Assembly (NCBI RefSeq): GCF_007990755.1
Contig: NZ_BJXA01000014.1
Span: 1-64,000, forward strand
Direction: 5' to 3'
DNA: 64,000 bases
DNA from: Nocardia ninae NBRC 108245
GTDB lineage: Bacteria > Actinomycetota > Actinomycetes > Mycobacteriales > Mycobacteriaceae
Shown here: positions 1 to 64,000 of the stretch, in pieces
Layout: each line of letters starts with the position of its first letter
How positions within the stretch are numbered: the stretch's first letter is position 1
Made by a program: the position numbers and the translations under genes
Notes under the pieces: model-generated
Databases searched by the model: none
What the model saw: only the letters and a program-made list of their open reading frames with translations
Told to the model about the DNA's origin: nothing

Positions 1-2
1 CG

Positions 3-422
3 ATCGCCGCGGCCGCCGCGGCGGACCCACGCGATGTGCCCGTCGGCGCCGTCGTATTCGACTCCACCGGAAGGGAACTCGCGCGCGCGGCAAACGCGCG
101 CGAGGCCCTCGGTGACCCCACCGCCCACGCCGAGATCCTCGCCCTGCGCCGCGCCGCCGAACGCCACGGCGACGGCTGGCGCCTGGAGGGTGCCACCCTC
201 GCCGTCACCCTTGAGCCCTGCACCATGTGCGCAGGCGCCCTAGTCCTGGCCCGCGTCGCCCGCCTCGTCTTCGGCGCCTGGGAACCCAAAACCGGCGCAG
301 TAGGCTCCCTCTGGGACGTAGTCCGCGACCGCCGCCTCAACCACCGCCCCCAAGTCCACGGCGGCATCCTCGAACCCGACTGCGCCGCCCTCCTCAACAC
401 CTTCTTCCAAACCCAGCGCTGA
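3..422 (+). CDS. tadA: tRNA-specific adenosine deaminase, 5'-truncated by window edge
   Basis: This is the 3' part of a TadA-type deaminase, which converts the wobble adenosine of tRNA-Arg(ACG) to inosine. The frame is open from base 3, and the GTG at 36 is an internal Val codon, so the true start lies upstream of the window. The zinc-site signatures are present: HAEIL, with the catalytic Glu, and the PCTMC cysteine pair about 30 residues later. The C-terminus is complete, ending in a TGA at 420-422. A strong inverted repeat follows. Identification is firm; only the missing N-terminus is unresolved. Confidence 0.93.
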   Translation: MAAAAAADPRDVPVGAVVFDSTGRELARAANAREALGDPTAHAEILALRRAAERHGDGWRLEGATLAVTLEPCTMCAGALVLARVARLVFGAWEPKTGAVGSLWDVVRDRRLNHRPQVHGGILEPDCAALLNTFFQTQR

Positions 423-429
423 GCCCACC

Positions 430-493
430 TGACGCACCGTCCGCGCTCGTGACGCAGGGTGCAGCTTGCGTCACGAGCGCCTTCCGTGCGTCA
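430..493 (+). terminator. Nested inverted repeat after tadA, probable terminator
   Basis: The inner arms are GCGCTCGTGACGCA (443-456) and its exact complement at 467-480, a 14-bp stem with a 10-nt loop. Outer arms TGACGCAC (430-437) and GTGCGTCA (486-493) pair around it. The core TGACGCA therefore occurs four times in alternating orientation. There is no U-tract, so termination is inferred from position between tadA and the tRNA. Confidence 0.6.
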
Positions 494-562
494 AGTCACA
501 CCGGCCCGGGTAGGTGTGCTGGCGATTTAGCGATCCGGAGGCATTCCGGTATGGTTGTCGGC

Positions 563-653
563 GGTGGCGTGTCCGAGCGGCCTAAGGAGCACGCCTCGAA
601 AGCGTGTGAGGGGTAACCCCCCTCCGAGGGTTCAAATCCCTCCGCCACCGCCA
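563..653 (+). tRNA. tRNA-Ser (CGA)
   Basis: The acceptor stem GGTGGCG (563-569) pairs with CGCCACC (643-649), followed by discriminator G and encoded CCA (651-653). The anticodon loop CTCGAAA inside stem CACGC/GCGTG gives anticodon CGA, which reads UCG. A long variable arm (GTGAGGGGTAACCCCCCTC) is typical of class II tRNA-Ser. The T loop TTCAAAT is standard. Its 3' end is repeated at 7444, so this gene is the attachment site of the following island. Confidence 0.95.
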
Positions 654-656
654 AAA
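630..656 (+). repeat. attL-like direct repeat inside tRNA-Ser
   Basis: Twenty-seven bases, from the T arm through CCA plus three A, are identical to 7444-7470. The homology continues with one extra A and GCCCTTCA into both terminators. Duplication of a tRNA 3' end flanking a block of unrelated genes is the classic footprint of tyrosine-recombinase integration. Confidence 0.85.
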
Positions 657-691
657 GCCCTTCACTTGTGCACACAGGTGAGGGGCTTTTT
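653..691 (+). terminator. Rho-independent terminator of tRNA-Ser
   Basis: AAAAGCCCTTCAC (653-665) pairs with GTGAGGGGCTTTT (678-690) with one wobble, followed by a T-run. It resembles the hairpin at 7468-7505, consistent with one being brought in by the island. Confidence 0.85.
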
Positions 692-718
692 CTTCCGGCA
701 ACGGCCGTATGGCTCCGG

Positions 719-1279
719 TCAGGTTTCCTTCATTGGCTCCTCGAACAGCAGTGTCGGCTCAGCGAGGATGTCTCGCCCTGTTTCGCTCTTGTAGACCTCG
801 TCCACGCTGCCGAACCTGGCTTCGGTGTAGTCCAGACCCAGGCGTGTGGCTGCGAGACGCACGGCAGACTCGCTCGGACCCTCGATCTCCAGGAATGTCG
901 GTAAACCGGGCCAGGTGTCCAGGTCGAACACCATGTCGCCGAGTTGCCACTCCTCGCGGTAGTTCTCCTGGTATCGGACCTGCCGCAGGCCGAGATTGAC
1001 CAGGATTTCTGCCATGGCGTGCAGGTCTCCCACGGCGGTTTCGATTTCAGTGGTGCCGTCGATGGTGGTGGCGTCGGTGACCTGCTTGAGTGTCAGCGTG
1101 GAGCGTGACCCCTCGTCACGCAGGCGGACCCATGCACCACGAGTCAGTGAGTCGTTCTCGAATATCTTGCGGGTCAACAGCGTTCGTGAGAACGACTGGA
1201 TCGCGCCGAGCCCGGTGAGCTTCGCGCGCAGACCTTCGACGTCTACCGCCAGGAACTTCGCCTCGTACTCATGTTTCAT
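719..1279 (-). CDS. CYTH-domain (class IV adenylate cyclase / triphosphatase-like) protein
   Basis: This is a 186-aa CYTH (triphosphate tunnel metalloenzyme) protein. The hallmark ExExK motif is at residues 4-8 (HEYEAKF), and later strands show the alternating charged residues of the tunnel. Members act on triphosphate-containing compounds (cyclising ATP, or hydrolysing thiamine-, nucleoside- or inorganic triphosphate). The substrate cannot be told here. The ATG at 1279 overlaps the TGA of the upstream methyltransferase by four bases, so translation is coupled. It is the last gene of the leftward radical-SAM/kinase/methyltransferase/CYTH operon in the tRNA-Ser island. An upstream in-frame extension exists but only reads through the neighbour. 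Confidence 0.82.
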   Translation of the reverse strand: MKHEYEAKFLAVDVEGLRAKLTGLGAIQSFSRTLLTRKIFENDSLTRGAWVRLRDEGSRSTLTLKQVTDATTIDGTTEIETAVGDLHAMAEILVNLGLRQVRYQENYREEWQLGDMVFDLDTWPGLPTFLEIEGPSESAVRLAATRLGLDYTEARFGSVDEVYKSETGRDILAEPTLLFEEPMKET

Positions 1280-1953
1280 TGCTGCTGTATCCGCCTTCGA
1301 GTTGGTCCTCCGGGGTCTCGCCTTGCGATAAGCAATCCCATGCGGTGGGTGTGGTCGTCCAACTGGCCCACATGGGCACGCTCGGTGAACCAGTCGGTGT
1401 GCAACGTCAATTGCACCTCCCAATCGTTCGTGAAGTAGCGGGACAGTCGGTCGGGTGCGGTGTAGTGCTCGATCGAGTGGTGACGTGGTTCGACCGGCAT
1501 CATGAACTCCGCACCGAACAGTCCTCCCCGTCGAACGAGCCGCTGCATCCGGCCGACGAACTCACTCAGAGGTCTTCGGTGGTTCACGCTGTAGTGCCAC
1601 GAGCAGCTGGTCCATACCGCGTCAACGGTGGTCTCCGCGGATTCGACTTCGAGGAAGTCCGCGCACACGATACGAACTCGATGATGGAGATTGGCCTCTT
1701 TCAGCCGCTCCACCAAACCAGGGACGTAGGTAATCCCCGACACCGGAAGCAGCGCTTCGCCGCCGTTCAGCGCAAGCGGGTCCTTCTCGATGGCGACAAC
1801 GCGGTACCCGGCTGCGGCTAGGGGCAGTACGAACTTGCCGTCGCTGGCACCGATCACGGCTACGGTCGCGCCCGGCCGGCACTCTTCATTGAGAGCGCGC
1901 ACGAACTGAGGAAAGAAGGTCAGGGTCTGTTCCCACAGGCTATCGGTAGGCAC
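1276..1953 (-). CDS. Class I SAM-dependent methyltransferase
   Basis: This is a protein of about 225 residues with a Rossmann methyltransferase core: motif I VAVIGASDGKF near residue 32, the acidic end of strand 2 (VVAIEKDP), then CADFLEV and a proline-poor motif around TSCSWHYS. The acceptor is unknown. I choose the GTG at 1953 because GGGGG lies at Shine-Dalgarno distance; a TTG at 1965 would add four residues. It overlaps the kinase gene upstream and the CYTH gene downstream (ATGA), placing it in the middle of the island operon. A role in modifying the same small molecule as its neighbours is inference only. Confidence 0.78.
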   Translation of the reverse strand: MPTDSLWEQTLTFFPQFVRALNEECRPGATVAVIGASDGKFVLPLAAAGYRVVAIEKDPLALNGGEALLPVSGITYVPGLVERLKEANLHHRVRIVCADFLEVESAETTVDAVWTSCSWHYSVNHRRPLSEFVGRMQRLVRRGGLFGAEFMMPVEPRHHSIEHYTAPDRLSRYFTNDWEVQLTLHTDWFTERAHVGQLDDHTHRMGLLIARRDPGGPTRRRIQQQ

Positions 1954-2506
1954 GGTCGCCCCCAATCGCGTTCAGGTCCAGGATCGCTCTGACGACCTGC
2001 TCGGGTCGTCGTCCGCTGGTCTCGATCTGGTGGACGGGAAGCTGGAGGTAGGCGTCGGCAAGGCGCTCGGCATTCTGCTCGCCGATGGTGTCCCATCTCG
2101 TAGCTGGTTTAGCGCGCGCAGCCATACGCTTCCGCCGTTCGTGTGGCTCGCACACCAACTGGTACATGACTGGTTGGGGCAGGTTGCGCGGGAGGATCAC
2201 GTCGACGTCAGCTCCATAGACCCGGTGGGTGGTCAGGCAGCGGGCGAAATAGCTTTCGACCACGACGGGAATTCCGGCGTCGAGATACCGGCGGATCTGG
2301 TCGACTGCGGTGAAGAGCGCGGATAGGAAGAGGCACATCCGCGCATTCGCGTTCTCGTACATGTCGAGTTCCCGGCGAAGTGGTTGATAGAACGCTGGAA
2401 CTGTCGGCACCAGGACTGCCTCGCGAGCTTCGGCAAGCAATGGGGCGACAGTCGATTTTCCAGTGCCAGGTAAGCCTTCGATACTCTCGAAGAGGTACCT
2501 ACGCAT
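1940..2506 (-). CDS. P-loop nucleotide kinase-like protein (thymidylate/deoxynucleoside kinase fold)
   Basis: Walker A is GLPGTGKST at residues 11-19, right after an N-terminal strand. A DR-like segment (VVVESYFAR) and a basic LID-like stretch (HERRKRMAARAK) resemble thymidylate and deoxynucleoside kinases. It probably phosphorylates a nucleoside, nucleotide or related alcohol. The ATG at 2506 overlaps the radical SAM stop by eight bases (ATGCGTAG), which fixes the start; an in-frame codon at 2521 would add five residues. Coupling to a radical SAM gene and a methyltransferase argues for a dedicated biosynthetic role rather than DNA precursor supply. Substrate unknown. Confidence 0.75.
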   Translation of the reverse strand: MRRYLFESIEGLPGTGKSTVAPLLAEAREAVLVPTVPAFYQPLRRELDMYENANARMCLFLSALFTAVDQIRRYLDAGIPVVVESYFARCLTTHRVYGADVDVILPRNLPQPVMYQLVCEPHERRKRMAARAKPATRWDTIGEQNAERLADAYLQLPVHQIETSGRRPEQVVRAILDLNAIGGDRAYR

Positions 2507-3398
2507 GGCTGTACACCACATCCGGGATACCCAGTGTCACTTCGTCTTTAGCCGACGGCCGGTGGACGATGCGATCTGTGTCCTTGTCGTACCAAAAGGC
2601 ATGCGAGTCCTTGCCCACGGCCTTGCACGACATCGTGAGGGCGCCCCGTGGGTCGGATTCGATTCGGTCGATTTCATCGCGCGGGCCTGGCATGGCGCAC
2701 GGTAAAGCGCCGTCTTCGGACAGGTCTTCATCCAAGACCACTTCTATTCGTAGCGGTGCGCTCCGCAGCTGGTCGCGCATCACCGAGTAGTCAGCGGGAT
2801 CGGTGACCAGTAGTTCAGGATGGAGCGCAGCGTTTCCGACAGGGCGCAGCTGATGCAGTTTGAGCTGCGAGACTCCTAGCGCTTGCAGCGTGTAGGCAAG
2901 GTCGACTACTTCGCTGATGTTGTGTCGGTTCACAGTCAGTGTCGCCCCGGTTCGCACGCCCAGGCCCCGCGCGAGGGCGATCGAATCGAGTGCCGCCGTG
3001 TAGCTTCCATCGCGGCGAATGGCGTCGTTGGTGTTGCCGATGCCTTCTAGCGAGATTCGAAGCAGGTCAATACACGGTGCGATTTCGCGCAAACGTGGAC
3101 CGATTCGGTAGCCGTTGGTGCAAATCTCCACTACCTGACCGAGGGTGTGCTTCGCGTAGCGAACAACGGGTGCCAGATCCTTGTAGACGAACGGCTCGCC
3201 GCCAAGCAACGTCACTGCCTCCGTGCCGTGTTGCTGCTGCATGAGTCGCATCAGATTGCATGCCTGCTCGGCGGTGTAGGCATCTGCGTATTTCAGCCGC
3301 TCACCGTGGAAGCAATGACCACAGGCGAAATTGCAGCGGTACAGCAGTTGGAGATACAGCATCCGAATCTTGCGCACACCGGTGACTTCTTCAATCAC
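2499..3398 (-). CDS. Radical SAM enzyme
   Basis: A 299-aa radical SAM protein. The cluster motif CNFACGHC (Cys22, Cys26, Cys29) binds a [4Fe-4S] cluster, and LLGGEPF is the SAM-binding GGE motif. A SLEG strand and a TNR/RPVG stretch follow, as in MoaA/PqqE/SPASM-type enzymes. Two more cysteines sit in the C-terminal part (LPCAMPG, TMSCKAV), too few for a full SPASM domain. I start at the GTG at 3398, which has GGGGGA six bases upstream; a longer frame to 3551 would overlap the divergent regulator. It is the first gene of the leftward four-gene operon. It could make a modified nucleotide or a peptide-derived product; no precursor peptide was recognised. Confidence 0.82.
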   Translation of the reverse strand: MIEEVTGVRKIRMLYLQLLYRCNFACGHCFHGERLKYADAYTAEQACNLMRLMQQQHGTEAVTLLGGEPFVYKDLAPVVRYAKHTLGQVVEICTNGYRIGPRLREIAPCIDLLRISLEGIGNTNDAIRRDGSYTAALDSIALARGLGVRTGATLTVNRHNISEVVDLAYTLQALGVSQLKLHQLRPVGNAALHPELLVTDPADYSVMRDQLRSAPLRIEVVLDEDLSEDGALPCAMPGPRDEIDRIESDPRGALTMSCKAVGKDSHAFWYDKDTDRIVHRPSAKDEVTLGIPDVVYSHA

Positions 3399-3516
3399 GT
3401 TGTCCCCCTGAGGTTTCGTGGGTGGGAAGTCATCGTGTCCGAGAACAGCAGGACCGCGTAACCGCGTATAGGGCTGGGCGATAGACGTCCTGGGACGTTT
3501 TCGGCGTCCCGCCGCG
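3399..3516. promoter_or_regulatory. Divergent promoter region, radical SAM operon / XRE regulator
   Basis: This 118-bp gap separates the leftward operon from the rightward regulator-NUDIX pair. It must hold both promoters and is the obvious target for the XRE protein encoded beside it. I could not define an operator by eye. Confidence 0.5.
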
Positions 3517-4290
3517 ATGTCCTTGCTGATGCCAGGCTCGTCGGCTTCCATAGAGACTGTGAACGTCCGACTACAGAGCGTGCTGCTCCAGCGTGGCGTC
3601 AGGCCCGAGTCGCTGGCCGAAGCGTGCCAGGTTGACCCGAAGACAGTCGGACGATGGCTTGGCGGCAGGGTGCCACACCCGAAACATCGTCACCGCGTCG
3701 CGCACCACCTTCGTGTTGAAGAAGAGTTTCTGTGGCCGCCCGCGCCGGAGACTCCGCCGGTTCCGAAGAACCTCGAGTTGGTTGCCACCTATCCGAACCG
3801 CGCCGAGGTACCACGAGAAGTCTGGTTGTCGCTGCTCCGCGACGCCACCGAACAGGTAGACGTACTGGTCTTCTCCGGGACGTTCTTCGTCCAGACGAAC
3901 CCCCAAGTCGTGAAGATGCTTGCCGAGCGGGCTGTCCAGGGAGCAAAGGTCCGGCTGTGCTTCGGAAATCCCACTGGCGAAGCCGTTGCCGCTCGCGGTC
4001 TAGAGGAAGGCATCGGCGATACCTTGTCGGCGAAAGTCCGTGCGTCACTGACCTATTACCGGACGTTGCTGTCCGAGGATGGGTGCGAGGTCCGCCTACA
4101 CGACACGACGCTGTACAACTCTCTCTTCCGCTACGACGAAAACCTACTGGTGAACCCACATATCTGGGGACAACCCGCCAGCGCAAACCCGGTTGTCCAA
4201 CTCAAGCGCGTCGACGACTCCGGATGGTTCGACAACTACACCGAAAGCTTCGATGCCATCTGGGCAGACGCGAAACCTTGGACACCCTGA
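3517..4290 (+). CDS. XRE-type regulator with PLD-like C-terminal domain (DUF5919-like)
   Basis: The 257-aa product has an N-terminal helix-turn-helix (residues ~14-60, with LAEACQVDPKTVGRWLGG as the recognition region). A C-terminal alpha/beta domain (~85-255) contains VDVLVFSGTFF and GAKVRLCFGNP, resembling the phospholipase-D-like fold of DUF5919 regulators. Such proteins in actinomycetes commonly sit directly before a NUDIX gene, as here (13-bp gap). It probably senses a ligand through the C-terminal domain and controls the divergent promoter. The start at 3517 is the first ATG; 3529 or the GTG at 3559 are possible. Confidence 0.8.
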   Translation: MSLLMPGSSASIETVNVRLQSVLLQRGVRPESLAEACQVDPKTVGRWLGGRVPHPKHRHRVAHHLRVEEEFLWPPAPETPPVPKNLELVATYPNRAEVPREVWLSLLRDATEQVDVLVFSGTFFVQTNPQVVKMLAERAVQGAKVRLCFGNPTGEAVAARGLEEGIGDTLSAKVRASLTYYRTLLSEDGCEVRLHDTTLYNSLFRYDENLLVNPHIWGQPASANPVVQLKRVDDSGWFDNYTESFDAIWADAKPWTP

Positions 4291-4303
4291 CGAAAGGCTG
4301 ATC

Positions 4304-4771
4304 ATGGGCAGAATCGAGTACTACTTCGACCCGAAGGCACCCAAGCCCAATTCGCTTGTGGTGGCATGCAATCTGCTCGTCACCGACGAGTCCGGGGCAA
4401 TTCTGTTGCAGCGGCGTCGTGATACGGGTCAGTGGGCGTTGCCTGGTGGCGCAATGGATATGGGCGAAACGCCCGCCGAGTGTGCCATCAGAGAATGTCA
4501 GGAAGAAACCGGTATCACGGCTGAAATAACAGGCTTCCTAGGCGTTTACAGCAACCCGAATCACATCGTCGCCTATACCGATGGCGAAATTCGTCAGCAG
4601 TACGAGAACACTTACATCGGCCGACCAGTCGGCGGGGAGCCCACCATCAACGACGAAGCTGACGGCGTAACCTTCGTGCTCCCTACAGATTTGGACCAGT
4701 ACGATATCCACCCGAGTATGCGCCAACAGATCGGTGACTATCTGTCGGGCAACTACCCCTACCTCGGATGA
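4304..4771 (+). CDS. NUDIX hydrolase
   Basis: A 155-aa NUDIX protein. A full NUDIX box (G-x5-E-x7-REUxEE-x-GU) occupies residues 49-71, with GETPAEC and RECQEETGI clearly visible. These enzymes hydrolyse nucleoside diphosphates linked to another group. The ATG at 4304 has GAAAGG at good distance. It follows the regulator gene as an operon, and its 3' end overlaps the convergent HD gene by 13 bp. Its substrate may be the product or by-product of the island pathway (inference). Confidence 0.88.
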   Translation: MGRIEYYFDPKAPKPNSLVVACNLLVTDESGAILLQRRRDTGQWALPGGAMDMGETPAECAIRECQEETGITAEITGFLGVYSNPNHIVAYTDGEIRQQYENTYIGRPVGGEPTINDEADGVTFVLPTDLDQYDIHPSMRQQIGDYLSGNYPYLG

Positions 4772-5322
4772 GTCAATAGCGCTTGCTCGATCCGCGCCAC
4801 TGTCGCAAAGATATCCGGTGTAGCACGCTGAATGAACCGACCCACCAAGGTATCTGGACCGTAGCGGCTTATGATTTCTGCTACCCGGTCGCCCGCCGTG
4901 GTTCGTGTGCCATCCGGTGTTGTTGTTATGTCGCAGTAGGTCAAGGCATCCACCAGCAGTGGATTATCCAGGATAGGAAACTCTGACTCCAGTTCGTCAC
5001 GCAAACCGCGCTCGTCCGCTTCCAGCAAAGCGAAGGTGTGGTTCGCGACCAGACGGACAAGCCGCTCATCGGCGCGATGCTCGTCCCGCAAGAAGCGGGC
5101 ACCGTCCAGCGGATGAAACCCGGTCATCGCAAGCCTGGGCGCGTATCCGACGTCATGGAGGATGGCGGACGCTTCGAGCAATTCCTGATCGCAGCTGAGT
5201 TGTGCCGCAAGCTCAACCGCGGCTTCCGCCACTCCCTTCGAGTGCTCCCAACGTCGATGTAGCGGTATCTCCAACTCGCTCTGAGCCAGACGCCAAGCCC
5301 AAGACGGCTCGTAGACGGTCAT
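4759..5322 (-). CDS. HD-domain phosphohydrolase-like protein
   Basis: A 187-aa HD-domain protein. The metal ligands are visible as H27 (WEHSKG), the HD doublet H56-D57 (ILHDVGY), H near 94 (ANHTF) and a downstream Asp (TYCDITTT). HD proteins of this size hydrolyse phosphate esters, often of nucleotides. It is convergent with the NUDIX gene (13-bp overlap), so the two 3' ends are locked together, which suggests long co-inheritance. It completes a set of nucleotide-handling enzymes in the island. Confidence 0.83.
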   Translation of the reverse strand: MTVYEPSWAWRLAQSELEIPLHRRWEHSKGVAEAAVELAAQLSCDQELLEASAILHDVGYAPRLAMTGFHPLDGARFLRDEHRADERLVRLVANHTFALLEADERGLRDELESEFPILDNPLLVDALTYCDITTTPDGTRTTAGDRVAEIISRYGPDTLVGRFIQRATPDIFATVARIEQALLTHPR

Positions 5323-5530
5323 CGTCCAACGCTAACTGTTGCTGGGTGCGCTTGGTGGTGATTGTGCGGCACCTGGTGGCCCTCTCACCCCGGCGCCTAT
5401 CGAAGCGTTCCGTATAGCAGGAACGAGGCTGTACGGGTTGCGCGGGCGGTGGGCTCATTGGCCCGCAAATATCTGTGGCAGGTCATATGCTGGTTCGACT
5501 CCATACCACTGTCGGCGGACCGAGGTAGCT

Positions 5531-6298
5531 ATGCCGGAAAACGAGCAATCCGAGGACGTCACGGTTGCAGTTCCAGCCGCCGATGCGATTGCGTTCACGG
5601 AACTTGCGAACGTAACAGTCCGTGAGAGCTTGACCGCGCAGCATCTCTGGGCTGCACTGCATTTTGCACGACTGTGCGACGAACGCGAAGCCGAGGTCAC
5701 GCAGGCGGCATCCGGCAAAGTAGATTTTCCGCATCGTTCGTATGCGATGGCTAGCGTAAAATTCGCAGCCTCATTCCTCGAATCACTCGTGAACGAGCTG
5801 TTCAGTGACGCCGCAGACCAGTACATGTCTACGAACACCGCACGCATGAGAGTGTTTACGCCTCAAGTCATCACGACGCTGGCAACCCTATGGGATGAGA
5901 CCGAGGTTCGGAAGAAGAAGCAATATCTCCAACTGTTCGAAAAGTATCAGCAGGCTCTCGGTATCGCTGGCGTAGCCTTGTTTGCCAAAGCTGATCCAAT
6001 TTACAGTTCTGCTCAATCCATGATCTACCTGCGGAACCAACTCGTCCACTTCAAGGTTGGTTGGCAGAAGGTGGGCGTGCCGCAGAACCAGGCGAGTGAG
6101 ATCGAGAGGCGTCTAAAACCCGAGTTCTTGGGCAACCGACAGCCAATCGGCATGCCGTGGTTCCCAAACAAATGTTTGGGCGCAGGGTGCGCGCAATGGG
6201 CCTGCACCACGGCCACGGTATTCGCAGACGAGTGGCTCGCCCGGATGGCCCTTCCGCAAGACTACAAACAGACGTTATGCGACTTCGGTGCTCCGTAA
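5531..6298 (+). CDS. Hypothetical protein with HEPN-like RxxxxH motif
   Basis: A 255-aa mostly helical protein that I do not recognise as a named family. Near residue 168 it carries YLRNQLVH, i.e. R-x4-H preceded by hydrophobics, which matches the catalytic motif of HEPN ribonucleases found in toxins and abortive-infection proteins. Codon use is less GC-rich than the surrounding chromosome (runs such as GAAGAAGAAGCAATATC), supporting recent transfer. The ATG at 5531 has GAGGTAG upstream. No partner antitoxin gene is obvious beside it. The HEPN reading rests on one motif and is an inference. Confidence 0.6.
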   Translation: MPENEQSEDVTVAVPAADAIAFTELANVTVRESLTAQHLWAALHFARLCDEREAEVTQAASGKVDFPHRSYAMASVKFAASFLESLVNELFSDAADQYMSTNTARMRVFTPQVITTLATLWDETEVRKKKQYLQLFEKYQQALGIAGVALFAKADPIYSSAQSMIYLRNQLVHFKVGWQKVGVPQNQASEIERRLKPEFLGNRQPIGMPWFPNKCLGAGCAQWACTTATVFADEWLARMALPQDYKQTLCDFGAP

Positions 6299-6559
6299 GG
6301 GATTGTCTTGAGCGTCAGATGTCATGTAAATAAGCCGCTTACGGCGCAGTTAGCGGTAGAGGGTGCTCTGCGGCCAGAACGCCCGCGCAAGTCGAATTCA
6401 GGATGATTTCTGGTTGGGTCCTGTTGCTGACCGGCGACAGGGGGCACTCGATGCGGCACCAGGCCCTTGGTTGTCACATCAGCAGGTTTCCCGACGATCT
6501 ATATATCAACATCAGTTTTCTCGGATGGTTCAGGCCGGGTATCGAGCACAGGAGGAATT

Positions 6560-6766
6560 GTGTCCGTTCATGAAGTTAGATTGTCGACCGATGGACTTCT
6601 GCTAAATCGGGTCGATCTGAGTTTTAACGTGAAGATCGACGGCAAGGTGCTGGGCGACCTGCTGGTGTCCGAAGGCCGCTTGGACTGGCGGCCGAAGTAC
6701 GGTCGCGCAGTCATCCCGATCAAATGGAGCGAGTTCGCTCGGTGGGCGACAGAACAGCAGGGCTGA
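6560..6766 (+). CDS. Small conserved-type hypothetical protein (68 aa)
   Basis: It begins at a GTG preceded by a clear GGAGG five bases upstream and ends at 6766. The product has regular beta-rich segments (LSFNVKIDGKVLGDLLVS, then WRPKYGRAVIPIKW) and no signal or membrane segment. I do not know a function; short proteins of this look occur in actinobacterial mobile DNA. It is the last gene before the right attachment site of the island. Confidence 0.6.
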   Translation: MSVHEVRLSTDGLLLNRVDLSFNVKIDGKVLGDLLVSEGRLDWRPKYGRAVIPIKWSEFARWATEQQG

Positions 6767-7443
6767 GCCCAGACGTCGTTCCGTCGATCCATAAAACCGT
6801 GTCTTGCCGTGAAGATCGCGCCAACTGTGGTCGTTCGCCTCATCGCGAGGGCGGCGACCGGAAGCGGTCCCCTCCCCGGTTGCCGTTTTTGAGGAAGAGC
6901 AAGGTGGGCGTGACCGGAACGTCCGATGCCGTCTGCTGCGCGGTCGCGAATGTCGGCATCTGCCGCAAGTCATGAGCTGGGGTGGCGGCACCCTCCTTCC
7001 CTCCCGGTTCACGGCCCATCCTCAGGCATACGGGCCAAACCTCCACCGACCAGGGGGGAGGGGGGTCGGAGGCAACTATTGGCCTGCCCTCAGGCATACA
7101 GGCCGGTATCCCCCCGCGCGGACTTCTGTTGAAGAGAGATGGGCGACTGTGCCGGAGGATGCGTCAGCAATGGCACGGAGGGGTTGTATGCCCGGTGTGT
7201 CTTACACCCCTTGGAACCCGTACTTGGAGAAGACAACAGAGCGGTGCGGGGGCGAGTAGGCATGCGGGGGAGGGGTCCCTAGCCTGGGGTGTTTCCAGCA
7301 GGCGACGAGGTGTTGGTGACAAGAATCTGACAAAGAATGCCGGTCGAACGCAGTCTTCGGCCGGGAATGCGAGTGAATGAAAGTTCTGTGCTACCAGAGG
7401 GTTTGCGCGAAATCGCCTGATCGTGGTAGTGGGGTGACGGAGC
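6767..7443. other. Gene-poor right end of tRNA-Ser island with a short direct repeat
   Basis: No frame here has convincing coding character. CCTCAGGCATAC-x-GGCC occurs twice (around 7020 and 7089), about 69 bp apart, within purine-rich and pyrimidine-rich tracts. A decayed integrase/excision region would be expected at this end, but no integrase similarity could be read. Confidence 0.5.
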
Positions 7444-7470
7444 GTTCAAATCCCTCCGCCACCGCCAAAA
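7444..7470 (+). repeat. attR-like copy of tRNA-Ser 3' end
   Basis: Exact copy of 630-656, without the 5' two-thirds of the tRNA. This is the displaced original tRNA 3' end expected after site-specific integration into 563-653. Confidence 0.85.
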
Positions 7471-7505
7471 AGCCCTTCATCTGCACGAGCAGGTGAAGGG
7501 CTTTT
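7468..7505 (+). terminator. Terminator following the displaced tRNA end
   Basis: AAAAGCCCTTCATCTGC (7468-7484) pairs with GCAGGTGAAGGGCTTTT (7489-7505) with one wobble, loop ACGA, then a T-run. It is probably the ancestral terminator of the tRNA-Ser gene. Confidence 0.85.
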
Positions 7506-7526
7506 TTTATACCGGTCGACTACGTC

Positions 7527-7916
7527 TTATGGCGACGATTCCGACTGGAACTGCACTATGGCTTCGGCGTTGACGCTGACCCAGGACAGTAGGCCGTGTA
7601 ATTGTTCGGCCACTTCCTTGCCCATGGGGGTGAGGGCGTAGGTGACCTGGGGTGGGGCGGTGGGTTCTACGGTGCGGTCGACGAGGCCGTAATGGGTGAA
7701 GGTGCGCAGGTTTTGGGAGAGCATCTTTTCGCTGATGCCACCGATGTTGTCGCGCAGGGCATGGAAGCGCATGGGTCCGCAGCGCAGAGCCGAGAGGATG
7801 AGGACTCCCCAGCGGCTGGTCAGTTTGTCGAGGACGGTGCGGGCGGGGCAGTCGCTGTCGAATACGTCACGCTGCGGAGCGGGTGGCAGCTTGCTGTTCT
7901 GGAAACCTACGTCCAC
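7527..7916 (-). CDS. HxlR-family transcriptional regulator
   Basis: A 129-aa winged-helix protein with HxlR landmarks: a Cys near residue 23 (DSDCPARTVLDKL), the RWGVLIL segment, RFHALRDNIGGISEKMLSQNL as recognition helix region, and LVDR / VTYALTPMG forming the wing. It is divergent from the NmrA-like reductase gene and probably represses it in response to a redox or electrophile signal. Start is the GTG at 7916. Confidence 0.9.
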   Translation of the reverse strand: MDVGFQNSKLPPAPQRDVFDSDCPARTVLDKLTSRWGVLILSALRCGPMRFHALRDNIGGISEKMLSQNLRTFTHYGLVDRTVEPTAPPQVTYALTPMGKEVAEQLHGLLSWVSVNAEAIVQFQSESSP

Positions 7917-7978
7917 GGTATGAGCTTACTTCTAGGTAGGGCCTTATCTGAAGTTAGCTTCCTTCGTATCGTGAGCGC
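7917..7978. promoter_or_regulatory. HxlR operator/promoter region
   Basis: This 62-bp divergent gap is AT-richer than its surroundings and contains an imperfect dyad, ACTTCTAGGTA ... TATCTGAAGT (about 7926-7952), a plausible HxlR dimer site overlapping both promoters. Confidence 0.5.
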
Positions 7979-8833
7979 ATGGCTCAACCGAACAGAATTC
8001 TGGTGATCGGCGCGACCGGTCACGTTGGCGGACAAGTTGTTTCGCAGCTGGCGAAGACCGGGGTGGCGGTGCGCGCACTGGTTCGCCGACCTGATGCGGC
8101 GTCGTTGCCTGCCGATGTCGAGCTCGCGCCCGGCGACCTGGCCGCGCCGGAGACGCTGGCTCGCGCGCTCGACGGCGTGGATGCGGTGTACCTGACTTGG
8201 CCCACTTTGCCTGCCGCCGTGGCGAACTCGGTGGTTCGGGTGATCGCCGAGCACGCGGATCGCATTGTCCTGCTGTCCTCCGGCGCGGTCCGTGACGACG
8301 TCGACGAGCAGGACAACCCGATCGGCGCGGCGCACGCGGCGGTCGAACGGCCGATCGTCGAGTCCGGACTGGAGTGGACTTTCCTGCGCCCGCACGGTTT
8401 CGCGACGAACACCCTGGAATGGGCACCGCAGATCCGCGCGGGCAACGTCGTGCGCGGGGCCTACGGTGCGGCATCGATGACGCTGCTGCACGAGGCGGAT
8501 ATCGCCGCGGTGGCTGTTCGTGCGCTGACCACCGATGGGCACGCGGGTGCGAAATACGAACTGACCGGGCCGATTTCGTTGAGCAGAGTCGAACAGGTAG
8601 CCGCTATCGGCGCGGCACTGGGCCGCCCACTGGAATGGGAGGAACTCCCACCGGAGCAGGCCGCACAGCACATGACCTGGCTCCCAGCGGAATACGCCGA
8701 CTTCGTGCTGGCCGGGCTCGCCGCAATGGTCGACGCACCAGGACAGCCGACATCGACGGTTCAGGAGATCACGGGTTCACCGGCCCGCGGCTACCGGCGG
8801 TGGGCCGCCGACCACGCCGCGGACTTCGCCTGA
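7979..8833 (+). CDS. NmrA-like NAD(P)-binding reductase
   Basis: A 284-aa atypical short-chain dehydrogenase of the NmrA/quinone-reductase type. The N-terminal GATGHVGGQV is the GxxGxxG dinucleotide site, with LVRR at the end of strand 2 suggesting NADP preference. Residues 90-230 carry the substrate lobe without an obvious YxxxK pair, as usual for NmrA-like members. The divergent HxlR gene is its usual partner in actinobacteria. Predicted soluble oxidoreductase acting on quinones or other electrophiles. Confidence 0.85.
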   Translation: MAQPNRILVIGATGHVGGQVVSQLAKTGVAVRALVRRPDAASLPADVELAPGDLAAPETLARALDGVDAVYLTWPTLPAAVANSVVRVIAEHADRIVLLSSGAVRDDVDEQDNPIGAAHAAVERPIVESGLEWTFLRPHGFATNTLEWAPQIRAGNVVRGAYGAASMTLLHEADIAAVAVRALTTDGHAGAKYELTGPISLSRVEQVAAIGAALGRPLEWEELPPEQAAQHMTWLPAEYADFVLAGLAAMVDAPGQPTSTVQEITGSPARGYRRWAADHAADFA

Positions 8834-8840
8834 CGAACGG

Positions 8841-9278
8841 CTAACCGATCCGCACGCAGGAACTGCCGGTGTCGAGCCCGCTGCCGACGACCTCGACGGT
8901 GATGAACTTCGTCGAGGTGTACTTGCCCGGTTCACTCTGGATGCCGATCAGATTCTGCGAACCGACCCTAGTCGGCGTCCAGGTGGCGGTGACGGTGTTG
9001 TTCTCCGGATGGTGCACGACCTCGCCGGGGATCCGTTCACCGTTACCGGGGATCACCCCGCCGGCGAGCATGAAGAACACCGAGCCGGGCGGGATCACCG
9101 CATCGGTGACGGCGGCCGTCACGGTGTAGCGGCAGCCGGTCAGCAGCCCCTCGGCCCCGACGGCGGCGCTAACGGAGACCACGTCGGCGTTGGCCGGCGG
9201 ACCGACGGTGGCGGCGGTGGCGGTGAGGGCGGCGAAGACCGCGGCACTCACGATGGTTCGGGGTAAGGACCTGCTCAT
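8841..9278 (-). CDS. Secreted Ig-like-fold hypothetical protein
   Basis: A 145-aa precursor with a Sec signal peptide (basic MSRSLPR, hydrophobic stretch, cleavage expected near ANADVV). The mature part is beta-rich, with GCRYTVTAAV and VTATWTPTRVGSQNL patterns, and cysteines near the two ends that may form a disulfide. This resembles small secreted Ig-like proteins of Nocardia and Mycobacterium of unknown role. The ATG at 9278 has an excellent AGGAGGTAG site. It ends seven bp after the convergent reductase gene. Confidence 0.75.
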   Translation of the reverse strand: MSRSLPRTIVSAAVFAALTATAATVGPPANADVVSVSAAVGAEGLLTGCRYTVTAAVTDAVIPPGSVFFMLAGGVIPGNGERIPGEVVHHPENNTVTATWTPTRVGSQNLIGIQSEPGKYTSTKFITVEVVGSGLDTGSSCVRIG

Positions 9279-9325
9279 CGTGCTACCTCCTGGACAGGTG
9301 GGGTATGCCGGGCGAGCTGCAAGGG

Positions 9326-9943
9326 TCAAGTGCCGCGTGACAAGAGCGTAATCGGTGGCGGCATCCGGTAACCGAAACTCTTGATGAATCGTGCGCCGAC
9401 CTTGGCTTCTTCGGGCTCCAGCGGGCCGGCGCCGACCATGTTCATCATGCGGGTGGTCACGCCGAAGGTGGTACCCACCCATACGGCCTCCTCGAATGCT
9501 TCGGCGGAGACGCCCGCTTGCCGCACCTTGTCCGCGTCGCCGGGGATGAGCCCGTCGGGGTCGCGGGCCAGCTTCTCCAGGAATTCGAGCATCGCCCGTG
9601 CCTCGGGGCGCAGCGGCGAGTCGTCGCCGGCGGCCAAGGCGAGGCGCACGACATTGCTGTCCACGTAGGCGCTGGCGATCGCGTGATGGGCCGACGCGCA
9701 GAAGGGGCACTCGTTGGTCTGCGCCGTGCCGGTGGCAAAGATCTCGCGTTCGCCCTCGGTCCAGAACGAGGGTCCGCGCATGGCCTGGTGGGTGAGGTCG
9801 GACAGGGGTGTCCCGAGAAAGCGATGCCGGTAGCACATCACCTTCAGTACGGCGGGCACGTCCCCTCTGGTGAAACGCCGCATCGTGGCGAACATCAACC
9901 GGGTCACCCGATCATGTCCGGATTCGACTGCCGTGAGCCACAT
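9326..9943 (-). CDS. AhpD-like / carboxymuconolactone decarboxylase-family protein
   Basis: A 205-aa all-helical protein with the redox motif CPFCASAHH (CxxC plus His), the peroxidase-like active site of the AhpD/CMD family. The expected role is alkylhydroperoxidase-type antioxidant or carboxymuconolactone chemistry. The ATG at 9943 has GGAAGGA upstream; a start at 9964 would add seven residues. It begins two bases after the stop of the upstream gene, so the two form one unit. Confidence 0.82.
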   Translation of the reverse strand: MWLTAVESGHDRVTRLMFATMRRFTRGDVPAVLKVMCYRHRFLGTPLSDLTHQAMRGPSFWTEGEREIFATGTAQTNECPFCASAHHAIASAYVDSNVVRLALAAGDDSPLRPEARAMLEFLEKLARDPDGLIPGDADKVRQAGVSAEAFEEAVWVGTTFGVTTRMMNMVGAGPLEPEEAKVGARFIKSFGYRMPPPITLLSRGT

Positions 9944-9944
9944 T

Positions 9945-10253
9945 TCAGAGTCCTTCCCAGGCACGGCGGGCAGCCCGCAGGCGCCGGTCGGCCGCCCCGT
10001 ACGCCGCGAGGGCGGCCGCCTCGAAGATCTCGTCGTCGCTGTGGCCCGCCGCCGTCAGCCCGGCGACGGTCGCCGCGGTAACCCGGGAGGAACGCTGCGC
10101 GACCAGATCGATGAAGGCGGCGAGCTCGGCGGGAACGCCGTCCCCCTCCGCCGAATCGGTTGCGCGCCTGCGGATCTGCCGACGCACCTCGCCCGGTAGC
10201 CGTCCGGGCACGGACTCGAGATGTTCGCCTAACCGCTGCCACTGCTCGTCCAT
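9945..10253 (-). CDS. Small CMD/AhpD-like helical protein
   Basis: A 102-aa protein whose central part (FIDLVAQRSSRVTAATVAGLTAAG, then DDEIFEAAALAAYGAADRRL) follows the helical pattern of the carboxymuconolactone decarboxylase fold but has no CxxC motif. It sits immediately before the AhpD-like gene. It may be a structural or cofactor-binding partner; this is inference. I chose the ATG at 10253 (GGAG upstream); 10265 is also possible. Confidence 0.65.
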   Translation of the reverse strand: MDEQWQRLGEHLESVPGRLPGEVRRQIRRRATDSAEGDGVPAELAAFIDLVAQRSSRVTAATVAGLTAAGHSDDEIFEAAALAAYGAADRRLRAARRAWEGL

Positions 10254-10302
10254 CGACCGCTCCATCGGCCCATCATCCCTCGCTGGGTGCTCCGACGCGC
10301 CA

Positions 10303-10569
10303 CTATCGGAAGGCTGCGCGGGACAAGCTCATTCGCCCTTCGTGACCCTCGGGTCGCAGCACCGCGGTGCACCGGTCCAGGTCGTCGCCGCCGAAGGGGG
10401 CACACCTTCCGCGTCGTCGTCGCGCGGCAGCGCCACCGATTCGCGGTCGCGCGCCAGCGACACCGTTCGCGGTGGTCCAGCTCCATTCGTTGGTCGGGTA
10501 CAAGTGCCGCACCGCTGCCTGCAACCCCCTGACCAGCGACGACACGCCGACACTCACGCCGACGAGCAA
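10303..10569 (-). CDS. Doubtful ORF, possibly a frameshifted remnant
   Basis: This stretch has high third-position GC in one minus frame near its start (LVRGLQAAVRHLYPTNEWSW) and in a second minus frame between 10329 and 10463 (LARDRESVALPRDDDAEG). An arginine-rich seam lies between them. That pattern suggests a decayed or frameshifted small gene rather than one intact protein. No family recognised. Confidence 0.25.
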   Translation of the reverse strand: MLVGVSVGVSSLVRGLQAAVRHLYPTNEWSWTTANGVAGARPRIGGAAARRRRGRCAPFGGDDLDRCTAVLRPEGHEGRMSLSRAAFR

Positions 10570-10692
10570 TAGTTCACCCGCAACGGATATTTCGCGCGAA
10601 CCGGGGTATACGCCGGATAGCTAAACGCGGGAAGGACGTGGTGGCCCATGCGCCGTCGAACAGTCCGCTCGAGACCGATGAGCGAGAGAAAC

Positions 10693-10893
10693 ATGAGAAT
10701 CGGAAGCATTATTGTCCTGGTCTGGTTGCTGATCGGCGTTATCGCCGCAGCCCAGCGCGACTACTTCGACAGTGGTCCGGTGAACTGTGCCGGTACCGGC
10801 ACCATCATCGTCACTGTGATCGCCGGCCCGCTCAACTACATGGGTGTGAACCCCAAGGTCGACGATTGCAACGTCCCGCAACCGAGTCCGTAG
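10693..10893 (+). CDS. Small membrane protein, tandem copy 1
   Basis: A 66-aa protein with one N-terminal transmembrane helix (IIVLVWLLIGVIAAAQ), a QRDYFDSGPVNCAG segment, a second hydrophobic segment (IIVTVIAGPLNYMG), and a C-terminal VNPKVDDCNVPQPSP tail. Two conserved cysteines could pair outside the membrane. It is one of three adjacent paralogs. The start is set by alignment with copy 2 (identical length); in-frame ATGs at 10678 and 10648 would give longer forms. Function unknown. Confidence 0.72.
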   Translation: MRIGSIIVLVWLLIGVIAAAQRDYFDSGPVNCAGTGTIIVTVIAGPLNYMGVNPKVDDCNVPQPSP

Positions 10894-10944
10894 TCGACAG
10901 GCCCGGTGATCGCGGATAGCGCACCGGCCCAACCCATTCGGTGA

Positions 10945-10970
10945 CCTCGCGCCCGGCAGCGGGCGCGAGG
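10945..10970 (+). terminator. Hairpin after small membrane protein copy 1
   Basis: CCTCGCGCCCG and its perfect complement (11 bp) enclose a GCAG loop. No T-run follows, as is common in high-GC actinobacteria. Confidence 0.6.
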
Positions 10971-11129
10971 CCCGCCGCGTGCGGGCGCGCAGAGGTTTCT
11001 GCCGCGTCGGCGGCGCGCAGGTGGTCCTGCGCATCGCGGCGGCGCGCAGGGTCCCTCGCCGGGTTCGGCGCGTCGCGTTCGGCACCACATAATGAGCTTG
11101 CTCAAAGGACGCCGACGAACGAGGCAGCG

Positions 11130-11330
11130 ATGCGACTTGGCAGCTTGATTGTCGTGCTCTGGCTGGTGGTCGGCGTGATCGCCGCGGGCCAGCGCGACTA
11201 CTTCGACAGCGGTCCGATCAATTGCGCCGGATTCGGCAATACCGCCCTCACCGTCCTCGCCGGCCCCCTCAATTACGTGGGCGTGAACCCGAAGGTCGCC
11301 GACTGCAACGTGCCGCAGCCGAGCCCGTAG
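11130..11330 (+). CDS. Small membrane protein, tandem copy 2
   Basis: A 66-aa paralog of the genes on both sides: helix LIVVLWLVVGVIAAGQ, then RDYFDSGPINCAG, a second hydrophobic segment and the VNPKVADCNVPQPSP tail. The ATG at 11130 has GAGG five bases upstream. Both cysteines and the GPLNY-x-GVNPKV signature are conserved. Its own spacing and hairpin separation from copy 1 suggest separate transcription. Function unknown. Confidence 0.78.
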   Translation: MRLGSLIVVLWLVVGVIAAGQRDYFDSGPINCAGFGNTALTVLAGPLNYVGVNPKVADCNVPQPSP

Positions 11331-11390
11331 GGGATAAACCGTGCTCAGACGGGTATTCCCAGGTGGGGAGCACGGAAAGGGAGCGACGAC

Positions 11391-11651
11391 ATGCGCGACC
11401 ACGAGATTCGCGACCGCGGTGTGCGCGGTCGAGCAGTGCGCCATACAGGTACCCGGTTCTTCAGCTTTCTGTTGCTGATCTGGTTGGCCGTCGGCTTGCT
11501 CGCCGCCGGTCAGCGTCACTATTTCGACAGCAGTCCGACCAATTGCGCGGGCTGGGGCACGATCGCCGTCACGGCGATCGCGGGCCCGCTCAACTACATG
11601 GGTGTGAACCCGAAGGTCGACGACTGCACGTTGCCGCAGCCGAGCCAATAA
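11391..11651 (+). CDS. Small membrane protein, tandem copy 3 with N-terminal extension
   Basis: An 86-aa paralog that adds about 20 charged, Arg-rich residues before the helix FLLLIWLAVGLLAAGQ. The HYFDSSPTNCAG and GPLNYMGVNPKVDDC signatures are kept, and it ends in PQPSQ. No internal ATG could give the shorter form, so the extension seems real. GGGAG lies upstream of the ATG. It converges on the first mmpL gene through a shared terminator. Confidence 0.75.
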   Translation: MRDHEIRDRGVRGRAVRHTGTRFFSFLLLIWLAVGLLAAGQRHYFDSSPTNCAGWGTIAVTAIAGPLNYMGVNPKVDDCTLPQPSQ

Positions 11652-11656
11652 ACGAC

Positions 11657-11684
11657 CTCGCCCCCACCGTGCGGTGGGGGCGAG
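11657..11684. terminator. Bidirectional terminator between membrane-protein triplet and mmpL
   Basis: CTCGCCCCCACCG pairs with CGGTGGGGGCGAG (13 bp) around a two-base turn, exactly between two convergent stop codons. Confidence 0.8.
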
Positions 11685-11689
11685 TGTCA

Positions 11690-13990
11690 TCAACCGACGT
11701 CAGCGGATTGCCGCGCCTCGCCCGGCGTCGGCTGTCCACGCAATGCGAACAGCTTGGCACCCTCCACGTCGATATCCGGCACGATCTTGTCCAGCCACCG
11801 TGGCATCCACCATGCCCACTTGCCCATCAGCGCGAGCAGCGACGGGATCAGCAGCATGCGCACCAGGAAGGCGTCGAACAGCACGCCCGCCGCCAGCGCG
11901 AAACCCATCATCTTCGCGGTGACATCGGACTCCAGCAGGAACGAGCCGAACACCGAGATCATGATGATGGCCGCGGAGGTGACCACCCGGGCGCCGTGGT
12001 GATAACCGCTGATCATCGCCTCCTTCGGCGGTTTACCGTGCACGTATTCCTCGCGCATGCGGGTCACCAGGAACACCTGGTAGTCCATCGCGAGCCCGAA
12101 CACCAAGCCGATCAACATGATCGGCAGGAAGCTGACGATGGCCCGCGGATCCTGGATCAACCCGAGCTTGCCCTCCTGGAAGATCAGCACCGTCGCGCCG
12201 AAGGTCGCCGCCATGGAGAGCAGAAACCCGAGCGCGCCGGTGAGCGGCACCAGGATGGACCGGAAGACCAGGATCAGCAGGATGAATGCCGCGCCCGCGA
12301 CGATGGCCATGTACGGCACGATCTTGCTGAGCAGCACATGGTCGATGTCGGCGTAGATCGCGGTGGTGCCGGTGATGCCGTACTCCATCCCGTACTCCGC
12401 TTCGAGCCGCCCCTCGGCGTCGCGGGCGTCGCGGACCAGATCCTTGGTGGATTGATCGTTCGGGCCTGATTTCGGCACACCGTTGATGACGGCGCCGAGC
12501 CCGTCCTGACTCAGGCGCGGCTCGGTCACGTAGTCCATGTCCGGGTAGGACGCCAGCTCGTCCCGCAGTGAGTTCAGAGCCGCGGTGCGTTTCTCGGCCG
12601 GTACGGCGGTGAGATCCACGGCTACTTGCAGGACACCGTTGCTACCCTCCCCGAAACCCGCTGTGCGCAGCTCATAGGCCTTCCGGACGGTGGAGGTCTT
12701 GGGCATGCTGTCCTCACCGGGCAGCCCGAGGTTCATATTGACCGCGGGCAGGGCGACCAAGCCGAGCACGACAACGCTGAGGACCAGCGCGACCGCAGGC
12801 GCCTTGCCGATGGCCTGGGCGACCCGCATGCCGTTGGTGACCGAGCTGTCGTCCTCCGGATCGTGCTGGGCGATGACCGGCAGTTTCGGCTTGAACAGGA
12901 ACCGTCCGAACGCACCGAGCAGCGCGGGCATGAGTGTGATCGCGGTGAGCACCGCGAACGCCGCGGCGACCGCGCCACCGAGACCCATGAAGGTGAGGAA
13001 TCGAACGCCGACGATGCTGAGCCCGACCAGCGCGATGATCACGGTGAGACCGGCGAACACCACTGCGGACCCGGCGGTGCCGAGTGCCGTACCGGCTGCT
13101 TCTTCCGGCGAATCCTGTACTGCCAGTTCATGTTTGTAGCGCGAGACGATGAACAGCGCGTAGTCGATGGACAACGCGATGCCGATCATCGAGGCGAGGA
13201 AGGTGGTGAAGCTGGGGATGGACAGGAACGAGGTGCCGAGGAAGATCAGCGAGTTGGCCGCACTCAACCCGACGATCGCGGTGATGATCGGCACGAACGC
13301 GGCAACGATCGCGCCGAACGCCACGATCATCACGATCAGCGCGACGGCCATGCCGATCAGCTCGGACTTGCCGCTGGGCGCCTGCTGCTCCATCGCGATG
13401 GTGCCGCTCAGCTCGACCGACAGTCCCGCGCCGCGCGCCTGGTCGGCCGCGTCGTAGGCGGCCTTGCGATTGTCGGCGGTGACGTCGGTGAAGTTCTTGA
13501 TGCCGAACGGCACGCTGAAGAACGCGACGGTGTCGCGCTCGGTCTTGTTGAGCACGTTCAACGGTGCGCCGCTGCACTTCGAGGCGTCCGGGTCGGGCAC
13601 GAGGCAGCCCATCTCCTCGGTCGCGGTGATCGGGTTGGGGATCGGCTTGCTGTGATCGACGATGTCGAGCTGGTTCAGCTTCTCGATCAGCGCATCGATC
13701 GCCTGCCGGTTGACCGGATCGGTGAGCTTCTGGCCCGCGGGCGCGCCGAGCACATAGGTGCCAGTCACGGCGTCGAATTTGAACGCCTCCGACATGCCGG
13801 GGAAGTGCTTGTCCAGGATCTGCGTCGCGCGCTCCGACGGCAGGTTGGGCATGCTGAAGTCGTCGCTCATCGGCTCTTTCAGCTGGGTTCCCAGCGCACC
13901 GAGAACCAGGAAGCCGACGATCCAGATGGGCAGCACTATCCACTTGTGGCGGAAGGCGAATTTTCCCCATCGGTACAGGTACACGGACAC
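11690..13990 (-). CDS. MmpL-family RND transporter, copy 1
   Basis: A 766-aa MMPL protein with the RND layout: one N-terminal helix (HKWIVLPIWIVGFLVLGAL), a first periplasmic loop (~40-200), six helices, a second periplasmic loop (~390-530), five more helices. The proton-relay regions SIDYALFIVSRYKHE and AMDYQVFLVTRMREE carry the Asp-Tyr pairs conserved in MmpL proteins. It should export a lipid or siderophore-like product across the inner membrane. The GTG at 13990 (VSVYLYRW) has GGAGAA upstream and matches copy 2. It is downstream of copy 2 and probably co-regulated by the TetR protein. Confidence 0.9.
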   Translation of the reverse strand: MSVYLYRWGKFAFRHKWIVLPIWIVGFLVLGALGTQLKEPMSDDFSMPNLPSERATQILDKHFPGMSEAFKFDAVTGTYVLGAPAGQKLTDPVNRQAIDALIEKLNQLDIVDHSKPIPNPITATEEMGCLVPDPDASKCSGAPLNVLNKTERDTVAFFSVPFGIKNFTDVTADNRKAAYDAADQARGAGLSVELSGTIAMEQQAPSGKSELIGMAVALIVMIVAFGAIVAAFVPIITAIVGLSAANSLIFLGTSFLSIPSFTTFLASMIGIALSIDYALFIVSRYKHELAVQDSPEEAAGTALGTAGSAVVFAGLTVIIALVGLSIVGVRFLTFMGLGGAVAAAFAVLTAITLMPALLGAFGRFLFKPKLPVIAQHDPEDDSSVTNGMRVAQAIGKAPAVALVLSVVVLGLVALPAVNMNLGLPGEDSMPKTSTVRKAYELRTAGFGEGSNGVLQVAVDLTAVPAEKRTAALNSLRDELASYPDMDYVTEPRLSQDGLGAVINGVPKSGPNDQSTKDLVRDARDAEGRLEAEYGMEYGITGTTAIYADIDHVLLSKIVPYMAIVAGAAFILLILVFRSILVPLTGALGFLLSMAATFGATVLIFQEGKLGLIQDPRAIVSFLPIMLIGLVFGLAMDYQVFLVTRMREEYVHGKPPKEAMISGYHHGARVVTSAAIIMISVFGSFLLESDVTAKMMGFALAAGVLFDAFLVRMLLIPSLLALMGKWAWWMPRWLDKIVPDIDVEGAKLFALRGQPTPGEARQSADVG

Positions 13991-14145
13991 AGGGTTCTCC
14001 TCGCGGTGATCGAGTCGTGCCGGATCGAGCGACAAAACGCGCGCGGGCCGACTGCACCCGCCGGGGAACTACCGAGCTGGAGGCCGAACTGCTACTGAGT
14101 CTGCTGCGGACGGCGCACAAGATCAAGAACCGACCCCGGATACGA

Positions 14146-14181
14146 CTCGGCCCCGCACCCGAGAACGGGTGCGGGGCCGAG
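14146..14181 (-). terminator. Terminator downstream of mmpL copy 2
   Basis: CTCGGCCCCGCACCCG pairs perfectly over 16 bp with 14166-14181, loop AGAA. Its position 15 bp after the copy 2 stop suggests the two mmpL genes are at least partly separate transcripts. Confidence 0.8.
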
Positions 14182-14196
14182 AGGCACTACCGGGGA

Positions 14197-16491
14197 TCAG
14201 CTGACGCCGACCGGCTCCTTCACCGTGTCCGCCGAGCGCTGCTGCAGTTCACGCAGCTTCGCGCCCTCGACGTCGATGTCGGGCAGGATCCGGTCCAGCC
14301 ACTGCGGAATCCACCAGGACCACTTGCCCATCAGGATCAGCAGTGACGGGATCAGCACCATCCGGACGATGAACGCGTCGAACAGCACACCGGCCGCCAG
14401 CGCGAAGCCGAACGACTTCGCCGTCACGTCGGTCTCCATCAGGAACGAGCCGAACACCGAGATCATGATGATGGCCGCGGAGGTCACCACGCGGGCGCCG
14501 TGGTGATAACCGGCGACGACCGCGTCTTTGGGTGATTTGCCGTTGACGAACTCCTCGCGCATCCGGGTCACCAGGAACACCTGGTAGTCCATCGCGAGGC
14601 CGAACACCAAGCCGATCAACATGATCGGCAGGAAGCTGACCAGCGGGTGTGGGTCCTCGATCAACCCGAACTTGCCCTCCTGGAAGATCAGCACGGTCGC
14701 GCCGAACGTCGCCGCCATGGAGAGCAGGAAGCCCAAGGCCGCGGTCAGCGGCACCAGGATCGAGCGGAACACCAGGATCAGCAGGACGAACGCGGCACCG
14801 GCGACGATCGCCAGGTACGGCACGATCTTGCCGAGCAGCACGTTGTCCACGTCGGCGTAGATGGCCGTCGTGCCGGTGATGCCGTATTCCATGCCGAACT
14901 CGGCCTTCAGCTGGCCTTCCGCGTCGCGGGCGTCGCTGACCAGGTCCTTGGTGGCCTGGTTGTTCGGGCCGGACTTCGGCACGCCGTCGAGCAGCACGCC
15001 CTGCTTGTCCTTGCTCCACTGCGGCTCGGTCACGTAGTCCATGCCGGGGTAGGCGGACAGCTTGTCGCGCAAGGCCTTGACCGCGTTGTCCCGGTTCTCC
15101 TCGGGCACCTTCGACAGGTCGGCCACCACGTTCAGCACGCCGTTGCTGCCCTCACCGAACCCCTCGGTGCGCAGCTCGTAGGCCTTGCGAATGGTGGAGG
15201 TCTTCGGCTGGCTGTCGTCGCCGGGCAGGCCGAGGTTCAGACCGGCCGCGGGCGCGGCCAGCGCGCCGAGCACCACGACGCTGAGGATCAGCGCGACCCA
15301 CGGCGCCTTGCCGATCAGCTTGCCGAAGCGCATGCCGTTGGTGACCGAGTTGTCGTCCTCGGGGTCGTGCTTGGCGACCAGCGGCAGTTTCGGCTTGAAC
15401 AGGAACCGTCCGAACGCGCCGAGCAGCGCGGGCATGAGTGTGATCGCGGTGAGCACCGCGAACCCGGCGGCGATCGCGCCGCCCAGACCCATGAAGGTCA
15501 TGAACTGCACGCCGACGATGCTGAGCCCGCCGAGCGCGATGATCACGGTGAGACCGGCGAACACCACTGCGGACCCGGCGGTGCCGAGTGCGGTACCGGC
15601 TGCTTCCTCCGGCGAATCCTGTACGGCCAGTTCATGTTTGTAGCGCGAGACGATGAACAGTGCGTAGTCGATGGACAGCGCGATGCCGATCATCGAGGCG
15701 AGGAAGGTGGTGAAGCTCGGCACCTCGATCACCGAGGTACCCAGCATGATCAGCGAGGTGGCCGCACCGAGGCCGACGATCGCGGTGACGATCGGCACGA
15801 AGGCGGCGACGATCGCGCCGAACGCCACGATCATCACGACCAGCGCGACGCCCATACCGATCAGCTCGGACTTGCCGCTCGGCGCCTCCTGCTTCATCGC
15901 GATCGAGCCGCTCATCTCGACGGTCAGCCCGGCGTTGCGCGCGTCGGCGGCGACCGCGTAGGCCGCGTCGCGCTGCTCGTCGGTGACGTCGGTGAACTTC
16001 TTGATGGCGAACGGCACGTTCAGCACCGCGACCGAGTCGGGCACGGTCTTGCTCAGCACGTTCAGTGGCGCACCACTGCACTGGGCCGGATCAGGGTTGG
16101 CCAGACAGCCCATCTTGTCGGCGGCCTCGACCGGGTTAACAATCGGCTTGCTGTGGTCGACGATGTCGAGCGCGCCGAGCTTGGCGATGAAGGCGTCCAG
16201 GGCCGTCCGGTTCACCTGGTCGGTGAGCTTCTGGCCGGCCGGCGCGCCGATCACATAGGTGCCGGTGACAGCGTCGAACTTGAACGCCTCGGAGGCGCCG
16301 GGAAAGTGCTGGTCGAGAATGTCGTTGGCGCGGGCCGACGGCAGGTCCGGCATGCTGAAGTCGTTGGTCATCGGCTTGCTGAGCTGTGCGCCGAGGCCGC
16401 CGAGGAGCAGGAACAGCACGAGCCAGGCGGGCAGTACTATCCACTTTCTTCGGAAAGCGAACTTTCCCCATCTGTACAGATAAACGGACAC
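14197..16491 (-). CDS. MmpL-family RND transporter, copy 2
   Basis: A 764-aa close paralog of the adjacent MMPL protein, with the same start (VSVYLYRWGKFAFR), the same Asp-Tyr relay regions and the same loop lengths. Several helix-coding blocks are nearly identical at nucleotide level (for example around 15541-15680 versus 13021-13160), while the periplasmic loops differ more. This indicates tandem duplication with loop divergence or ongoing gene conversion. The GTG at 16491 has GGAGAT upstream. It is the gene nearest to the TetR operator, so it is the likely direct target. Confidence 0.9.
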   Translation of the reverse strand: MSVYLYRWGKFAFRRKWIVLPAWLVLFLLLGGLGAQLSKPMTNDFSMPDLPSARANDILDQHFPGASEAFKFDAVTGTYVIGAPAGQKLTDQVNRTALDAFIAKLGALDIVDHSKPIVNPVEAADKMGCLANPDPAQCSGAPLNVLSKTVPDSVAVLNVPFAIKKFTDVTDEQRDAAYAVAADARNAGLTVEMSGSIAMKQEAPSGKSELIGMGVALVVMIVAFGAIVAAFVPIVTAIVGLGAATSLIMLGTSVIEVPSFTTFLASMIGIALSIDYALFIVSRYKHELAVQDSPEEAAGTALGTAGSAVVFAGLTVIIALGGLSIVGVQFMTFMGLGGAIAAGFAVLTAITLMPALLGAFGRFLFKPKLPLVAKHDPEDDNSVTNGMRFGKLIGKAPWVALILSVVVLGALAAPAAGLNLGLPGDDSQPKTSTIRKAYELRTEGFGEGSNGVLNVVADLSKVPEENRDNAVKALRDKLSAYPGMDYVTEPQWSKDKQGVLLDGVPKSGPNNQATKDLVSDARDAEGQLKAEFGMEYGITGTTAIYADVDNVLLGKIVPYLAIVAGAAFVLLILVFRSILVPLTAALGFLLSMAATFGATVLIFQEGKFGLIEDPHPLVSFLPIMLIGLVFGLAMDYQVFLVTRMREEFVNGKSPKDAVVAGYHHGARVVTSAAIIMISVFGSFLMETDVTAKSFGFALAAGVLFDAFIVRMVLIPSLLILMGKWSWWIPQWLDRILPDIDVEGAKLRELQQRSADTVKEPVGVS

Positions 16492-16587
16492 GAAGGATCT
16501 CCTAGCGATAGCTGGGTGCGTGCTGATTAGCCGTAGACAGCACTCGCGGGATGCCCTGCATGCCCCCGCCTCCACTGGCGCTTTCTG

Positions 16588-16603
16588 CCTACCGTGCGGT
16601 AGG
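16588..16603. promoter_or_regulatory. Palindromic TetR operator
   Basis: CCTACCG-TG-CGGTAGG is a dyad with perfect 7-bp arms in the 197-bp gap between mmpL copy 2 and the divergent TetR gene. TAGACTA just downstream adds symmetry. Location and form fit an autoregulatory TetR site. Confidence 0.7.
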
Positions 16604-16688
16604 TAGACTATCGAGGTCTAAGCGGAGGCACAACCTCAATTTCGCGGGCATCGTTAGCTCGGCGCACGAATGGTGAGAGGATCACTTG

Positions 16689-17282
16689 ATGGCCGCTCGT
16701 TCCGTCCCCGCCACCGTTGCCGCTGGTCGGGGCACTAAATCCGCGATACGCGACGCCGCGGTGAAGCTGTTCGGTGACAAAGGATTCGAGCAGACCAGCC
16801 TGCGCGAGGTCGCCGATGCGGTGGGAATCACAAAGGCGTCGCTCTACTATCACTACGCCTCGAAGCTCGATCTGCTGCACGCGATCATCGATCCGATCAT
16901 CGATCATCTGCGTTCGGTGGTCGTCGATCTGGACCGGACGCCGCGCGACGCGGACGGCATTCGCTACGTGCTGCGCAGCTACCTGCGCGGCATGGTGCAC
17001 CACCGCGACGCGGGGGCGCTGGTGCTGCGCGACACCGTGACGATCGTCAACGCGGTGGCCGACCGACATCCCGATCTCGTCGACGACGACCAGACCTTGC
17101 GCGAATGGCTGGCCGGCCCGGACGCCACCGATGAAGCGAAGCTGCGCGCCAGCGCCGCGCTCGCGATGCTCGGCGTCGCGCTGATGTCGAAGGAGTTCGC
17201 ACCCGGCGCCGACGACGCGCTGGTGGAAGCCACGCTGCTCGATGCGGCGACCTGCGTGCTGACACCGCTGCGTAGCGCGTAG
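16689..17282 (+). CDS. TetR-family transcriptional regulator
   Basis: A 197-aa regulator. The N-terminal HTH (residues ~15-62) has the canonical IRDAAVKLFGDKGFEQTSLREVADAVGI and KASLYYHYASK segments. The C-terminal part (~70-195) is a helical ligand-binding domain. It is divergent from the mmpL genes with a palindrome between them, so it most likely represses lipid export until a ligand binds. GAGAGG lies upstream of the ATG at 16689. Confidence 0.9.
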   Translation: MAARSVPATVAAGRGTKSAIRDAAVKLFGDKGFEQTSLREVADAVGITKASLYYHYASKLDLLHAIIDPIIDHLRSVVVDLDRTPRDADGIRYVLRSYLRGMVHHRDAGALVLRDTVTIVNAVADRHPDLVDDDQTLREWLAGPDATDEAKLRASAALAMLGVALMSKEFAPGADDALVEATLLDAATCVLTPLRSA

Positions 17283-17325
17283 ATTGCAGCTACTCGTCGG
17301 ACCACCGCAAACGCCAGGAGACGCT

Positions 17326-17835
17326 GTGCACATCACCGCGAAGGTCGACTACGCGGTGCGGACGCTGCTCGAAATCGCCCGCGCACCGCGGTTGAATCAG
17401 GTCCCGAGCGGCCCGGTTGTGCAGGCGGCGCCGGTCGTCAAGGCCGACGCCATCGCGACCGCTCAGCGCATCCCGCCGAAGGTGCTCGAGACCGTGCTCG
17501 GCGATCTGCGCCGCGCCGAGCTGGTGATCAGCAGGCGTGGCCCCGACGGTGGTTACTGGCTGGCCCGCCCGGCGTCGGAGATCTCCATCGCCGATGTGAT
17601 CAGGGCGATCGAGGGCCCGCTCGCCTCGGTGCGCGGCGAGCGCCCCGAGGACGTGACGTATTCGGGTGCGGCCGAATCGTTGCAACGGGTCTGGATCGCC
17701 TTGCGGGTGAATATCCGTGCGGTACTGGAGAACGTGTCGATCGATGAGGTCGCCGACAATCGGCTGCCCGAGTTCGTCGATGCGCTCACTAACGACCCGG
17801 GTGCGTGGGCGCGCAGAGAGCATCCGCTGAATTAG
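17326..17835 (+). CDS. Rrf2-family regulator without cluster cysteines
   Basis: A 169-aa Rrf2 protein: HITAKVDYAVRTLLEIAR is the family N-terminus, RIPPKVLETVLGDLRRAELVISRRGPDGGYWLARP is the winged helix, and SIADVIRAIEGPLASVRG follows. Rrf2 proteins usually bind an Fe-S cluster via three cysteines, but this protein has no cysteine at all, so it must sense something else or nothing. The segment between the first helix and the winged helix (VPSGPVVQAAPVVKADAI) is longer than usual. The GTG at 17326 has CAGGAG upstream. It follows the TetR gene by 43 bp and precedes the ABC exporter genes. Confidence 0.87.
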   Translation: MHITAKVDYAVRTLLEIARAPRLNQVPSGPVVQAAPVVKADAIATAQRIPPKVLETVLGDLRRAELVISRRGPDGGYWLARPASEISIADVIRAIEGPLASVRGERPEDVTYSGAAESLQRVWIALRVNIRAVLENVSIDEVADNRLPEFVDALTNDPGAWARREHPLN

Positions 17836-17950
17836 GTTCAACCGCCAGGGCTGCGCGATTGGTGGGTATGCGCCTCGACTGGAGGGTATTGATGCTGGTC
17901 AGAAATGTTTACGACGACCGTCACCGGTTGCCGGTAGCCTGCGATCCATC

Positions 17951-19684
17951 ATGCTGATTCGACTACTGCGCACCTATCTGCACCCCTACCGCGCCCAGCT
18001 GGCCGGGGTCGTTGTGCTGCAGTTGATCTCGGTGATCGCCATGTTGTATCTGCCGAGTCTCAACGCCGACCTCATCGACAACGGCGTCACCAAGGGCGAT
18101 ATCGGATACATCTGGAGCACCGGCCTGTGGATGCTCGCGGTCACCGGCGTGCAGATCGTCGCCTCGGGCTGCTCGGTGTACCTCGGAGCGCAGGCGGCCA
18201 TGGGCGCGGGCCGCGATATGCGCGGCGCACTGCTGCACCGGGTCGGCACGTTCTCCGCTCGCGAGGTCGGCATGTTCGGCGCACCCTCGCTGATCACCCG
18301 CAACACCAACGACATTCAGCAGGTGCAGCTGCTCATCGCGATGTCGGCGACCATCCTGGTGATGGCGCCGATCATGTGCGTCGGCGGCATCGTCATGGCG
18401 TTGCGCGAAGACCTCGGCCTGTCCTGGTTGCTGTTGATCGCGGTGCCCGCGCTCGGCCTGTCGATGGCTTTCATCATCAGCAAGATGGTGCCCGGCTTCC
18501 GGGACATGCAGACCAGGATCGACGAGGTGAACCGGGTGCTGCGCGAGCAGATCACCGGTATCCGCGTCGTGCGGGCCTTCGTCCGGGAACGCCAGGAGAC
18601 CTGGCGCTTCGGCGTCGCTAATACGGAGCTGACCGATACCGCGCTGCGCGTCGGCAGGCTGATGGCGCTGATGTTCCCGCTGGTCATGCTGATCAGCAAT
18701 GTCACCGCCGTCGCGGTGATCTGGTTCGGCGGGCACGCCGTCGACGCGGGCACCATGCAGATCGGCTCGCTCACCGCGTTGCTCTCCTACATCATGCAGA
18801 TCTTGATGGCGGTGATGATGGCCTCGTTCCTGGCCATGATGGCGCCGCGCGCCGCGGTCTCCGCCGACCGGATCGGCGAGGTGCTCGAGACCGAGTCCTC
18901 GGTCGTCCCGCCGCCGCTGCCGCAACCGTTCCAGGGTGACCCCGCCGACGTCGACTTCCAGTTCGCCGAGTTCGCGTTCCCCGGCGCCGAGAAGCCGGTG
19001 CTGAAAGCCATTCGGTTCCGGGTGAAACCGGGCACCACCACCGCGATCGTCGGTGCCACCGGTTCGGGCAAGACCACGCTGCTCAACCTCATTCCGCGGC
19101 TGATGGACGTCACCGACGGTGCGGTCTACCTCGGCGGCACCGACGTCCGGCACATCGACCTCGAACTGCTGCGCGCGCAGATCGGGTTGATTCCGCAGAA
19201 GGCTTATCTGTTCTCCGGGACGGTGGCCAGCAACCTGCGCTACGGCAATCCGGACGCCACCGACGCGGACCTGTGGCGCTGCCTGGAGATCGCGCAGGCC
19301 GCCGACTTCGTGCGAGACATGCCGCAGGGCTTGGACACTCCGGTCGCGCAGGGTGGCACGACGGTCTCGGGTGGTCAGCGCCAGCGGCTCGCCATCGCGC
19401 GCGCACTGGTCAAGAAACCCCGGGTCTATCTGTTCGACGACTCCTTCTCCGCGCTCGACGTGGCGACCGACGCCCGATTGCGGGACGCACTGCGGCCGGA
19501 AACCAGGGATTGCGCGGTCATCATTGTGGCGCAACGGATTACCACGATTCGCGACGCGGATCAGATCGTGGTGCTCGAGGACGGCGAGATGGCCGGGGTC
19601 GGTACGCACGAGCAACTGATGCGCGACTGTAAGGAATACCAAGAGATCGTGTCGTCCCAGCTGAGCGCGGAAGAGGTGCGATGA
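17951..19684 (+). CDS. ABC exporter half-transporter, subunit A (degenerate Walker B)
   Basis: A 577-aa type IV ABC exporter subunit: six-helix membrane domain (~1-310) then a nucleotide-binding domain. Walker A is GATGSGKTT, the signature VSGGQRQR is canonical, but Walker B reads VYLFDDSFSALD with Asp instead of the catalytic Glu. Together with the next gene (4-bp ATGA overlap at 19681) this gives one full and one degenerate ATP site, as in heterodimeric exporters such as TmrAB and BmrCD. Substrate unknown; drugs, lipids or peptides are possible. Confidence 0.9.
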   Translation: MLIRLLRTYLHPYRAQLAGVVVLQLISVIAMLYLPSLNADLIDNGVTKGDIGYIWSTGLWMLAVTGVQIVASGCSVYLGAQAAMGAGRDMRGALLHRVGTFSAREVGMFGAPSLITRNTNDIQQVQLLIAMSATILVMAPIMCVGGIVMALREDLGLSWLLLIAVPALGLSMAFIISKMVPGFRDMQTRIDEVNRVLREQITGIRVVRAFVRERQETWRFGVANTELTDTALRVGRLMALMFPLVMLISNVTAVAVIWFGGHAVDAGTMQIGSLTALLSYIMQILMAVMMASFLAMMAPRAAVSADRIGEVLETESSVVPPPLPQPFQGDPADVDFQFAEFAFPGAEKPVLKAIRFRVKPGTTTAIVGATGSGKTTLLNLIPRLMDVTDGAVYLGGTDVRHIDLELLRAQIGLIPQKAYLFSGTVASNLRYGNPDATDADLWRCLEIAQAADFVRDMPQGLDTPVAQGGTTVSGGQRQRLAIARALVKKPRVYLFDDSFSALDVATDARLRDALRPETRDCAVIIVAQRITTIRDADQIVVLEDGEMAGVGTHEQLMRDCKEYQEIVSSQLSAEEVR

Positions 19685-21600
19685 GGCCAGGAATGCCGGC
19701 CCCCGGTGCGCCGGACGCCAAGCCGAAGTCGTTCGTACCGTCGCTGAAGCGACTGCTGCGCAGGCTCGCGCCGGAACGCATGTTCGTCTGGCTCGTCGTG
19801 GCGCTCGCCATCGTCTCGGTGGTGCTGAACACGCTCGGTCCGTACCTGCTCGGTAAGGCGACCAACATCGTCTTCGACGGTGTGGTCGGCAAGCAGCTGG
19901 ATGTGCCTGCGGGGACCACCAAGGAGCAGGCGGTCGAGTACCTGCGGGCCAAGGGCGACAACACCTTTGCCGACATGCTCAGCGCCATGCACGTGGTGCC
20001 CGGGGTCGGCGTCGACTTCGACGCGGTCGGCCGGGTGCTGCTGCTGGTGCTCGCCCTCTACCTCGGCGCGTCGGTGTTCGGCTGGTTGCAGGCCTACCTG
20101 CTCAACCTGGTGATCAACCGGACGGTCAAGCGGCTGCGCAGCGACATCGAGGACAAGATCCATCGACTTCCGTTGCGCTACTTCGATTCTCAACCGCGCG
20201 GCGACGTGCTGAGCCGGGTCACCAACGATGTCGACAACGTCGCGCAGAGCCTGCAGCAGACGATGAGCCAGTTGATCGTCTCGGTGTTCACGGTGCTCGG
20301 CATCCTGGTGATGATGTTCTGGATCTCGCCGCTGCTGGCGCTGATCGCCCTGCTCACCGTGCCCGCCGCCGTGTACGTCACCGCGCTGATCGCCAAGCGC
20401 TCCAAGCCGCACTTCGTGGCCCAGTGGAAGAACACCGGCCTGGTGAACGCGCAGGTCGAGGAGGCCTACACCGGGCACGAGATCGTCACCGCGTTCGGCC
20501 GTAACCGCGAGGTCGGCGCGGAGTTCGACAAGCGCAACGAGGAGCTCTACCAGTCGAGTTTCAAGGCGCAGTTCATCTCCGGGCTGATCATGCCCGCGAT
20601 CATGTTCCTCGGGAACGTGAACTTCGTGCTGGTGGCGCTGGTCGGCGGCCTGCGGGTCGCGACGGGCCAGCTCTCGCTCGGCGACGTGCAGGCCTTCATC
20701 CAGTACTCGCGTCAGTTCAGCCAGCCGCTCACCCAGATCGGCGCGATGGCCAACCTGCTGCAGTCCGGCGTCGCCTCGGCCGAGCGGATCTTCGAGATCC
20801 TCGACGCCGAGGAGCAGAGCCCCGACCCGGCGGTGGCCGACACCCGCCCGGTCGACCGCGGGCAGGTCGAGTTCGAAGGCATCTCGTTCCGCTACGAACC
20901 GGAGCAGCCGGTGATCGAACGGCTCTCGCTGCTCGCCGAACCCGGCCACGTGGTCGCCATCGTCGGCCCGACCGGCGCCGGCAAGACCACGCTGGTGAAT
21001 CTGCTGATGCGGTTCTACGAACTGGACTCCGGCGCGATCACCATCGACGGCGTCGACATCACCCGGATCAGCCGTGACCACCTGCGTTCCCGCATCGGCA
21101 TGGTGCTGCAGGACACCTGGCTGTTCAAGGGGACCATCCGGGAGAACATCGCCTACGGCAACCCGAACGCCAGTGACGAGGACATCCTCGAAGCCGCGCG
21201 GGCCGCGTACGTGGACCGTTTCGTGCACGCGCTGCCCGACGGCTACGACACCGTCATCGACGAGGAGGGCTCCGGCGTCAGCGCCGGCGAGAAGCAGCTG
21301 ATCACCATTGCCAGGGCGTTCCTGGCGAAACCGTCCATCCTGATCCTGGACGAGGCGACCAGTTCGGTGGACACCCGCACCGAACTGCTGGTGCAGCACG
21401 CGACCGCAGCCCTGCGCCGCGACCGCACCAGCTTCGTCATCGCGCACCGCCTGTCCACCATCCGCGACGCCGACCTGATCGTCGTCATGGAGGCGGGCCG
21501 CATCGTCGAGCACGGCACCCACGAACGCCTGCTGGCGGAACGCGGCGCCTACTACCGCCTCTACAACGCGCAGTTCGCGGCGGCAGCGGCCGAGGTGTAG
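19681..21600 (+). CDS. ABC exporter half-transporter, subunit B (degenerate signature)
   Basis: A 639-aa partner subunit. The membrane domain has an inserted loop of roughly 60 residues between the first two helices (VVGKQLDVPAGTTKEQAVEYL onward). The nucleotide-binding domain has Walker A GPTGAGKTT, an altered signature VSAGEKQL, and a normal Walker B LILDEATSSVD. Its catalytic Glu combined with subunit A's intact signature forms the active site; the other site is impaired. Translation is coupled to subunit A. Confidence 0.9.
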   Translation: MRPGMPAPGAPDAKPKSFVPSLKRLLRRLAPERMFVWLVVALAIVSVVLNTLGPYLLGKATNIVFDGVVGKQLDVPAGTTKEQAVEYLRAKGDNTFADMLSAMHVVPGVGVDFDAVGRVLLLVLALYLGASVFGWLQAYLLNLVINRTVKRLRSDIEDKIHRLPLRYFDSQPRGDVLSRVTNDVDNVAQSLQQTMSQLIVSVFTVLGILVMMFWISPLLALIALLTVPAAVYVTALIAKRSKPHFVAQWKNTGLVNAQVEEAYTGHEIVTAFGRNREVGAEFDKRNEELYQSSFKAQFISGLIMPAIMFLGNVNFVLVALVGGLRVATGQLSLGDVQAFIQYSRQFSQPLTQIGAMANLLQSGVASAERIFEILDAEEQSPDPAVADTRPVDRGQVEFEGISFRYEPEQPVIERLSLLAEPGHVVAIVGPTGAGKTTLVNLLMRFYELDSGAITIDGVDITRISRDHLRSRIGMVLQDTWLFKGTIRENIAYGNPNASDEDILEAARAAYVDRFVHALPDGYDTVIDEEGSGVSAGEKQLITIARAFLAKPSILILDEATSSVDTRTELLVQHATAALRRDRTSFVIAHRLSTIRDADLIVVMEAGRIVEHGTHERLLAERGAYYRLYNAQFAAAAAEV

Positions 21601-21653
21601 GTCGATCGAGAACGCCCGGCTCGCGGAGTTGTCGCCCAGGTCGAGAACGCTAG

Positions 21654-22958
<1,305 letters not shown>

Positions 22959-23009
22959 ACCGGTGGCCCCGGACTCCACGGCGTGCAGTCCGGTGGCCGC
23001 CAACGTCTT

Positions 23010-23789
23010 TCAGCTCTGTAGTGCGGGTATTTTGCGGGGTGCGTAGGTCGGCTCGTTCTTCTTGAGCCAGGCGATCACCCGATAGGTGATCGGCAGCACC
23101 AGGATCTCCGCGAGCGTCTTCCACAGGAAGCCGACGATCACGTAGTTCACGAACTGGCTCCACGAGTCGATGCCGATGGCGGTGGCCGCGATCGAACAGA
23201 AGATCAGCGTGTCACCGAACTCGCCGACCACAGTGGAGCCGATCAGTCGCGCCCACAGGTGCTTTTCCTTGGTGCGTTCCTTGATCAGTACCAGCGTCGC
23301 GGAGTTCAGCATCTCGCCGACGAAGTAGCCGGCCAGACCGGCGGCCACCAGCTGTGGCGTGCTGCCGATGACGGAGCGGAACGCGTCCTGATTCTCGTAG
23401 AACCCCGCGGCCGGCAACTCGATCGCGATCTTGAAGCACACCACCGTCAGCAGCAGGACGGCGAAGCCGTAGTAGATGGCCCGGCGCGCGGATCGGAAGC
23501 CGTAGATCTCGCTCAGCACGTCGCCGAGGATGTAGGCGAGGGGGAAGAGGAAGAAGGCGCCGTCGGTGCTGATCGGCAGCAGCTCCACCGGTCCGATCTT
23601 GACCGACTGATCGGTGAAGAACTGCACGCCCTTGGTCGCGCAGATATTGGAGATGATCAGCGTCGCCGTGAACAACGCCACGATCGGTGTGTAGTACCCC
23701 CGCGCCACCTGGGCGAATGCCGCATGTGTCGGCGCGGGGTGCCCAGGTTCCGGGGCTTCGGGTTTATTCGGCTCACTCACCCGCATCAT
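23010..23789 (-). CDS. Queuosine precursor transporter (QPTR/YhhQ family)
   Basis: A ~259-aa integral membrane protein of the VUT/QPTR family (DUF165): about six helices starting with YYTPIVALFTATLIISNICATKG, then PLAYILGDVLSEIYGFR and the conserved GYFVGEMLNSATLVLIKER and EFGDTLIFCSIA segments. The family imports queuine or preQ1/preQ0. It converges with tgt, which fits salvage of the precursor for tRNA modification. Adjacent ATGs at 23789 and 23786 make the start slightly uncertain. Confidence 0.9.
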   Translation of the reverse strand: MMRVSEPNKPEAPEPGHPAPTHAAFAQVARGYYTPIVALFTATLIISNICATKGVQFFTDQSVKIGPVELLPISTDGAFFLFPLAYILGDVLSEIYGFRSARRAIYYGFAVLLLTVVCFKIAIELPAAGFYENQDAFRSVIGSTPQLVAAGLAGYFVGEMLNSATLVLIKERTKEKHLWARLIGSTVVGEFGDTLIFCSIAATAIGIDSWSQFVNYVIVGFLWKTLAEILVLPITYRVIAWLKKNEPTYAPRKIPALQS

Positions 23790-23818
23790 CCAACCAGGTT
23801 GTGGAATACCCTGTAGCA

Positions 23819-24352
23819 ATGACGAATCCCGGCGATTCCGACGAATGGTGGAAGCAGTACGGCGGCCAAGGCGTATCGCCGGAATCCGGTGCTCCAAGCT
23901 CTGTTCCGCAACACCCGAACGCTGACCAGCCCTCGGGGTACCCGTCGACGCCGCAATACCCGCAACAGCCCGCCCAGCCCATGACGCCCCCGCCGCAACA
24001 GCAGTACCCGGGCTACCAGCAGCAACCGTACGGCCAACCGCAGCAGCCCTACGGTCAACAGCCGAACTACGGTTACCAGCCCGCCTACCAGCCCTACGGT
24101 ATGCCGCCGCAGCAGGGCACCAACGGCATGGCGATCGGCGCGCTGATCTCCTCGCTGGCCGGGTTCGTCACCTGTGGCCTCGGCTCGATCATCGGCATCA
24201 TTCTCGGCGCCATCGCCTTGAACCAGGTCAAGCAGTCCGGGCAGGAAGGCCGCGGTATGGCGCTCGCGGGCGTCTGGATCGGCGTCGGCTCCGTCGTGCT
24301 CGGCATCCTGTGGTTCGTCGTCGCGTTCGTAGCCGGATTCAGCGGCATGTAG
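23819..24352 (+). CDS. DUF4190-type membrane protein with Pro/Gln/Tyr-rich N-terminus
   Basis: A 177-aa protein. Residues 1-100 are low-complexity (repeated QQPYGQ-like units), followed by two membrane helices (MAIGALISSLAGFVTCGLGSIIGIILGAIAL and a second near the C-terminus) around the loop LNQVKQSGQEGRGMALAGVWIG, the DUF4190 signature. The role is unknown; similar proteins are common in actinobacteria. It is divergent from the transporter gene with a very short shared promoter region. Confidence 0.8.
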   Translation: MTNPGDSDEWWKQYGGQGVSPESGAPSSVPQHPNADQPSGYPSTPQYPQQPAQPMTPPPQQQYPGYQQQPYGQPQQPYGQQPNYGYQPAYQPYGMPPQQGTNGMAIGALISSLAGFVTCGLGSIIGIILGAIALNQVKQSGQEGRGMALAGVWIGVGSVVLGILWFVVAFVAGFSGM

Positions 24353-24366
24353 CCGGTATGAACGAA

Positions 24367-24396
24367 CAGGGGGCACCCGATCTCGGATGCCCCCTG
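24367..24396 (+). terminator. Terminator of DUF4190 gene
   Basis: CAGGGGGCA pairs with TGCCCCCTG (9 bp) around a 12-nt loop that itself contains CCGA/TCGG. Confidence 0.75.
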
Positions 24397-24472
24397 GTTG
24401 CGCAGCGGTTGACCACGTTAGTTCGGATTCGCGCCGAACAGTGGCGACGGTCCTACTGGCACAGCTTGCTAG

Positions 24473-24850
24473 CTACACGCATTTGAACATGGGATTTCCG
24501 ATGATTTGCCGGATCTCCAACTCGCCGGGGCACACCCCTCCATTTGCGCTGATCCATGCCGCTGAAGCAGCGAGTGCACCTGCTACCGCAGGGCATGCTA
24601 GCCCTACGGTAGCCCCGCAGATGGTTGCGCCGAGAGCCGCGGCACCACCCGCAGCGACCATCTGCTGCTCTGCTGGTGTCAGGTAAAGGTAGCTACCCAC
24701 TCCCGCGCCGACGCGCCACTGCGGGGCTTTCTGGTTGATCCCCGCGCTGTTCGGCGCAGCAGTAGCCAGGGCGGGTGATAGCGCGGCGCCCGCACCCGCC
24801 ATCGCTGCGAGCAAGATTCCAGCGGCTGCGATCTGCTTACGGATTTTCAT
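24473..24850 (-). CDS. Small secreted Ala/Gly-rich protein
   Basis: A 125-aa precursor with a clear signal peptide (MKIRKQ, hydrophobic Ala stretch, cleavage near ATAAP). The mature ~92 residues include a long small-residue helix (MVAAGGAAALGATICGATVGLACPAV) and four cysteines. Its hydrophobic Gly/Ala composition resembles membrane-active secreted peptides, but no immunity or processing genes are adjacent. I cannot assign a family. Confidence 0.65.
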   Translation of the reverse strand: MKIRKQIAAAGILLAAMAGAGAALSPALATAAPNSAGINQKAPQWRVGAGVGSYLYLTPAEQQMVAAGGAAALGATICGATVGLACPAVAGALAASAAWISANGGVCPGELEIRQIIGNPMFKCV

Positions 24851-25521
24851 CTTGTTCCAATCATGAGTTGTGTATTGCGGCTAACTACACCGGAGTGCAG
24901 TTCCTGGTTTGGTGAGTGGCAGCTCCCCATACCGAGGTTTCTGAGCCCGGGCTATGGCGGGCAGGATCCGACACCGAGCATCGAACGTGTCGGTGATGCG
25001 TGGCGTGTCAACGATGCTGTGACGGCGGATAGTTGGCAGAGATGCTGCCACCGGTCTCGCTGATCAGGTCGAATTGGATTTCGGGCCGCGCACGCTCGGG
25101 ACAAGCGAGGCCGTGGCGGACGACTTGATCATCGGCGAACGCATTGTTGTCGTGAGCTGGTGCCGACTTCGCTGCGGCAGTGGATGAAAGCACCGTGACA
25201 GCAATGAACCAGGCAATGAGCCCCCCCGGGTGAGTAGATCGTACAAGCTTCGGGCGACGAGCATGATCTAACTTTCGCAAAACGCTACCTGGTCGATTCC
25301 CGAACAGCAAGCGATTCAACAGCTTTGAAGTCAAAATAGCGAAAAGCTATGAAGCTGGGCGACATCGAAGATCGACGTTGTTGATGCAGACCAGTAGAGC
25401 TCTATCTCAACGGTCGACGCCTGCGCGGCGGTCCCTGGCTATGTGCGGGAACCGGCCTGACGAAGTGCCGCGCCGGGGTGGCAGGCGGCGCGGCCAGCGG
25501 CCTGCTCACCGAGCGCACGAA
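24851..25521. other. Intergenic region without a firm gene
   Basis: About 670 bp of lower GC than its surroundings. Apart from the weak minus-strand frame listed at 25008-25334, no start with a ribosome site or steady third-position GC was seen. Confidence 0.5.
25008..25334 (-). CDS. Doubtful small exported ORF
   Basis: A 108-aa frame with an internal hydrophobic stretch (LIAWFIAVTVLSSTAAAKSAPA) that looks like a signal or anchor segment, followed by a polar tail with one cysteine. Codon bias is weak and no ribosome site is obvious. It may be a degenerated secreted-protein gene. Confidence 0.25.
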   Translation of the reverse strand: MTSKLLNRLLFGNRPGSVLRKLDHARRPKLVRSTHPGGLIAWFIAVTVLSSTAAAKSAPAHDNNAFADDQVVRHGLACPERARPEIQFDLISETGGSISANYPPSQHR

Positions 25522-25560
25522 ACGTCAGGGGCGCACCCGAATCGGGTGCGCCCCTGACGT
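25522..25560 (-). terminator. 39-nt near-perfect palindrome, terminator of RDD gene
   Basis: Two 19-base arms beginning ACGTCAGGGGCGCACCC are exact complements around a single central A. It lies 24 bp after the RDD stop codon, so it most likely terminates that leftward gene. Confidence 0.75.
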
Positions 25561-25584
25561 AGCTGTCGGTTCGTACGACGGAGT

Positions 25585-26307
25585 TCAGGCCTTGACGACC
25601 TGGGTTCCGCCGGCGAACTTGTCATGCCAGCCCTGCTTGTTCTGGTCCTGCTCGATGGTGACGGCGATGTAGATCGCCAGACCCAACGAAAGAAGCGAGC
25701 CGAGGCAGTAGACGATGTTGAAGGCAACGAACAGGTTGCGCTTGAGCGACGTCTGTACGTCGATCTTCGCCGCGCCACCTGGTGCAAGCACCTTGAGACC
25801 GAGGATCTTCTTGCCCAAGGTCGCGCCCTGGGATGTTTCCATCAGCACGTAGTAGGCCGTTACCAGGACGTAGGCAAGCGCGGTAGCGAGAATGGTGCCG
25901 GCGATGCCGCCGATGCTGAAGGCGATCAGCCAGTACACGATGCCCGCAGGGATGCCGCTGATGATGCCATCAATGACACGAGCACCGAACCGGGGCAGCA
26001 GTTCACCCGGCTGCCCGCCGTAGTTGTTGAAACCGCCCGGCTGCTGCGGGTACTGACCGTAGGCGTCCTGCGGCTGCTGCCCGTACTGCGGCGCCTGGCC
26101 GTACTGGGGCTGCTGCCCGTACTGCGGCGGCTGCTGACCGTACTGGGGCTGCTGGCCGTACTGCTGGCCGCCCTGGGGGAACTGTTGGCCGCCCTGCGGA
26201 TACTGCTGACCGCCTTGCGGAGGTTGCTGGCCGCCTTGCGGGTACGGCTGCCCATACGGCTGCCCGCCCTGCGGATATTGGTTGGGGTCGTACCCACCGC
26301 TTGTCAT
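25585..26307 (-). CDS. RDD-family membrane protein with Gln/Gly/Tyr-rich N-terminus
   Basis: A 240-aa protein. About the first 100 residues are imperfect repeats of the type PQGGQQ and QYGQQP. The RDD domain follows: LPRFGARVIDGIISG (Arg and Asp), two to three helices, LGKKILGLKVL, and a second helix pair with a final DKFAGGTQVV motif (Asp). RDD proteins may act in ion exchange or membrane organisation. An apparent upstream extension is only the antisense of gluQ; the ATG at 26307 has AGGA upstream. Confidence 0.85.
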   Translation of the reverse strand: MTSGGYDPNQYPQGGQPYGQPYPQGGQQPPQGGQQYPQGGQQFPQGGQQYGQQPQYGQQPPQYGQQPQYGQAPQYGQQPQDAYGQYPQQPGGFNNYGGQPGELLPRFGARVIDGIISGIPAGIVYWLIAFSIGGIAGTILATALAYVLVTAYYVLMETSQGATLGKKILGLKVLAPGGAAKIDVQTSLKRNLFVAFNIVYCLGSLLSLGLAIYIAVTIEQDQNKQGWHDKFAGGTQVVKA

Positions 26308-26354
26308 AGTTGTTTGTCCTCGTCGAGTGATCAGTAGTTGGACGAATGCGTACG

Positions 26355-27272
26355 TTACGGACATCGACTGCGTTGCAACAACCCATTCCCGTCGAGTATC
26401 CACGGTTCGCGTGGCAGATGTGCCGGGTCGAAACTGTCGAGGAGCTCCGCCGACGACGTTGCTGCGTAGCCCAATGATCGGGCCATCGCGGCCACTACCT
26501 GGTCGGGCGTGTTGCCGAGCGCGAGTTGATCGGACAGCGTGACCGCACCGTCGCGCTTGGCCAAGCGTTGCCCTTCGGTGTTGAGTACCAGTGGAACGTG
26601 GGCGTAGTGCGGCACCGGCAGATCGAGCAGAGTCGCGAGATAGGCCTGCCGTGGCGTGGACGGCAACAGATCGTCGCCGCGCACCACCTGGTCGATGCCC
26701 TGCGCGGCGTCGTCGACCACCACCGCGAGGTTGTAGGCGGGAAGGCCGTCTCCGCGCCGCAGCACCACGTCGTCCACCGGGGCGCGATAGTGCCCGTGCA
26801 GGTCGTCGACGATCTCGAATTCGGTTGCCGCCGCGCGTAAGCGCAGCGCGGCCGGGCGACCTTCGTCGCGAAACTTGGTGCGCGCCTGCTCGGTCAGGGT
26901 GCGGCAGGTGCCGGGGTAGGCGCCCAGCGGACCATGCGGTGCCGTCGCCGCCTGTTGGATTTCCCTTCGCGTGCAGAAGCATTCGTAGGTGAGCCCGGCG
27001 GCGGTGAGCCGGTCGATGGCGGCTTGGTAATAAGGCAACCGCTCGGACTGCCGGACTACGGGACCATCCCAGTCGAGCCCGATCGCGGCCAGATCGTCGA
27101 GCTGGCGCTGCTCGGCGCCCGGGCGGACGCGATCGAGATCCTCGACCCGGATCAGGAAGCGTCGGCCGGTCGAGCGGGCGAACGCCCACGCGAGCAGGGC
27201 CGTGCGCAGATTCCCGACGTGCAGGTCCCCGGAGGGGCTCGGCGCGTACCGGCCCGCACCCGGCTCAGGCAC
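26355..27272 (-). CDS. gluQ: Glutamyl-Q tRNA(Asp) synthetase
   Basis: A 305-aa truncated glutamyl-tRNA synthetase-like enzyme (catalytic domain only), which attaches glutamate to queuosine in tRNA-Asp. The HIGH-type motif PSGDLHVGNLRTA, the zinc-region cysteines (ECFCTR ... YPGTC) and a KMSKS-equivalent LAKRDGAV are visible; the C-terminal anticodon domain is absent. It only makes sense where queuosine is made or salvaged, which the nearby tgt and QPTR genes provide. Confidence 0.92.
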   Translation of the reverse strand: MPEPGAGRYAPSPSGDLHVGNLRTALLAWAFARSTGRRFLIRVEDLDRVRPGAEQRQLDDLAAIGLDWDGPVVRQSERLPYYQAAIDRLTAAGLTYECFCTRREIQQAATAPHGPLGAYPGTCRTLTEQARTKFRDEGRPAALRLRAAATEFEIVDDLHGHYRAPVDDVVLRRGDGLPAYNLAVVVDDAAQGIDQVVRGDDLLPSTPRQAYLATLLDLPVPHYAHVPLVLNTEGQRLAKRDGAVTLSDQLALGNTPDQVVAAMARSLGYAATSSAELLDSFDPAHLPREPWILDGNGLLQRSRCP

Positions 27273-27320
27273 GGGCCCGGCTGGTACGGGATGACGTGGA
27301 CACGATGCCCATCGTAGATA

Positions 27321-27806
27321 TCAGCCGCACAGGCGCGGCGTCAGCTCCGTCGGCGAGATCGGGGTGCCCGCGTCCAAGGCGTCGAGCAGTGCCTGCGCGT
27401 GCGCGATCAGGCCCGCGCGATCGATGCCGTAGGGCACGTCCGCGCCGTCCGCCGGGTGAAACTCGGTGAGCCGGGTGATCGCGCGGGTGAGCAGTGTGCG
27501 CGCGCCCTTCGCATTACCACGCTGGATGTGTGTGACACCGACAGCGAGCTGGGCCAGCGCCTGCCACAGCATCCGTTCGGCGAACGGGCCGTTCTTCCAC
27601 GCCGCCTCTAATACCTCGTGCGCGTTGAATGCCAAACCATCGTCCAGCAGTTGCTGAGCGAAGGTCAGGGTTTGCTGCGGCGGCAGGTCCAGATCGTCGG
27701 GAATTCGGGCAACTCCGGCACTGCCGGGTGGAAGCGGGCGGCCCAATCGATCACGCGGACGTGAGTTGAGGGCGCGACCTGCGTCGTCGCGATCGCGGTC
27801 AACCAT
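27321..27806 (-). CDS. DUF309 domain protein
   Basis: A 161-aa protein with the DUF309 core: LLDDGLAFNAHEVLEAAWKNGP, then MLWQALAQLAVGVTHIQRGNAKGA, helical and TPR-like. Function unknown. I use the ATG at 27806 with GGAAG upstream; ATGs at 27815 and 27818 are possible. It lies 49 bp before gluQ, probably in the same leftward transcript. Confidence 0.82.
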   Translation of the reverse strand: MVDRDRDDAGRALNSRPRDRLGRPLPPGSAGVARIPDDLDLPPQQTLTFAQQLLDDGLAFNAHEVLEAAWKNGPFAERMLWQALAQLAVGVTHIQRGNAKGARTLLTRAITRLTEFHPADGADVPYGIDRAGLIAHAQALLDALDAGTPISPTELTPRLCG

Positions 27807-28225
27807 GACTTCCATCATGCACTGCCCCGGCGATGGCGTCGATGTGCCAGTGTCCGAAGAAAGAAACAATGACGGATCACGGAGTAATTACATAGCCCCT
27901 ATAGTTTGCGGATGCTCGATCAGGGGAATGGTGTGTAGCCGCTGGCAATGTTTCCGCAACATTTCATCTTCGCAAGGTTGGCAGTTTCGATATCCTAATA
28001 AGCAAGAGGCGGGCAAACTTTCGATAGACCTGCTAGGGTTTATCGCGCGGGGGCAACCTCGCGGGGTGTATTCACCCCGACGTACCGTGCGATAACGACG
28101 CACCGTGTAGTTGCGCGCTTTCATTCAGGCGCACAGGGGATTCGGCGTTCCTGGCCGGGTGCCGGTGCTAGTTAGGACGATGTCAGAAGAAATCTCGTTC
28201 TCGACGCAGCAAAGGAGCTAGTGCC
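27807..28225. other. Intergenic region upstream of orphan DUF397 gene
   Basis: About 420 bp with AT-rich stretches. A short dyad CGGGGTG-TATT-CACCCCG lies at 28062-28079 and could be an operator or attenuator stem. DUF397 genes are usually preceded by an XRE/DUF5753 gene; none can be read here. Confidence 0.5.
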
Positions 28226-28435
28226 GTGGAGGTTGATTTGACGGATGCTGTGTGGCGCAAGAGCACATACAGCGGCCCTGATGGGAACTGCGTAGAAGTC
28301 GCCTTTCTGGTCGACGGAAAAATCGCGGTCCGTGACACCAAGGACAACGGATTCGGCCCGGTGCTTGCGTTCGGCCCGGGTCAGTGGGATGCATTCCTAA
28401 CTGGAGTGGCGCAGGGGGAGTTCGGTCGCGCCTGA
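28226..28435 (+). CDS. DUF397 domain protein (orphan)
   Basis: A 69-aa DUF397 protein: WRKSTYSGPDGNCVEVAF, VAVRDTKD-type strand, and FGPGQWDAFLTGV are all present. In actinomycetes these are small partners (possibly toxin-antitoxin-like) of XRE/DUF5753 regulators. Here the partner gene is missing. The GTG at 28226 has AAAGGAG upstream. Confidence 0.88.
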   Translation: MEVDLTDAVWRKSTYSGPDGNCVEVAFLVDGKIAVRDTKDNGFGPVLAFGPGQWDAFLTGVAQGEFGRA

Positions 28436-28470
28436 TAACAGCAGGTCGTCTGAACAGGCACTATGGGCCC

Positions 28471-28532
28471 CGGGTCGGCACGGACTCGGGGTCTTCGCAA
28501 TATTCGGACACCGGTTTCCGGGTGTCCGAATA
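28471..28532. terminator. Two successive hairpins between DUF397 gene and qcrB
   Basis: The first stem, CCCCGGGTC/GACTCGGGG, has one mismatch. The second, TATTCGGACACC (28501-28512) with its exact complement at 28521-28532, has 12-bp arms and an 8-nt loop. They separate convergent genes and probably terminate both. Confidence 0.65.
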
Positions 28533-28577
28533 CTTGCATGTAGAGACAATGCGCGCCGGTCAGCTATCGGCGTTCCA

Positions 28578-30230
28578 CTATCCGGCAGTGCCGTCGCCGT
28601 CCGAACCGTTCCCGTTTCGGCTACCGCGCTCCTGATATTTCCGGAGCACCGTCAGCTGCCTGCGCTCCTCCTCGTGGTCGGCCTCGTGATTGCGCTCGGA
28701 CTCCTGCCACGGATCGGGCCGGAAGAAGCTGCCGGTGCCCGGCTTACCCGCCGCACCTAGCTTGCTCATCTTCTTCGGCACCGGCGCGCCCTGGTACGGC
28801 AGCGGGATCGGGTGGCCGTGCTCGTCCACAGGACCGAGCGGCTGGTGGATCTCGATGTACTCGCCGTGCGGCAGTCGTCTGACCACCCCGGTCTCCACGC
28901 CGTGTTCGAGCACCTCTCGATCGGAGCGCTGCAGGCCCAGGCAGATCCGGTAGGCCGCGAAGTAGGCCAGCGGCGGCACGAGCAGGATGCCGATCCGGCC
29001 GATCCAGGTCGTCGCGTTCAACGAGATGTCGAACTTGTAGGCAACGATGTCGTTCACGCAGGACAGCGTGAGCACGACATAGAACGCGATCGACATCGCG
29101 CCGATCGCGGTGCGCACCGGCACGTCTCGCGGCCGTTGCAGCAGGTTGTGCTGAACGATGTCGCCGGTGAGCCGTTTCTCGATCCACGGATAGGCGATCA
29201 GCACCGTGAACACCAAGCCCATGATCAGTGCGCCCCACACCGGGGCAGGCACTGTGTAGCGGCCCAGATACAGCTCCCACGGCGGGATGAGGCGCATCAT
29301 GCCGTCGGTCCACATCATGTAGAAGTCCGGCTGCGAACCCGCGGAGATCTGCGAGGGGTTGTACGGACCCATGTTCCAGATCGGGTTGATCTGCAACAGG
29401 CCGCTCATGATCGCGACGATGCCGAGGGTGAACGCGAAGAACGCGCCCTGGTCCAGCGAGAACACCGGCACGATGCGCGCGCCGATCACGTTCTTCTCGG
29501 TCCGGCCGGGGCCGGGGAACTGGGTGTGTTTCTGATACCAGACCAGCGCGATGTGGGCCGCGATCAGCGCGAGCATGATGCCGGGGAACAGCAGCACATG
29601 CGCGATGAACAGGCGCGGAATGATGATGGTGCCCGGATAGTCGCCGCCGAACATCAGCCAGTGCAGCCAGGTGCCGATGATCGGCATGCCGAGGGTGATG
29701 GAGGAGAACGCTGCCCGCAGGCCGGTGCCCGACAGCAGATCGTCGGGCAGCGAGTAGCCGAAGTAGCCCTCGAACATGGCCAGGATCAGCAGCAGCGACC
29801 CGATCACCCAGTTCGCCTCGCGCGGCTTGCGGAACGCGCCGGTGAAGAACACCCGGAACAGGTGCACGATGATCGACGCCGCGAAAAGCAGTGCGGCCCA
29901 GTGGTGTACCTGCCGCACGAAGAGTCCGCCGCGCACCTCGAACGAGATGTGCAACGCCGTCTCGTAGGCCCGCGACATGGTCACGCCGCGTAACGGCTGA
30001 TAGGACCCGTTGTAGACGACCTCGGTCATCGACGGGTCGAAGTACAAAGTCAGGTACACACCGGACAGCAGCAGAATGATGAAGCTGTACAGCGCGATCT
30101 CGCCGAGCAGAAACGACCAGTGCGTCGGGAAGACCTTGTTGATCGAGCGCTTGAGGAAATTGGCGGCCTGATATCGCTCGTCGGCGGAGTTCGCCTGCGC
30201 GCTGACCTTGCGACCGACTCGAGTTGTCAT
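28578..30230 (-). CDS. qcrB: Cytochrome b subunit of the bc1 (menaquinol:cytochrome c) complex, stand-alone copy
   Basis: A 550-aa actinobacterial QcrB. Heme-ligand histidine pairs are visible in [18 protein letters not shown] and SIIVHLFR, and in HWLMFGG / HVLLFPGIM. The Qo region has LSGTG and QPDFYMMW (the actinobacterial replacement for PEWY). A long hydrophilic C-terminal tail (~420-550) is typical of mycobacterial and nocardial QcrB. No qcrA, qcrC or ctaE lies beside it, unlike the usual ctaE-qcrCAB operon. Starts at 30230 (ATG) or 30239 (GTG) are both possible. Confidence 0.92.
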
Positions 30231-30451
30231 GGTCGACACCCCGCCCCTGGAGAGTGGTATGCGTTCTACTACAGACGGTAGCAGGTAGTCCGGCCGTAAT
30301 CGATAGATTTTCGCCGATCTACTTGCAGATCAAGATCATTCGCGGTGGGCGGTCGGCGGGACGTGGGTCATGATCTGGCGTCGATACGTCCCGTTCGGCG
30401 CCGGGGACAGGGGGCGCTGGCCAGGTTCGATACTGTCGGAGGGTGAGCTCG

Positions 30452-31936
30452 ATGGCGGCACAGGACGCGACGATGTATTGGCTGTCGGGCCGCACCCGCA
30501 ACGATTTGTTCCTGCTGTATTGCTTCGCGGACAGTGGGCGGCCGTCCGCTGAATTGCGTGCCCTCGTGGCCGAGCGCAGCGCGCGCATCCCCGATCTGCG
30601 GGTCCGGGCGCGTGCCGTGCCGGGGGATCTCGACTATCCGTCGTGGGTGCCGTGTGCGTTCGCCGACGATCAGTTCGTCGAACATGTGCTGGCGGAATCG
30701 GATTGGGCGCATGTGGAGGCGGCGGTCGGTGCGGTGGTCGGGACCGGTGTGGATGCCGCGGTGCGGCCGTGGCGGTTGCATGTGTTTCGCGGCATCGCCG
30801 ATGCGCCTGGGAGTCAGTCGGGGCCGGCGCTTGTCGTGGTGTTGCAGATGTCGCACGCGCTGGCCGATGGTCGGCGTGCTGCTCGGATTGCGCGGGCGTT
30901 GTTCAGCGAGGACGACGACGCCGCTTCGAAAGCTGTTGGGGGAGCGACTCCAGCGAATCGGCTGTCTGGCGTCGACGTGACAGAGGCGATCGGCGTGAAG
31001 TCTGGGTCCGGCCCGTGGGATACGGCGGTGCGCTCCGCCCATGTTACCGCAGCGGTGACGTGGGCACGGTCGGTCGAGGAACGGATTGCCGGCCAGCCGC
31101 CGATTGCCGTGGCGCTCGCCTTGCCCCAGCTGCCGATTCGCCTGGCCAGGACGGTAATTCGTGGGTATCGGGCGTTTCGAGCGCAGCGGGAACTCGCCGA
31201 GCTCACCACGACCGGGGAGCTGCCACCGCCTGGACCCGACTTCCCATCCAGCCTGATCAACCGGGCCGGACCGACCACGGACGCGGCCCATCAGGTGCGG
31301 ATGATCGTGTGCGACGCAACGGCATTGCGGGCCCCGAGCCGGACCGTGACGGTTGTCGTGCTGACCGCCGTGTCGCTCGCGCTCGCCCGCTACCTGGAAG
31401 AGCAAGACGCGCCGGTCGAGCGGCTCGGCGCGCAGGTGCCGATGGCGCTGGATGACGATGTATCGCACGCGCGCAACAACTATCGCAGCCTCAGTGTCGA
31501 CCTGTTCATCGATGAACCCGAGCTGCGTCGCCGCGCCGACAAGATCGCTGCCACCTTGGCCGATCGTCGCCGACGGGCACAGCACCCGCTGCTCACAGCT
31601 CAGGATCAGGTCACCGCCGTCGTTCCCGCGCCGCTGCTCCGCCGCGACATCGCCCGCTATCCGCTGGATGCGGTGCCCGACTCCATCGCCGGTCACACCG
31701 TGGTCTCCAGCCTCCACCGCGGTCCGGCGGACCTCACCTTCGGCGGCGGTCCGGTTCGTTTCACCGGTGGTTTTCCCGCCGTGGGTGCGGTCATGCGGCT
31801 GACCCACGGCGTTCACGGACTCGGCGAGACCGTCACGGTGTCGCTCCATGCCGATGCCGAAATTCTGCCGGATATCGACGCTTACGCCGAGCTGCTGCGC
31901 GCCGCGTTGGCGGAAACAGCGCATAGCTTGAAGTGA
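30452..31936 (+). CDS. WS/DGAT-like acyltransferase (wax ester synthase family)
   Basis: A ~494-aa protein of the wax ester synthase/diacylglycerol acyltransferase family. The active-site HHxxxDG motif appears as SHALADGRR near residue 133, so the first His is replaced by Ser. The N-terminal MYWLSG start and a C-terminal DUF1298-like half (NNYRSL, GPVRFTGGFPAVGAVM) fit the family. The general base His and the Asp are kept. It may act on another acyl acceptor or be weakened. The ATG at 30452 has GGAGG upstream. Confidence 0.78.
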   Translation: MAAQDATMYWLSGRTRNDLFLLYCFADSGRPSAELRALVAERSARIPDLRVRARAVPGDLDYPSWVPCAFADDQFVEHVLAESDWAHVEAAVGAVVGTGVDAAVRPWRLHVFRGIADAPGSQSGPALVVVLQMSHALADGRRAARIARALFSEDDDAASKAVGGATPANRLSGVDVTEAIGVKSGSGPWDTAVRSAHVTAAVTWARSVEERIAGQPPIAVALALPQLPIRLARTVIRGYRAFRAQRELAELTTTGELPPPGPDFPSSLINRAGPTTDAAHQVRMIVCDATALRAPSRTVTVVVLTAVSLALARYLEEQDAPVERLGAQVPMALDDDVSHARNNYRSLSVDLFIDEPELRRRADKIAATLADRRRRAQHPLLTAQDQVTAVVPAPLLRRDIARYPLDAVPDSIAGHTVVSSLHRGPADLTFGGGPVRFTGGFPAVGAVMRLTHGVHGLGETVTVSLHADAEILPDIDAYAELLRAALAETAHSLK

Positions 31937-31986
31937 TTGCACTACAGCACAATTCGCCCTGTGGATGACTCGAGTGGACAGCCGCT

Positions 31987-32625
31987 CTAGTTGTCCGGCT
32001 TGTGCCACACCAGTGCGTACCGCCAGTAGACGAGCCGCCGAACTCGTGCGCCGGGCAGCAGCGCGGCCGCCTGCTCCCGCACCTGACGAGTTGTCAGCGG
32101 CGGATCGAGCACCACCGGCATGTCACCGTGGTTCGGTCCTTTCGCATACCAGTCGCCACGACCGAGTGTGCGGAGCACAGCGAAGCCGATGGCGAACACC
32201 CGCTGACCGACCGCCGCCAAGAGTTCGACCGGGAGCTCCCGGGGGAGATCGGCGCGCGGCAGCGTGATGACCGCGAGTACCCCGCCGGGTCGCAGCGCCG
32301 CGGCCAACACCGGCAATGCCTCGTCGAGCGGCATATGGTGCAGCGTGCTGATCGACACGATCGCGTCGTAGGCGTTCGCGGGCAGCGGGTGTTCGAGGAC
32401 GTCACCCAAGAGGCAGGTCACGTTGTCGGGCGTCGCCTGCTTCGCGGCGTCGATCATCACCGGCGACCGGTCGAGGGCAGCCACCTGGTCGGCGTGCCGC
32501 GCCAGTTCGACCGCGAACGCGCCCGCTCCGCAACCGACATCCAGCACTCGCGCGCACGGTTTCGGCAACTGCCGCACGAGAAACCGGTGGTAGAAGCTGT
32601 TGTGATTCCAATCGAGTCCGGCCAT
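31987..32625 (-). CDS. Class I SAM-dependent methyltransferase
   Basis: A 212-aa methyltransferase: motif I VLDVGCGAGAFAVEL, acidic strand-2 end AALDRSP, CLLGDVLEHPLP, and post-I SISTLHHMPLDEAL, then LRPGGVLAVI. It resembles small-molecule or lipid methyltransferases of the UbiE type. Start is the ATG at 32625 following GTGGGA. Substrate unknown. Confidence 0.85.
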   Translation of the reverse strand: MAGLDWNHNSFYHRFLVRQLPKPCARVLDVGCGAGAFAVELARHADQVAALDRSPVMIDAAKQATPDNVTCLLGDVLEHPLPANAYDAIVSISTLHHMPLDEALPVLAAALRPGGVLAVITLPRADLPRELPVELLAAVGQRVFAIGFAVLRTLGRGDWYAKGPNHGDMPVVLDPPLTTRQVREQAAALLPGARVRRLVYWRYALVWHKPDN

Positions 32626-32656
32626 CAATCCCACTCTGCCACAGGATTTCCGCGCA

Positions 32657-33142
32657 TCAGTCGAGCGCCAGCTTCGCCGTGACTGTGCCGCCGTCGACAG
32701 TCGATGTCGCCGACCAGAGCAGCTTGCGCGCTGCCGAATTGTCGACGGTGGTGGTGGCCACGACTTGGTGTGCGCCGATCTCCACGGCGACCGCCCGTAG
32801 CTGTTCGGCAACGGCGCGGCCCACCCCGCGCCCACGATCCGAGCGGCCGATCCACACCCCCGCCTCGAGTCCGTCCTCGCCGGGCTGCAACCGCGCGGCG
32901 CCCACAATCCGGTCACCCACCGCGATCAGGTACGTGTACTCCACGGGGTGTTCCGCCCGCAGCGCCCGCCCGCGATGAAAATCGAGAAATGCGTCCCGGC
33001 GGGCCGCATTCCAGCCCGGCGCGCCGTCCACCGGCGGCATCACTTCCAGCGGATCCGCATCGGCCACCGCCGCGTCGAGCAGCAACGTGAGGTTGCCTTC
33101 CGTCAGCGGCTCGAGCCTGACCGGTTCCGTATTTCTGTGCAC
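32657..33142 (-). CDS. GNAT-family N-acetyltransferase
   Basis: A 161-aa GNAT protein. VGAARLQPGEDGLEAGVWIGRSDRGRGVGRAVAEQL contains the acetyl-CoA-binding R/Q-x-x-G-x-G/A loop (RGRGVGRA), and VVATTTVDNSAARKLLW is the usual motif B helix. Start is a GTG at 33142. It lies 31 bp before the methyltransferase gene, same strand, so probably one transcript. Confidence 0.88.
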   Translation of the reverse strand: MHRNTEPVRLEPLTEGNLTLLLDAAVADADPLEVMPPVDGAPGWNAARRDAFLDFHRGRALRAEHPVEYTYLIAVGDRIVGAARLQPGEDGLEAGVWIGRSDRGRGVGRAVAEQLRAVAVEIGAHQVVATTTVDNSAARKLLWSATSTVDGGTVTAKLALD

Positions 33143-33418
33143 AGCGTCGAGCCTGGTCGACGGGCCAGGCGCAGGTCAACGGAATTCCGCTGTCGCAGCA
33201 GGAACTCACCGTGCCGGGTGGCATGACCGACCGCTTCCAGTGCGTTCGAGCCAGCGCATTCTGGCCACTCTTCATGGCAAATGCGCAGGTTACGATGGCC
33301 GCACGACCGGCACGGTCGAACCGGGCTGGTCACCCTGACCGCGCAGGTACGCGATTCAGCTCGACAGCGCATCGATCGAGCGGAATATGGTCGGTGACTC
33401 GACGTCTGAGAGGACGGG

Positions 33419-36070
33419 ATGCTGCGCGCTGGTGAGGTTTTCGCCGGATACGTGATCGAGCGCCAGCTGGGTCGCGGCGGGATGGGGTCGGTGTACCTGG
33501 CGCGGCACCCGCGTTTGCCTCGGCGGATCGCGTTGAAGCTGCTCAGCACGGAACTGCACACCAATGACGAGATGCGAGCCCGGTTCGAACGGGAGGCGGA
33601 GTTGGTCGCGCAATTGGATCACCCGAACATCGTTGCGGTGTACGACCGCGGGGTCGACGACGGTATCCGGTGGATCTCGATGCAATACGTCGACGGCATC
33701 GACGCCGGAGCCCTCGACCCGCCCTCGGTGGATCCGCAACGGGCGGTGGACATCATCGCCGAGACGGCCAAAGCCCTCGACTACGCGCACGCAGTCGGTG
33801 TCCTGCACCGCGACGTGAAACCGGCCAACATCCTGCTGGCCCACCCGACCGCAGGCCAGGACGAGCGAGTCCTGTTGACAGACTTCGGCATCGCCCGCCT
33901 CCGCGACGACGCACACCAGCTGACCCGAACCGGAATGTTCGCGGCCACCTTGGCCTACGCCTCGCCCGAACAGTTGTCCGCAACGCCCGTCGACCACCGC
34001 TCCGACCAGTACGCCCTGGCCTGCACCCTCTTCTGGCTGCTGTCCGGCACCGCACCCTTCACCGCCGACAACCCGGCCGCAATAATCGCCGGCCACCTCC
34101 ACCAACCCCCACCCTCGATACAAACCCGCAACCCTGGCGTGCCGCCCGCCATGGACGCGGTACTGACAAAGGCCCTGGCCAAGCAACCCGCAGACCGATT
34201 CGACTCCTGTTCGGAACTCGCCACCGCAGCGCGCCGAGCGTTGACCGGCGCAACCGGGGTGGACGGCACGAAACCCAGCCCGGAGAGCCGACCGTCGACC
34301 GGCCACGCACCACCTACCGTGCCGCAGCCGTGGGTACCTCCGGGCGGGCGGCACGTGAAACCGAGCGAGGGCACGCAGGAACCGGTGCCGGGCGAGCACG
34401 CGCGGCGGGGCGAATCAGCGGAACCGCTCACTCCGAGCATGCGGACTCGGCAGGTCGAGTTGGGTGCCTCCACCGAAGGTTCGGCCGCGACTGAGCGAGC
34501 CGCGCAGTCGGCATTCGGCGAATCCGCACAACGCCTGGCACCTGGCGAGCGCACGCGGCAGGTCGAGTCGAGCGACTTGGGCACAGGCGCGGCGCCGGGC
34601 GAGCTCACCCAGCGAGAACAGTCGGGCGGTCTTGCCTCAGGTCTCGCTGAGGGCGAGCGGACTCGGCAGCAGGAGCGAACCGGTACCCGCCGGGGATCGG
34701 CGTTCAGTGAGCGCATCTCACCGGCGGCGGACCAGCGCGAGCGGCGGGTTGGGGTGGGGGAGGGTGCGTCCGGGACTGATCTGGCACGGCGTCCCGGTCG
34801 GACCGCGCGCAATGCCGGGCTCGCGGGGACGGCGGTGGTTACCGTGGCAGCGGTTGTGGCGGGGATCCTTTGGGCGAATGCGGGATCGTCTTCGAATGGT
34901 CCGGCCTCGTCCGGTCCTGGTGCTACGCAGACGATCGGTTGGTCGGGTGCCATTGCTCCCGGGACCGCTGGTGCACCTCGAGGCGTCGAGCCGCTGACTC
35001 AGATCGATGCGCTGGGTGCGGAAGTCGGCAAGCCCGGTGCCGCCAGTACTCCGGCCGGGGATCGCAAGGCCAGGTGCGTGCCCGTAACCATCGCCACGAC
35101 AGCCGTTTTCACCGGTCCGAACACGGGCGCGGGTCGCAGTGCTGACGGTGGGGCGAAGCTGGCCATCGATCAGTTCACGAAGGCGAACCCGGGATGTCCT
35201 GTCACACTGCGTGAATTCGATATCGCGGGCGGCACGCAGGCGGCTGCGGGGGTGGCCGCGCAAATCGTGAACGATCCGTCGATCGTCGCGTTGATCGGCC
35301 CGGTGTTCTCCGCCGAAACCCAGGCCGCTGGACAGATTTTCGATAAAGCTGGCCTGCCGTTCCTGACCCCGTCGGCCACCGATCCCGCACTATCCACCAA
35401 CGGATGGCGCACATTCTTCCGTGGTTTGGCCGCCGACGATGCTCAAGGCACCGCCCTGGCGAAGTATCTGGTCAACACGGCTCGCTTTCGCAAGATCTGT
35501 GTCATTCAGGACAAGAACGGTTACGGCAGAAGCCTGGCGGGCAGCGCCGTATCCAGCCTCGGTTCCGCGGCCTCGCCGAACTGCGCCGCGGAGATCGCAC
35601 AGGGAGACCGTGACTTCACCACGGTGGCAGCCGATGTCGTCGCCGCTGAACCGGACGCGATCTTCTATTCCGGCTTCTCCGAAGAGGCGGCCGCGCTTCT
35701 CCAGCAGCTGAGGCGAACAGGTGTTACGGCCCCGTTCGTCTCCGCGGAAAGCACGGTCACCCCGGATTTCGTTGCCCAGGCGGGGGATTCGGCTGCAGGC
35801 GCGATTCTGTCCTGCTCGTGCGGCCCTGTCGTCGCCCAGTTCGCCAGTGACTACCAGGCTCTCAACGGCCACACTCCAGGACCGAGCTCCGCCGAAGCCT
35901 ACGACCTGACGACAATCGTCTTGAAAGGCATCGCCGTCGGTCGCACGAGCCGTGCCGACCTGGTCGACTACCTGCGCGGTTACGACGGCACCGGCCTCGC
36001 CCGCACCTACCGCTGGTCCACTAACGGCGAACTCGCCGCTCCCCATACCTGGCTCTACAAGGTCAATTGA
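33419..36070 (+). CDS. Receptor-type Ser/Thr protein kinase with extracellular substrate-binding-protein-like sensor, copy 1
   Basis: An 883-aa PASTA-less kinase. The kinase domain (~11-275) is complete: GRGGMGSVYLA glycine loop, Lys40, HRDVKPAN (130-137), DFG (155-157). A long charged linker (~275-460) carries repeats around ERTRQVE. One transmembrane helix (~463-483) leads to an outer domain (~545-883) with the type I periplasmic-binding fold of branched-chain amino acid receptors: VFTGPNTGAGRSADGGAKLAIDQF, IVALIGPVFSAETQAA, PFLTPSATDP, YGRSLAG. It should sense a small solute outside and signal by phosphorylation inside. A close paralog lies at 41,760. Confidence 0.9.
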   Translation: MLRAGEVFAGYVIERQLGRGGMGSVYLARHPRLPRRIALKLLSTELHTNDEMRARFEREAELVAQLDHPNIVAVYDRGVDDGIRWISMQYVDGIDAGALDPPSVDPQRAVDIIAETAKALDYAHAVGVLHRDVKPANILLAHPTAGQDERVLLTDFGIARLRDDAHQLTRTGMFAATLAYASPEQLSATPVDHRSDQYALACTLFWLLSGTAPFTADNPAAIIAGHLHQPPPSIQTRNPGVPPAMDAVLTKALAKQPADRFDSCSELATAARRALTGATGVDGTKPSPESRPSTGHAPPTVPQPWVPPGGRHVKPSEGTQEPVPGEHARRGESAEPLTPSMRTRQVELGASTEGSAATERAAQSAFGESAQRLAPGERTRQVESSDLGTGAAPGELTQREQSGGLASGLAEGERTRQQERTGTRRGSAFSERISPAADQRERRVGVGEGASGTDLARRPGRTARNAGLAGTAVVTVAAVVAGILWANAGSSSNGPASSGPGATQTIGWSGAIAPGTAGAPRGVEPLTQIDALGAEVGKPGAASTPAGDRKARCVPVTIATTAVFTGPNTGAGRSADGGAKLAIDQFTKANPGCPVTLREFDIAGGTQAAAGVAAQIVNDPSIVALIGPVFSAETQAAGQIFDKAGLPFLTPSATDPALSTNGWRTFFRGLAADDAQGTALAKYLVNTARFRKICVIQDKNGYGRSLAGSAVSSLGSAASPNCAAEIAQGDRDFTTVAADVVAAEPDAIFYSGFSEEAAALLQQLRRTGVTAPFVSAESTVTPDFVAQAGDSAAGAILSCSCGPVVAQFASDYQALNGHTPGPSSAEAYDLTTIVLKGIAVGRTSRADLVDYLRGYDGTGLARTYRWSTNGELAAPHTWLYKVN

Positions 36071-36079
36071 CCAGGGTGA

Positions 36080-36901
36080 CTACTGCTTGATGAACTCGAG
36101 CAGATCGCCGGTGAGCTGCTCGCGATGCGTCAGGTGCAGCCCGTGCGGACCGTTGTCGTACACCTTCAAACGACTGTCCGGAATGAGCGCCGCCGTCTGC
36201 CGCCCACACAACTCCACCGGGTTGAACGCATCCGCTTCGCCATGGATCACCAACGCCGGCACATCGATTCGCCGCAGATCGTCGCGATGATCGGTCTCGG
36301 TCACCGGGTGCGCCAGGCTCATCATGGCGCGCACCGACACCGAATGAGTGTCTGCCACGCTCCATTCGAGCAGGTCACGGGAGATCTCGTTGCCCGGCAG
36401 CCCCACTCCGAAGAACGGCTCGGACACCTCACGCACCCACCGCGGAAAGTCGATGGGCCACAACGCGTGCATCTGCTCGAGCTCGGCGGCCTCGAAACCG
36501 TCCGGGTTGTCCGGCGTCTTCAACATCAATGGGAGCGCCGAAGAAACGAGCACGATCTTGGCGATCCGCTCGGAACCGTGCCGCGCCAGGTAACGCACGA
36601 TCTCCGGCGTCCCGGTGGAATGCCCGACCAGGGTGACACCGTGCAGGTCGAGCCGTTCCAGCACGGCCGCGAGGTCATCGGCGAGGGTGTCGAAATCGTA
36701 TCCGTCCCAAGGCTGATCGGACCGCCCGTGTCCCCGCCGGTCGTATGCCACGCACCGCAACCCCTGCTCGGCGAGCGGGATCATCTGGTACTGCCACATC
36801 GCGGAACTCAACGACCAGCTGTGCGTGAACACCACCGGTGCCCCCGAACCCCAATCCTTGTAGAACAGCTGCACATCGTCGTCGGTGGTGATGTAGGGCA
36901 T
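36080..36901 (-). CDS. Alpha/beta hydrolase, chloroperoxidase/esterase type
   Basis: A 273-aa alpha/beta hydrolase: oxyanion-region SWSLSSAMW, nucleophile elbow GHSTG (Ser), acid VIHGEADAF (Asp) and base PHGLHLTH (His), a complete triad. The YDRRGHGRSDQPWDGYDFDTLADDLAAVLERL segment is typical of bacterial cofactor-free haloperoxidase-like esterases. The ATG at 36901 has CAGGAGG upstream. It converges with the kinase gene and is divergent from a TIGR03086 gene. Confidence 0.88.
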   Translation of the reverse strand: MPYITTDDDVQLFYKDWGSGAPVVFTHSWSLSSAMWQYQMIPLAEQGLRCVAYDRRGHGRSDQPWDGYDFDTLADDLAAVLERLDLHGVTLVGHSTGTPEIVRYLARHGSERIAKIVLVSSALPLMLKTPDNPDGFEAAELEQMHALWPIDFPRWVREVSEPFFGVGLPGNEISRDLLEWSVADTHSVSVRAMMSLAHPVTETDHRDDLRRIDVPALVIHGEADAFNPVELCGRQTAALIPDSRLKVYDNGPHGLHLTHREQLTGDLLEFIKQ

Positions 36902-36974
36902 GTCGGTAAGCCTCCTGGTCCGCACCGAGTCGATCTCAGTCCGTCAAGTATCGAAACTGCGCCGGCCAGAAGCG

Positions 36975-36991
36975 ATTACCTACGAGGTAAT
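36975..36991. promoter_or_regulatory. Palindromic operator between hydrolase and TIGR03086 genes
   Basis: ATTACCT-ACG-AGGTAAT is a perfect dyad with 7-bp arms centred in the 176-bp divergent gap. It suits a TetR, MarR or HxlR dimer; no regulator gene is adjacent. Confidence 0.6.
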
Positions 36992-37077
36992 GATTTCCAC
37001 GCGCCGATGAATTCGGGTCCGCTTCCCCGTCTCGACAAGAGAGGCGCACGACGCGTGCGCGACCAGAGGAGACCATC

Positions 37078-37647
37078 ATGATCGACCTGAAGCCGGCCTG
37101 CGACACCATGATCGAGCTGCTGCTCGGCACCTCCGATGATCAACTCACCCGCCCCACCCCGTGCAGCGAGTACAACGTCGCCCAACTCATCGACCACATC
37201 GACGAGGTAGCGCAGGCGTTCGCCGCCATCGCACGGAAGGACACCGGTGAAGCCGCCGCGCCGGATGGCGGTGACGACCACCGCCGCACCGGTGCCGACT
37301 CGGTCCGCCTTCTCGGCCGAGCGTGGGACGACCCGGCGGCCTGGCAAGGTGCCACCGAACTCAGGGCGGGACTGGAACTGCCGAACCAGCTGTGGGGCAA
37401 GATCGCGCTGACCGAGATGGTGGTGCACGGCTGGGATCTCGCCGTGGCCACCGGCCGCCCCTTCGCCCTGCCCACAGCGACACTGCAGGCTTGTTTCGAC
37501 CACGTCGCCGACTTCATCCCGAACGCTCCCGTCCCCGAACTGTGGGGTCCCGCCGTCGAGACATCCGACAATGCCCCGTTGATCGATCGGACAGTCGCCA
37601 TCACCGGCCGCAACCCCCGGTGGGCGGAGACAGCCCTGCGCGGGTAA
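37078..37647 (+). CDS. TIGR03086-type metal-binding DinB/maleylpyruvate isomerase-like protein
   Basis: A 189-aa protein: TPCSEYNVAQLIDHIDEVAQAF contains the first His, EMVVHGWDLAVATGRP the second, as in actinobacterial mycothiol-dependent isomerase-like (DinB-fold) proteins. The likely role is a metal-dependent, thiol-linked transferase or isomerase in detoxification. AGGAGA precedes the ATG. It shares a divergent promoter region with the hydrolase. Confidence 0.83.
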   Translation: MIDLKPACDTMIELLLGTSDDQLTRPTPCSEYNVAQLIDHIDEVAQAFAAIARKDTGEAAAPDGGDDHRRTGADSVRLLGRAWDDPAAWQGATELRAGLELPNQLWGKIALTEMVVHGWDLAVATGRPFALPTATLQACFDHVADFIPNAPVPELWGPAVETSDNAPLIDRTVAITGRNPRWAETALRG

Positions 37648-37854
37648 CCGGAGCCCTGCGCAAACACCGGACAACGCCGGTCTATTCCCTGATAGCCCAG
37701 CATATTTGCGCGCCGTAGCGTGTTGCCACATCGAGAGAGACTTTGTCGCAATGCTGCTACCGTGAGTGCGCCGTCATGTTCCGGACGGCTGCCAGGACAG
37801 CCCGGATTCGCTCGCCGTAATCACGTGTCCTGCAGGGACTGTGAGGGGGGCCCG

Positions 37855-38013
37855 GTGAATCTACGGTCGCCGCAGAGCGTTCCGGTCCTCGACGTGCATC
37901 TCGTCACCGTGGTCACCTATGGTCGGTTGGCACCCGATACACCTCCGACCTTTCCTGATGCACGTGACCGAGGCACGTGCCCGCGCTCACATCGTCTGGA
38001 GTCCTGTCTTTGA
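37855..38013 (+). CDS. Possible 52-aa leader ORF before the P450 pair
   Basis: A GTG preceded by GAGGGGGG opens a short frame (NLRSPQSVPVLDVHLVTVV ...) that overlaps the first P450 start by a few bases. The strong ribosome site is the only support; it may be a leader peptide or chance. The rest of 37,648-38,009 shows no gene. Confidence 0.25.
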   Translation: MNLRSPQSVPVLDVHLVTVVTYGRLAPDTPPTFPDARDRGTCPRSHRLESCL

Positions 38014-39278
38014 CCACGCCACCCTTCACCGGTTCCGATACCGCCACACCCGGGGTCTGCCCGGTTCAGCACGCCGCACCGATCGATACCGATGGCCCCC
38101 GCGTGCGGCTGCACACCGCGGAGTTCGCCGCCGATCCGCATCGCGCCTACGCCGACATGCGCCGGAAGTACGGCTCGCTGGTGCCGATCGAGCTGGCCCC
38201 CGGCGTGCCCGCCACCCTGGTGGTCGGCTACCAGGCGGCACTGCGAATCCTCAACGATCCCGAGCACTTTCCGGCCGATCCGCGGACCTGGCAGCAGCAC
38301 ATCCCCGACGACTCACCCGTCAAGCCGATGATGGAGTGGTACCCGAACGCCTTGCGCAACAGCGGAGCCGCACACGCGCGCTATCGGCAGGCCTACACCG
38401 CCGCCATCGACGGAATCGACCTGCACGCCCTGCATTCCACCGTCGAGAAGATCGCCGTCCCGCTGATCAACAGTTTCTGCGAAGAAGGCTCCGCCGACCT
38501 GGTGACCCAGTACGCGTTCCCGCTGGTGTTCGAGGTGCTGAACCAAATGGTCGGCTGCTCGGCCGAACTGGGTCAGCGGGTCGCCACCGGCATGGCCGCG
38601 CTGTTCGACACAGTCAATGCCGCCCAGGGCATGCAGATGCTCAGCGAGGCCCTGCTGGAGCTGATCGGCCTGCGGCGCGCGGACCCCGGCGACGACGTCA
38701 CCTCCCGACTAGCGCACCACCCGGCCGGCCTGGACGACACCGAAATGCTCTGCCAGCTGATCAGCTTCTACGGCGCGGGCATCGAACCGCAGCAGAACCT
38801 GATCATCAACACCCTGCTGCTGATGGTCACCGACGACCGGTTCGGCGGCGACGTCCTCGGCGGCAGCATGTCCACCCGCGACGCACTCGACGAGGTCCTG
38901 TTCAACGACCCGCCGATGGCGAACTTCTGCACCTCCTACCCGCGCCAGCCGATCCTGATCGACAACAACTGGCTGCCCGCACATCAGCCGGTGCTCATCA
39001 GCCTCGCGGGCTGCAACAACGATCCCGAGATCCGCGGCGGGGATCGCACCGGAAACCGTTCGCACCTGGCGTGGGCCGCCGGGCCGCATGCCTGCCCGGC
39101 CAAGTCCGTCGCCTACATGGTCGTGCAGGACGCCATCGATCAGCTGCTCGACGCACTCCCCGAAATGGAACTGGCCGTGGGCGTGGACGAATTGACCTGG
39201 CGGCCAGGGCCGTTCCACCGCGCGGTCGCGGCATTGCCGGTCGTCTTCCCCAAGTCCCCTCCGTTGAACATGGTGTAA
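38010..39278 (+). CDS. Atypical cytochrome P450, CYP157-like (no ExxR motif)
   Basis: A 422-aa P450. The heme ligand loop is WAAGPHACPAKS, with the Cys near residue 361. The I-helix reads GAGIEPQQN instead of AGxET. No E-x-x-R is present in the K-helix position, where VLFNDPPMANFC is found. Loss of ExxR is the known oddity of the CYP157 family of Streptomyces, often beside CYP154 genes and conservons. I start at a TTG (38010) with GGAG upstream; a GTG at 37977 would add 11 residues. It is 12 bp before a normal P450 gene. Confidence 0.82.
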   Translation: MTTPPFTGSDTATPGVCPVQHAAPIDTDGPRVRLHTAEFAADPHRAYADMRRKYGSLVPIELAPGVPATLVVGYQAALRILNDPEHFPADPRTWQQHIPDDSPVKPMMEWYPNALRNSGAAHARYRQAYTAAIDGIDLHALHSTVEKIAVPLINSFCEEGSADLVTQYAFPLVFEVLNQMVGCSAELGQRVATGMAALFDTVNAAQGMQMLSEALLELIGLRRADPGDDVTSRLAHHPAGLDDTEMLCQLISFYGAGIEPQQNLIINTLLLMVTDDRFGGDVLGGSMSTRDALDEVLFNDPPMANFCTSYPRQPILIDNNWLPAHQPVLISLAGCNNDPEIRGGDRTGNRSHLAWAAGPHACPAKSVAYMVVQDAIDQLLDALPEMELAVGVDELTWRPGPFHRAVAALPVVFPKSPPLNMV

Positions 39279-39290
39279 AAGGAGCGTCCG

Positions 39291-40511
39291 ATGGAGCATC
39301 AACCGATAGTGCTGGACACGACCGGTGCCGACATCCAAGGCGAGTCCGCGCGCATCCGCGCGCGCGGGCCCGTCGCCCTGGTGGAGTTACCCGGCGGCGT
39401 GCCCGCGTGGTCGGCCACCGATGCCGCAGTGCTCAAGAGCCTCCTTGCCGACCCGCGCGTGTCCAAAGACCCACGGCAGCACTGGTCCGCGTTCATCAAC
39501 GGTGAGATCACCGAAGCCTGGCCGTTGCTGCCCTGGGTCGCGGTGGACAACATGTTCACCGCCTACGGTGCCGACCATCGACGACTCCGCAAGCTGGTCT
39601 CGCCCGCCTTCACGCACCGCCGCACCACGGCGCTGCGACCGCGGATCGAGGCGATCACCGAGAATCTGCTGAACGCGCTGGCGGCCACGCTGCCGGGCGA
39701 ATCGGTAGACCTGCGTGCGGGTTTCGCCTACCCGGTGCCGATCCAGGTGATCACCGAGATGATGGGTGTGCCGGAACATCTGGGCGCCGCCATCCACAAG
39801 TGTGTCGACGGATTCTTCGATACCTCGTTCACGCCCGAGCAGGCGCAAGCCAACTATCTCGAGATGTACCGGCTGATCAGCGAACTCGTCGCCTACCGCA
39901 CCGAAGCGCCCGGTGACGACGTCGCCAGCGTGCTGATCGCCACCCGGGACGAGGACGGCGCGCAGCTGGCCGAGAAGGAACTCGTCGATACCTTGATGCT
40001 GGTCATCAACGCGGGCCACGAGACCACCGTCAACCTGCTCGACCAGGCGATCTTCGCGCTGTTGACCCACCCTGAACAACGCGCCGATGTGGTCGAGGGC
40101 CGGGTGCCCTGGTCGGAGGTGGTGGAGGAGACGCTGCGCTACGAGGCGCCGGTCGCGCACCTGCCGTTGCGCTACGCCGTCGACGACATCGAGGTCGGCG
40201 ATATCCGAATTCCGAAGGGGGCGGCCATTCTTGCCTCCTACGCCGGTGCCGGTAGGGATCCGAACCTGCACGGTCCGACCGCCGACCAGTTCGACGTGCA
40301 CCGCACCAACAAGGACCATCTCTCCTTCGGCCACGGTGCGCACCACTGCATCGGCGCCCCGCTGGCCCGGCTCGAAGCGGCGATCGCGCTGCCCGCCCTG
40401 TTCGCGCGTTTTCCGGATCTCAGGTTGGCAGTGGATCCGGCAGAGTTGCCGCCGGTCGGCAGCTTCGTCTCGAACGGGCACCGCCGGCTGCCGGTGTATT
40501 TGACGAAGTAG
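39291..40511 (+). CDS. Cytochrome P450, CYP154-like
   Basis: A 406-aa P450 with all landmarks: I-helix AGHETTV near residue 241, ExxR as ETLR near 279, and heme loop FGHGAHHCIGAPLAR with Cys near 353. Soluble class I monooxygenase needing ferredoxin and reductase from elsewhere. GGAGCG lies upstream of the ATG. It is co-transcribed with the atypical P450 upstream, the same pairing as CYP157-CYP154 in Streptomyces. Confidence 0.92.
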   Translation: MEHQPIVLDTTGADIQGESARIRARGPVALVELPGGVPAWSATDAAVLKSLLADPRVSKDPRQHWSAFINGEITEAWPLLPWVAVDNMFTAYGADHRRLRKLVSPAFTHRRTTALRPRIEAITENLLNALAATLPGESVDLRAGFAYPVPIQVITEMMGVPEHLGAAIHKCVDGFFDTSFTPEQAQANYLEMYRLISELVAYRTEAPGDDVASVLIATRDEDGAQLAEKELVDTLMLVINAGHETTVNLLDQAIFALLTHPEQRADVVEGRVPWSEVVEETLRYEAPVAHLPLRYAVDDIEVGDIRIPKGAAILASYAGAGRDPNLHGPTADQFDVHRTNKDHLSFGHGAHHCIGAPLARLEAAIALPALFARFPDLRLAVDPAELPPVGSFVSNGHRRLPVYLTK

Positions 40512-40520
40512 GTCGCTGCG

Positions 40521-40546
40521 CGTGGGGTGCCGTCCGGCACCCCACG
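40521..40546. terminator. Bidirectional terminator after the P450 pair
   Basis: CGTGGGGTGCCG pairs with CGGCACCCCACG (12 bp) around two bases, between convergent genes. Confidence 0.8.
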
Positions 40547-40557
40547 TTCACTCAGGA

Positions 40558-41400
40558 TCAGGAGAAGGTAGCGAGCAACTGCGCGTCCAGCGTGCGCAGA
40601 TAGTCGCGGCCGAAGGGGCCGTTCTCGAGACCGATCACCAATTCATTCGGTAGATCCTGTTCGATCTGCGGCGAACAGGATCCGGCGGCCAGGGCGATGG
40701 TCGCGACGGTGTCCACGTCGCCGGTGAAAGCCACTGCGGTGCGCAGGATTTGGCTGAGACTGCGACTCGAGGTGAGTGCGGTGAGCGCGGCACGCACGCT
40801 CATCCAGCCCTTGGATCCGACTTTGCCGTGCCACGGTTGGGTCCAGCTCGGATCGAGGCGATCGCCGATCCAGCGGGGAAGTTCGGCCACCGGCCCGAGC
40901 TGCCGGTGGCAGTAGTGCACGGCGAGCGCGGCCGCCTGGGCCGCTGCTACTCCAGCGGCAGTGTCGTGGGTGACGCGCGCCTGCACGTCCGCGTACTGCA
41001 TCACCTCGCGAACGGTCGGCAGCAGTCCGATCGGCCCGGCCCGCATCGCGGAGCCACTCTTGTCGCTGGCCGGGTCGATGCGGCGCAGCAAATCGGCGCC
41101 GGTGTGCACGGTGTCGAGGAACTGCTGGAACCGGGTGGCGTACCCGTCGCGCGGATCGCGGTGATACGCCTGCACGAAATGCTCGGCCAGTCGTGCCGGT
41201 TCCCACGGCTCGTCCGACACCAGCAGTTCCGTTACCGCCAAGGTCATTTGGGTGTCATCGGTGTAAGCACCTGGGCGGACGCCGAGATGTGTCGGATGTT
41301 GGATGTACCCGGCCAACGTGTTGTGTTCGGTGACGAGCGCCGGATCCGCGTACTCGAACCCGGCGCCGTACGCGTCCCCCACGGCCAACTCGACCAGCAT
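40558..41400 (-). CDS. ADP-ribosylglycohydrolase family protein
   Basis: A 280-aa DraG-type hydrolase: AVGDAYGAGFE at the N-terminus, the di-metal ligands YTDDTQMTLA, and FTGDVDTVATIALAAGS near the C-terminus. It removes ADP-ribose from modified proteins or nucleic acids, or hydrolyses ADP-ribosyl metabolites. The middle region (KSGSAMRAGPIGLL) is also typical. The ATG at 41400 has GGGAGGGG upstream; 41415 is an alternative. No partner ADP-ribosyltransferase is adjacent. Confidence 0.88.
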   Translation of the reverse strand: MLVELAVGDAYGAGFEYADPALVTEHNTLAGYIQHPTHLGVRPGAYTDDTQMTLAVTELLVSDEPWEPARLAEHFVQAYHRDPRDGYATRFQQFLDTVHTGADLLRRIDPASDKSGSAMRAGPIGLLPTVREVMQYADVQARVTHDTAAGVAAAQAAALAVHYCHRQLGPVAELPRWIGDRLDPSWTQPWHGKVGSKGWMSVRAALTALTSSRSLSQILRTAVAFTGDVDTVATIALAAGSCSPQIEQDLPNELVIGLENGPFGRDYLRTLDAQLLATFS

Positions 41401-41759
41401 GCGATCCCCTCCCATGGATCCGCCGGCCCTGCGGTCAGGGCGGCCCGAAGGTCCCGGATCACCTGCGATGATCGCGGTCTCGTCGATGATGGAAGACCGC
41501 GACCCGAACATGTGGCCGAACGCCGCTGTTCGGCGAGTTCGCTTGCACTTCAGGCTGTTTCGGAACTTGTCGGTCGCATACCTTACACCAGAGCCACAGT
41601 CGATTCCCCAGTCCGGCAGATGATCTCGCAGCTAGTATTGGTGCGACGGGCGACGACGCATCCGTACCGATACGGCGGTCGGCCGCCCGTCGGTGCGACC
41701 CGCGGTCGGCATCGAACTCGGTCGAGCGGTACGGCGGACTCGAAGGCTGAGGGGGCTGG
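41401..41759. other. Intergenic region before kinase copy 2
   Basis: About 360 bp between divergent genes; it must hold both promoters. No RNA gene, repeat or operator could be recognised by eye. Confidence 0.5.
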
Positions 41760-43916
41760 ATGCTGCGCGCTGGTGAGGTCTTCGCCGGGTATGTGATCAA
41801 GCGTCGGCTGGGTCGCGGCGGCATGGGCGCGGTGTACCTGGCGCAGCACCCGCGACTGCCGCGGCTGACCGCGTTGAAACTTCTCGACCCGGAGTTGTAT
41901 GCCGACAACGAGATTCGGGCCCGGTTCGAGCGTGAAGCCGCGCTGGTGGCGCGGTTGGACCACCCGAACATCGTGCAGGTCTACGACCGCGGCTTCGACG
42001 AGGGCCTGCTGTGGATCTCCATGCAATACGTCAACGGTGTCGACGCCGCCGACATCGACCCGCGCGCGGTGCCGCCGGAGCGGGCGGCGGAGATCATCAT
42101 CGAGACGGCGAAGGCACTCGACTACGCCCACGCCATCGGAGTGCTGCACCGTGACGTGAAGCCTGCCAACATCCTGCTGGCCCGGACCACCGCCGGACAG
42201 GGTGCTCGGGTGCTGCTGACCGACTTCGGTATTGCCCGTCTGCGTGACGAGTCCCGGCAGCTGACCGAAACCGGAGCGCTCGCCGCGACGCTGGCGTACG
42301 CGTCGCCGGAGCAGTTGTCGTTCACCCCGGTCGACCACCGCTCCGATCAATACTCGTTGGCGTGCAGCCTGTTCTGGCTGTTGACGGGCTCGTCACCGTT
42401 CGCGGCGGGTAGTCCCGCCGCGATCATCGCGGGTCATCTTCAGCACGCGCCACCGTCGGCGCGCAGCCTGCGGGAGGAACTGCCGTCCGAGGTGGACGCC
42501 GTGCTGACGAAGGCGCTGGCCAAGCAACCCGACGAAAGATTCGCGTCCTGTACGGAATTCGCGGTCGCGGCGCAGCAAGCTTTGACGGCACCGCAGATAC
42601 CGACTCTGCCGCAAGCGATTTCACAGGAGCAGGACGCGCGGGCTGCCACGAAGCGGTCACTTCGTATCGGTGGGTTGGTGCTCGGGGTGGTGATCGCGCT
42701 GGTGGCCGGGTTCCTGTGGGTGAAGGCCGACCGTGCCACGACCAAGACCGCCGTCCGTACCGGACCTATTGCGCAGCAGCCGATCGACTGGTCCGGTGCC
42801 GTCGCGCCAGGGACGACCACCGGGCCCGCACCCTTCCAGGCGATGAGGCAGATCGATGCCGAAGGCCGGGAGGTGGCTCGGCCGAGTGCCGCGGCCAGTC
42901 CGGCCGGCGACGGCAAGGCCACCTGCGAACCGATGACCATCGCGTCCACCGCGCCGCTCACCGGGAACAACGCCGGAACCGCCCGCGGCCTGCTCGGTGG
43001 GGTGAAGCTGGCCGTCGATCAGTTCACCAGGGCGAACCCCGGCTGCCGGGTCGCTGTGCGTGAGTTCGATACCGGCGGGTTCCCGCAGACTGCGGCCGAT
43101 GTCGCACGGCAGATCGTGGACGACTCGTCGATCATCGCCTTGGTCGGCCCGTTGTCGTCCGAAGCCCGTTCCACCGGTGGGATTTTCAGCGACGCGGGGT
43201 TACCGTTCCTCTTTCCGGGTGTCACTCCCGTCGACCCGACCAGCACCGCCTGGCGCACCTTCTTCCGCGGTGTGGCCACCGACGACGTCTACCGCCGTGC
43301 GGTGGCCAAGTACCTGCTCGACACGGCCCACTTCCGCAAGATCTGCGTCGTCCGCGATGACAGCGGGTTCGGCAAGGGCATGGCGCACGACGTCGTCGCC
43401 ATCCTCGGGGCCGCGGCCGACCCCGGTTGCCGGGTGGAGGTCAAGCAGGGTGAGCGTGACTTCGCCGCGGTGGTGGGCAAAGTCGCCGCTGCCGCGCCGG
43501 ACGCGGTGCTCTACTCCGGTTACAGCGCCGAAGCGGCCGCCTTCACCCGGCAATTGAAACAGGGCGGCGTCAACGCCGCTTTCGTCGCCACCGAAGGCGC
43601 GCTCAGCGTGGATTTCGTTGCCCAGCCGGGAAATTCGGCGCAAGGCGCGGTGCTGACGTGCACGTGCGGTCCGGTCACCGGAAAGTTCTACTTCGACTTT
43701 CGCGCCTTGAACGGCCAAGGGGCTGGCTGGAACGCGGTGGAAGCCTACGATCTGACCACCATCGCGTTGAACGGCATCGCCGCAGGTCACCGCACCCGCG
43801 CCGACCTGCTGACCTACTTGCGCGGCTACGAGGGCACCGGCCTCGCCCGCACCTACCGCTGGTCGGACAACGGTCAACTGACCACCCCCGGAATCTGGAT
43901 CTACACCATCAGCTGA
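41760..43916 (+). CDS. Receptor-type Ser/Thr protein kinase with extracellular substrate-binding-protein-like sensor, copy 2
   Basis: A 718-aa paralog of the kinase at 33,419. It has the same N-terminus (MLRAGEVFAGYVI), glycine loop GRGGMGAVYLA, Lys40, HRDVKPAN and DFG. Its linker is short, with the transmembrane helix at ~300-320, and the outer domain (~385-718) has the same binding-protein fold (PLTGNNAGTARGLLGGVKLAVDQF, FPGVTPVDPTSTAWRTFFRG, FGKGMAHDVV). The CTCGPV and CRVAVREF cysteines recur in both paralogs, so disulfides are likely. A DUF3558 lipoprotein gene follows by 33 bp and may form part of the sensor. Confidence 0.9.
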   Translation: MLRAGEVFAGYVIKRRLGRGGMGAVYLAQHPRLPRLTALKLLDPELYADNEIRARFEREAALVARLDHPNIVQVYDRGFDEGLLWISMQYVNGVDAADIDPRAVPPERAAEIIIETAKALDYAHAIGVLHRDVKPANILLARTTAGQGARVLLTDFGIARLRDESRQLTETGALAATLAYASPEQLSFTPVDHRSDQYSLACSLFWLLTGSSPFAAGSPAAIIAGHLQHAPPSARSLREELPSEVDAVLTKALAKQPDERFASCTEFAVAAQQALTAPQIPTLPQAISQEQDARAATKRSLRIGGLVLGVVIALVAGFLWVKADRATTKTAVRTGPIAQQPIDWSGAVAPGTTTGPAPFQAMRQIDAEGREVARPSAAASPAGDGKATCEPMTIASTAPLTGNNAGTARGLLGGVKLAVDQFTRANPGCRVAVREFDTGGFPQTAADVARQIVDDSSIIALVGPLSSEARSTGGIFSDAGLPFLFPGVTPVDPTSTAWRTFFRGVATDDVYRRAVAKYLLDTAHFRKICVVRDDSGFGKGMAHDVVAILGAAADPGCRVEVKQGERDFAAVVGKVAAAAPDAVLYSGYSAEAAAFTRQLKQGGVNAAFVATEGALSVDFVAQPGNSAQGAVLTCTCGPVTGKFYFDFRALNGQGAGWNAVEAYDLTTIALNGIAAGHRTRADLLTYLRGYEGTGLARTYRWSDNGQLTTPGIWIYTIS

Positions 43917-43949
43917 CCCCGAACATCAACTCCTGGAACGGATTTAGTC

Positions 43950-44567
43950 ATGAACCGAGTCATCACCACCGGGTGCTTGCTGATCACCGTTGCCGCGCTG
44001 GCTGCCACCGGATGCGCGGGCGACGACGGCACGGCGGCCCACACCGGCGACCATCATGATCATCACCACGACGCCGCAGGCGGATACCAGCCACCCGCCG
44101 CCTTCGAAGGCCTCGACCCCTGTTCGATCACCACCCCCGCCGAAGCCGCCGCCCTGTCCGGCAAACCCGACCCGCGCCCCACCCGCAACGGGGGAATGCA
44201 CCCGGACATGTCGGCCGCCGCGACCATCGACACCTGCAGCTGGCTGGTCGACGGCTTCGATCCGCTGGCCGTGTCGTTCCAGCTCCGGGACCAACTGGGC
44301 GGAGTCGAGCAGGGGCAGGACGCCACCTCGAAGTGGATGGCCGAACAACTCGGTCACCCAGCCCACCTGAGCTTCGGCAAGAATCCCGTCGAAGCGGGCG
44401 TGGAAGACTGCGCCGCCTTCGTCGGCTACAGCGGCAACCGGGCCGTCACCGTGCTGCTGCGGTTGCGCGCCACCGCCGCCACCCCCACACCTACGGACAC
44501 CGACAACCTCTGCTCCCGCAACCAGACCACGCTGCGGGACATCTTCGCCCGCACCCGCTGGCAGTGA
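43950..44567 (+). CDS. DUF3558-like lipoprotein with His-rich segment
   Basis: A 205-aa lipoprotein: signal peptide with lipobox LAATGC (Cys22), then a His/Asp-rich stretch (GDHHDHHHD) likely to bind a metal, then the DUF3558 domain (GLDPCSITTPAEAAAL, CSW, VEDCAAFVGYS, DNLCSRNQTTLRDI) with paired cysteines. It follows the kinase gene by 33 bp and is probably co-transcribed. A paralog without the His stretch lies at 48,455. Confidence 0.83.
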   Translation: MNRVITTGCLLITVAALAATGCAGDDGTAAHTGDHHDHHHDAAGGYQPPAAFEGLDPCSITTPAEAAALSGKPDPRPTRNGGMHPDMSAAATIDTCSWLVDGFDPLAVSFQLRDQLGGVEQGQDATSKWMAEQLGHPAHLSFGKNPVEAGVEDCAAFVGYSGNRAVTVLLRLRATAATPTPTDTDNLCSRNQTTLRDIFARTRWQ

Positions 44568-44604
44568 CGCAGGCCTCGAGCGCCCCGCGGCTAGGATCCG
44601 CGGA

Positions 44605-45588
44605 ATGCCCGTACCGAAAGCCGAACTACATCTGCATATCGAAGGCACGCTGGAACCCGAACTGGCGTTCGCGCTGGCCGAACGCAACGGCGCCCAACTG
44701 CCGTTCGCCTCGGTGGACGAGCTGCACCACGCCTACCGATTCGAGGATCTGCAGTCGTTCCTCGACCTGTACTACCGGCTCACCGATGTGCTGCGGGTCG
44801 AGCAGGACTTCACCGACCTGGCCGAGGCCTACCTGGCCCGCGCCGCCGCGGCCGGAGTCCGGCACGCGGAGATCTTCTTCGACCCCCAAGCCCACACCGC
44901 CCGCGGCGTGCCCTTCGCCACCGTCATCGACGGCCTGTGGAAGGCGCTGCACGACAGCGAGCGGCGCTACGGCATCACCACCAAGCTCATCCTGTGCTTC
45001 CTGCGCGACCTCTCGGTCGAATCCGCCCTCGACACCCTCACCGCCGCCGAGCCGTACCTGGACCGAATCGTCGCGGTCGGACTCGATTCGGCCGAGGTCG
45101 GTCACCCGCCCGCCAAGTTCGCCGCCGTGTACCAGCGCGCTCGCGAGCTCGGGCTGCGCGCCGTGGCACACGCCGGTGAAGAAGGACCCGCCGCATATGT
45201 GGCCGAGGCCCTCGACGTGCTGCACGTCGAACGCATCGACCACGGCATCCGCGTGCTCGACGATCCCGCGCTGGTGCAACGCCTTGTGCGAGAGCGAATC
45301 CCGCTGACCGTCTGCCCGTTCTCCAACGTGCGCTTGCGCGTAATCGACAAACTGACCGACCACCCCCTGCGTCAGATGCTCGAACTCGGCCTGGTCGCCA
45401 CCGTGAACTCCGACGATCCAGCCTATTTCGGTGGCTACGTCCAAGAGAACTTCGACGGCATCCGAGACGCTCTGAACCTCACCACCGACCACCTCCGCAC
45501 CCTGGCCCGCAACTCCTTCGAAGCCTCGTTCATCGACGAGTACACCCGTGCCCGCTACCTGGGTGAGGTCGACGCTTACACCTTCTGA
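44605..45588 (+). CDS. Adenine deaminase (adenosine deaminase-like family)
   Basis: A 327-aa amidohydrolase. HLHIEGTLEPEL gives the first zinc histidines, HAGEE carries the catalytic Glu-His region, ERIDHGI and NSDDPAYFGGY the later ligands. HIEGTLEPE and DDPAYFGGY point to adenine deaminases (Aah1-like) rather than adenosine deaminases, which have HLDGS and DDP-x-F. It would convert adenine to hypoxanthine for purine salvage. Confidence 0.87.
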   Translation: MPVPKAELHLHIEGTLEPELAFALAERNGAQLPFASVDELHHAYRFEDLQSFLDLYYRLTDVLRVEQDFTDLAEAYLARAAAAGVRHAEIFFDPQAHTARGVPFATVIDGLWKALHDSERRYGITTKLILCFLRDLSVESALDTLTAAEPYLDRIVAVGLDSAEVGHPPAKFAAVYQRARELGLRAVAHAGEEGPAAYVAEALDVLHVERIDHGIRVLDDPALVQRLVRERIPLTVCPFSNVRLRVIDKLTDHPLRQMLELGLVATVNSDDPAYFGGYVQENFDGIRDALNLTTDHLRTLARNSFEASFIDEYTRARYLGEVDAYTF

Positions 45589-45712
45589 ACACGGGGATGC
45601 ATGCGGCGGCCGTGCTGAACGCCGGCATCGACCAGCTGTAAGACGTCTCGGCGAGCTGATGTTCGCCGTCGTTCAGCCCGGTTTGTGCCCGTGTTCCTGC
45701 GCCGTTTCCTGC

Positions 45713-46162
45713 TCAGGCGAGCCAGGATTTGTGACCGGGGTACTCGTCGAAGTCGTCGGGCCAGTCGCTCGGACCGACTGTATTGTCGCCGGGCCTCGTC
45801 CGCAGCGGCGGTGGCGGCTGAGGCGGCGGTGGTGGCTCTGGAGACCACTCCCAGATGAATTGCGGCGAGTTCTTCAGGTCGATTACTTCCGGCGGCAGCG
45901 GGTGGGCAAGCAGTTCGATTGCGGACCAGGAGCATTCGCCGCCGCGGACGCGCGCGGCGTACGCCTGGAGTTCGGGCGACGCAGCCGGTACCGCAGCCAG
46001 TTCGAACATGAACTCGGTCGTGACGACAGTGGGCTGGCTCAGGATCGCGGAGACGTCCATGCGTTCGACCTCGAGCCGAACGGTTCTCAACTCGTCGACA
46101 CCGTTCATGACCCGACGAGCGACCGCCTCGATCTCGGGGTCGAGGTGCGGTTCGTGAATCAT
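45713..46162 (-). CDS. Hypothetical protein coupled to a WXG-type secretion substrate
   Basis: A 149-aa acidic protein with a Pro-rich stretch (SPEPPPPPQPPPPL) and an acidic Trp/Asp tail. No family recognised. Its ATG overlaps the upstream stop by four bases (ATGA), so it is translationally coupled to the 406-aa protein before it; it could be a partner or immunity protein. This role is inference. Confidence 0.68.
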   Translation of the reverse strand: MIHEPHLDPEIEAVARRVMNGVDELRTVRLEVERMDVSAILSQPTVVTTEFMFELAAVPAASPELQAYAARVRGGECSWSAIELLAHPLPPEVIDLKNSPQFIWEWSPEPPPPPQPPPPLRTRPGDNTVGPSDWPDDFDEYPGHKSWLA

Positions 46163-47379
46163 CCGTTCTCCCAGGGTTGTCCGCCGCTGCCGACCTCGTA
46201 GCCTTCCCTCGGTCGTTCGAGTGTGTGGTTGACCTGCACGAGCTCTGACAGGTCTACCGCGACACCGGCGCGTTTCACCACGGGCTCCAGGCGCTGCTTC
46301 ACCTTCTCCGTCGCCGTCCCCACCGGATTCGAGATTGCCGCCAGTAGTTCCTTCAGCTTGTTCTTCAGTTCCTCGATCTTGTCTACGATCTCCTTCACCT
46401 TGGTGACGATCGTGTAGATTTTGTTGGCGAGATCGGCAGCTTCGATACACCAGCCCACTCCGGGGACTTTCTTGATCGCCTGCTTGAAAATCCCTTTGGC
46501 GCTCTTGACGTCTATGTAGTCGAGGAGCATGTCTTTGAGCTTGGTGAGGGCGTCCTTGATGCCTTGCCGGATCTCATCGGCCACGATCCCCATGACGTCG
46601 GCAACGACGCGACCGACGGGTCCCTCCCATTTCATCGCCGCGATCTGCCGACGCGCCCAGTTCTCTTCGAAAGCGATGGCGGCCTTACCGTCCCAGTGTC
46701 CGCCGACCAGCTTGACGCCGTTCTCCAGATTCTTCCCGGACGCCTCCATCGCATTACCGGCGACTTTGTATGACTCGCCGATCCGCCGCACTTCGTTCCA
46801 GTTGCCCTCGATCGGCTGCAGCACCAACACGAGCGGGTCCACTTCCTTACCGATTGCCCGGGTAACGCTCTTGATGGATTCATTGACGTCGCGCAGCGAC
46901 GGTACAACCTCCCCTATGAGCCCAGCGGTGTCTTCCTGGTTCACCGTCGGCGGATCGAGCTTGAACGACTCCGGTTTCGGATAGGGGACTGCATTGCCGT
47001 ACGCCTCAGTTTGCCCGGGCTGCTCGGTATCTGCGCCGTATTGAGCCGGGGCGGCGCTCGGCACGTCAGTGGTATGGGCGTTGAGCGCCGAATAGTTTTT
47101 CTGGTCCTGGTTGTGATACATCCAGGCGGCCTTGTTCAACTCGATGCCGGTGCTGCTCGTGCGGTCCGCCATGTCCTGCATCCGCCCGCGAGTCATGTCG
47201 GCGGCGGTGCGGACGGGCTGCAATAGATCCCTGATGATCGGGCCCGTGAACAGCTCGCCCTTCGGTTGACCGTGTTCGCCGATGAACTTTGCGATATTTG
47301 TGCTGTCGACACCGATATCGTCAACTAGCTTGCCAAGACCCGCGATCTGGTCGGAGCGTGCCAGGAATACCTCGCCCAA
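46159..47379 (-). CDS. WXG100-like type VII secretion substrate
   Basis: A 406-aa protein. The N-terminal ~90 residues are helical and resemble ESX secretion-associated EspC/DUF2580-type proteins. A central helical hairpin contains the WxG-type turn GGHWDGKAAIAF. A C-terminal amphipathic Lys/Glu-rich region follows (VKEIVDKIEELKNKLKELL, likely coiled coil). Such proteins are exported by type VII systems. No core esx/ecc gene is in the window, so it must use a system encoded elsewhere. No toxin motif was recognised. Confidence 0.7.
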   Translation of the reverse strand: MGEVFLARSDQIAGLGKLVDDIGVDSTNIAKFIGEHGQPKGELFTGPIIRDLLQPVRTAADMTRGRMQDMADRTSSTGIELNKAAWMYHNQDQKNYSALNAHTTDVPSAAPAQYGADTEQPGQTEAYGNAVPYPKPESFKLDPPTVNQEDTAGLIGEVVPSLRDVNESIKSVTRAIGKEVDPLVLVLQPIEGNWNEVRRIGESYKVAGNAMEASGKNLENGVKLVGGHWDGKAAIAFEENWARRQIAAMKWEGPVGRVVADVMGIVADEIRQGIKDALTKLKDMLLDYIDVKSAKGIFKQAIKKVPGVGWCIEAADLANKIYTIVTKVKEIVDKIEELKNKLKELLAAISNPVGTATEKVKQRLEPVVKRAGVAVDLSELVQVNHTLERPREGYEVGSGGQPWENG

Positions 47380-47394
47380 TGTTCTCCCCGTTAT

Positions 47395-48189
47395 CTACTG
47401 ATCGGTTTTTCGCAGCGACCTGATGATGGTGTCGACATCATTGTCGGACAAGGATTTCGGCAGCCCTACGTGGTGTTCGACCATGAGGAGCATTACTTCT
47501 GCGGTCGCATAGGCAGGGGTAGCAACGATGTCGAATTGGGCGCGCGGCGGGTCACAGCGGTCGTCCGCAGGGATATCGGTGACGACTGCGGTGTAACGGA
47601 CCGCCGGTCGGCCGGACACATCGAGTGCGAACGGCCCGCGGATTTCTACCTTCGGCTTACGTCCCGCCTTGTCTGCGAAGATCTGTTCCGCCAGGCCTAC
47701 TTCGGTACGGGCGGCCGTATCGAAGTCCACACCGTTGATGCTGGTAACGCCGACGACGGCGAGTCTCGAGCTCTTGTCCTCGTCGCAATAGCGGTACCCG
47801 TACACGCTGCCTGCGCCGTAGCTGGCCTCGGTCCACCCCAGGGCAGTGCTGTTACTCGGCTGCCAGTTGGTGTCGGATGGCACGGAATAACTGAGCCCGA
47901 ATCTGGTGGGTACGGGCTGAGGTTGACCTCTGCGCACTTCAGGCAGTGGTGGCGGGAACTCCATCGACGGAAATCCTGGTGGCGGCGGCACAAACGTAGT
48001 GCTCGGCAGGACCGGTGCCTGGGCTGTCCAGGACGGTGCGGCACTGTTCGGGGATTTCTTATCGTCGAGATACGGATTACCGATCCAGACGATCACCCAA
48101 AAGAAAATGATGAGCGCAGTCAGCAGTGCCACGATCTTGCCCAATTGGGTCAAGACACCATGCTGGTAGAAGAGCCTGAGAAATCTCAT
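47395..48189 (-). CDS. Membrane-anchored hypothetical protein (DUF8017-like)
   Basis: About 264 residues: short cytosolic start, one transmembrane helix (IVALLTALIIFFWVIVWIG), a Pro-rich linker, then an outer globular domain with GLSYSVPSDTNW, YGYRYCDEDK and RPAVRYTAVVTDIP. This is the architecture of actinobacterial exported proteins often found with type VII substrates. The start is uncertain; a TTG at 48279 would add 30 residues. It lies 15 bp upstream of the WXG-type gene in the same direction. Confidence 0.68.
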   Translation of the reverse strand: MRFLRLFYQHGVLTQLGKIVALLTALIIFFWVIVWIGNPYLDDKKSPNSAAPSWTAQAPVLPSTTFVPPPPGFPSMEFPPPLPEVRRGQPQPVPTRFGLSYSVPSDTNWQPSNSTALGWTEASYGAGSVYGYRYCDEDKSSRLAVVGVTSINGVDFDTAARTEVGLAEQIFADKAGRKPKVEIRGPFALDVSGRPAVRYTAVVTDIPADDRCDPPRAQFDIVATPAYATAEVMLLMVEHHVGLPKSLSDNDVDTIIRSLRKTDQ

Positions 48190-48454
48190 CGGGACGGCGA
48201 ACCGGAAGCCTGGTCCTGCGCCCCCCACGCATCGACGCTCACGAGCAACGACCGTAGGGCGGGCGTCCTGGTCTGTCAAAGTATCTGACCGGCGGCGCGA
48301 GGTTTCGGTATCGGCCGTCTCGCCAATTGCCGATCATCGGTGGGCTGAGCGAATGCCTTCGCGAACCCGTTCGGCTAGTGTTCAGACGAGGGGATATTTC
48401 TGCCGAACTCTGTGATCGGCTCTCTCGTCTCACGACTACGAGGAGTGATATCAG

Positions 48455-49114
48455 TTGACGCGCAATATGTTTCGACCACAATCTCGAGTTTCGGTGTCGG
48501 TGGTGATGCTCACCGCCCTGGCTGGTGCGGCAGCTACCGGGTGCTCCGGCGACAACCACTCAGTTCCGCCGGCCGACTTCACCTCCACCGCTGCTTCTGC
48601 GGCAAGCAGTACGACTGCGGCTGACTGGTACAAGCCACCCGCCGCCTTCGAAGGTCTCGACCCTTGCTCGATCATCACTCCCGCCGAAGCGTCCGCATTG
48701 GCTGGCCGCCCGGACCTGCGTGCGGCACGCAACGAAGGTCTGCGGCCAGACATGTCGATAGTCGGCAAGTACGACATCTGCAGCTGGATGGTTGGTGAAA
48801 CCTCCCCGGTGGGCGTGTCTTTGCAGATCAGAGACGAAGTCCTCGGCGAAGTTGAGCAGGGTCAGGACGCTGCGTCGTTGTGGATGGCTGAACAGCTCGG
48901 CCGCCCGGCGAACCTCAGCCACGGCAAGAATCCGGCCGATCTGGGCGTAGAGGACTGCGCCGCATATGTCGGCTACAGCGAAAGGCGTGCCGCCGGCGTC
49001 CTACTCACCTTGCCGACCACTCCCGCTACCCAGATTCCCACCGACACGGACAACCTCTGCTCGCGTAACCAGACGATCCTGCGTGACATCCTCGCCCGCG
49101 TCCCGTGGAAGTGA
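48455..49114 (+). CDS. DUF3558-like lipoprotein, paralog
   Basis: A 219-aa lipoprotein with lipobox AAATGC and the same domain as the one at 43,950 (GLDPCSIITPAEASALAGRPD, ICSWMV, VEQGQDAASLWMAEQLGRPANL, DNLCSRNQTILRDI). The His-rich segment is replaced by a Ser/Thr/Ala-rich linker. The TTG at 48455 has GAGGAG upstream; an ATG at 48467 is also possible. Confidence 0.8.
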   Translation: MTRNMFRPQSRVSVSVVMLTALAGAAATGCSGDNHSVPPADFTSTAASAASSTTAADWYKPPAAFEGLDPCSIITPAEASALAGRPDLRAARNEGLRPDMSIVGKYDICSWMVGETSPVGVSLQIRDEVLGEVEQGQDAASLWMAEQLGRPANLSHGKNPADLGVEDCAAYVGYSERRAAGVLLTLPTTPATQIPTDTDNLCSRNQTILRDILARVPWK

Positions 49115-49167
49115 CTCACCGTCGCTGACTGCACCTGAATCACGATGAGCTCCGAATGGCAGGTGAC

Positions 49168-49746
49168 ATGAATCTGCGGCGGCTCACGGTTCTCTCGATG
49201 ATGGCGTTGATGCTGTCGAGCTGCGATCTAAGTCCACACGATCCAGACGAGCAGAAGATACGGTCGAGCGACCATACGCTCCAGCAGCTGTGTGATATTC
49301 CGAGAAAATTCTTCGCTACCCGGTATGCCGATGCGGCTTTGGAAGTCGAACCCGGGCTGAAGAAGCCGCTGACCGACAAGATCGGCACCGGCAACGACTG
49401 CTCGTACTTCGTGCGTGAACGAGATCGGCCGGACCGGCGGTACATCGGTTCGGCGTTGCTATTTCGCATCATCGACGGTGATCACACCCTGTCCAAACCT
49501 TCGCCGACGAACGAGAACTACCCGACCAGGGTTCTGACCGTTGATGGCGTGAGCGTCAAGGTGGTCACCGAGCCATTGCCCAAGGAGGCAGATCCCGCTA
49601 CTACGCGGCTGAGCGTCGACCTCGCCGCCACTATCGATGGTTGGGACGGCGAACTCCACTTCAGAACGACCGAAGGCCAAACGACGCCGGATGCCCAGGC
49701 GGGCGCACAAGTGCTGGTGGACCTGGTTCGCGAATTGAAGGGCTGA
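49168..49746 (+). CDS. Lipoprotein, DUF3558-like
   Basis: A 192-aa lipoprotein: signal MNLRRLTVLSMMALMLSSC with the lipid Cys at about 19. The mature part has a cysteine in QLCDIP and one in DCSYF and follows the DUF3558 pattern loosely. It ends with AGAQVLVDLVREL. The ATG at 49168 has AGGTGA upstream. It follows the previous lipoprotein by 53 bp, probably one operon. Confidence 0.72.
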   Translation: MNLRRLTVLSMMALMLSSCDLSPHDPDEQKIRSSDHTLQQLCDIPRKFFATRYADAALEVEPGLKKPLTDKIGTGNDCSYFVRERDRPDRRYIGSALLFRIIDGDHTLSKPSPTNENYPTRVLTVDGVSVKVVTEPLPKEADPATTRLSVDLAATIDGWDGELHFRTTEGQTTPDAQAGAQVLVDLVRELKG

Positions 49747-49934
49747 TCGCTCGCGCAGCGATGGAATGCACCTGTCCAGGAGATCAGGACCTTTCCGTAG
49801 CGGAAAACCTTCTTGGCGCTGGCGGCGACAGCTACTGTGCGTGCCGTTGTCTACCAAGAGGTTTGGTCGATGCTGTGGTGTGACGTGCTGGGAGGGTCCC
49901 GGAAGCGTCGACTTCGACCGGGAGAGGGAAGATC

Positions 49935-50270
49935 ATGGGATTGCCGAGTAGGCTCAGGGACGCTTTCGCCGTGGGTGCGGGAACGCTTGTGTTGATGGGG
50001 TTGACGCCCGCCAGTGCGGATGCGGCGGCCGGTCGATTTTCGTACATCACCGCTGCCGGAGAGCTTGTGCACGTCGACCGCCCGGCGAGCGATACCTGTC
50101 TGCAGCTTCCCGGTGGCGCGGTGCGGTTCGAAAACGGTACCTCCGACTCGGCATTCCTGTTCAGTGACTCACTGTGCAATGACGGATCCGACCTCGAGCA
50201 AGTCGAGCTGATCTGGAATGCGCCGGTCGGCGTGCAGGCACTCTCCGTGCGCTTCGGGAAGTCCGCCTAG
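49935..50270 (+). CDS. Small secreted protein
   Basis: A 111-aa precursor with a signal peptide (cleavage expected near ASADAAA) and a mature ~80-residue beta-rich domain with two cysteines (DTCLQL, SLCNDG), probably disulfide-bonded. GGGAAGATC precedes the ATG. Function unknown. Confidence 0.72.
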   Translation: MGLPSRLRDAFAVGAGTLVLMGLTPASADAAAGRFSYITAAGELVHVDRPASDTCLQLPGGAVRFENGTSDSAFLFSDSLCNDGSDLEQVELIWNAPVGVQALSVRFGKSA

Positions 50271-50633
50271 GCACCTACTGTCCTGATCCTGACACTGGCT
50301 AGGGCAACTGACCGTCGATCCGAATCGAGCGCGGCAGTGCCCCTGCACGTGATCTGGGACTCCGCCGAGTTCCGTAGGTCACGTTCTCACTGCTGTTCGG
50401 GCGATTGATACCACCGAATGCCCTTGATACGCAGGACATCTCGTCGCATCAGTAGCGTTCGGCGGCTCCTGTCCATTGTTGCGCGCCGAGCCACCACCCG
50501 GACAATCGGAAGTGATCGAAGAAGGTTGGGCAACGGCTGCCGGGGTACGGCCGTTGAATGCGGGCCCGTTCCGATTAGCCGGAGCCCGAACCCGATCGAG
50601 CAGTGGATTCCTCAGGGGAAAGGATCGAACGCG
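50271..50633. other. Intergenic region
   Basis: About 360 bp. A frame is open upstream of the next gene from 50418, but its composition is arginine-rich noise and no ribosome site supports it. Nothing else was seen. Confidence 0.5.
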
Positions 50634-51146
50634 ATGACAGATACCCTTGTCGACCTAACGGTCGACAGCAGGCAGGTTGCGCGCCCGGATGTCCGCCCGC
50701 AGAGGTGGAGTGGTGGACGCTCGGACAACGCGAAGGTCTGGCGGGACGCCAAAACGGTGCTGGTGACCCGGGTTACCGGTCCGCGGCAGTTGATGACTGT
50801 GCCGCGACTGGTGATCCCGATCGGCGAGACTCAGCTCGCGTTCCGCGTGTCGTCCCAGTCGGAGGAGGCCGAGCAGTTGGCGCGCGATGGGCGGGTGCTC
50901 GTTCAGCCGGGCGACCGGCGGGGCACCCCAGCGCTGGGCTCCCACCAGCGGCAAGGCCAAGCCCAGTTGGTGACCGCGGGCACGCTGCTGCCCTATGTGG
51001 AGTCGGAGATCGCCGCCAAGTACAAGTGGCGAATTCCGGTGGCGCGGTTCGCTCATCGCCTGGGCCACGGCGACACACCCTACGCCGATGTCGTCGTTCT
51101 GGTGACCGTGGCCGAGCCGAGCCCGATCCCCATCCTGCCGCGGTGA
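50634..51146 (+). CDS. Hypothetical protein, possible split beta-barrel (flavin/F420-type)
   Basis: A 170-aa protein with alternating beta segments (KTVLVTRVTG, LVIPIGETQLAFRV, GRVLVQPGDRRGTP) that recall the FMN/F420-binding split barrel of nitroreductase-like proteins. The fold call is tentative. The ATG at 50634 follows GGGAAAGGATC. It stands alone. Confidence 0.5.
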   Translation: MTDTLVDLTVDSRQVARPDVRPQRWSGGRSDNAKVWRDAKTVLVTRVTGPRQLMTVPRLVIPIGETQLAFRVSSQSEEAEQLARDGRVLVQPGDRRGTPALGSHQRQGQAQLVTAGTLLPYVESEIAAKYKWRIPVARFAHRLGHGDTPYADVVVLVTVAEPSPIPILPR

Positions 51147-51308
51147 TACCGAACCTCGCTGCCTAGGTGGGGTCGCGGTCCGGTCGCGACGTCGCTCCTG
51201 CTGCGAGGTTGCGCAGACTTCCACCCGACAGAGGAAGCCTGCGGCAAGGTCGAATTCATCGCGCTCATCAAGTTGATGGGCTCCCTCAGAGGAAATTCTC
51301 GTCTGGCG

Positions 51309-52550
51309 TCAGCAGTGCTCGGCCAGGCATGGTGTCCAACCTGGGCCACTGAGGGAGGGGTTGAAGTATTTCGTGCCAGCGGCAGCGCGGGATGTTGAAA
51401 ACGGTGCCCCGTTGTCATCGATAACAGTGTCGCCAGAATCAATACCGTCGCTCCATTCGACATGAAGCCGCCACTCAACGTAGTTGGCTGTATTTGTGAT
51501 GATGTAAAACGTGTCGGTGTCGGTATCGGTAACTCGGTATGGGAAGGTCATTGGTTTGAGCGCGCTGATATTGACTGCTTTGGCGCTATTATCAATAGTC
51601 GAGGGTGGAACAGTATCAAGGTTCACCTCTACGTAGCGGCCCTCAACCGGGCCACCACACTGCGCTCTGACGAAAGTTCCGACGATCCCACCGGCCTTGC
51701 GGTTCACCGCTTCGACACGCAAGCCAGTTAGTGTCACTGGGCGTGCCTCACGTCCGCTGATAGTGACCAGAAGTTGGCTTGACACGACACCATTGGCGTC
51801 CGGACTGCCGGTTTCGATGCCATGATGGGCGCGAATCCATTCGGGCCACGCTTTTTCGTTATCGGGCGGCGGGCCTAGCGCAGCGACGCTCTCCTGAAAC
51901 AGATGCGGCCGACCACATCGATACAGCAGTCGGTTGACCGACGATGTAAACGGCAGCGGCTTTGGAGATGATGGTTGAGACGTTTGTGTCACGTCGGCAA
52001 CGTATGTCGTGGTGACCAATGGAGGCTGGCTCCCTGCAGGGGTCGAAGCTCGATTCCATGGCGACCATGCCAGGAACGCCACAACTACGCCGACTATCGC
52101 GACAAAGACGCCGAGAATGCCGGCAATTGTTCCAGTCCAAGTTGCCGTCGTTGCTGAATCTTGCGGTTGCGGCATCGATTGTCGGGCGCTGGGACTATAA
52201 TTCGTGAAATTGATGCCATGGCCACTGAGATTAAAGACCGCCGAGGCTGGAGCCGAGGTTGACTGGTCTTGTTCACCATTTAGATCTTGAGGTGATCGAG
52301 CTACTGACTCACCTGCAGGAGTGAGGCGATACCGCTGAGGCCGACCTGGCCCCATCCTTGCCGCGTAGCCCTTGTCGATCAACCAAGTTGCGGCAGCCTC
52401 AAGCTCAGATCTTGTGGGATACGGATCGGGCCATCCGGCAGTGCCAGTGCCAGGCAGGATGGTCCCGTGTCGGCCAGCAAGCGCTTCGTCGTAAAACCAC
52501 TGCAGGAGCGCTGCCCGGACGTTGAACAGGCGATCAGCGGCTTCGGACAC
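51309..52550 (-). CDS. Transmembrane protein with N-terminal winged-helix-like domain
   Basis: A 413-aa protein. Residues ~5-85 look like a winged helix (AALLQWFYDEALAGRHG, TRSELEAAATWLIDKGYA, RPQRYRLTPAGESVA). One transmembrane helix (GTIAGILGVFVAIVGVVVAFLAW) follows near 145. An outer domain of ~230 residues has Cys pairs (LYRCGRP, RAQCGGP, PCLAEHC). A DNA-binding-like domain on a membrane protein with an exported sensor part suggests one-component transmembrane regulation. GC content is lower than the neighbours. Confidence 0.65.
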   Translation of the reverse strand: MSEAADRLFNVRAALLQWFYDEALAGRHGTILPGTGTAGWPDPYPTRSELEAAATWLIDKGYAARMGPGRPQRYRLTPAGESVARSPQDLNGEQDQSTSAPASAVFNLSGHGINFTNYSPSARQSMPQPQDSATTATWTGTIAGILGVFVAIVGVVVAFLAWSPWNRASTPAGSQPPLVTTTYVADVTQTSQPSSPKPLPFTSSVNRLLYRCGRPHLFQESVAALGPPPDNEKAWPEWIRAHHGIETGSPDANGVVSSQLLVTISGREARPVTLTGLRVEAVNRKAGGIVGTFVRAQCGGPVEGRYVEVNLDTVPPSTIDNSAKAVNISALKPMTFPYRVTDTDTDTFYIITNTANYVEWRLHVEWSDGIDSGDTVIDDNGAPFSTSRAAAGTKYFNPSLSGPGWTPCLAEHC

Positions 52551-53015
52551 GTTCTGCTCCCATTCAAGAGCTCAAGTGCGCTGTTTCAAGGCGCTACACG
52601 CGGCGCGGTTGCGGGCCGTCTCAATATGTATCGAGGTTCATGGCGGTTTTGTTGCGAAGTCGCAGTCAGGCACCACTGTACGAGGCCGTTAGCTGCGCGG
52701 TCTCGATGCAGGCGAGTGGTCAGAAACGATGTCTCCGGGGTGTAAATGTGGGTGTAGTTGAGACCGTTCGTAGTACGCCGATCCACAAGATCGAAGGAAA
52801 CCAGAGATCATCTGGTTTTGCGTCGGAAGGCGCCTGCGGTTCGCTCAGCGGAACGAGCAGCTGCGAGACGCGGCGTCGATCTGCCACGCTGGTCGGCAAC
52901 AGGGGATGAGATCGCGGTTCGCATCGGAAATGCAGGCGGCAAGGGTAATTCTCTGCCTCCGCGGTGCGGCCGGACAATAGGCCGGTTCCGTTTGCGACTT
53001 GGAGTGAGGGTAATC
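52551..53015. other. Intergenic region, lower GC
   Basis: About 465 bp between divergent genes, visibly poorer in GC than most of the window. Frames here are short and lack ribosome sites. Confidence 0.5.
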
Positions 53016-53762
53016 GTGGCCGTTTACAGCGTCACCTTGGAGCAATTCCATATCGACACCACCCGCTCCCGCAACGACGACACCAACACGGTGGCCTTCG
53101 GACTCAGGGCCGGAAAACGGTCCTTCCCTACGCAGTCGCATTACGCGGGCGACGTCGATGATGGCGACCACGGAGTCAACCTGACCTTCCCCTCCGTGGT
53201 CGTCGCCGACGGCGCGACACCGCTCGTGTTCAACTACACGATTTACAACGGGAACACCGGAAAGCTCGCGGGCGGGCTGGCCGCGGCCAACGAGATCCTC
53301 GGCGAGAAGGCGCTGGACTTCGTCCAGCAGGCCGGACAGCCGAGCAGCGAAGTCAGCTACCCCGATTCCGGCGGCGTCGACCTGAACGGTGCAGGCATCG
53401 AATGGAAAGACGGATCGTGGTTGCAGTTCATTCCGCTGGTCCGCCTCGGGTCGTTCTTGTTCCCCGACTGTGACGGGTTCGTCGCGATCGGCAGCGTCGG
53501 TAAGACGAAGGCCGGCTGGGACAAGGCCATCGACACGGCAGGCGGAACCACCTATCGCCAGACGATCCGTTACCCGGGCTCCGACTCACCCGCAGGATGC
53601 GGCAGCAACTCCGATTACACCGTGACCTGGTCGATCACCCGGCATCGCGCCGCGGGCCGCAGCGTCCGCCAATTCCTGCGCGACCACAACCTCGCACTAG
53701 CACCGGGGCTTCGATCGTTGACTCCCGGCGAACGACTCAGCGTCCGTGAGTTGCTGAACTAG
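53016..53762 (+). CDS. Hypothetical protein (248 aa)
   Basis: Not recognised. Begins at a GTG with GAGGG six bases upstream. The N-terminal half is beta-rich (YSVTLEQFHIDTTRSRNDDTNTVAFGL, VFNYTIYNGN), the middle has IGSVGKTKAGWDKAI, and the C-terminus is basic and helical (SVRQFLRDHNL). No signal peptide. It is followed by a strong terminator at the edge of the second mobile element. Confidence 0.65.
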   Translation: MAVYSVTLEQFHIDTTRSRNDDTNTVAFGLRAGKRSFPTQSHYAGDVDDGDHGVNLTFPSVVVADGATPLVFNYTIYNGNTGKLAGGLAAANEILGEKALDFVQQAGQPSSEVSYPDSGGVDLNGAGIEWKDGSWLQFIPLVRLGSFLFPDCDGFVAIGSVGKTKAGWDKAIDTAGGTTYRQTIRYPGSDSPAGCGSNSDYTVTWSITRHRAAGRSVRQFLRDHNLALAPGLRSLTPGERLSVRELLN

Positions 53763-53825
53763 CTGGCAGACCCGATGCCGAGGCGCACTGCGGCAGGCAT
53801 CGAACTCAACGACCGCTTGACACAG

Positions 53826-53857
53826 AAAAGGCCCTGATCACAAGATCAGGGCCTTTT
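53826..53857. terminator. Strong terminator next to tRNA remnant
   Basis: AAAAGGCCCTGATC and its exact complement (14 bp) with loop ACAA; A- and T-runs at both ends allow termination on either strand. On the minus strand it directly follows the tRNA 3' end at 53860-53887, so it is probably that tRNA's terminator. Confidence 0.88.
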
Positions 53858-53859
53858 CG

Positions 53860-53887
53860 TGGCGGAGGATAGGGGATTTGAACCCAT
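53860..53887 (-). repeat. tRNA 3'-end remnant, probable attachment site of an integrated element
   Basis: On the minus strand this reads a T arm with loop TTCAAAT, an acceptor half ATCCTCC, discriminator G and CCA, then a terminator. The 5' two-thirds of a tRNA are absent. This is the displaced 3' end left after integration into a tRNA gene; the intact tRNA should lie at the other end, right of the window. Confidence 0.7.
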
Positions 53888-54195
53888 CCATTTCCGCAGG
53901 AAAGTCGTGCGACCAGCGAAACTCGTTGCAATTCAGCCTGATTCAGCGCTACTGACAACCCAAACGTTAGGCTCAGGTGTTGACGCGGTCAACGCCCCGT
54001 GCGAGTCATTCGGCGCCTCGGCCGCGGAGTGCTCTGCGCTGAAATTGTGGAGTTCGTCACTGAGCTGATCCTGCTGGCAGCACGCCTTCGCTGAGCGCCA
54101 CTGGGTAGCCGCATGGGACCGGCCCGTTATCCGTCGAGAGAGCCGTGCGCCACGCGGTTCCGGAAGTCAACATACAGGCGATCGGTGGGTGTGCT

Positions 54196-55626
54196 TCACT
54201 CTCGTGGTTGTGGTCGCCATAGCGTCTCCACGGTGGGTAGTTCGGGGTGTCGAGCCAGTTCGATCAACGCCCAGACCTGTGCGAAGGTGAATGTCGAATG
54301 TTCGACGACGAACTCGCGGTTACCACCGCTGTAGCTGGCGCCGGCCAACTGGAGGAGGTCGAAGATACTGTCGAAATCCTCCACGTGTGCGGCTCGGATA
54401 TCGAATCGCTGCGCCGACTGGGTCGAAGCCCTTCTGGGCGAGCTCTTTTCGGCTGGCGGCTGGAGCGGTGCCGCGGTCTCCCAGCGGATCTCGTATTCAC
54501 GCCCCAGCACCTCTCGGACGGCCGCATGTAGCGCCTCCACGTGCGTCGGCTTCATGAGGCGCTGCCTCAACGGGGCGTGTTGATGGGCCAGTACGACGGT
54601 TTTCTCTTCCAACCGAGCTATCCATACCCCCGCTAGCAGCGCATAGACGGTGCCGCCGCCGAGTTGACGCGCCTTCTCCCGGATCGCTGGCCACAGCCCC
54701 TCGATCTCACCAGCGGTATTGCCGGATGGGTTCAGTGCGGTCGGTAGTCGTGCTGGTGCGTTGGGTTGCGGGCTTTGTTTGCGTGCGTTCTCGACCGCTT
54801 GGAGGCGTCGACGTTCCTGCTCCTGCTGTTCGGCTAGTTGCTTACTCAGTTCCGCAGGGATTTCGATCCCGTGGGGCGTCAAAGTCATGTCGGACAGCGA
54901 GAATTCGTAGGGGGCGAGTTCGTCTCCGGTACATGGCGGCAGGTGCTGAATGCGATGGTTGATGTCGTGGGCGGCGATGGGCTGGTGCTGATGCGGCGCG
55001 CCGACCATCAGCGTGATACTGCCCTTCCAGGGATCGAGCATCCATAACTGCTGTGGGTGCTTGGTGTCGCTGAGGATCACCCACGGGACTGGGCTGTCCG
55101 GGTGCCAGAGCCATACATCAATTACGCCGCTGAGCTGGTAGTCATGGTGCCGACTGGTCCAGGCGGTGTCGGTTAGGGGAGAGCACTGTGCCTCGAGTGC
55201 AACTTCGTCGCCGTTGGCGAACGTGACCCGGACATCGGATCGGCGCTCGCGGTTCGGTAGCCACACCTCGTTGCGGACGTCGATGACGTCGGGTTGGGTG
55301 CGAGCCCATGCCGCGAGACACTCTTTGCTGGCCAGGTGCCACTCCGACTCCGGTTCATGCTGTCCACCGGTCGGTCCGTGGCCCGCTGGGTGCGCGAAGT
55401 GCGGCCGTCGGACGCCGCCAATACGGCCCTTCACTATCACGGGCACTTCGCTGCCTGGCGCTGTACCGATGCCCGCGTAGCACAGAGCGCACAGCAGCGT
55501 CTGGTCCCCGCGATAGCTCTTGTGCCGCAACTCGTTCATGCGCGGATCTGCGGCATCGGTTGGAGCGCAGAGGTATTGGTGTCGCACCACGTCTAGCGCG
55601 ACTGTGAGGTTGTTGGAGGAACGCAC
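54196..55626 (-). CDS. CoiA-type nuclease fused to a DnaX (gamma/tau)-like domain
   Basis: A 476-aa protein. Residues ~45-200 resemble CoiA/DUF6035-type PD-(D/E)xK nucleases: zinc-like Cys/His region LLCALCYAG, HFAHPAGHGP, SEWHLASKECLAAW, then RRSDVRVTF and VALEAQCS giving the D-ExQ core. After an Ala/Pro linker, residues ~330-410 (LWPAIREKARQ, YALLAGVWIARLEEKTVVLAHQHAPLRQRL, ALHAAVREVLG) match the C-terminal domain III of mycobacterial DNA polymerase III gamma/tau. This combination is unusual. It is the first gene inside the second element. Confidence 0.72.
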   Translation of the reverse strand: MRSSNNLTVALDVVRHQYLCAPTDAADPRMNELRHKSYRGDQTLLCALCYAGIGTAPGSEVPVIVKGRIGGVRRPHFAHPAGHGPTGGQHEPESEWHLASKECLAAWARTQPDVIDVRNEVWLPNRERRSDVRVTFANGDEVALEAQCSPLTDTAWTSRHHDYQLSGVIDVWLWHPDSPVPWVILSDTKHPQQLWMLDPWKGSITLMVGAPHQHQPIAAHDINHRIQHLPPCTGDELAPYEFSLSDMTLTPHGIEIPAELSKQLAEQQEQERRRLQAVENARKQSPQPNAPARLPTALNPSGNTAGEIEGLWPAIREKARQLGGGTVYALLAGVWIARLEEKTVVLAHQHAPLRQRLMKPTHVEALHAAVREVLGREYEIRWETAAPLQPPAEKSSPRRASTQSAQRFDIRAAHVEDFDSIFDLLQLAGASYSGGNREFVVEHSTFTFAQVWALIELARHPELPTVETLWRPQPRE

Positions 55627-56019
55627 CTCAGAACACCCTTCTCGGAATAGGCGGAGGCTCTCCCCGACAGCATCAAGTGTGTGGGAAAGCCCTTGCGAGA
55701 CCGCGCTATTCGACTTAAGGAGGAGGTGTCTAGGTCCGGCTGAGGTGAGTTACGGGAGAGCTCGTTCGCTCAGGAAATATGTCAGTTGTATCGAGCGCCG
55801 GGAAGATCAAGGTTCACGAGGTCAGTTGCTACTACGTGCGGCCTGTGCTGATGCTACGACGACTCCGCCTCGATGTCGACTGCCCATTCCTTCAGCAATA
55901 CGGGGCGCGGCTGGGACGGGCTGGAATCCGGTAGGGCTGATTTGGAGTTGAACATGCGAAGCAGCGGACAACCACATAGCCGTGGGATCCAGGAAGGGCA
56001 CTGTGGCGTCGGAGAATAC
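55627..56019. other. Intergenic region in mobile element
   Basis: About 390 bp; contains promoters for the divergent genes on each side. An in-frame extension of the following small gene reaches 55873 but has no ribosome site. Confidence 0.5.
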
Positions 56020-56151
56020 ATGGACTCAGATGAGTGGGAGGCGCTGCGCGAGATCGGCGTGGATCCGGATGATCCGGAGGTGCAGGCCGGGCAGCAATGG
56101 GTAGCGGACATCCTCAAGTGCTGGGGGCTATGGCTTCGCAACTGGACATAG
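56020..56151 (+). CDS. Very small acidic protein (43 aa)
   Basis: ATG with GGAGA just upstream. The product is acidic at first (DSDEWEALREIGVDPDDPEV), then Trp-rich. No family known. Typical of small genes in phage-like DNA. Confidence 0.5.
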   Translation: MDSDEWEALREIGVDPDDPEVQAGQQWVADILKCWGLWLRNWT

Positions 56152-56297
56152 GGCACCGGGTAGTGGCGGTGCAGCTGATTGCCGCAAACGCGGCGCAGCC
56201 GTCGCTGGTGCGCGACGGCTGGGTCGGTTCGGGTGGCGAGGTGTGTATCAGGGGCGGTTCGGCAGCTGTTAGCGGTGCTTGCTGTCCGTCACCGGCC

Positions 56298-56543
56298 TTA
56301 CTGTTCGCAATTTCTCGCTGCAATGATGAGCTCGTCTGTCAGTGCAGCGATGGCGCGCAGGTGTTCGGCGAACTTCTGCAGCTCCTGCTCGCACGTCTCC
56401 GGGGAGTATCCCAGCGCGTTCCACGCGGCGATCCCGCGGGCTTTGAGGTCGGCGGCGCCTCCTCGCGATGAGCCGAGTACATGGTCGTGGAACTTGTTGG
56501 AGATGGCGAGGTAGGTCTTCTCGGCGTCGGTCATGGCGCTCAT
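56298..56543 (-). CDS. Small helical protein (81 aa)
   Basis: Begins at an ATG with AGGAG upstream. Fully helical; segments AEKTYLAISNKFHDHVLG and AEHLRAIAALTDELIIAARN. Unknown family. Its promoter region carries the palindrome TGTATATACA, shared with two genes downstream on the other strand, so the three are probably co-regulated. Confidence 0.6.
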   Translation of the reverse strand: MSAMTDAEKTYLAISNKFHDHVLGSSRGGAADLKARGIAAWNALGYSPETCEQELQKFAEHLRAIAALTDELIIAARNCEQ

Positions 56544-56579
56544 GGAGGCTCCTGTCGGGCGTCTGCAGTTTGGGCGGCT

Positions 56580-56589
56580 TGTATATACA
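56580..56589. promoter_or_regulatory. Operator palindrome 1 (TGTATATACA)
   Basis: Perfect 10-bp palindrome 36 bp upstream of the 81-aa minus-strand gene. First of three copies in 520 bp. Confidence 0.65.
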
Positions 56590-56706
56590 CAATAGCTCTG
56601 GATTGCTACATGAATTCAACGGTCAGTAGGCGGTGAAATGCACAGTTAGACAAGGCGATTCATAATCAGCTCGGGCCACTTCTGGAGGTGAGTTCGAGCT
56701 AGTGTC

Positions 56707-56716
56707 TGTATATACG
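56707..56716. promoter_or_regulatory. Operator palindrome 2 (TGTATATACG)
   Basis: Core GTATATAC again, within CTGTATATACGG, 37 bp upstream of the GTG of the 102-aa gene. Confidence 0.65.
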
Positions 56717-56752
56717 GACCTGGTTAGGGCTCGTGAACTGGATGGAGGAACC

Positions 56753-57061
56753 GTGACCGCATTGGATATCGCGACGTTGGAGCGGATCGTGAAAGACGTT
56801 GAGGGCGTGAGCCTTCACTCGAACTATCGAGGTCGCGGTATGTACGACCGCGCGTGCGTGGGCGTCGAGGTGCTGCAGCGGGGAATGGCGATGGTCGCGG
56901 CGTTCGATATCGCCTGCGCGCTGGCCGAGAGGGACGGCGACGGTGTCGACTTGGAGGCGATTCGGGATCACCTGGTCGAGCTTGCGGGGCACGAGTGCCA
57001 GGACGGTATGGGGCTCAACATCATTGTCTACTGGTCGAACTTGGTAGCTATCGTCGACTGA
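56753..57061 (+). CDS. Hypothetical protein (102 aa)
   Basis: GTG start with GGAGG five bases upstream. Helical, with segments ALDIATLERIVKDVEGV and MAMVAAFDIACALAERDG. Not recognised. It lies behind operator palindrome 2 and before the RHH-like gene. Confidence 0.62.
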   Translation: MTALDIATLERIVKDVEGVSLHSNYRGRGMYDRACVGVEVLQRGMAMVAAFDIACALAERDGDGVDLEAIRDHLVELAGHECQDGMGLNIIVYWSNLVAIVD

Positions 57062-57081
57062 TGCCGAGAGCCCGCGCCAGC

Positions 57082-57101
57082 GAGCCTGTATATACGGGCT
57101 C
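57082..57101. promoter_or_regulatory. Operator palindrome 3 (extended)
   Basis: GAGCC-TGTATATACG-GGCTC has 18 of 20 bases symmetric. It is the longest of the three sites and lies about 77 bp before the RHH-like gene. Confidence 0.65.
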
Positions 57102-57177
57102 GTTGGCGACGGGCGGTACCGTGATCCGGTCCGCTGGCGACCTACTCGGCGGGTTCTGGGTTCGGAAGGAGCGGTCG

Positions 57178-57402
57178 ATGGTGTCGACGATGCACAGTGT
57201 TCGGGTGCCCGATGAAATCTGGCAGTCGGCCATGAGCCGTGCCAACACCGAGGGTCGTACGCTGACTCACGTCATCGTCGCGGCGCTCGATGACTACGCC
57301 CAGGCTGGGGACGGTAAGGAACGAGCGGCAGCGCAAGTGCGTGCGGCGATGGAGCTGTTGTCGGTGGCCGCCGAGGCTTTGGAGCCTCGCCGGCCACGGT
57401 GA
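57178..57402 (+). CDS. Ribbon-helix-helix-like DNA-binding protein (74 aa)
   Basis: ATG with AGGAG upstream. HSVRVPDEIWQSAMSRANTEGRTLTHVIVAALDDYAQ follows the strand-helix-helix plan of Arc/MetJ-type repressors. It may itself bind the TGTATATAC sites around it, as RHH proteins usually autoregulate; this is inference. Confidence 0.7.
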   Translation: MVSTMHSVRVPDEIWQSAMSRANTEGRTLTHVIVAALDDYAQAGDGKERAAAQVRAAMELLSVAAEALEPRRPR

Positions 57403-57415
57403 TGTTCCCTCGCGT

Positions 57416-58315
57416 TCAACGCGGCATGCAATCCCAGCGCCCGTCCTCGGGGGCGACGGACAAGAGGCGGTAGCTCGCCTGTATCTGCCCCTCAGCGGTG
57501 CGATACATCGAAGAGCCGATGAGTGCTGTGACCTTTCGCCCGAGCAATGGAGGGATGCACGGAAGCGCGGACTCGACTACCGATCCGTAGATGTCGCTGT
57601 CTCCGGGGTCGTCAGGACTGACGAGATAGAACGTCCGGCGGCTCGTCCTGCTGGCGTCGAGAATGCCTGTGCTCGTGATGGTTTCCTTGGCCAGAGAATC
57701 GTCCAGCAGGGGCGAGTTGAGCAGTGCGAGTGCATGCTCGCAGGTCACCAACGAACGGTCTTCACCTATTGACGACTGGATCTCGATCCCCAGCGATCGG
57801 TTCGTCTCGGCTATCACCGAGATCACCAACCCGATGGCCGTTCGCAAGGTGCTCGGTAGCGACTGCAACGTTTCCACCGTGAGCCAGTCGTCAGCTTTGG
57901 ACGGAAGCGTCTGGCATAGCTCCAACGCCGCGCGCACGCTCGACGCGGCAATGGTGTCGGGAGGAAGGTCCGCCGTACGGGGCTCAGGGGGGAGCCCGAA
58001 AACCATCATGTGGGGAGTCATCACCAGCCGAGTGAGCTCGGGAACGAGCGACGGGTCGAGGTCGTGGGTCGTGCGGGTGATATGTGGGGAGAGGCGGTGG
58101 TGGGCGAACAGCCCGGTGGCATTCGTCAGCGCGAGGGCAATCTTGCGTGCATCGCGAGCAGACACACCGTCGTCGGAATCCACGATCAGCCGGGGGTGAG
58201 CCTCCGGGAAGTATTGAGCGTCGGCGGCCCAGAGTGAAGATCTGAGCAATTCCTCGACCAGGCTGCTGCCACGGTGGCGCGCCATGGCTTTGCGAAAGGG
58301 GGTGCTATCTACCAC
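57416..58315 (-). CDS. Hypothetical protein paired with nucleotidyltransferase-like gene
   Basis: A 299-aa protein, mostly helical, without signal peptide; segments DARKIALALTNATGLFAHHRLSPHI and RTAIGLVISVIAET. No family recognised. Its GTG start (GGAGG upstream) overlaps the stop of the preceding gene by seven bases, so the two are translationally coupled and probably act together. Confidence 0.65.
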   Translation of the reverse strand: MVDSTPFRKAMARHRGSSLVEELLRSSLWAADAQYFPEAHPRLIVDSDDGVSARDARKIALALTNATGLFAHHRLSPHITRTTHDLDPSLVPELTRLVMTPHMMVFGLPPEPRTADLPPDTIAASSVRAALELCQTLPSKADDWLTVETLQSLPSTLRTAIGLVISVIAETNRSLGIEIQSSIGEDRSLVTCEHALALLNSPLLDDSLAKETITSTGILDASRTSRRTFYLVSPDDPGDSDIYGSVVESALPCIPPLLGRKVTALIGSSMYRTAEGQIQASYRLLSVAPEDGRWDCMPR

Positions 58316-58833
58316 GGCACCTCCACAAACCCTCGGTCGGCGAGCACGGCCTCCTCCGCGTCGAGTCCGGTAGCCCACCCACGTAGCCAGTGCTCTTTGT
58401 CGGTGTCGGTGCCCAGGTACGCGGCGATGTGAAAGCCGACAGGATGGATTGCCCCAAGGTATGAACTCGTGCGGCCGTCCCCGCCGATGACCACATCGCT
58501 CATCGTGAACAGTCGTCTCAACCGGCTACGCCTTTCCCCCGTCAGCAACTCCAACTCGGCCAAGTTCGCGGGAAACACCGCCAGCGTTAACGCCGGATCC
58601 CGCCCTACGCCCGGCTGGCTGTCGCGGGTGACGAAGCTTCCGTCGAGCCAAAGATGTCCCCTGGTCATGAATTCCCGCAATTGACCCAGGTATGCCTGCA
58701 ACCCATAAAAGACCACCTGACGAGTGTCGGAGTGCTGTGCGTCGATCACGAGCCTCTCGTGGACCTCCGCCAAAGTTGCTGGCCAGCACCCCGCCGGTAG
58801 TAGGCCGTCAGCGGTCCATCTCGGCAGACCCAT
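58309..58833 (-). CDS. DUF6932-like nucleotidyltransferase-fold protein
   Basis: A 174-aa protein. GLLPAGCWPATLAEVHERL at the N-terminus and WLDGSFVTRD in the middle resemble DUF6932 proteins with a minimal nucleotidyltransferase fold (GS-x motif). The expected Asp-x-Asp after GSF is replaced (VGRDPALTLAV), so catalysis is doubtful. It forms a coupled pair with the 299-aa gene downstream, similar in layout to toxin-antitoxin or defence pairs. Confidence 0.6.
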   Translation of the reverse strand: MGLPRWTADGLLPAGCWPATLAEVHERLVIDAQHSDTRQVVFYGLQAYLGQLREFMTRGHLWLDGSFVTRDSQPGVGRDPALTLAVFPANLAELELLTGERRSRLRRLFTMSDVVIGGDGRTSSYLGAIHPVGFHIAAYLGTDTDKEHWLRGWATGLDAEEAVLADRGFVEVPW

Positions 58834-58853
58834 GCTTCCCCTCCCTACTCGTT

Positions 58854-59366
58854 TCAGCCCTCGCGAGCGTGCTCCCCCTCGCTCTCCGGCTCGATCACCT
58901 TGCGCCCGTTGTCCAGCAGATCTTCAATCCATGGGCTGGGCCGGTAGGCGCCAGAGTCCGCTGCCTGAGTGTGCGGAAATGTTGCACCCCTTGCAATATG
59001 GTCTGGATCACTGAGGGTTCGCTGTTGTTTGAGTTCAGCGTAGTCGGCCAGATCGCCTGCCTCACGGGCAATTTCACGGCAATCATCTGGTGTGAGCATG
59101 CGGAGCCGTTGGCGGATCTCGACCACGTCGGGATATGCGCTGCGATAGCCCGCATCGATCAACGCAGCGTCCATCACGAGCCAGTCCGGGTACCGCGCCT
59201 CGCGGGCGATCCCGTCGAGGATGTGTTTGTCGGGAAGTTGCCGCAGGGGTCGGCTTGCCCAGGTATAGAGGGTTTGCGGGGTGGTGCCCGCTCGCCGGGC
59301 GAACTCCGCTTTCTTCACCCCCCAGCGGTCGAGGTGGTTCTGCACGAGCCGTAGCAACTCGCTCAT
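58854..59366 (-). CDS. XRE-family repressor-like protein
   Basis: A 170-aa protein. The N-terminal HTH (~8-60) reads VKKAEFARRAGTTPQTLYTWAS; the C-terminus is helical and acidic. GGAGGG precedes the ATG at 59366. It is divergent from another XRE gene across a 275-bp control region, the layout of a prophage or integrative-element repressor switch. Confidence 0.78.
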   Translation of the reverse strand: MSELLRLVQNHLDRWGVKKAEFARRAGTTPQTLYTWASRPLRQLPDKHILDGIAREARYPDWLVMDAALIDAGYRSAYPDVVEIRQRLRMLTPDDCREIAREAGDLADYAELKQQRTLSDPDHIARGATFPHTQAADSGAYRPSPWIEDLLDNGRKVIEPESEGEHAREG

Positions 59367-59641
59367 GTTCGCCCTCCGTTCCGGTGCAGTCGGTTGCCCG
59401 ACGCCCGATTCCACTGGCCTGCAAACCATTTCGCTCAACCAGAAAGCAAACTTTTTATCCACCGGTTGATGCGACGTCGAGCCGGAGAATACGCAGGCTG
59501 TGAGGTATATGCCAACAGCAAGCATAAGCTTTCGTCCACCTGCTGCGCGCGGTAACCTCACAGACTCTTTGAAATCAGCGCGTCTACCTGGCACGATCGG
59601 TTCCATTCGAAAATAGGTTCGCCGGGGCGGGAAGGATCGCG
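59367..59641. promoter_or_regulatory. Divergent control region of the element
   Basis: This 275-bp gap between the repressor-like gene and the rightward gene train includes AT-rich tracts (GCAAACTTTTTATCC) flanked by CAACC/GGTTG. It should contain the main operators of the element; their exact sequence was not resolved. Confidence 0.5.
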
Positions 59642-59896
59642 ATGCGATTGACATCAGGGGAGACACTTCGGGCGCTGATGCGCCAAAGAGGCGATACCAT
59701 GGACTCATTGGCGAGGAAAGCTGGATGTTCGCGGAGCTTCATCGGGCAGCTCTGCAAGGAAGACAAACGCAGCTGCACGTCGGAGCTGGCCACGCGCATC
59801 GCGGAGGCTCTCGCGGTCCCAGCAGGTCTTCTTTTTGTGTCCAAAGAGCACACAGCAAGCGATATATGCACACGCAAACTGAGTGGTGCGGCGTGA
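59642..59896 (+). CDS. XRE-family HTH protein (84 aa)
   Basis: Short HTH protein: ETLRALMRQRGDTMDSLARKAGCSRSFIGQLCKED is a complete Cro/C1-type motif. First gene of the rightward train; its TGA overlaps the GTG of the next gene (GTGA). Probable Cro-like or activator role. Confidence 0.82.
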   Translation: MRLTSGETLRALMRQRGDTMDSLARKAGCSRSFIGQLCKEDKRSCTSELATRIAEALAVPAGLLFVSKEHTASDICTRKLSGAA

Positions 59897-60186
59897 GCGA
59901 TCTCGCCTACACCGATGACGAGAGCCGCCCAGCGGCCCAGGTCGAGCCGACGTTCACCGTCGCCGAGGGTGCAGCAATCCTCAAGCAGACCGAGGGCTGG
60001 TATTTGGGCAAGTTGCGCAGCGGTGCACTGCCCGGTCACAAGGCTGGCCGTCAGTGGTACCTGACCGAATCCGACATCCAGCAAGCACAGTTGCTGACTG
60101 CCCGGCCAGCCGGTGCGCCCGCGCCGTTCCCGGCCGGATTGCCGCCCGCTTTTCGTCGCCGAAAGCGACCACCTCGCCGCACATGA
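59893..60186 (+). CDS. Excisionase/MerR-like HTH protein (97 aa)
   Basis: GTG start overlaps the previous stop. TFTVAEGAAILKQTEGWYLGKLRSGALPGHKAGRQWYLTESDI is the winged-helix plan of Xis/BldC-like HTH_17 proteins. The C-terminus is Pro/Arg-rich. It could serve as excision factor or transcription regulator of the element. Confidence 0.78.
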   Translation: MSDLAYTDDESRPAAQVEPTFTVAEGAAILKQTEGWYLGKLRSGALPGHKAGRQWYLTESDIQQAQLLTARPAGAPAPFPAGLPPAFRRRKRPPRRT

Positions 60187-60201
60187 GCGGCAGATCAGGC
60201 T

Positions 60202-60292
60202 CCCTCGGCTCGGGCGCGCCGAACCGCGCCGAGGGCGTGCGTCCTGGGAGAGGCCACGCGAGTCCCTCAGAGCTTGCGCTCCCAGGACGCAC
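60202..60292. repeat. Adjacent inverted repeats in 136-bp gap
   Basis: CCCTCGGC (60202-60209) pairs with GCCGAGGG (60228-60235). Then GTGCGTCCTGGGAG (60237-60250) pairs exactly over 14 bp with 60279-60292 across a 28-nt spacer. Two strong stems back to back in an otherwise overlapping gene train suggest a structured leader, attenuator or recombination/transfer site. Confidence 0.65.
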
Positions 60293-60322
60293 AACACGTC
60301 GAACCATCTTGTGGGAGAACAG

Positions 60323-60490
60323 ATGTCGAACAAAGACCGAGCTGGTCGCCATCGCAGCGACCGCCCGCACGCCATTGCGGTGAGTGACCTGCAGGCGCGG
60401 TTGCGCCGCAGGGATCACGACACAGATCCAGAGCCACCGACCCAGCCGTCGGAGGACAACGACTACGACTACGGGGGGTCGGCGGCATGA
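60323..60490 (+). CDS. Small charged protein (55 aa)
   Basis: ATG with GGGAGAA upstream. Basic N-terminal half, acidic C-terminal half ending DNDYDYGGSAA. Its TGA overlaps the next ATG. Unknown function. Confidence 0.55.
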   Translation: MSNKDRAGRHRSDRPHAIAVSDLQARLRRRDHDTDPEPPTQPSEDNDYDYGGSAA

Positions 60491-60882
60491 ACGCGAACGA
60501 GGATCTTCGTCAAGTCGCCGATCTGTTGGAAGCGGCGACAATCGGCTCGGTGCGACTGGCTCTGGCGCAGTCCCCGCAAGGGCCACAACGGAACCGGAGC
60601 CTGCCAGAGAATCTCGATGCCGCGGCCGGAGTCCTCGATCGGCACCGGCACCTGCAGGAAGCCTCGATGGCCATCACCTTGGCGCACGCGATCTACCAAT
60701 CCGAGGCGGCGAAGCTCGCCTTGAACTCTGCGAGGCCGGCCGCTGGCGAAGAACCTGCTGCCGGCACTTCGGTTGTCGAGCAGGTCAACGATATCGCGCG
60801 GCGACTGCTGGGCAGTCCCGTCGGAAGCGACCTGTATCGGCTCGGCCGAGATCTCGCTGCGATCGCCGAGGGGCGGCGGTGA
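60487..60882 (+). CDS. Hypothetical protein (131 aa)
   Basis: Helical protein starting in an ATGA overlap with the preceding gene and ending in a GTGA overlap with the WhiB gene. Segments DLRQVADLLEAATIGSVRLAL and EASMAITLAHAIYQSEAAKLAL. No family recognised. Confidence 0.65.
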   Translation: MNANEDLRQVADLLEAATIGSVRLALAQSPQGPQRNRSLPENLDAAAGVLDRHRHLQEASMAITLAHAIYQSEAAKLALNSARPAAGEEPAAGTSVVEQVNDIARRLLGSPVGSDLYRLGRDLAAIAEGRR

Positions 60883-61226
60883 GCGCCTTCGACTGGCAGG
60901 AGGACGCCGCGTGCCGCAGCGTCCATCCCGAGATCTTCTTTCCCCTCTCGCACACCATGGCTGGTACGCGTCCGATCCCGGCCGATCGAGACACCCCGCG
61001 CCGCATCTGTGATGGCTGCCCGGTGCGACTCGACTGCGCCCGTCTCGGTCTGGGCACCCTGCAACGCAAATGGCGACATGGCTTCTACGCGGGCATCGAC
61101 CTCCAAGACGACGATGCGCGCACCAGGTTGCTCGAGGTGATCGACACGCTGACAGGTCGTCCGATGTCCCGCACGAAGACCGGCGATGCCTGCCCGTATC
61201 CGAGCCGGGGAAGCGCGAGGCGATGA
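60879..61226 (+). CDS. WhiB-family Fe-S transcription factor
   Basis: A 115-aa WhiB-like protein. Four cysteines are in place (DAACRS, then RRICDGCPVRLDC as C-x2-C-x5-C) and should hold a [4Fe-4S] cluster. The usual G-V/I-W-G-G turn is changed to RHGFYAGID, as in some phage WhiB proteins. Phage-borne WhiBs can dampen host WhiB regulation. It overlaps both neighbours by four bases. Confidence 0.88.
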   Translation: MSAFDWQEDAACRSVHPEIFFPLSHTMAGTRPIPADRDTPRRICDGCPVRLDCARLGLGTLQRKWRHGFYAGIDLQDDDARTRLLEVIDTLTGRPMSRTKTGDACPYPSRGSARR

Positions 61227-61936
61227 GTACCGCAGAGCCGATGGTTTCCGCGTCGGCGGCGCGCGAGCTGACAGACCGCATCTGTGCGGGTGTGGAGGCA
61301 GTGTGGGAGCTGGTCATGCGCGCCTTCACCACCCGCGCCTGGACCGCCCTGGGCTACTCGTCCTGGGACGAGTACTGCGCCAGCGAGTTCGATACCACTC
61401 GGCTGCGCCTACCTCGCGAGCAGCGCCGCGAGGTTGTGGCCTCGATGCACGAAATCGGTATGTCCACCCGTGCTATCGCCTCCGCCATCGGATCCAGCAC
61501 TCGCACTGTCGGTGCCGACCTCGGCCAGGTGTCTTCCAAGAACACACCTGGCGCCACGGTGACCGGCCTCGACGGCAAGTCCTACCCAGCAGTGGTCACC
61601 CCACCAGCACACCGTGACGCCCCCGACCCTCCTGGGCCTGAAATCGCTTCATTCCCAACACTCTTGAGCTCTGATTCCGGCAGTTCGGAGCCAGAAACCG
61701 ACGCCTCTTCGCCTCCTCGTCCTCGCCGCACCCCACTGCCGGACTCGTTCTGGGCCGCCGTGCGCGAGCTGCGCAAGAGCGTCGAACGGCTCCAACGCCT
61801 GTCCGGCGACGACCGCTTCGCCAGCTACGCCGAGCAGCTCGCCAAACCGCACCACAGCGATCTCATCCGAGCCCGCGACACCGTCCAAACCGTCATTGAT
61901 CTTCTGCCGCAACCCGATACAGAAGGAACGCCGTGA
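61223..61936 (+). CDS. HTH / ParB-like actinophage-type protein
   Basis: A 237-aa protein. The central HTH (RREVVASMHEIGMSTRAIASAIGSSTRTVGADLGQV) is followed by VTGLDGKSYPA, a pairing typical of ParB-related or 'StrepRap'-type proteins on actinobacterial plasmids and phages. The C-terminal part is Pro/Ser-rich, then helical. Start ATG overlaps the whiB stop. Confidence 0.72.
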   Translation: MSTAEPMVSASAARELTDRICAGVEAVWELVMRAFTTRAWTALGYSSWDEYCASEFDTTRLRLPREQRREVVASMHEIGMSTRAIASAIGSSTRTVGADLGQVSSKNTPGATVTGLDGKSYPAVVTPPAHRDAPDPPGPEIASFPTLLSSDSGSSEPETDASSPPRPRRTPLPDSFWAAVRELRKSVERLQRLSGDDRFASYAEQLAKPHHSDLIRARDTVQTVIDLLPQPDTEGTP

Positions 61937-62793
61937 GCATGCACCTGGTGGCCGTGTCACCCGATTCCAGTGAGAACGTCTTGCCCGAGCTGGTGATGGT
62001 CGATGCCGACCTTGCCGTTCGATGGTTGGCACGCAACCACAAGAACCGTCCCATCCGGGCGGCGCGGGTCGAACAGTACTTCGACGACATGGTGGGCGGC
62101 CGTTGGCGATTCAACGGCGACACGATCAAGTTCGGTGTCGATGGCCAGCTCCTCGATGGCCAACATCGACTGAAAGCCCTGGAGCGTACGAAGGGCAGCG
62201 GGCTGGTGTTGCCGATGCTGGTCGTGCGGGGCTTGCCCGCGGAATCGCAGATCACCATGGACCAAGGTGCTAAACGCACTCCGGGTGACCAGCTGGCCTT
62301 GTCGGGGCTTTCGCGGCGCAACACCACGCTGGTCGCCGCCGCGCTGCGCGTCTACATCGTGTGGATGGAGGACGGGCTCTTCGGTGACCGGGTGCGTACC
62401 GCAGTATCGGCGACCAGGGTGGTCGAGTTCGCCGACGCCTATCCCGAAATCGTCGGCAGCGCGGAGGATCTCGCCGCTGTCGCGCTGCGCATCAAGTGCC
62501 GTCCCGCTGTGGCCTGCGCGCTGGCGGTCCGTCTGAACGAGATCGACCCTGCGGCGGCCTCGGAGTTCTTGATAATGCTGGACTCCGGTGCGGGACTGAG
62601 CACCGGGTCGCCGATCCTGGCCCTGCGCGAGCGTCTCGACAACATTCGTGCCACCAAGGTCCGGACCTCCGATCGTGACGTCCTTGGCTTGGGAGTGACC
62701 GCCTGGAACCTGTGGCGTGACAACCGGTCTGTCTCCAAACTCCAACGCCCCAAGGGCGGTTGGACTCGGGAGAACTTCCCCCAACCTCGCTGA
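61933..62793 (+). CDS. DGQHR-motif (ParB/DndB-like) protein
   Basis: A 286-aa protein. VDGQLLDGQHRLKALERT carries the DGQHR motif seen in DndB and ParB-N-like proteins. The N-terminal half has AVRWLARNHKNRPIRAARVEQYFDDMVGGRWRFNGDTI, the usual frame around that motif in actinophage proteins. Likely DNA-binding or nucleotide-hydrolysing. GTG start overlaps the previous stop by four bases. Confidence 0.75.
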   Translation: MSMHLVAVSPDSSENVLPELVMVDADLAVRWLARNHKNRPIRAARVEQYFDDMVGGRWRFNGDTIKFGVDGQLLDGQHRLKALERTKGSGLVLPMLVVRGLPAESQITMDQGAKRTPGDQLALSGLSRRNTTLVAAALRVYIVWMEDGLFGDRVRTAVSATRVVEFADAYPEIVGSAEDLAAVALRIKCRPAVACALAVRLNEIDPAAASEFLIMLDSGAGLSTGSPILALRERLDNIRATKVRTSDRDVLGLGVTAWNLWRDNRSVSKLQRPKGGWTRENFPQPR

Positions 62794-62823
62794 GCCAGCT
62801 CACCACCGGATCGGAGACCCGCT

Positions 62824-63243
62824 GTGACCATGACCGCTATCGCGCCGCATCAGCCGACGGGCAACCCCGTCGGCCCCCAGACAATCGCCGTCGAGATGAC
62901 CGCAACCCCCATCGTCCTGGTAATCAATCTGCCCCATAACCCTTCCGCGCGGGCACACGCACCCACCCGAGCAACTCCGCAGCCGGAGAACCGCACCGGG
63001 GCCTGGCCGGTACACCAGAAGCCGACGCTGGTCCCGGATGGCCGTCACCTCACCAGCTCCGACCGCAGGCATCCCTGCCTGGCTCACCAGCTCGGACGGC
63101 GACACATCAGTCCCAAAGAGCCGACGCGCCTCAAAGCCCACCTGGTGCTCGGTTCGCCGCAACCAGCCGCCGGGCCATCCGTCAGCGCGAGCACCGAACC
63201 AGCGCCGCCCGACACAGACGAAGGCATCGACAGTCATGAATGA
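62824..63243 (+). CDS. Pro/His-rich hypothetical protein (139 aa)
   Basis: GTG start with GGAGA upstream. Low-complexity Pro/Ala/His composition, no signal peptide or recognised domain. Its 3' end overlaps the methyltransferase start by eight bases. Weak amino-acid pattern; it might be a fast-evolving phage protein. Confidence 0.5.
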   Translation: MTMTAIAPHQPTGNPVGPQTIAVEMTATPIVLVINLPHNPSARAHAPTRATPQPENRTGAWPVHQKPTLVPDGRHLTSSDRRHPCLAHQLGRRHISPKEPTRLKAHLVLGSPQPAAGPSVSASTEPAPPDTDEGIDSHE

Positions 63244-64000
63244 GATCAAGATCGGGTCACTATTTTCTGGCGCTGGAACACTCGATCTCGCAGCGCTGCA
63301 ACTCTTTCCAGGATCGCGCCTTGTATGGCACTGCGAAAACGACCCCGCCGCCAGCCGGGTACTCGCACACCACTGGCCCCAGGTGCCCAACCTGGGTGAC
63401 ATCACCGAAATCCGCTGGCGCGAAGTAGAACCCGTCGACGTTCTCGTCGGCGGGTTTCCCTGCCAGGACGTCTCTCTCGCCGGACATCTCGCCGGCCTCG
63501 GCGAGGGAACACGCTCCGGGCTCTGGTCATACATGGCCGAGGCAATCGTGGCACTCGAACCTCGACATGTGCTCATCGAGAATGTCGAAGGAATTTTGAG
63601 TGCCTACGCCCTACGCGCAATGGAATCCCCGCCGAATGCTGTGGGAGAGCGCCGAGATCGATCTAGTGTCCGGGCTGCCGGTGCCGTTCTCGGCGCGCTG
63701 GCCACGCTCGGGCTCGATGCGGAATGGACGAGCTTACGTGCGTCTGCCATCGGAGCCTGCCACCGACGAAGCCGAATCTTCATCCTCGCCCACACTGCTG
63801 CCCACTCCGATGTCGCGAGACCACAAGGGCAAGGCCAATCCGCCCGGACGGACCCGAAAGAGCCGACCACGCACCCGAGGCGACGACACGCTGCCCGACG
63901 CAGTGGACCGGATCTGAGGCTGCTGCCGACGCCCTCGGTCGCCGACGGCACCGGCGGACACGTCTCGCGCTCCGGCGCCCGGATCGGGGAGCTGCTGCTC
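63236..64000 (+). CDS. C5-cytosine DNA methyltransferase, 3'-truncated by window edge
   Basis: Open from the ATG at 63236 to the end of the window (255 codons). Motif I SLFSGAGTLDLAA, motif IV GGFPCQDVS with the catalytic Cys, motif VI ENVEG, and motif VIII HRRSRIFILA follow in correct order. It should methylate cytosine in DNA, probably for protection of the element or host-range modification. After ~190 residues the frame becomes Arg/Pro-rich and later shows LLPTPSVADGTGG, a repeat-type tail of actinophage methylases. A second coding-looking frame overlaps from 63600. No restriction enzyme gene is visible before the edge. Confidence 0.88.
   Translation, partial: MNEIKIGSLFSGAGTLDLAALQLFPGSRLVWHCENDPAASRVLAHHWPQVPNLGDITEIRWREVEPVDVLVGGFPCQDVSLAGHLAGLGEGTRSGLWSYMAEAIVALEPRHVLIENVEGILSAYALRAMESPPNAVGERRDRSSVRAAGAVLGALATLGLDAEWTSLRASAIGACHRRSRIFILAHTAAHSDVARPQGQGQSARTDPKEPTTHPRRRHAARRSGPDLRLLPTPSVADGTGGHVSRSGARIGELLL
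63600..63917 (+). CDS. Overlapping frame resembling a phage methylase-associated protein
   Basis: A GTG-started 105-aa frame inside the methyltransferase gene. It reads QWNPRRMLWESAEIDL, FSARWPRSGSMRNGRAYVRLP and SSSPTLLPTPMSRDHKG, a pattern I associate with actinophage proteins found beside C5 methylases. Its third-position GC is higher than that of the methylase frame over the same bases. It may be a true overlapping gene, or one part of a frameshifted methylase tail. Confidence 0.4.
   Translation: MPTPYAQWNPRRMLWESAEIDLVSGLPVPFSARWPRSGSMRNGRAYVRLPSEPATDEAESSSSPTLLPTPMSRDHKGKANPPGRTRKSRPRTRGDDTLPDAVDRI

What the first reader, a model, noticed from the sequence alone, without database searches (positions are those of the whole stretch)
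719..5322. Candidate undescribed pathway: radical SAM + P-loop kinase + methyltransferase + CYTH, with XRE/PLD-like regulator, NUDIX and HD
Four leftward genes overlap by 4-14 bases in the order radical SAM, kinase, methyltransferase, CYTH. A divergent regulator-NUDIX pair and a convergent HD gene sit directly beside them. Every enzyme type handles nucleotides or triphosphates or performs radical/methyl chemistry. I infer a pathway that makes a modified nucleotide-like or phosphorylated small molecule and contains clean-up hydrolases. I know of no named system with this set.
Basis: inference. Interest (0 to 1): 0.82.

Follow-up and report, generated by a model that had tools for sequence, protein, structure and literature searches.

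The report
Mobile radical-SAM–kinase–CYTH cassette, probably antimetabolite
A seven-gene set that travels as one block between soil bacteria (Nocardia, Streptomyces) looks like a compact factory for a toxic nucleotide-like compound, with one gene, a triphosphate-cutting enzyme, as the likely antidote; neither the product nor the antidote role has been tested.

Summary
HD, NUDIX, XRE-type regulator, radical SAM (rSAM), P-loop kinase, methyltransferase and CYTH form one conserved unit: of 43 distinct loci with intact rSAM, intact CYTH adjoins it in 43, methyltransferase in 43, kinase in 42; all seven genes are intact in 39. Streptomyces-type copies add a HAD phosphatase. The unit is sparse (7 of 148 genomes of the window's genus; 26 of 295 of Streptomyces) and apparently mobile: here it lies between duplicated tRNA-Ser ends. 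An exact 16-base palindrome lies 82-91 bases upstream of rSAM in 39 loci.

By published motifs the CYTH is a triphosphatase, not an adenylate cyclase. Type-1 rSAM was not seen intact without CYTH, yet CYTH occurs without rSAM in several genomes, also in a second system with a MoaA-like rSAM. This resembles a resistance gene, and the rSAM–nucleoside kinase–triphosphatase logic of 4'-thiothymidine (PMC12691670). Best reading: nucleoside-type antimetabolite cassette with CYTH self-protection; anti-phage defence is the main rival. Viperin, class IV cyclase and phospholipase D membership: not met. Product and activities are untested.

The parts
719..1279 (-). CYTH (triphosphate tunnel) protein, 186 aa; ExExK, WxRxR and ExE motifs intact; likely organic triphosphatase / self-protection
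   Evidence: Pfam CYTH 38.5 bits; start from alignment A2; motifs
1276..1965 (-). class I SAM-dependent methyltransferase (start probably 1953)
   Evidence: Methyltransf_11 E 1.2e-7; alignment of 13 sequences
1940..2521 (-). P-loop nucleoside/nucleotide-type kinase (thymidylate kinase/dNK-like, below curated cut-offs; start perhaps 2506)
   Evidence: GTGKS and ESYFARCL invariant or nearly so in 14 rows
2499..3398 (-). radical SAM enzyme with CxxxCxxC core; one invariant C-terminal Cys (DPRGALTMSC), so no full SPASM cluster set
   Evidence: PF04055 67.8 bits; alignment A7 of 16 sequences
3484..3499 (.). palindrome GACGTCCTGGGACGTT, putative operator 85 bases upstream of rSAM
   Evidence: one site in the 9.7 Mb own genome; exact in 34 of 41 non-Nocardia loci and 5 of 8 Nocardia loci, 82-91 bases from rSAM
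3517..4290 (+). XRE-type HTH regulator with C-terminal DUF5919 domain (start may be 3559)
   Evidence: DUF5919 30.8 bits (cut-off 23.5), HTH_31 below cut-off; alignment A4
4304..4771 (+). NUDIX hydrolase, Nudix box intact; most conserved protein of the unit (mean 89% identity)
   Evidence: PF00293 76.4 bits
4759..5322 (-). HD-domain phosphohydrolase, HD motif intact
   Evidence: PF01966 47.1 bits; alignment A6
563..653 (+). tRNA-Ser(CGA), apparent integration site of the island
   Evidence: ARAGORN; tadA followed by this tRNA in the 19 relative loci examined
7440..7506 (+). second copy of the tRNA-Ser 3' end plus terminator (right end of the island)
   Evidence: 31-nt repeat 97% and 39-nt repeat 79%

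Best explanation
A mobile mini-cluster that makes a nucleoside- or nucleotide-type antimetabolite. Inferred steps: the radical SAM enzyme edits a nucleoside/nucleotide; the P-loop kinase phosphorylates an intermediate or the product; the methyltransferase tailors it; HAD, NUDIX and HD hydrolases remove phosphates or destroy wrong products. The active poison would be a triphosphate, and the CYTH protein cuts it, so the producer survives. The divergent XRE/DUF5919 regulator controls the unit, perhaps through the conserved palindrome upstream of rSAM. Shown here: gene content, linkage, motifs, the conserved element, signs of mobility, and CYTH present without rSAM in several genomes. Inferred: substrate, product, toxicity, immunity role, operator function.
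For: Inseparable unit (43 of 43 intact-rSAM loci keep CYTH and methyltransferase). By the criteria of PMC8233210 (passages) CYTH lacks the HF motif of class IV cyclases, keeps the second Glu of ExE, and has the WxRxR of thiamine triphosphatases, whose Trp stacks an aromatic ring. Asymmetric loss: intact CYTH but no rSAM of this family in G237, G391, G253 (two with methyltransferase remnants). In a second system a MoaA-like rSAM sits beside a 31-39%-identical CYTH (L180, L182, L186, L189), while CYTH stands without that rSAM in G375, G446, G235, G367 and, truncated, in G294; L181 and L183 hold rSAM remnants beside intact CYTH. Precedent: 4'-thiothymidine is made by rSAM + nucleoside kinase + nucleoside triphosphatase, and the triphosphatase alone gives resistance (PMC12691670). 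A 36%-identical rSAM lies in a cluster with thymidylate-synthase-like, carbamoyltransferase, sulfotransferase, kinase, methyltransferase and NUDIX genes.
Against: No product, activity or toxicity measured. No transporter in the unit. The orphan-CYTH sample is small and was found by searching with CYTH, which favours finding orphans; for the second system rSAM without CYTH was not sought at all, because the ten genomes checked were chosen for having a CYTH. dN/dS of orphan CYTH (0.12-0.31) does not differ clearly from that of methyltransferase remnants (0.13-0.34), so active retention is not proven. One damaged copy (L152) lacks CYTH and methyltransferase while HD, NUDIX, regulator, HAD and kinase are intact. 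In L010, L147 and L148 the Lys of ExExK is Thr (EYEAT), so that hallmark is not universal in the family. Kinase and rSAM were not compared with AbmG/ThmA/ThmB (sequences not in hand). Some copies adjoin DNA methylase and conjugation genes, which fits defence cargo as well.
Confidence: 0.45

Rival explanations
1. Anti-phage defence: on infection the unit makes a modified nucleotide that poisons phage replication, in the manner of prokaryotic viperins with their kinases; CYTH/NUDIX/HD limit self-damage.
For: rSAM hits PADLOC pVip at 79.3 bits, kinase hits PDC-M51B (59.5 bits) and VakA (33.6 bits); patchy, apparently mobile distribution; 5 of 132 scanned flanking proteins (40 loci) are C5 DNA methylases, 5 relaxases, 2 integrases (25 of 92 families shown).
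Against: The pVip models also hit three other rSAMs of the same genome (48-62 bits); NCBIfam viperin scores 57 bits against a cut-off of 180. CYTH kept after loss of the rest makes little sense if the poison is only made internally (inference). No infection data.
Confidence: 0.22
2. A signal or cofactor-like molecule (for example thiamine-like or a modified nucleotide hormone) with its own turnover enzymes, controlling growth or development.
For: WxRxR is the thiamine triphosphatase motif; the regulator has weak similarity to the NsdA family (20.5 bits against 75), and the regulator of the second system (L189) is an NsdA-family member (136 bits against 75).
Against: Found in 26 of 295 Streptomyces-genus and 7 of 148 same-genus genomes, so not a core function; none of the seven genes is a recognised thiamine gene; no Rfam match at gathering score in the window, so no known thiamine riboswitch.
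Confidence: 0.15
3. Nucleotide clean-up or salvage module in which rSAM repairs a damaged nucleotide and the hydrolases sanitise the pool.
For: Four hydrolase families (CYTH, NUDIX, HD, and HAD in Streptomyces-type copies) act on phosphates.
Against: Sanitising enzymes are normally separate housekeeping genes (own knowledge); here the genes stay together as one unit on an apparent island.
Confidence: 0.1

Closest known systems
4'-thiothymidine cluster thmA-C (Photorhabdus; PMC12691670)
   Same: Compact unit of rSAM + nucleoside kinase + nucleoside triphosphatase; surroundings differ from species to species; no transporter among the three genes; triphosphatase alone gives resistance
   Different: Here the triphosphatase is a CYTH protein, with an added methyltransferase, NUDIX, HD, (HAD) and a dedicated regulator; sequence relationship to ThmA, ThmB and ThmC not tested; product unknown
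Prokaryotic viperins with kinases
   Same: rSAM of similar core beside a P-loop kinase
   Different: Scores 57 bits against the viperin cut-off of 180; the defence model also hits other rSAMs of the genome; methyltransferase and CYTH are extra
Second actinobacterial rSAM-CYTH pair (L182, L189, L180, L186), found here
   Same: rSAM next to CYTH; in L182 and L189 a divergent HTH regulator; a NUDIX gene nearby; CYTH often without rSAM
   Different: rSAM is MoaA-like (78.7 bits to archaeal MoaA, below cut-off); the NUDIX gene converges on the regulator instead of following it; no match to the window's kinase, methyltransferase or HD at E 1e-3 in the stretches fetched (up to about 8 kb a side, less where contigs end)
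Sulfolobus triphosphatase SaTTM (Saci_0718)
   Same: Only PDB match of the CYTH profile at E 0.01 (E 6e-11); triphosphatase of the CYTH family, not a cyclase (PMC8233210)
   Different: SaTTM has Ala where the cassette CYTH has the Trp of WxRxR (per PMC8233210)

Membership tests
Class IV adenylate cyclase (CyaB) | HFxxxxExExK and Ala in place of the second Glu of ExE (criteria of PMC8233210) | tested here: not met
   The protein starts MKHEYEAK; ExE is EIE in the 45 type-1 rows scored; TIGR00318 38.7 bits against 57.95
CYTH/TTM triphosphatase | ExExK, RxR and ExE motifs | tested here: met
   Met in the window and in 45 of 49 type-1 loci; L010, L147 and L148 have EYEAT in place of ExExK but keep WxRxR and ExE; L152 has no CYTH
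Thiamine triphosphatase-like substrate stacking | W/YxRxR | tested here: met
   W in 45 of 45 type-1 rows scored and in L010, L147, L148; 9 of 10 type-2 rows by script and the tenth (L186, QWIRLR) by eye. Substrate untested
Viperin (pVip) | curated family score | tested here: not met
   NF038283 57 bits against 180; PADLOC pVip hit is unspecific by control
Viperin (pVip) | makes 3'-deoxy-3',4'-didehydro nucleotides (recalled) | not testable with these tools
   needs enzymology
thmA-C type nucleoside antibiotic cluster | rSAM + nucleoside kinase + nucleoside triphosphatase adjacent | tested here: inconclusive
   architecture analogous; kinase substrate class and homology to ThmA/ThmB/ThmC not tested
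Phospholipase D | curated PLD domain score and HKD motif in the regulator | tested here: not met
   PLDc_2 12.9 bits against 27; no HxKxxxxD seen by eye in A4
Thymidylate kinase | curated family score | tested here: not met
   TIGR00041 15.9 bits against 83.25; P-loop present
Anti-phage defence system | protects against phage | not testable with these tools
   needs plaque assays
Genomic island at tRNA | duplicated tRNA 3' end flanking lower-GC DNA | tested here: met
   repeats 626-656/7440-7470 and 653-691/7468-7506; cassette genes GC 0.56-0.62 against 0.649 for 8-64 kb
Genomic island at tRNA | integrase, and an empty site in relatives | tested here: not met
   no integrase among the ORFs scanned between the repeats; right-flank genes not next to the tRNA in the 19 relative loci examined, each with 1.5 kb flanks

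The most novel reading that the evidence does not exclude
Two distinct radical SAM lineages in actinomycetes have each teamed up with a CYTH triphosphatase to make nucleotide-type poisons; CYTH is a new kind of self-resistance gene to such poisons and survives alone in non-producers as a resistance gene. The window cassette would be a new family of minimal nucleoside-antibiotic clusters carried on tRNA islands and conjugative elements.
Probability: 0.35. Interest if true: 0.8.

Novelty: new variant of a known kind. Interest (0 to 1): 0.65.

Why it matters
If true, a widespread unexplored class of small nucleoside-type natural products can be reached by expressing only four to eight genes, and 'class IV adenylate cyclase' annotations of these CYTH proteins in actinomycetes should read 'triphosphatase, likely resistance'. 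Orphan CYTH genes would then flag resistance to compounds not yet known.

Tried and rejected
Viperin membership: the PADLOC hit looked strong until three other rSAMs of the same genome gave similar hits. Class IV adenylate cyclase: rejected on published motifs. Plasmid or phage carriage of the rSAM: plasmids gave 79 records, none covering 80% of the query and all below 60% identity; phages one partial match; the kinase has no plasmid match; one distant CYTH lies on a Rhodococcus plasmid. Distant relatives across the phylum: only the own genome of 296 at E 1e-24. Viral contigs: 54 loci at 24-36% identity, mostly over short stretches, though L042 and L063 span query residues 9-278; their surroundings were not looked at. 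dN/dS did not separate orphan CYTH from methyltransferase remnants. No empty integration site found. Literature: searches returned no paper; 24, 67 and 71 were seen as listings with abstract starts; passages of PMC13118837 and PMC10853773 from those listings were then read and do not describe this unit; search 66 served for CYTH motifs.
Full report
OBSERVATION. The seven ORFs are where the finding puts them. Pfam supports CYTH, methyltransferase, radical SAM, NUDIX, HD and DUF5919 above cut-off; the kinase matches P-loop kinase families below cut-off, and 'PLD-like' is only a hint. Comparison with relatives places the starts of CYTH at 1279, rSAM at 3398 and NUDIX at 4304. The host is inferred to be Nocardia: a genome that the search tool calls 'same genus' (G627) carries a locus identical over the compared CYTH stretch, on a contig of the same length, to that of Nocardia sp. 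CNY236. By the same reasoning genus g52 is Streptomyces: L127 (G781) equals L013, Streptomyces fulvorobeus.

LINKAGE. A protein search of named genomes gave 14 close loci (66-82% identity) in Nocardia, Streptomyces and Kitasatospora plus 2 distant ones; all 14 carry the same neighbours, apart from one contig that ends inside NUDIX. Whole-genome searches found the rSAM in 7 of 148 genomes of the window's genus, 26 of 295 of Streptomyces (two of these are damaged copies), 5 of 394 of the class and 1 of 296 of the phylum, the own genome; each count with the own genus includes the window's genome. After dropping four duplicates (L094, L098, L099, L127), 49 distinct loci were scored: 46 from rSAM searches or the window and 3 from the CYTH search (intact means the best match covers at least 85% of the query without a stop). 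rSAM is intact in 43; with it CYTH is intact in 43, methyltransferase 43, kinase 42, regulator 41, NUDIX 40, HD 40, HAD 32; all seven in 39. The four exceptions are two contig ends (L008, L147), one copy lacking HD and NUDIX with a partial regulator (L146), and one with a stop in the kinase match (L142). HAD is absent from the eight Nocardia loci. Distances among the 39 complete cassettes correlate between genes at 0.66-0.95. Flanking genes are mostly not shared except between close relatives; one short ORF directly after CYTH is shared by L012, L093, L014, L016, L017 and L020.

REGULATION. A 16-base palindrome (RACGTCC, two bases, GGACGTY) lies between regulator and rSAM in the window (3484-3499). 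The pattern was drawn from the alignment and has one site in the whole own genome. In Streptomyces-type loci it lies between HAD and rSAM; it is exact in 34 of 41 non-Nocardia loci, the 41 including damaged and orphan loci, and in 5 of 8 Nocardia loci. These 39 sites lie 82-91 bases from the start of the rSAM match. L009 and L095 have one mismatch; L096 and L014 show one extra base in the middle. A second block, ACGCGGTkACG..GTCC, is also conserved (44 sequences). That it is the regulator's operator is an inference.

MOBILITY. tRNA-Ser at 563-653 has its 3' end and terminator repeated at 7440-7506, 6.8 kb away, around DNA of lower GC. tadA followed by this tRNA is the order in the 19 relative loci examined, which are those laid out of 40 genomes searched. 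A caution from a control: 8 of 200 random segments of the window also have exact matches of 24 bases or more; the case rests on the match being a tRNA end with its terminator in the same orientation. No integrase was seen among the ORFs scanned between the repeats, and no empty site was found. Twelve of 48 relative loci contain a tRNA gene. Of 132 scanned flanking proteins from 40 loci, 5 are C5 DNA methylases, 5 relaxases and 2 integrases (25 of 92 families shown); in the PADLOC scan the 25 of 82 families shown are methylases, apart from mad3.

WHAT CYTH DOES. PMC8233210 (passages read) says true class IV cyclases have HFxxxxExExK and Ala in place of the second Glu of ExE, and thiamine triphosphatases have W/YxRxR. 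The cassette CYTH begins MKHEYEAK and has WxRxR and EIE: 45 of 49 loci pass this filter (in one row the letters HF occur in the ten residues before the motif). Of the four that do not, L152 has no CYTH, and L010, L147 and L148 read EYEAT, the hallmark Lys being Thr, with WxRxR and ExE kept. The one PDB match of the profile is the archaeal triphosphatase Saci_0718. So: triphosphatase, probably with an aromatic ligand (inference).

ASYMMETRIC LOSS. CYTH at 360 bits or more was found in 6 of 296 genomes: three with the cassette, three (G237, G391, G253) without. In G237 and G391 a methyltransferase remnant adjoins intact CYTH; no rSAM of this family lies in the three genomes at E 1e-20. Of three damaged cassettes met through rSAM searches, two keep CYTH intact (L093, L151) and one lacks it (L152); L185 holds a decayed copy. 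A more distant CYTH (31-39% identity) belongs to a second system: in L182 and L189 a MoaA-like rSAM plus CYTH are divergent from an HTH regulator, on whose far end a NUDIX gene converges; L180 and L186 have rSAM plus CYTH. Ten genomes chosen for having a CYTH were searched for that rSAM: 4 have it, beside CYTH; it is absent from G375, G446, G235 and G367, which keep CYTH motifs, from G294, whose copy lacks the N-terminal motif, and from G252, which holds the decayed type-1 copy. G406 has two further CYTH copies without intact rSAM. Orphans were found by CYTH searches, so these counts favour them. The reverse, intact rSAM without CYTH, was not seen in the 43 type-1 loci; for type 2 it was not sought. 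dN/dS cannot tell orphan CYTH from decaying neighbours.

WHAT THE rSAM IS. It has the CxxxCxxC core and one invariant C-terminal Cys, so no complete auxiliary-cluster set (inference). It reaches no cut-off among the 25 of 63 NCBIfam families shown (best NirJ 71 bits; viperin 57 of 180). Best PDB profile matches are SkfB, cytosylglucuronate decarboxylase and viperins, over the core region only. The PADLOC viperin hit (79 bits) is not specific: three other rSAMs of the genome score 48-62. The nearest relative outside the cassette, 36% identical, sits in a cluster with thymidylate-synthase-like, carbamoyltransferase, sulfotransferase, phosphotransferase, glycosyltransferase-like (below cut-off), methyltransferase, P-loop kinase and NUDIX genes; from my own knowledge that set resembles a nucleoside-antibiotic cluster. 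Its kinase and methyltransferase gave no match to the cassette's own at E 1e-3.

PRECEDENT. PMC12691670 (passages; the section on the gene cluster read whole): thmA (rSAM), thmB (nucleoside kinase) and thmC (nucleoside triphosphatase) suffice to make 4'-thiothymidine in E. coli, and thmC alone gives resistance. The cassette follows the same logic with a CYTH triphosphatase and more tailoring genes. This is likeness of design, not tested kinship.

VERDICT. A real, conserved, apparently mobile biosynthesis-like unit; most likely a nucleoside-type antimetabolite cassette with CYTH as self-protection (0.45), defence next (0.22). I found no description of it in the paper searches made, which cover open-licence papers only; from the listings only PMC12691670, PMC8233210, PMC13118837 and PMC10853773 were opened, in part.

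Noticed in passing
L090:4125-13443 (G383 contig 35): Cluster resembling a nucleoside-antibiotic cluster: thymidylate-synthase-like, carbamoyltransferase, sulfotransferase, APH kinase, methyltransferase, P-loop kinase, rSAM, NUDIX and (by eye) epimerase-like genes.
   Followed up: partly
L182, L189 (also L180, L186): Second rSAM(MoaA-like)-CYTH system; in L182 and L189 with a divergent HTH regulator (NsdA-family in L189) and a NUDIX gene convergent with it.
   Followed up: partly
L010, L147, L148: Cassette CYTH proteins with EYEAT in place of the ExExK hallmark, in one Nocardia and two Streptomyces-genus loci.
   Followed up: partly
L012:8750-9121, L016:8759-9130 and L017, L020, L093, L014: Short ORF of about 123 aa directly after CYTH, shared by six Streptomyces-type loci; could be a ninth gene.
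   Followed up: partly
L212 (Rhodococcus ruber plasmid pYYL1.1), 6001-6555: CYTH gene (34.6% identity) on a conjugative plasmid, with IS transposases nearby and no radical SAM annotated in the 12.5 kb shown (the gene table of this collection is incomplete).
   Followed up: partly
G587 contig 16 and G588 contig 1: Extra exact copies of the tRNA-Ser 3' end about 10 kb from the same tRNA gene, suggesting other islands at this site.
   Followed up: no
window 5531-6298: ORF of 255 aa inside the island with no Pfam, NCBIfam or PADLOC match at E 0.1 (scanned with a longer start).
   Followed up: no
L128 and L148 (G726): One Streptomyces-genus genome carries two diverged copies of the cassette, one without an intact HAD gene.
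   Followed up: no
L093 (G540): Copy in which the start of the regulator and the HAD gene are missing and rSAM is split into two frames, while kinase, methyltransferase and CYTH remain.
   Followed up: no
window 33419-36070 and 41760-43916: Two similar long proteins that by eye join a serine/threonine kinase to a substrate-binding-protein-like part.
   Followed up: no
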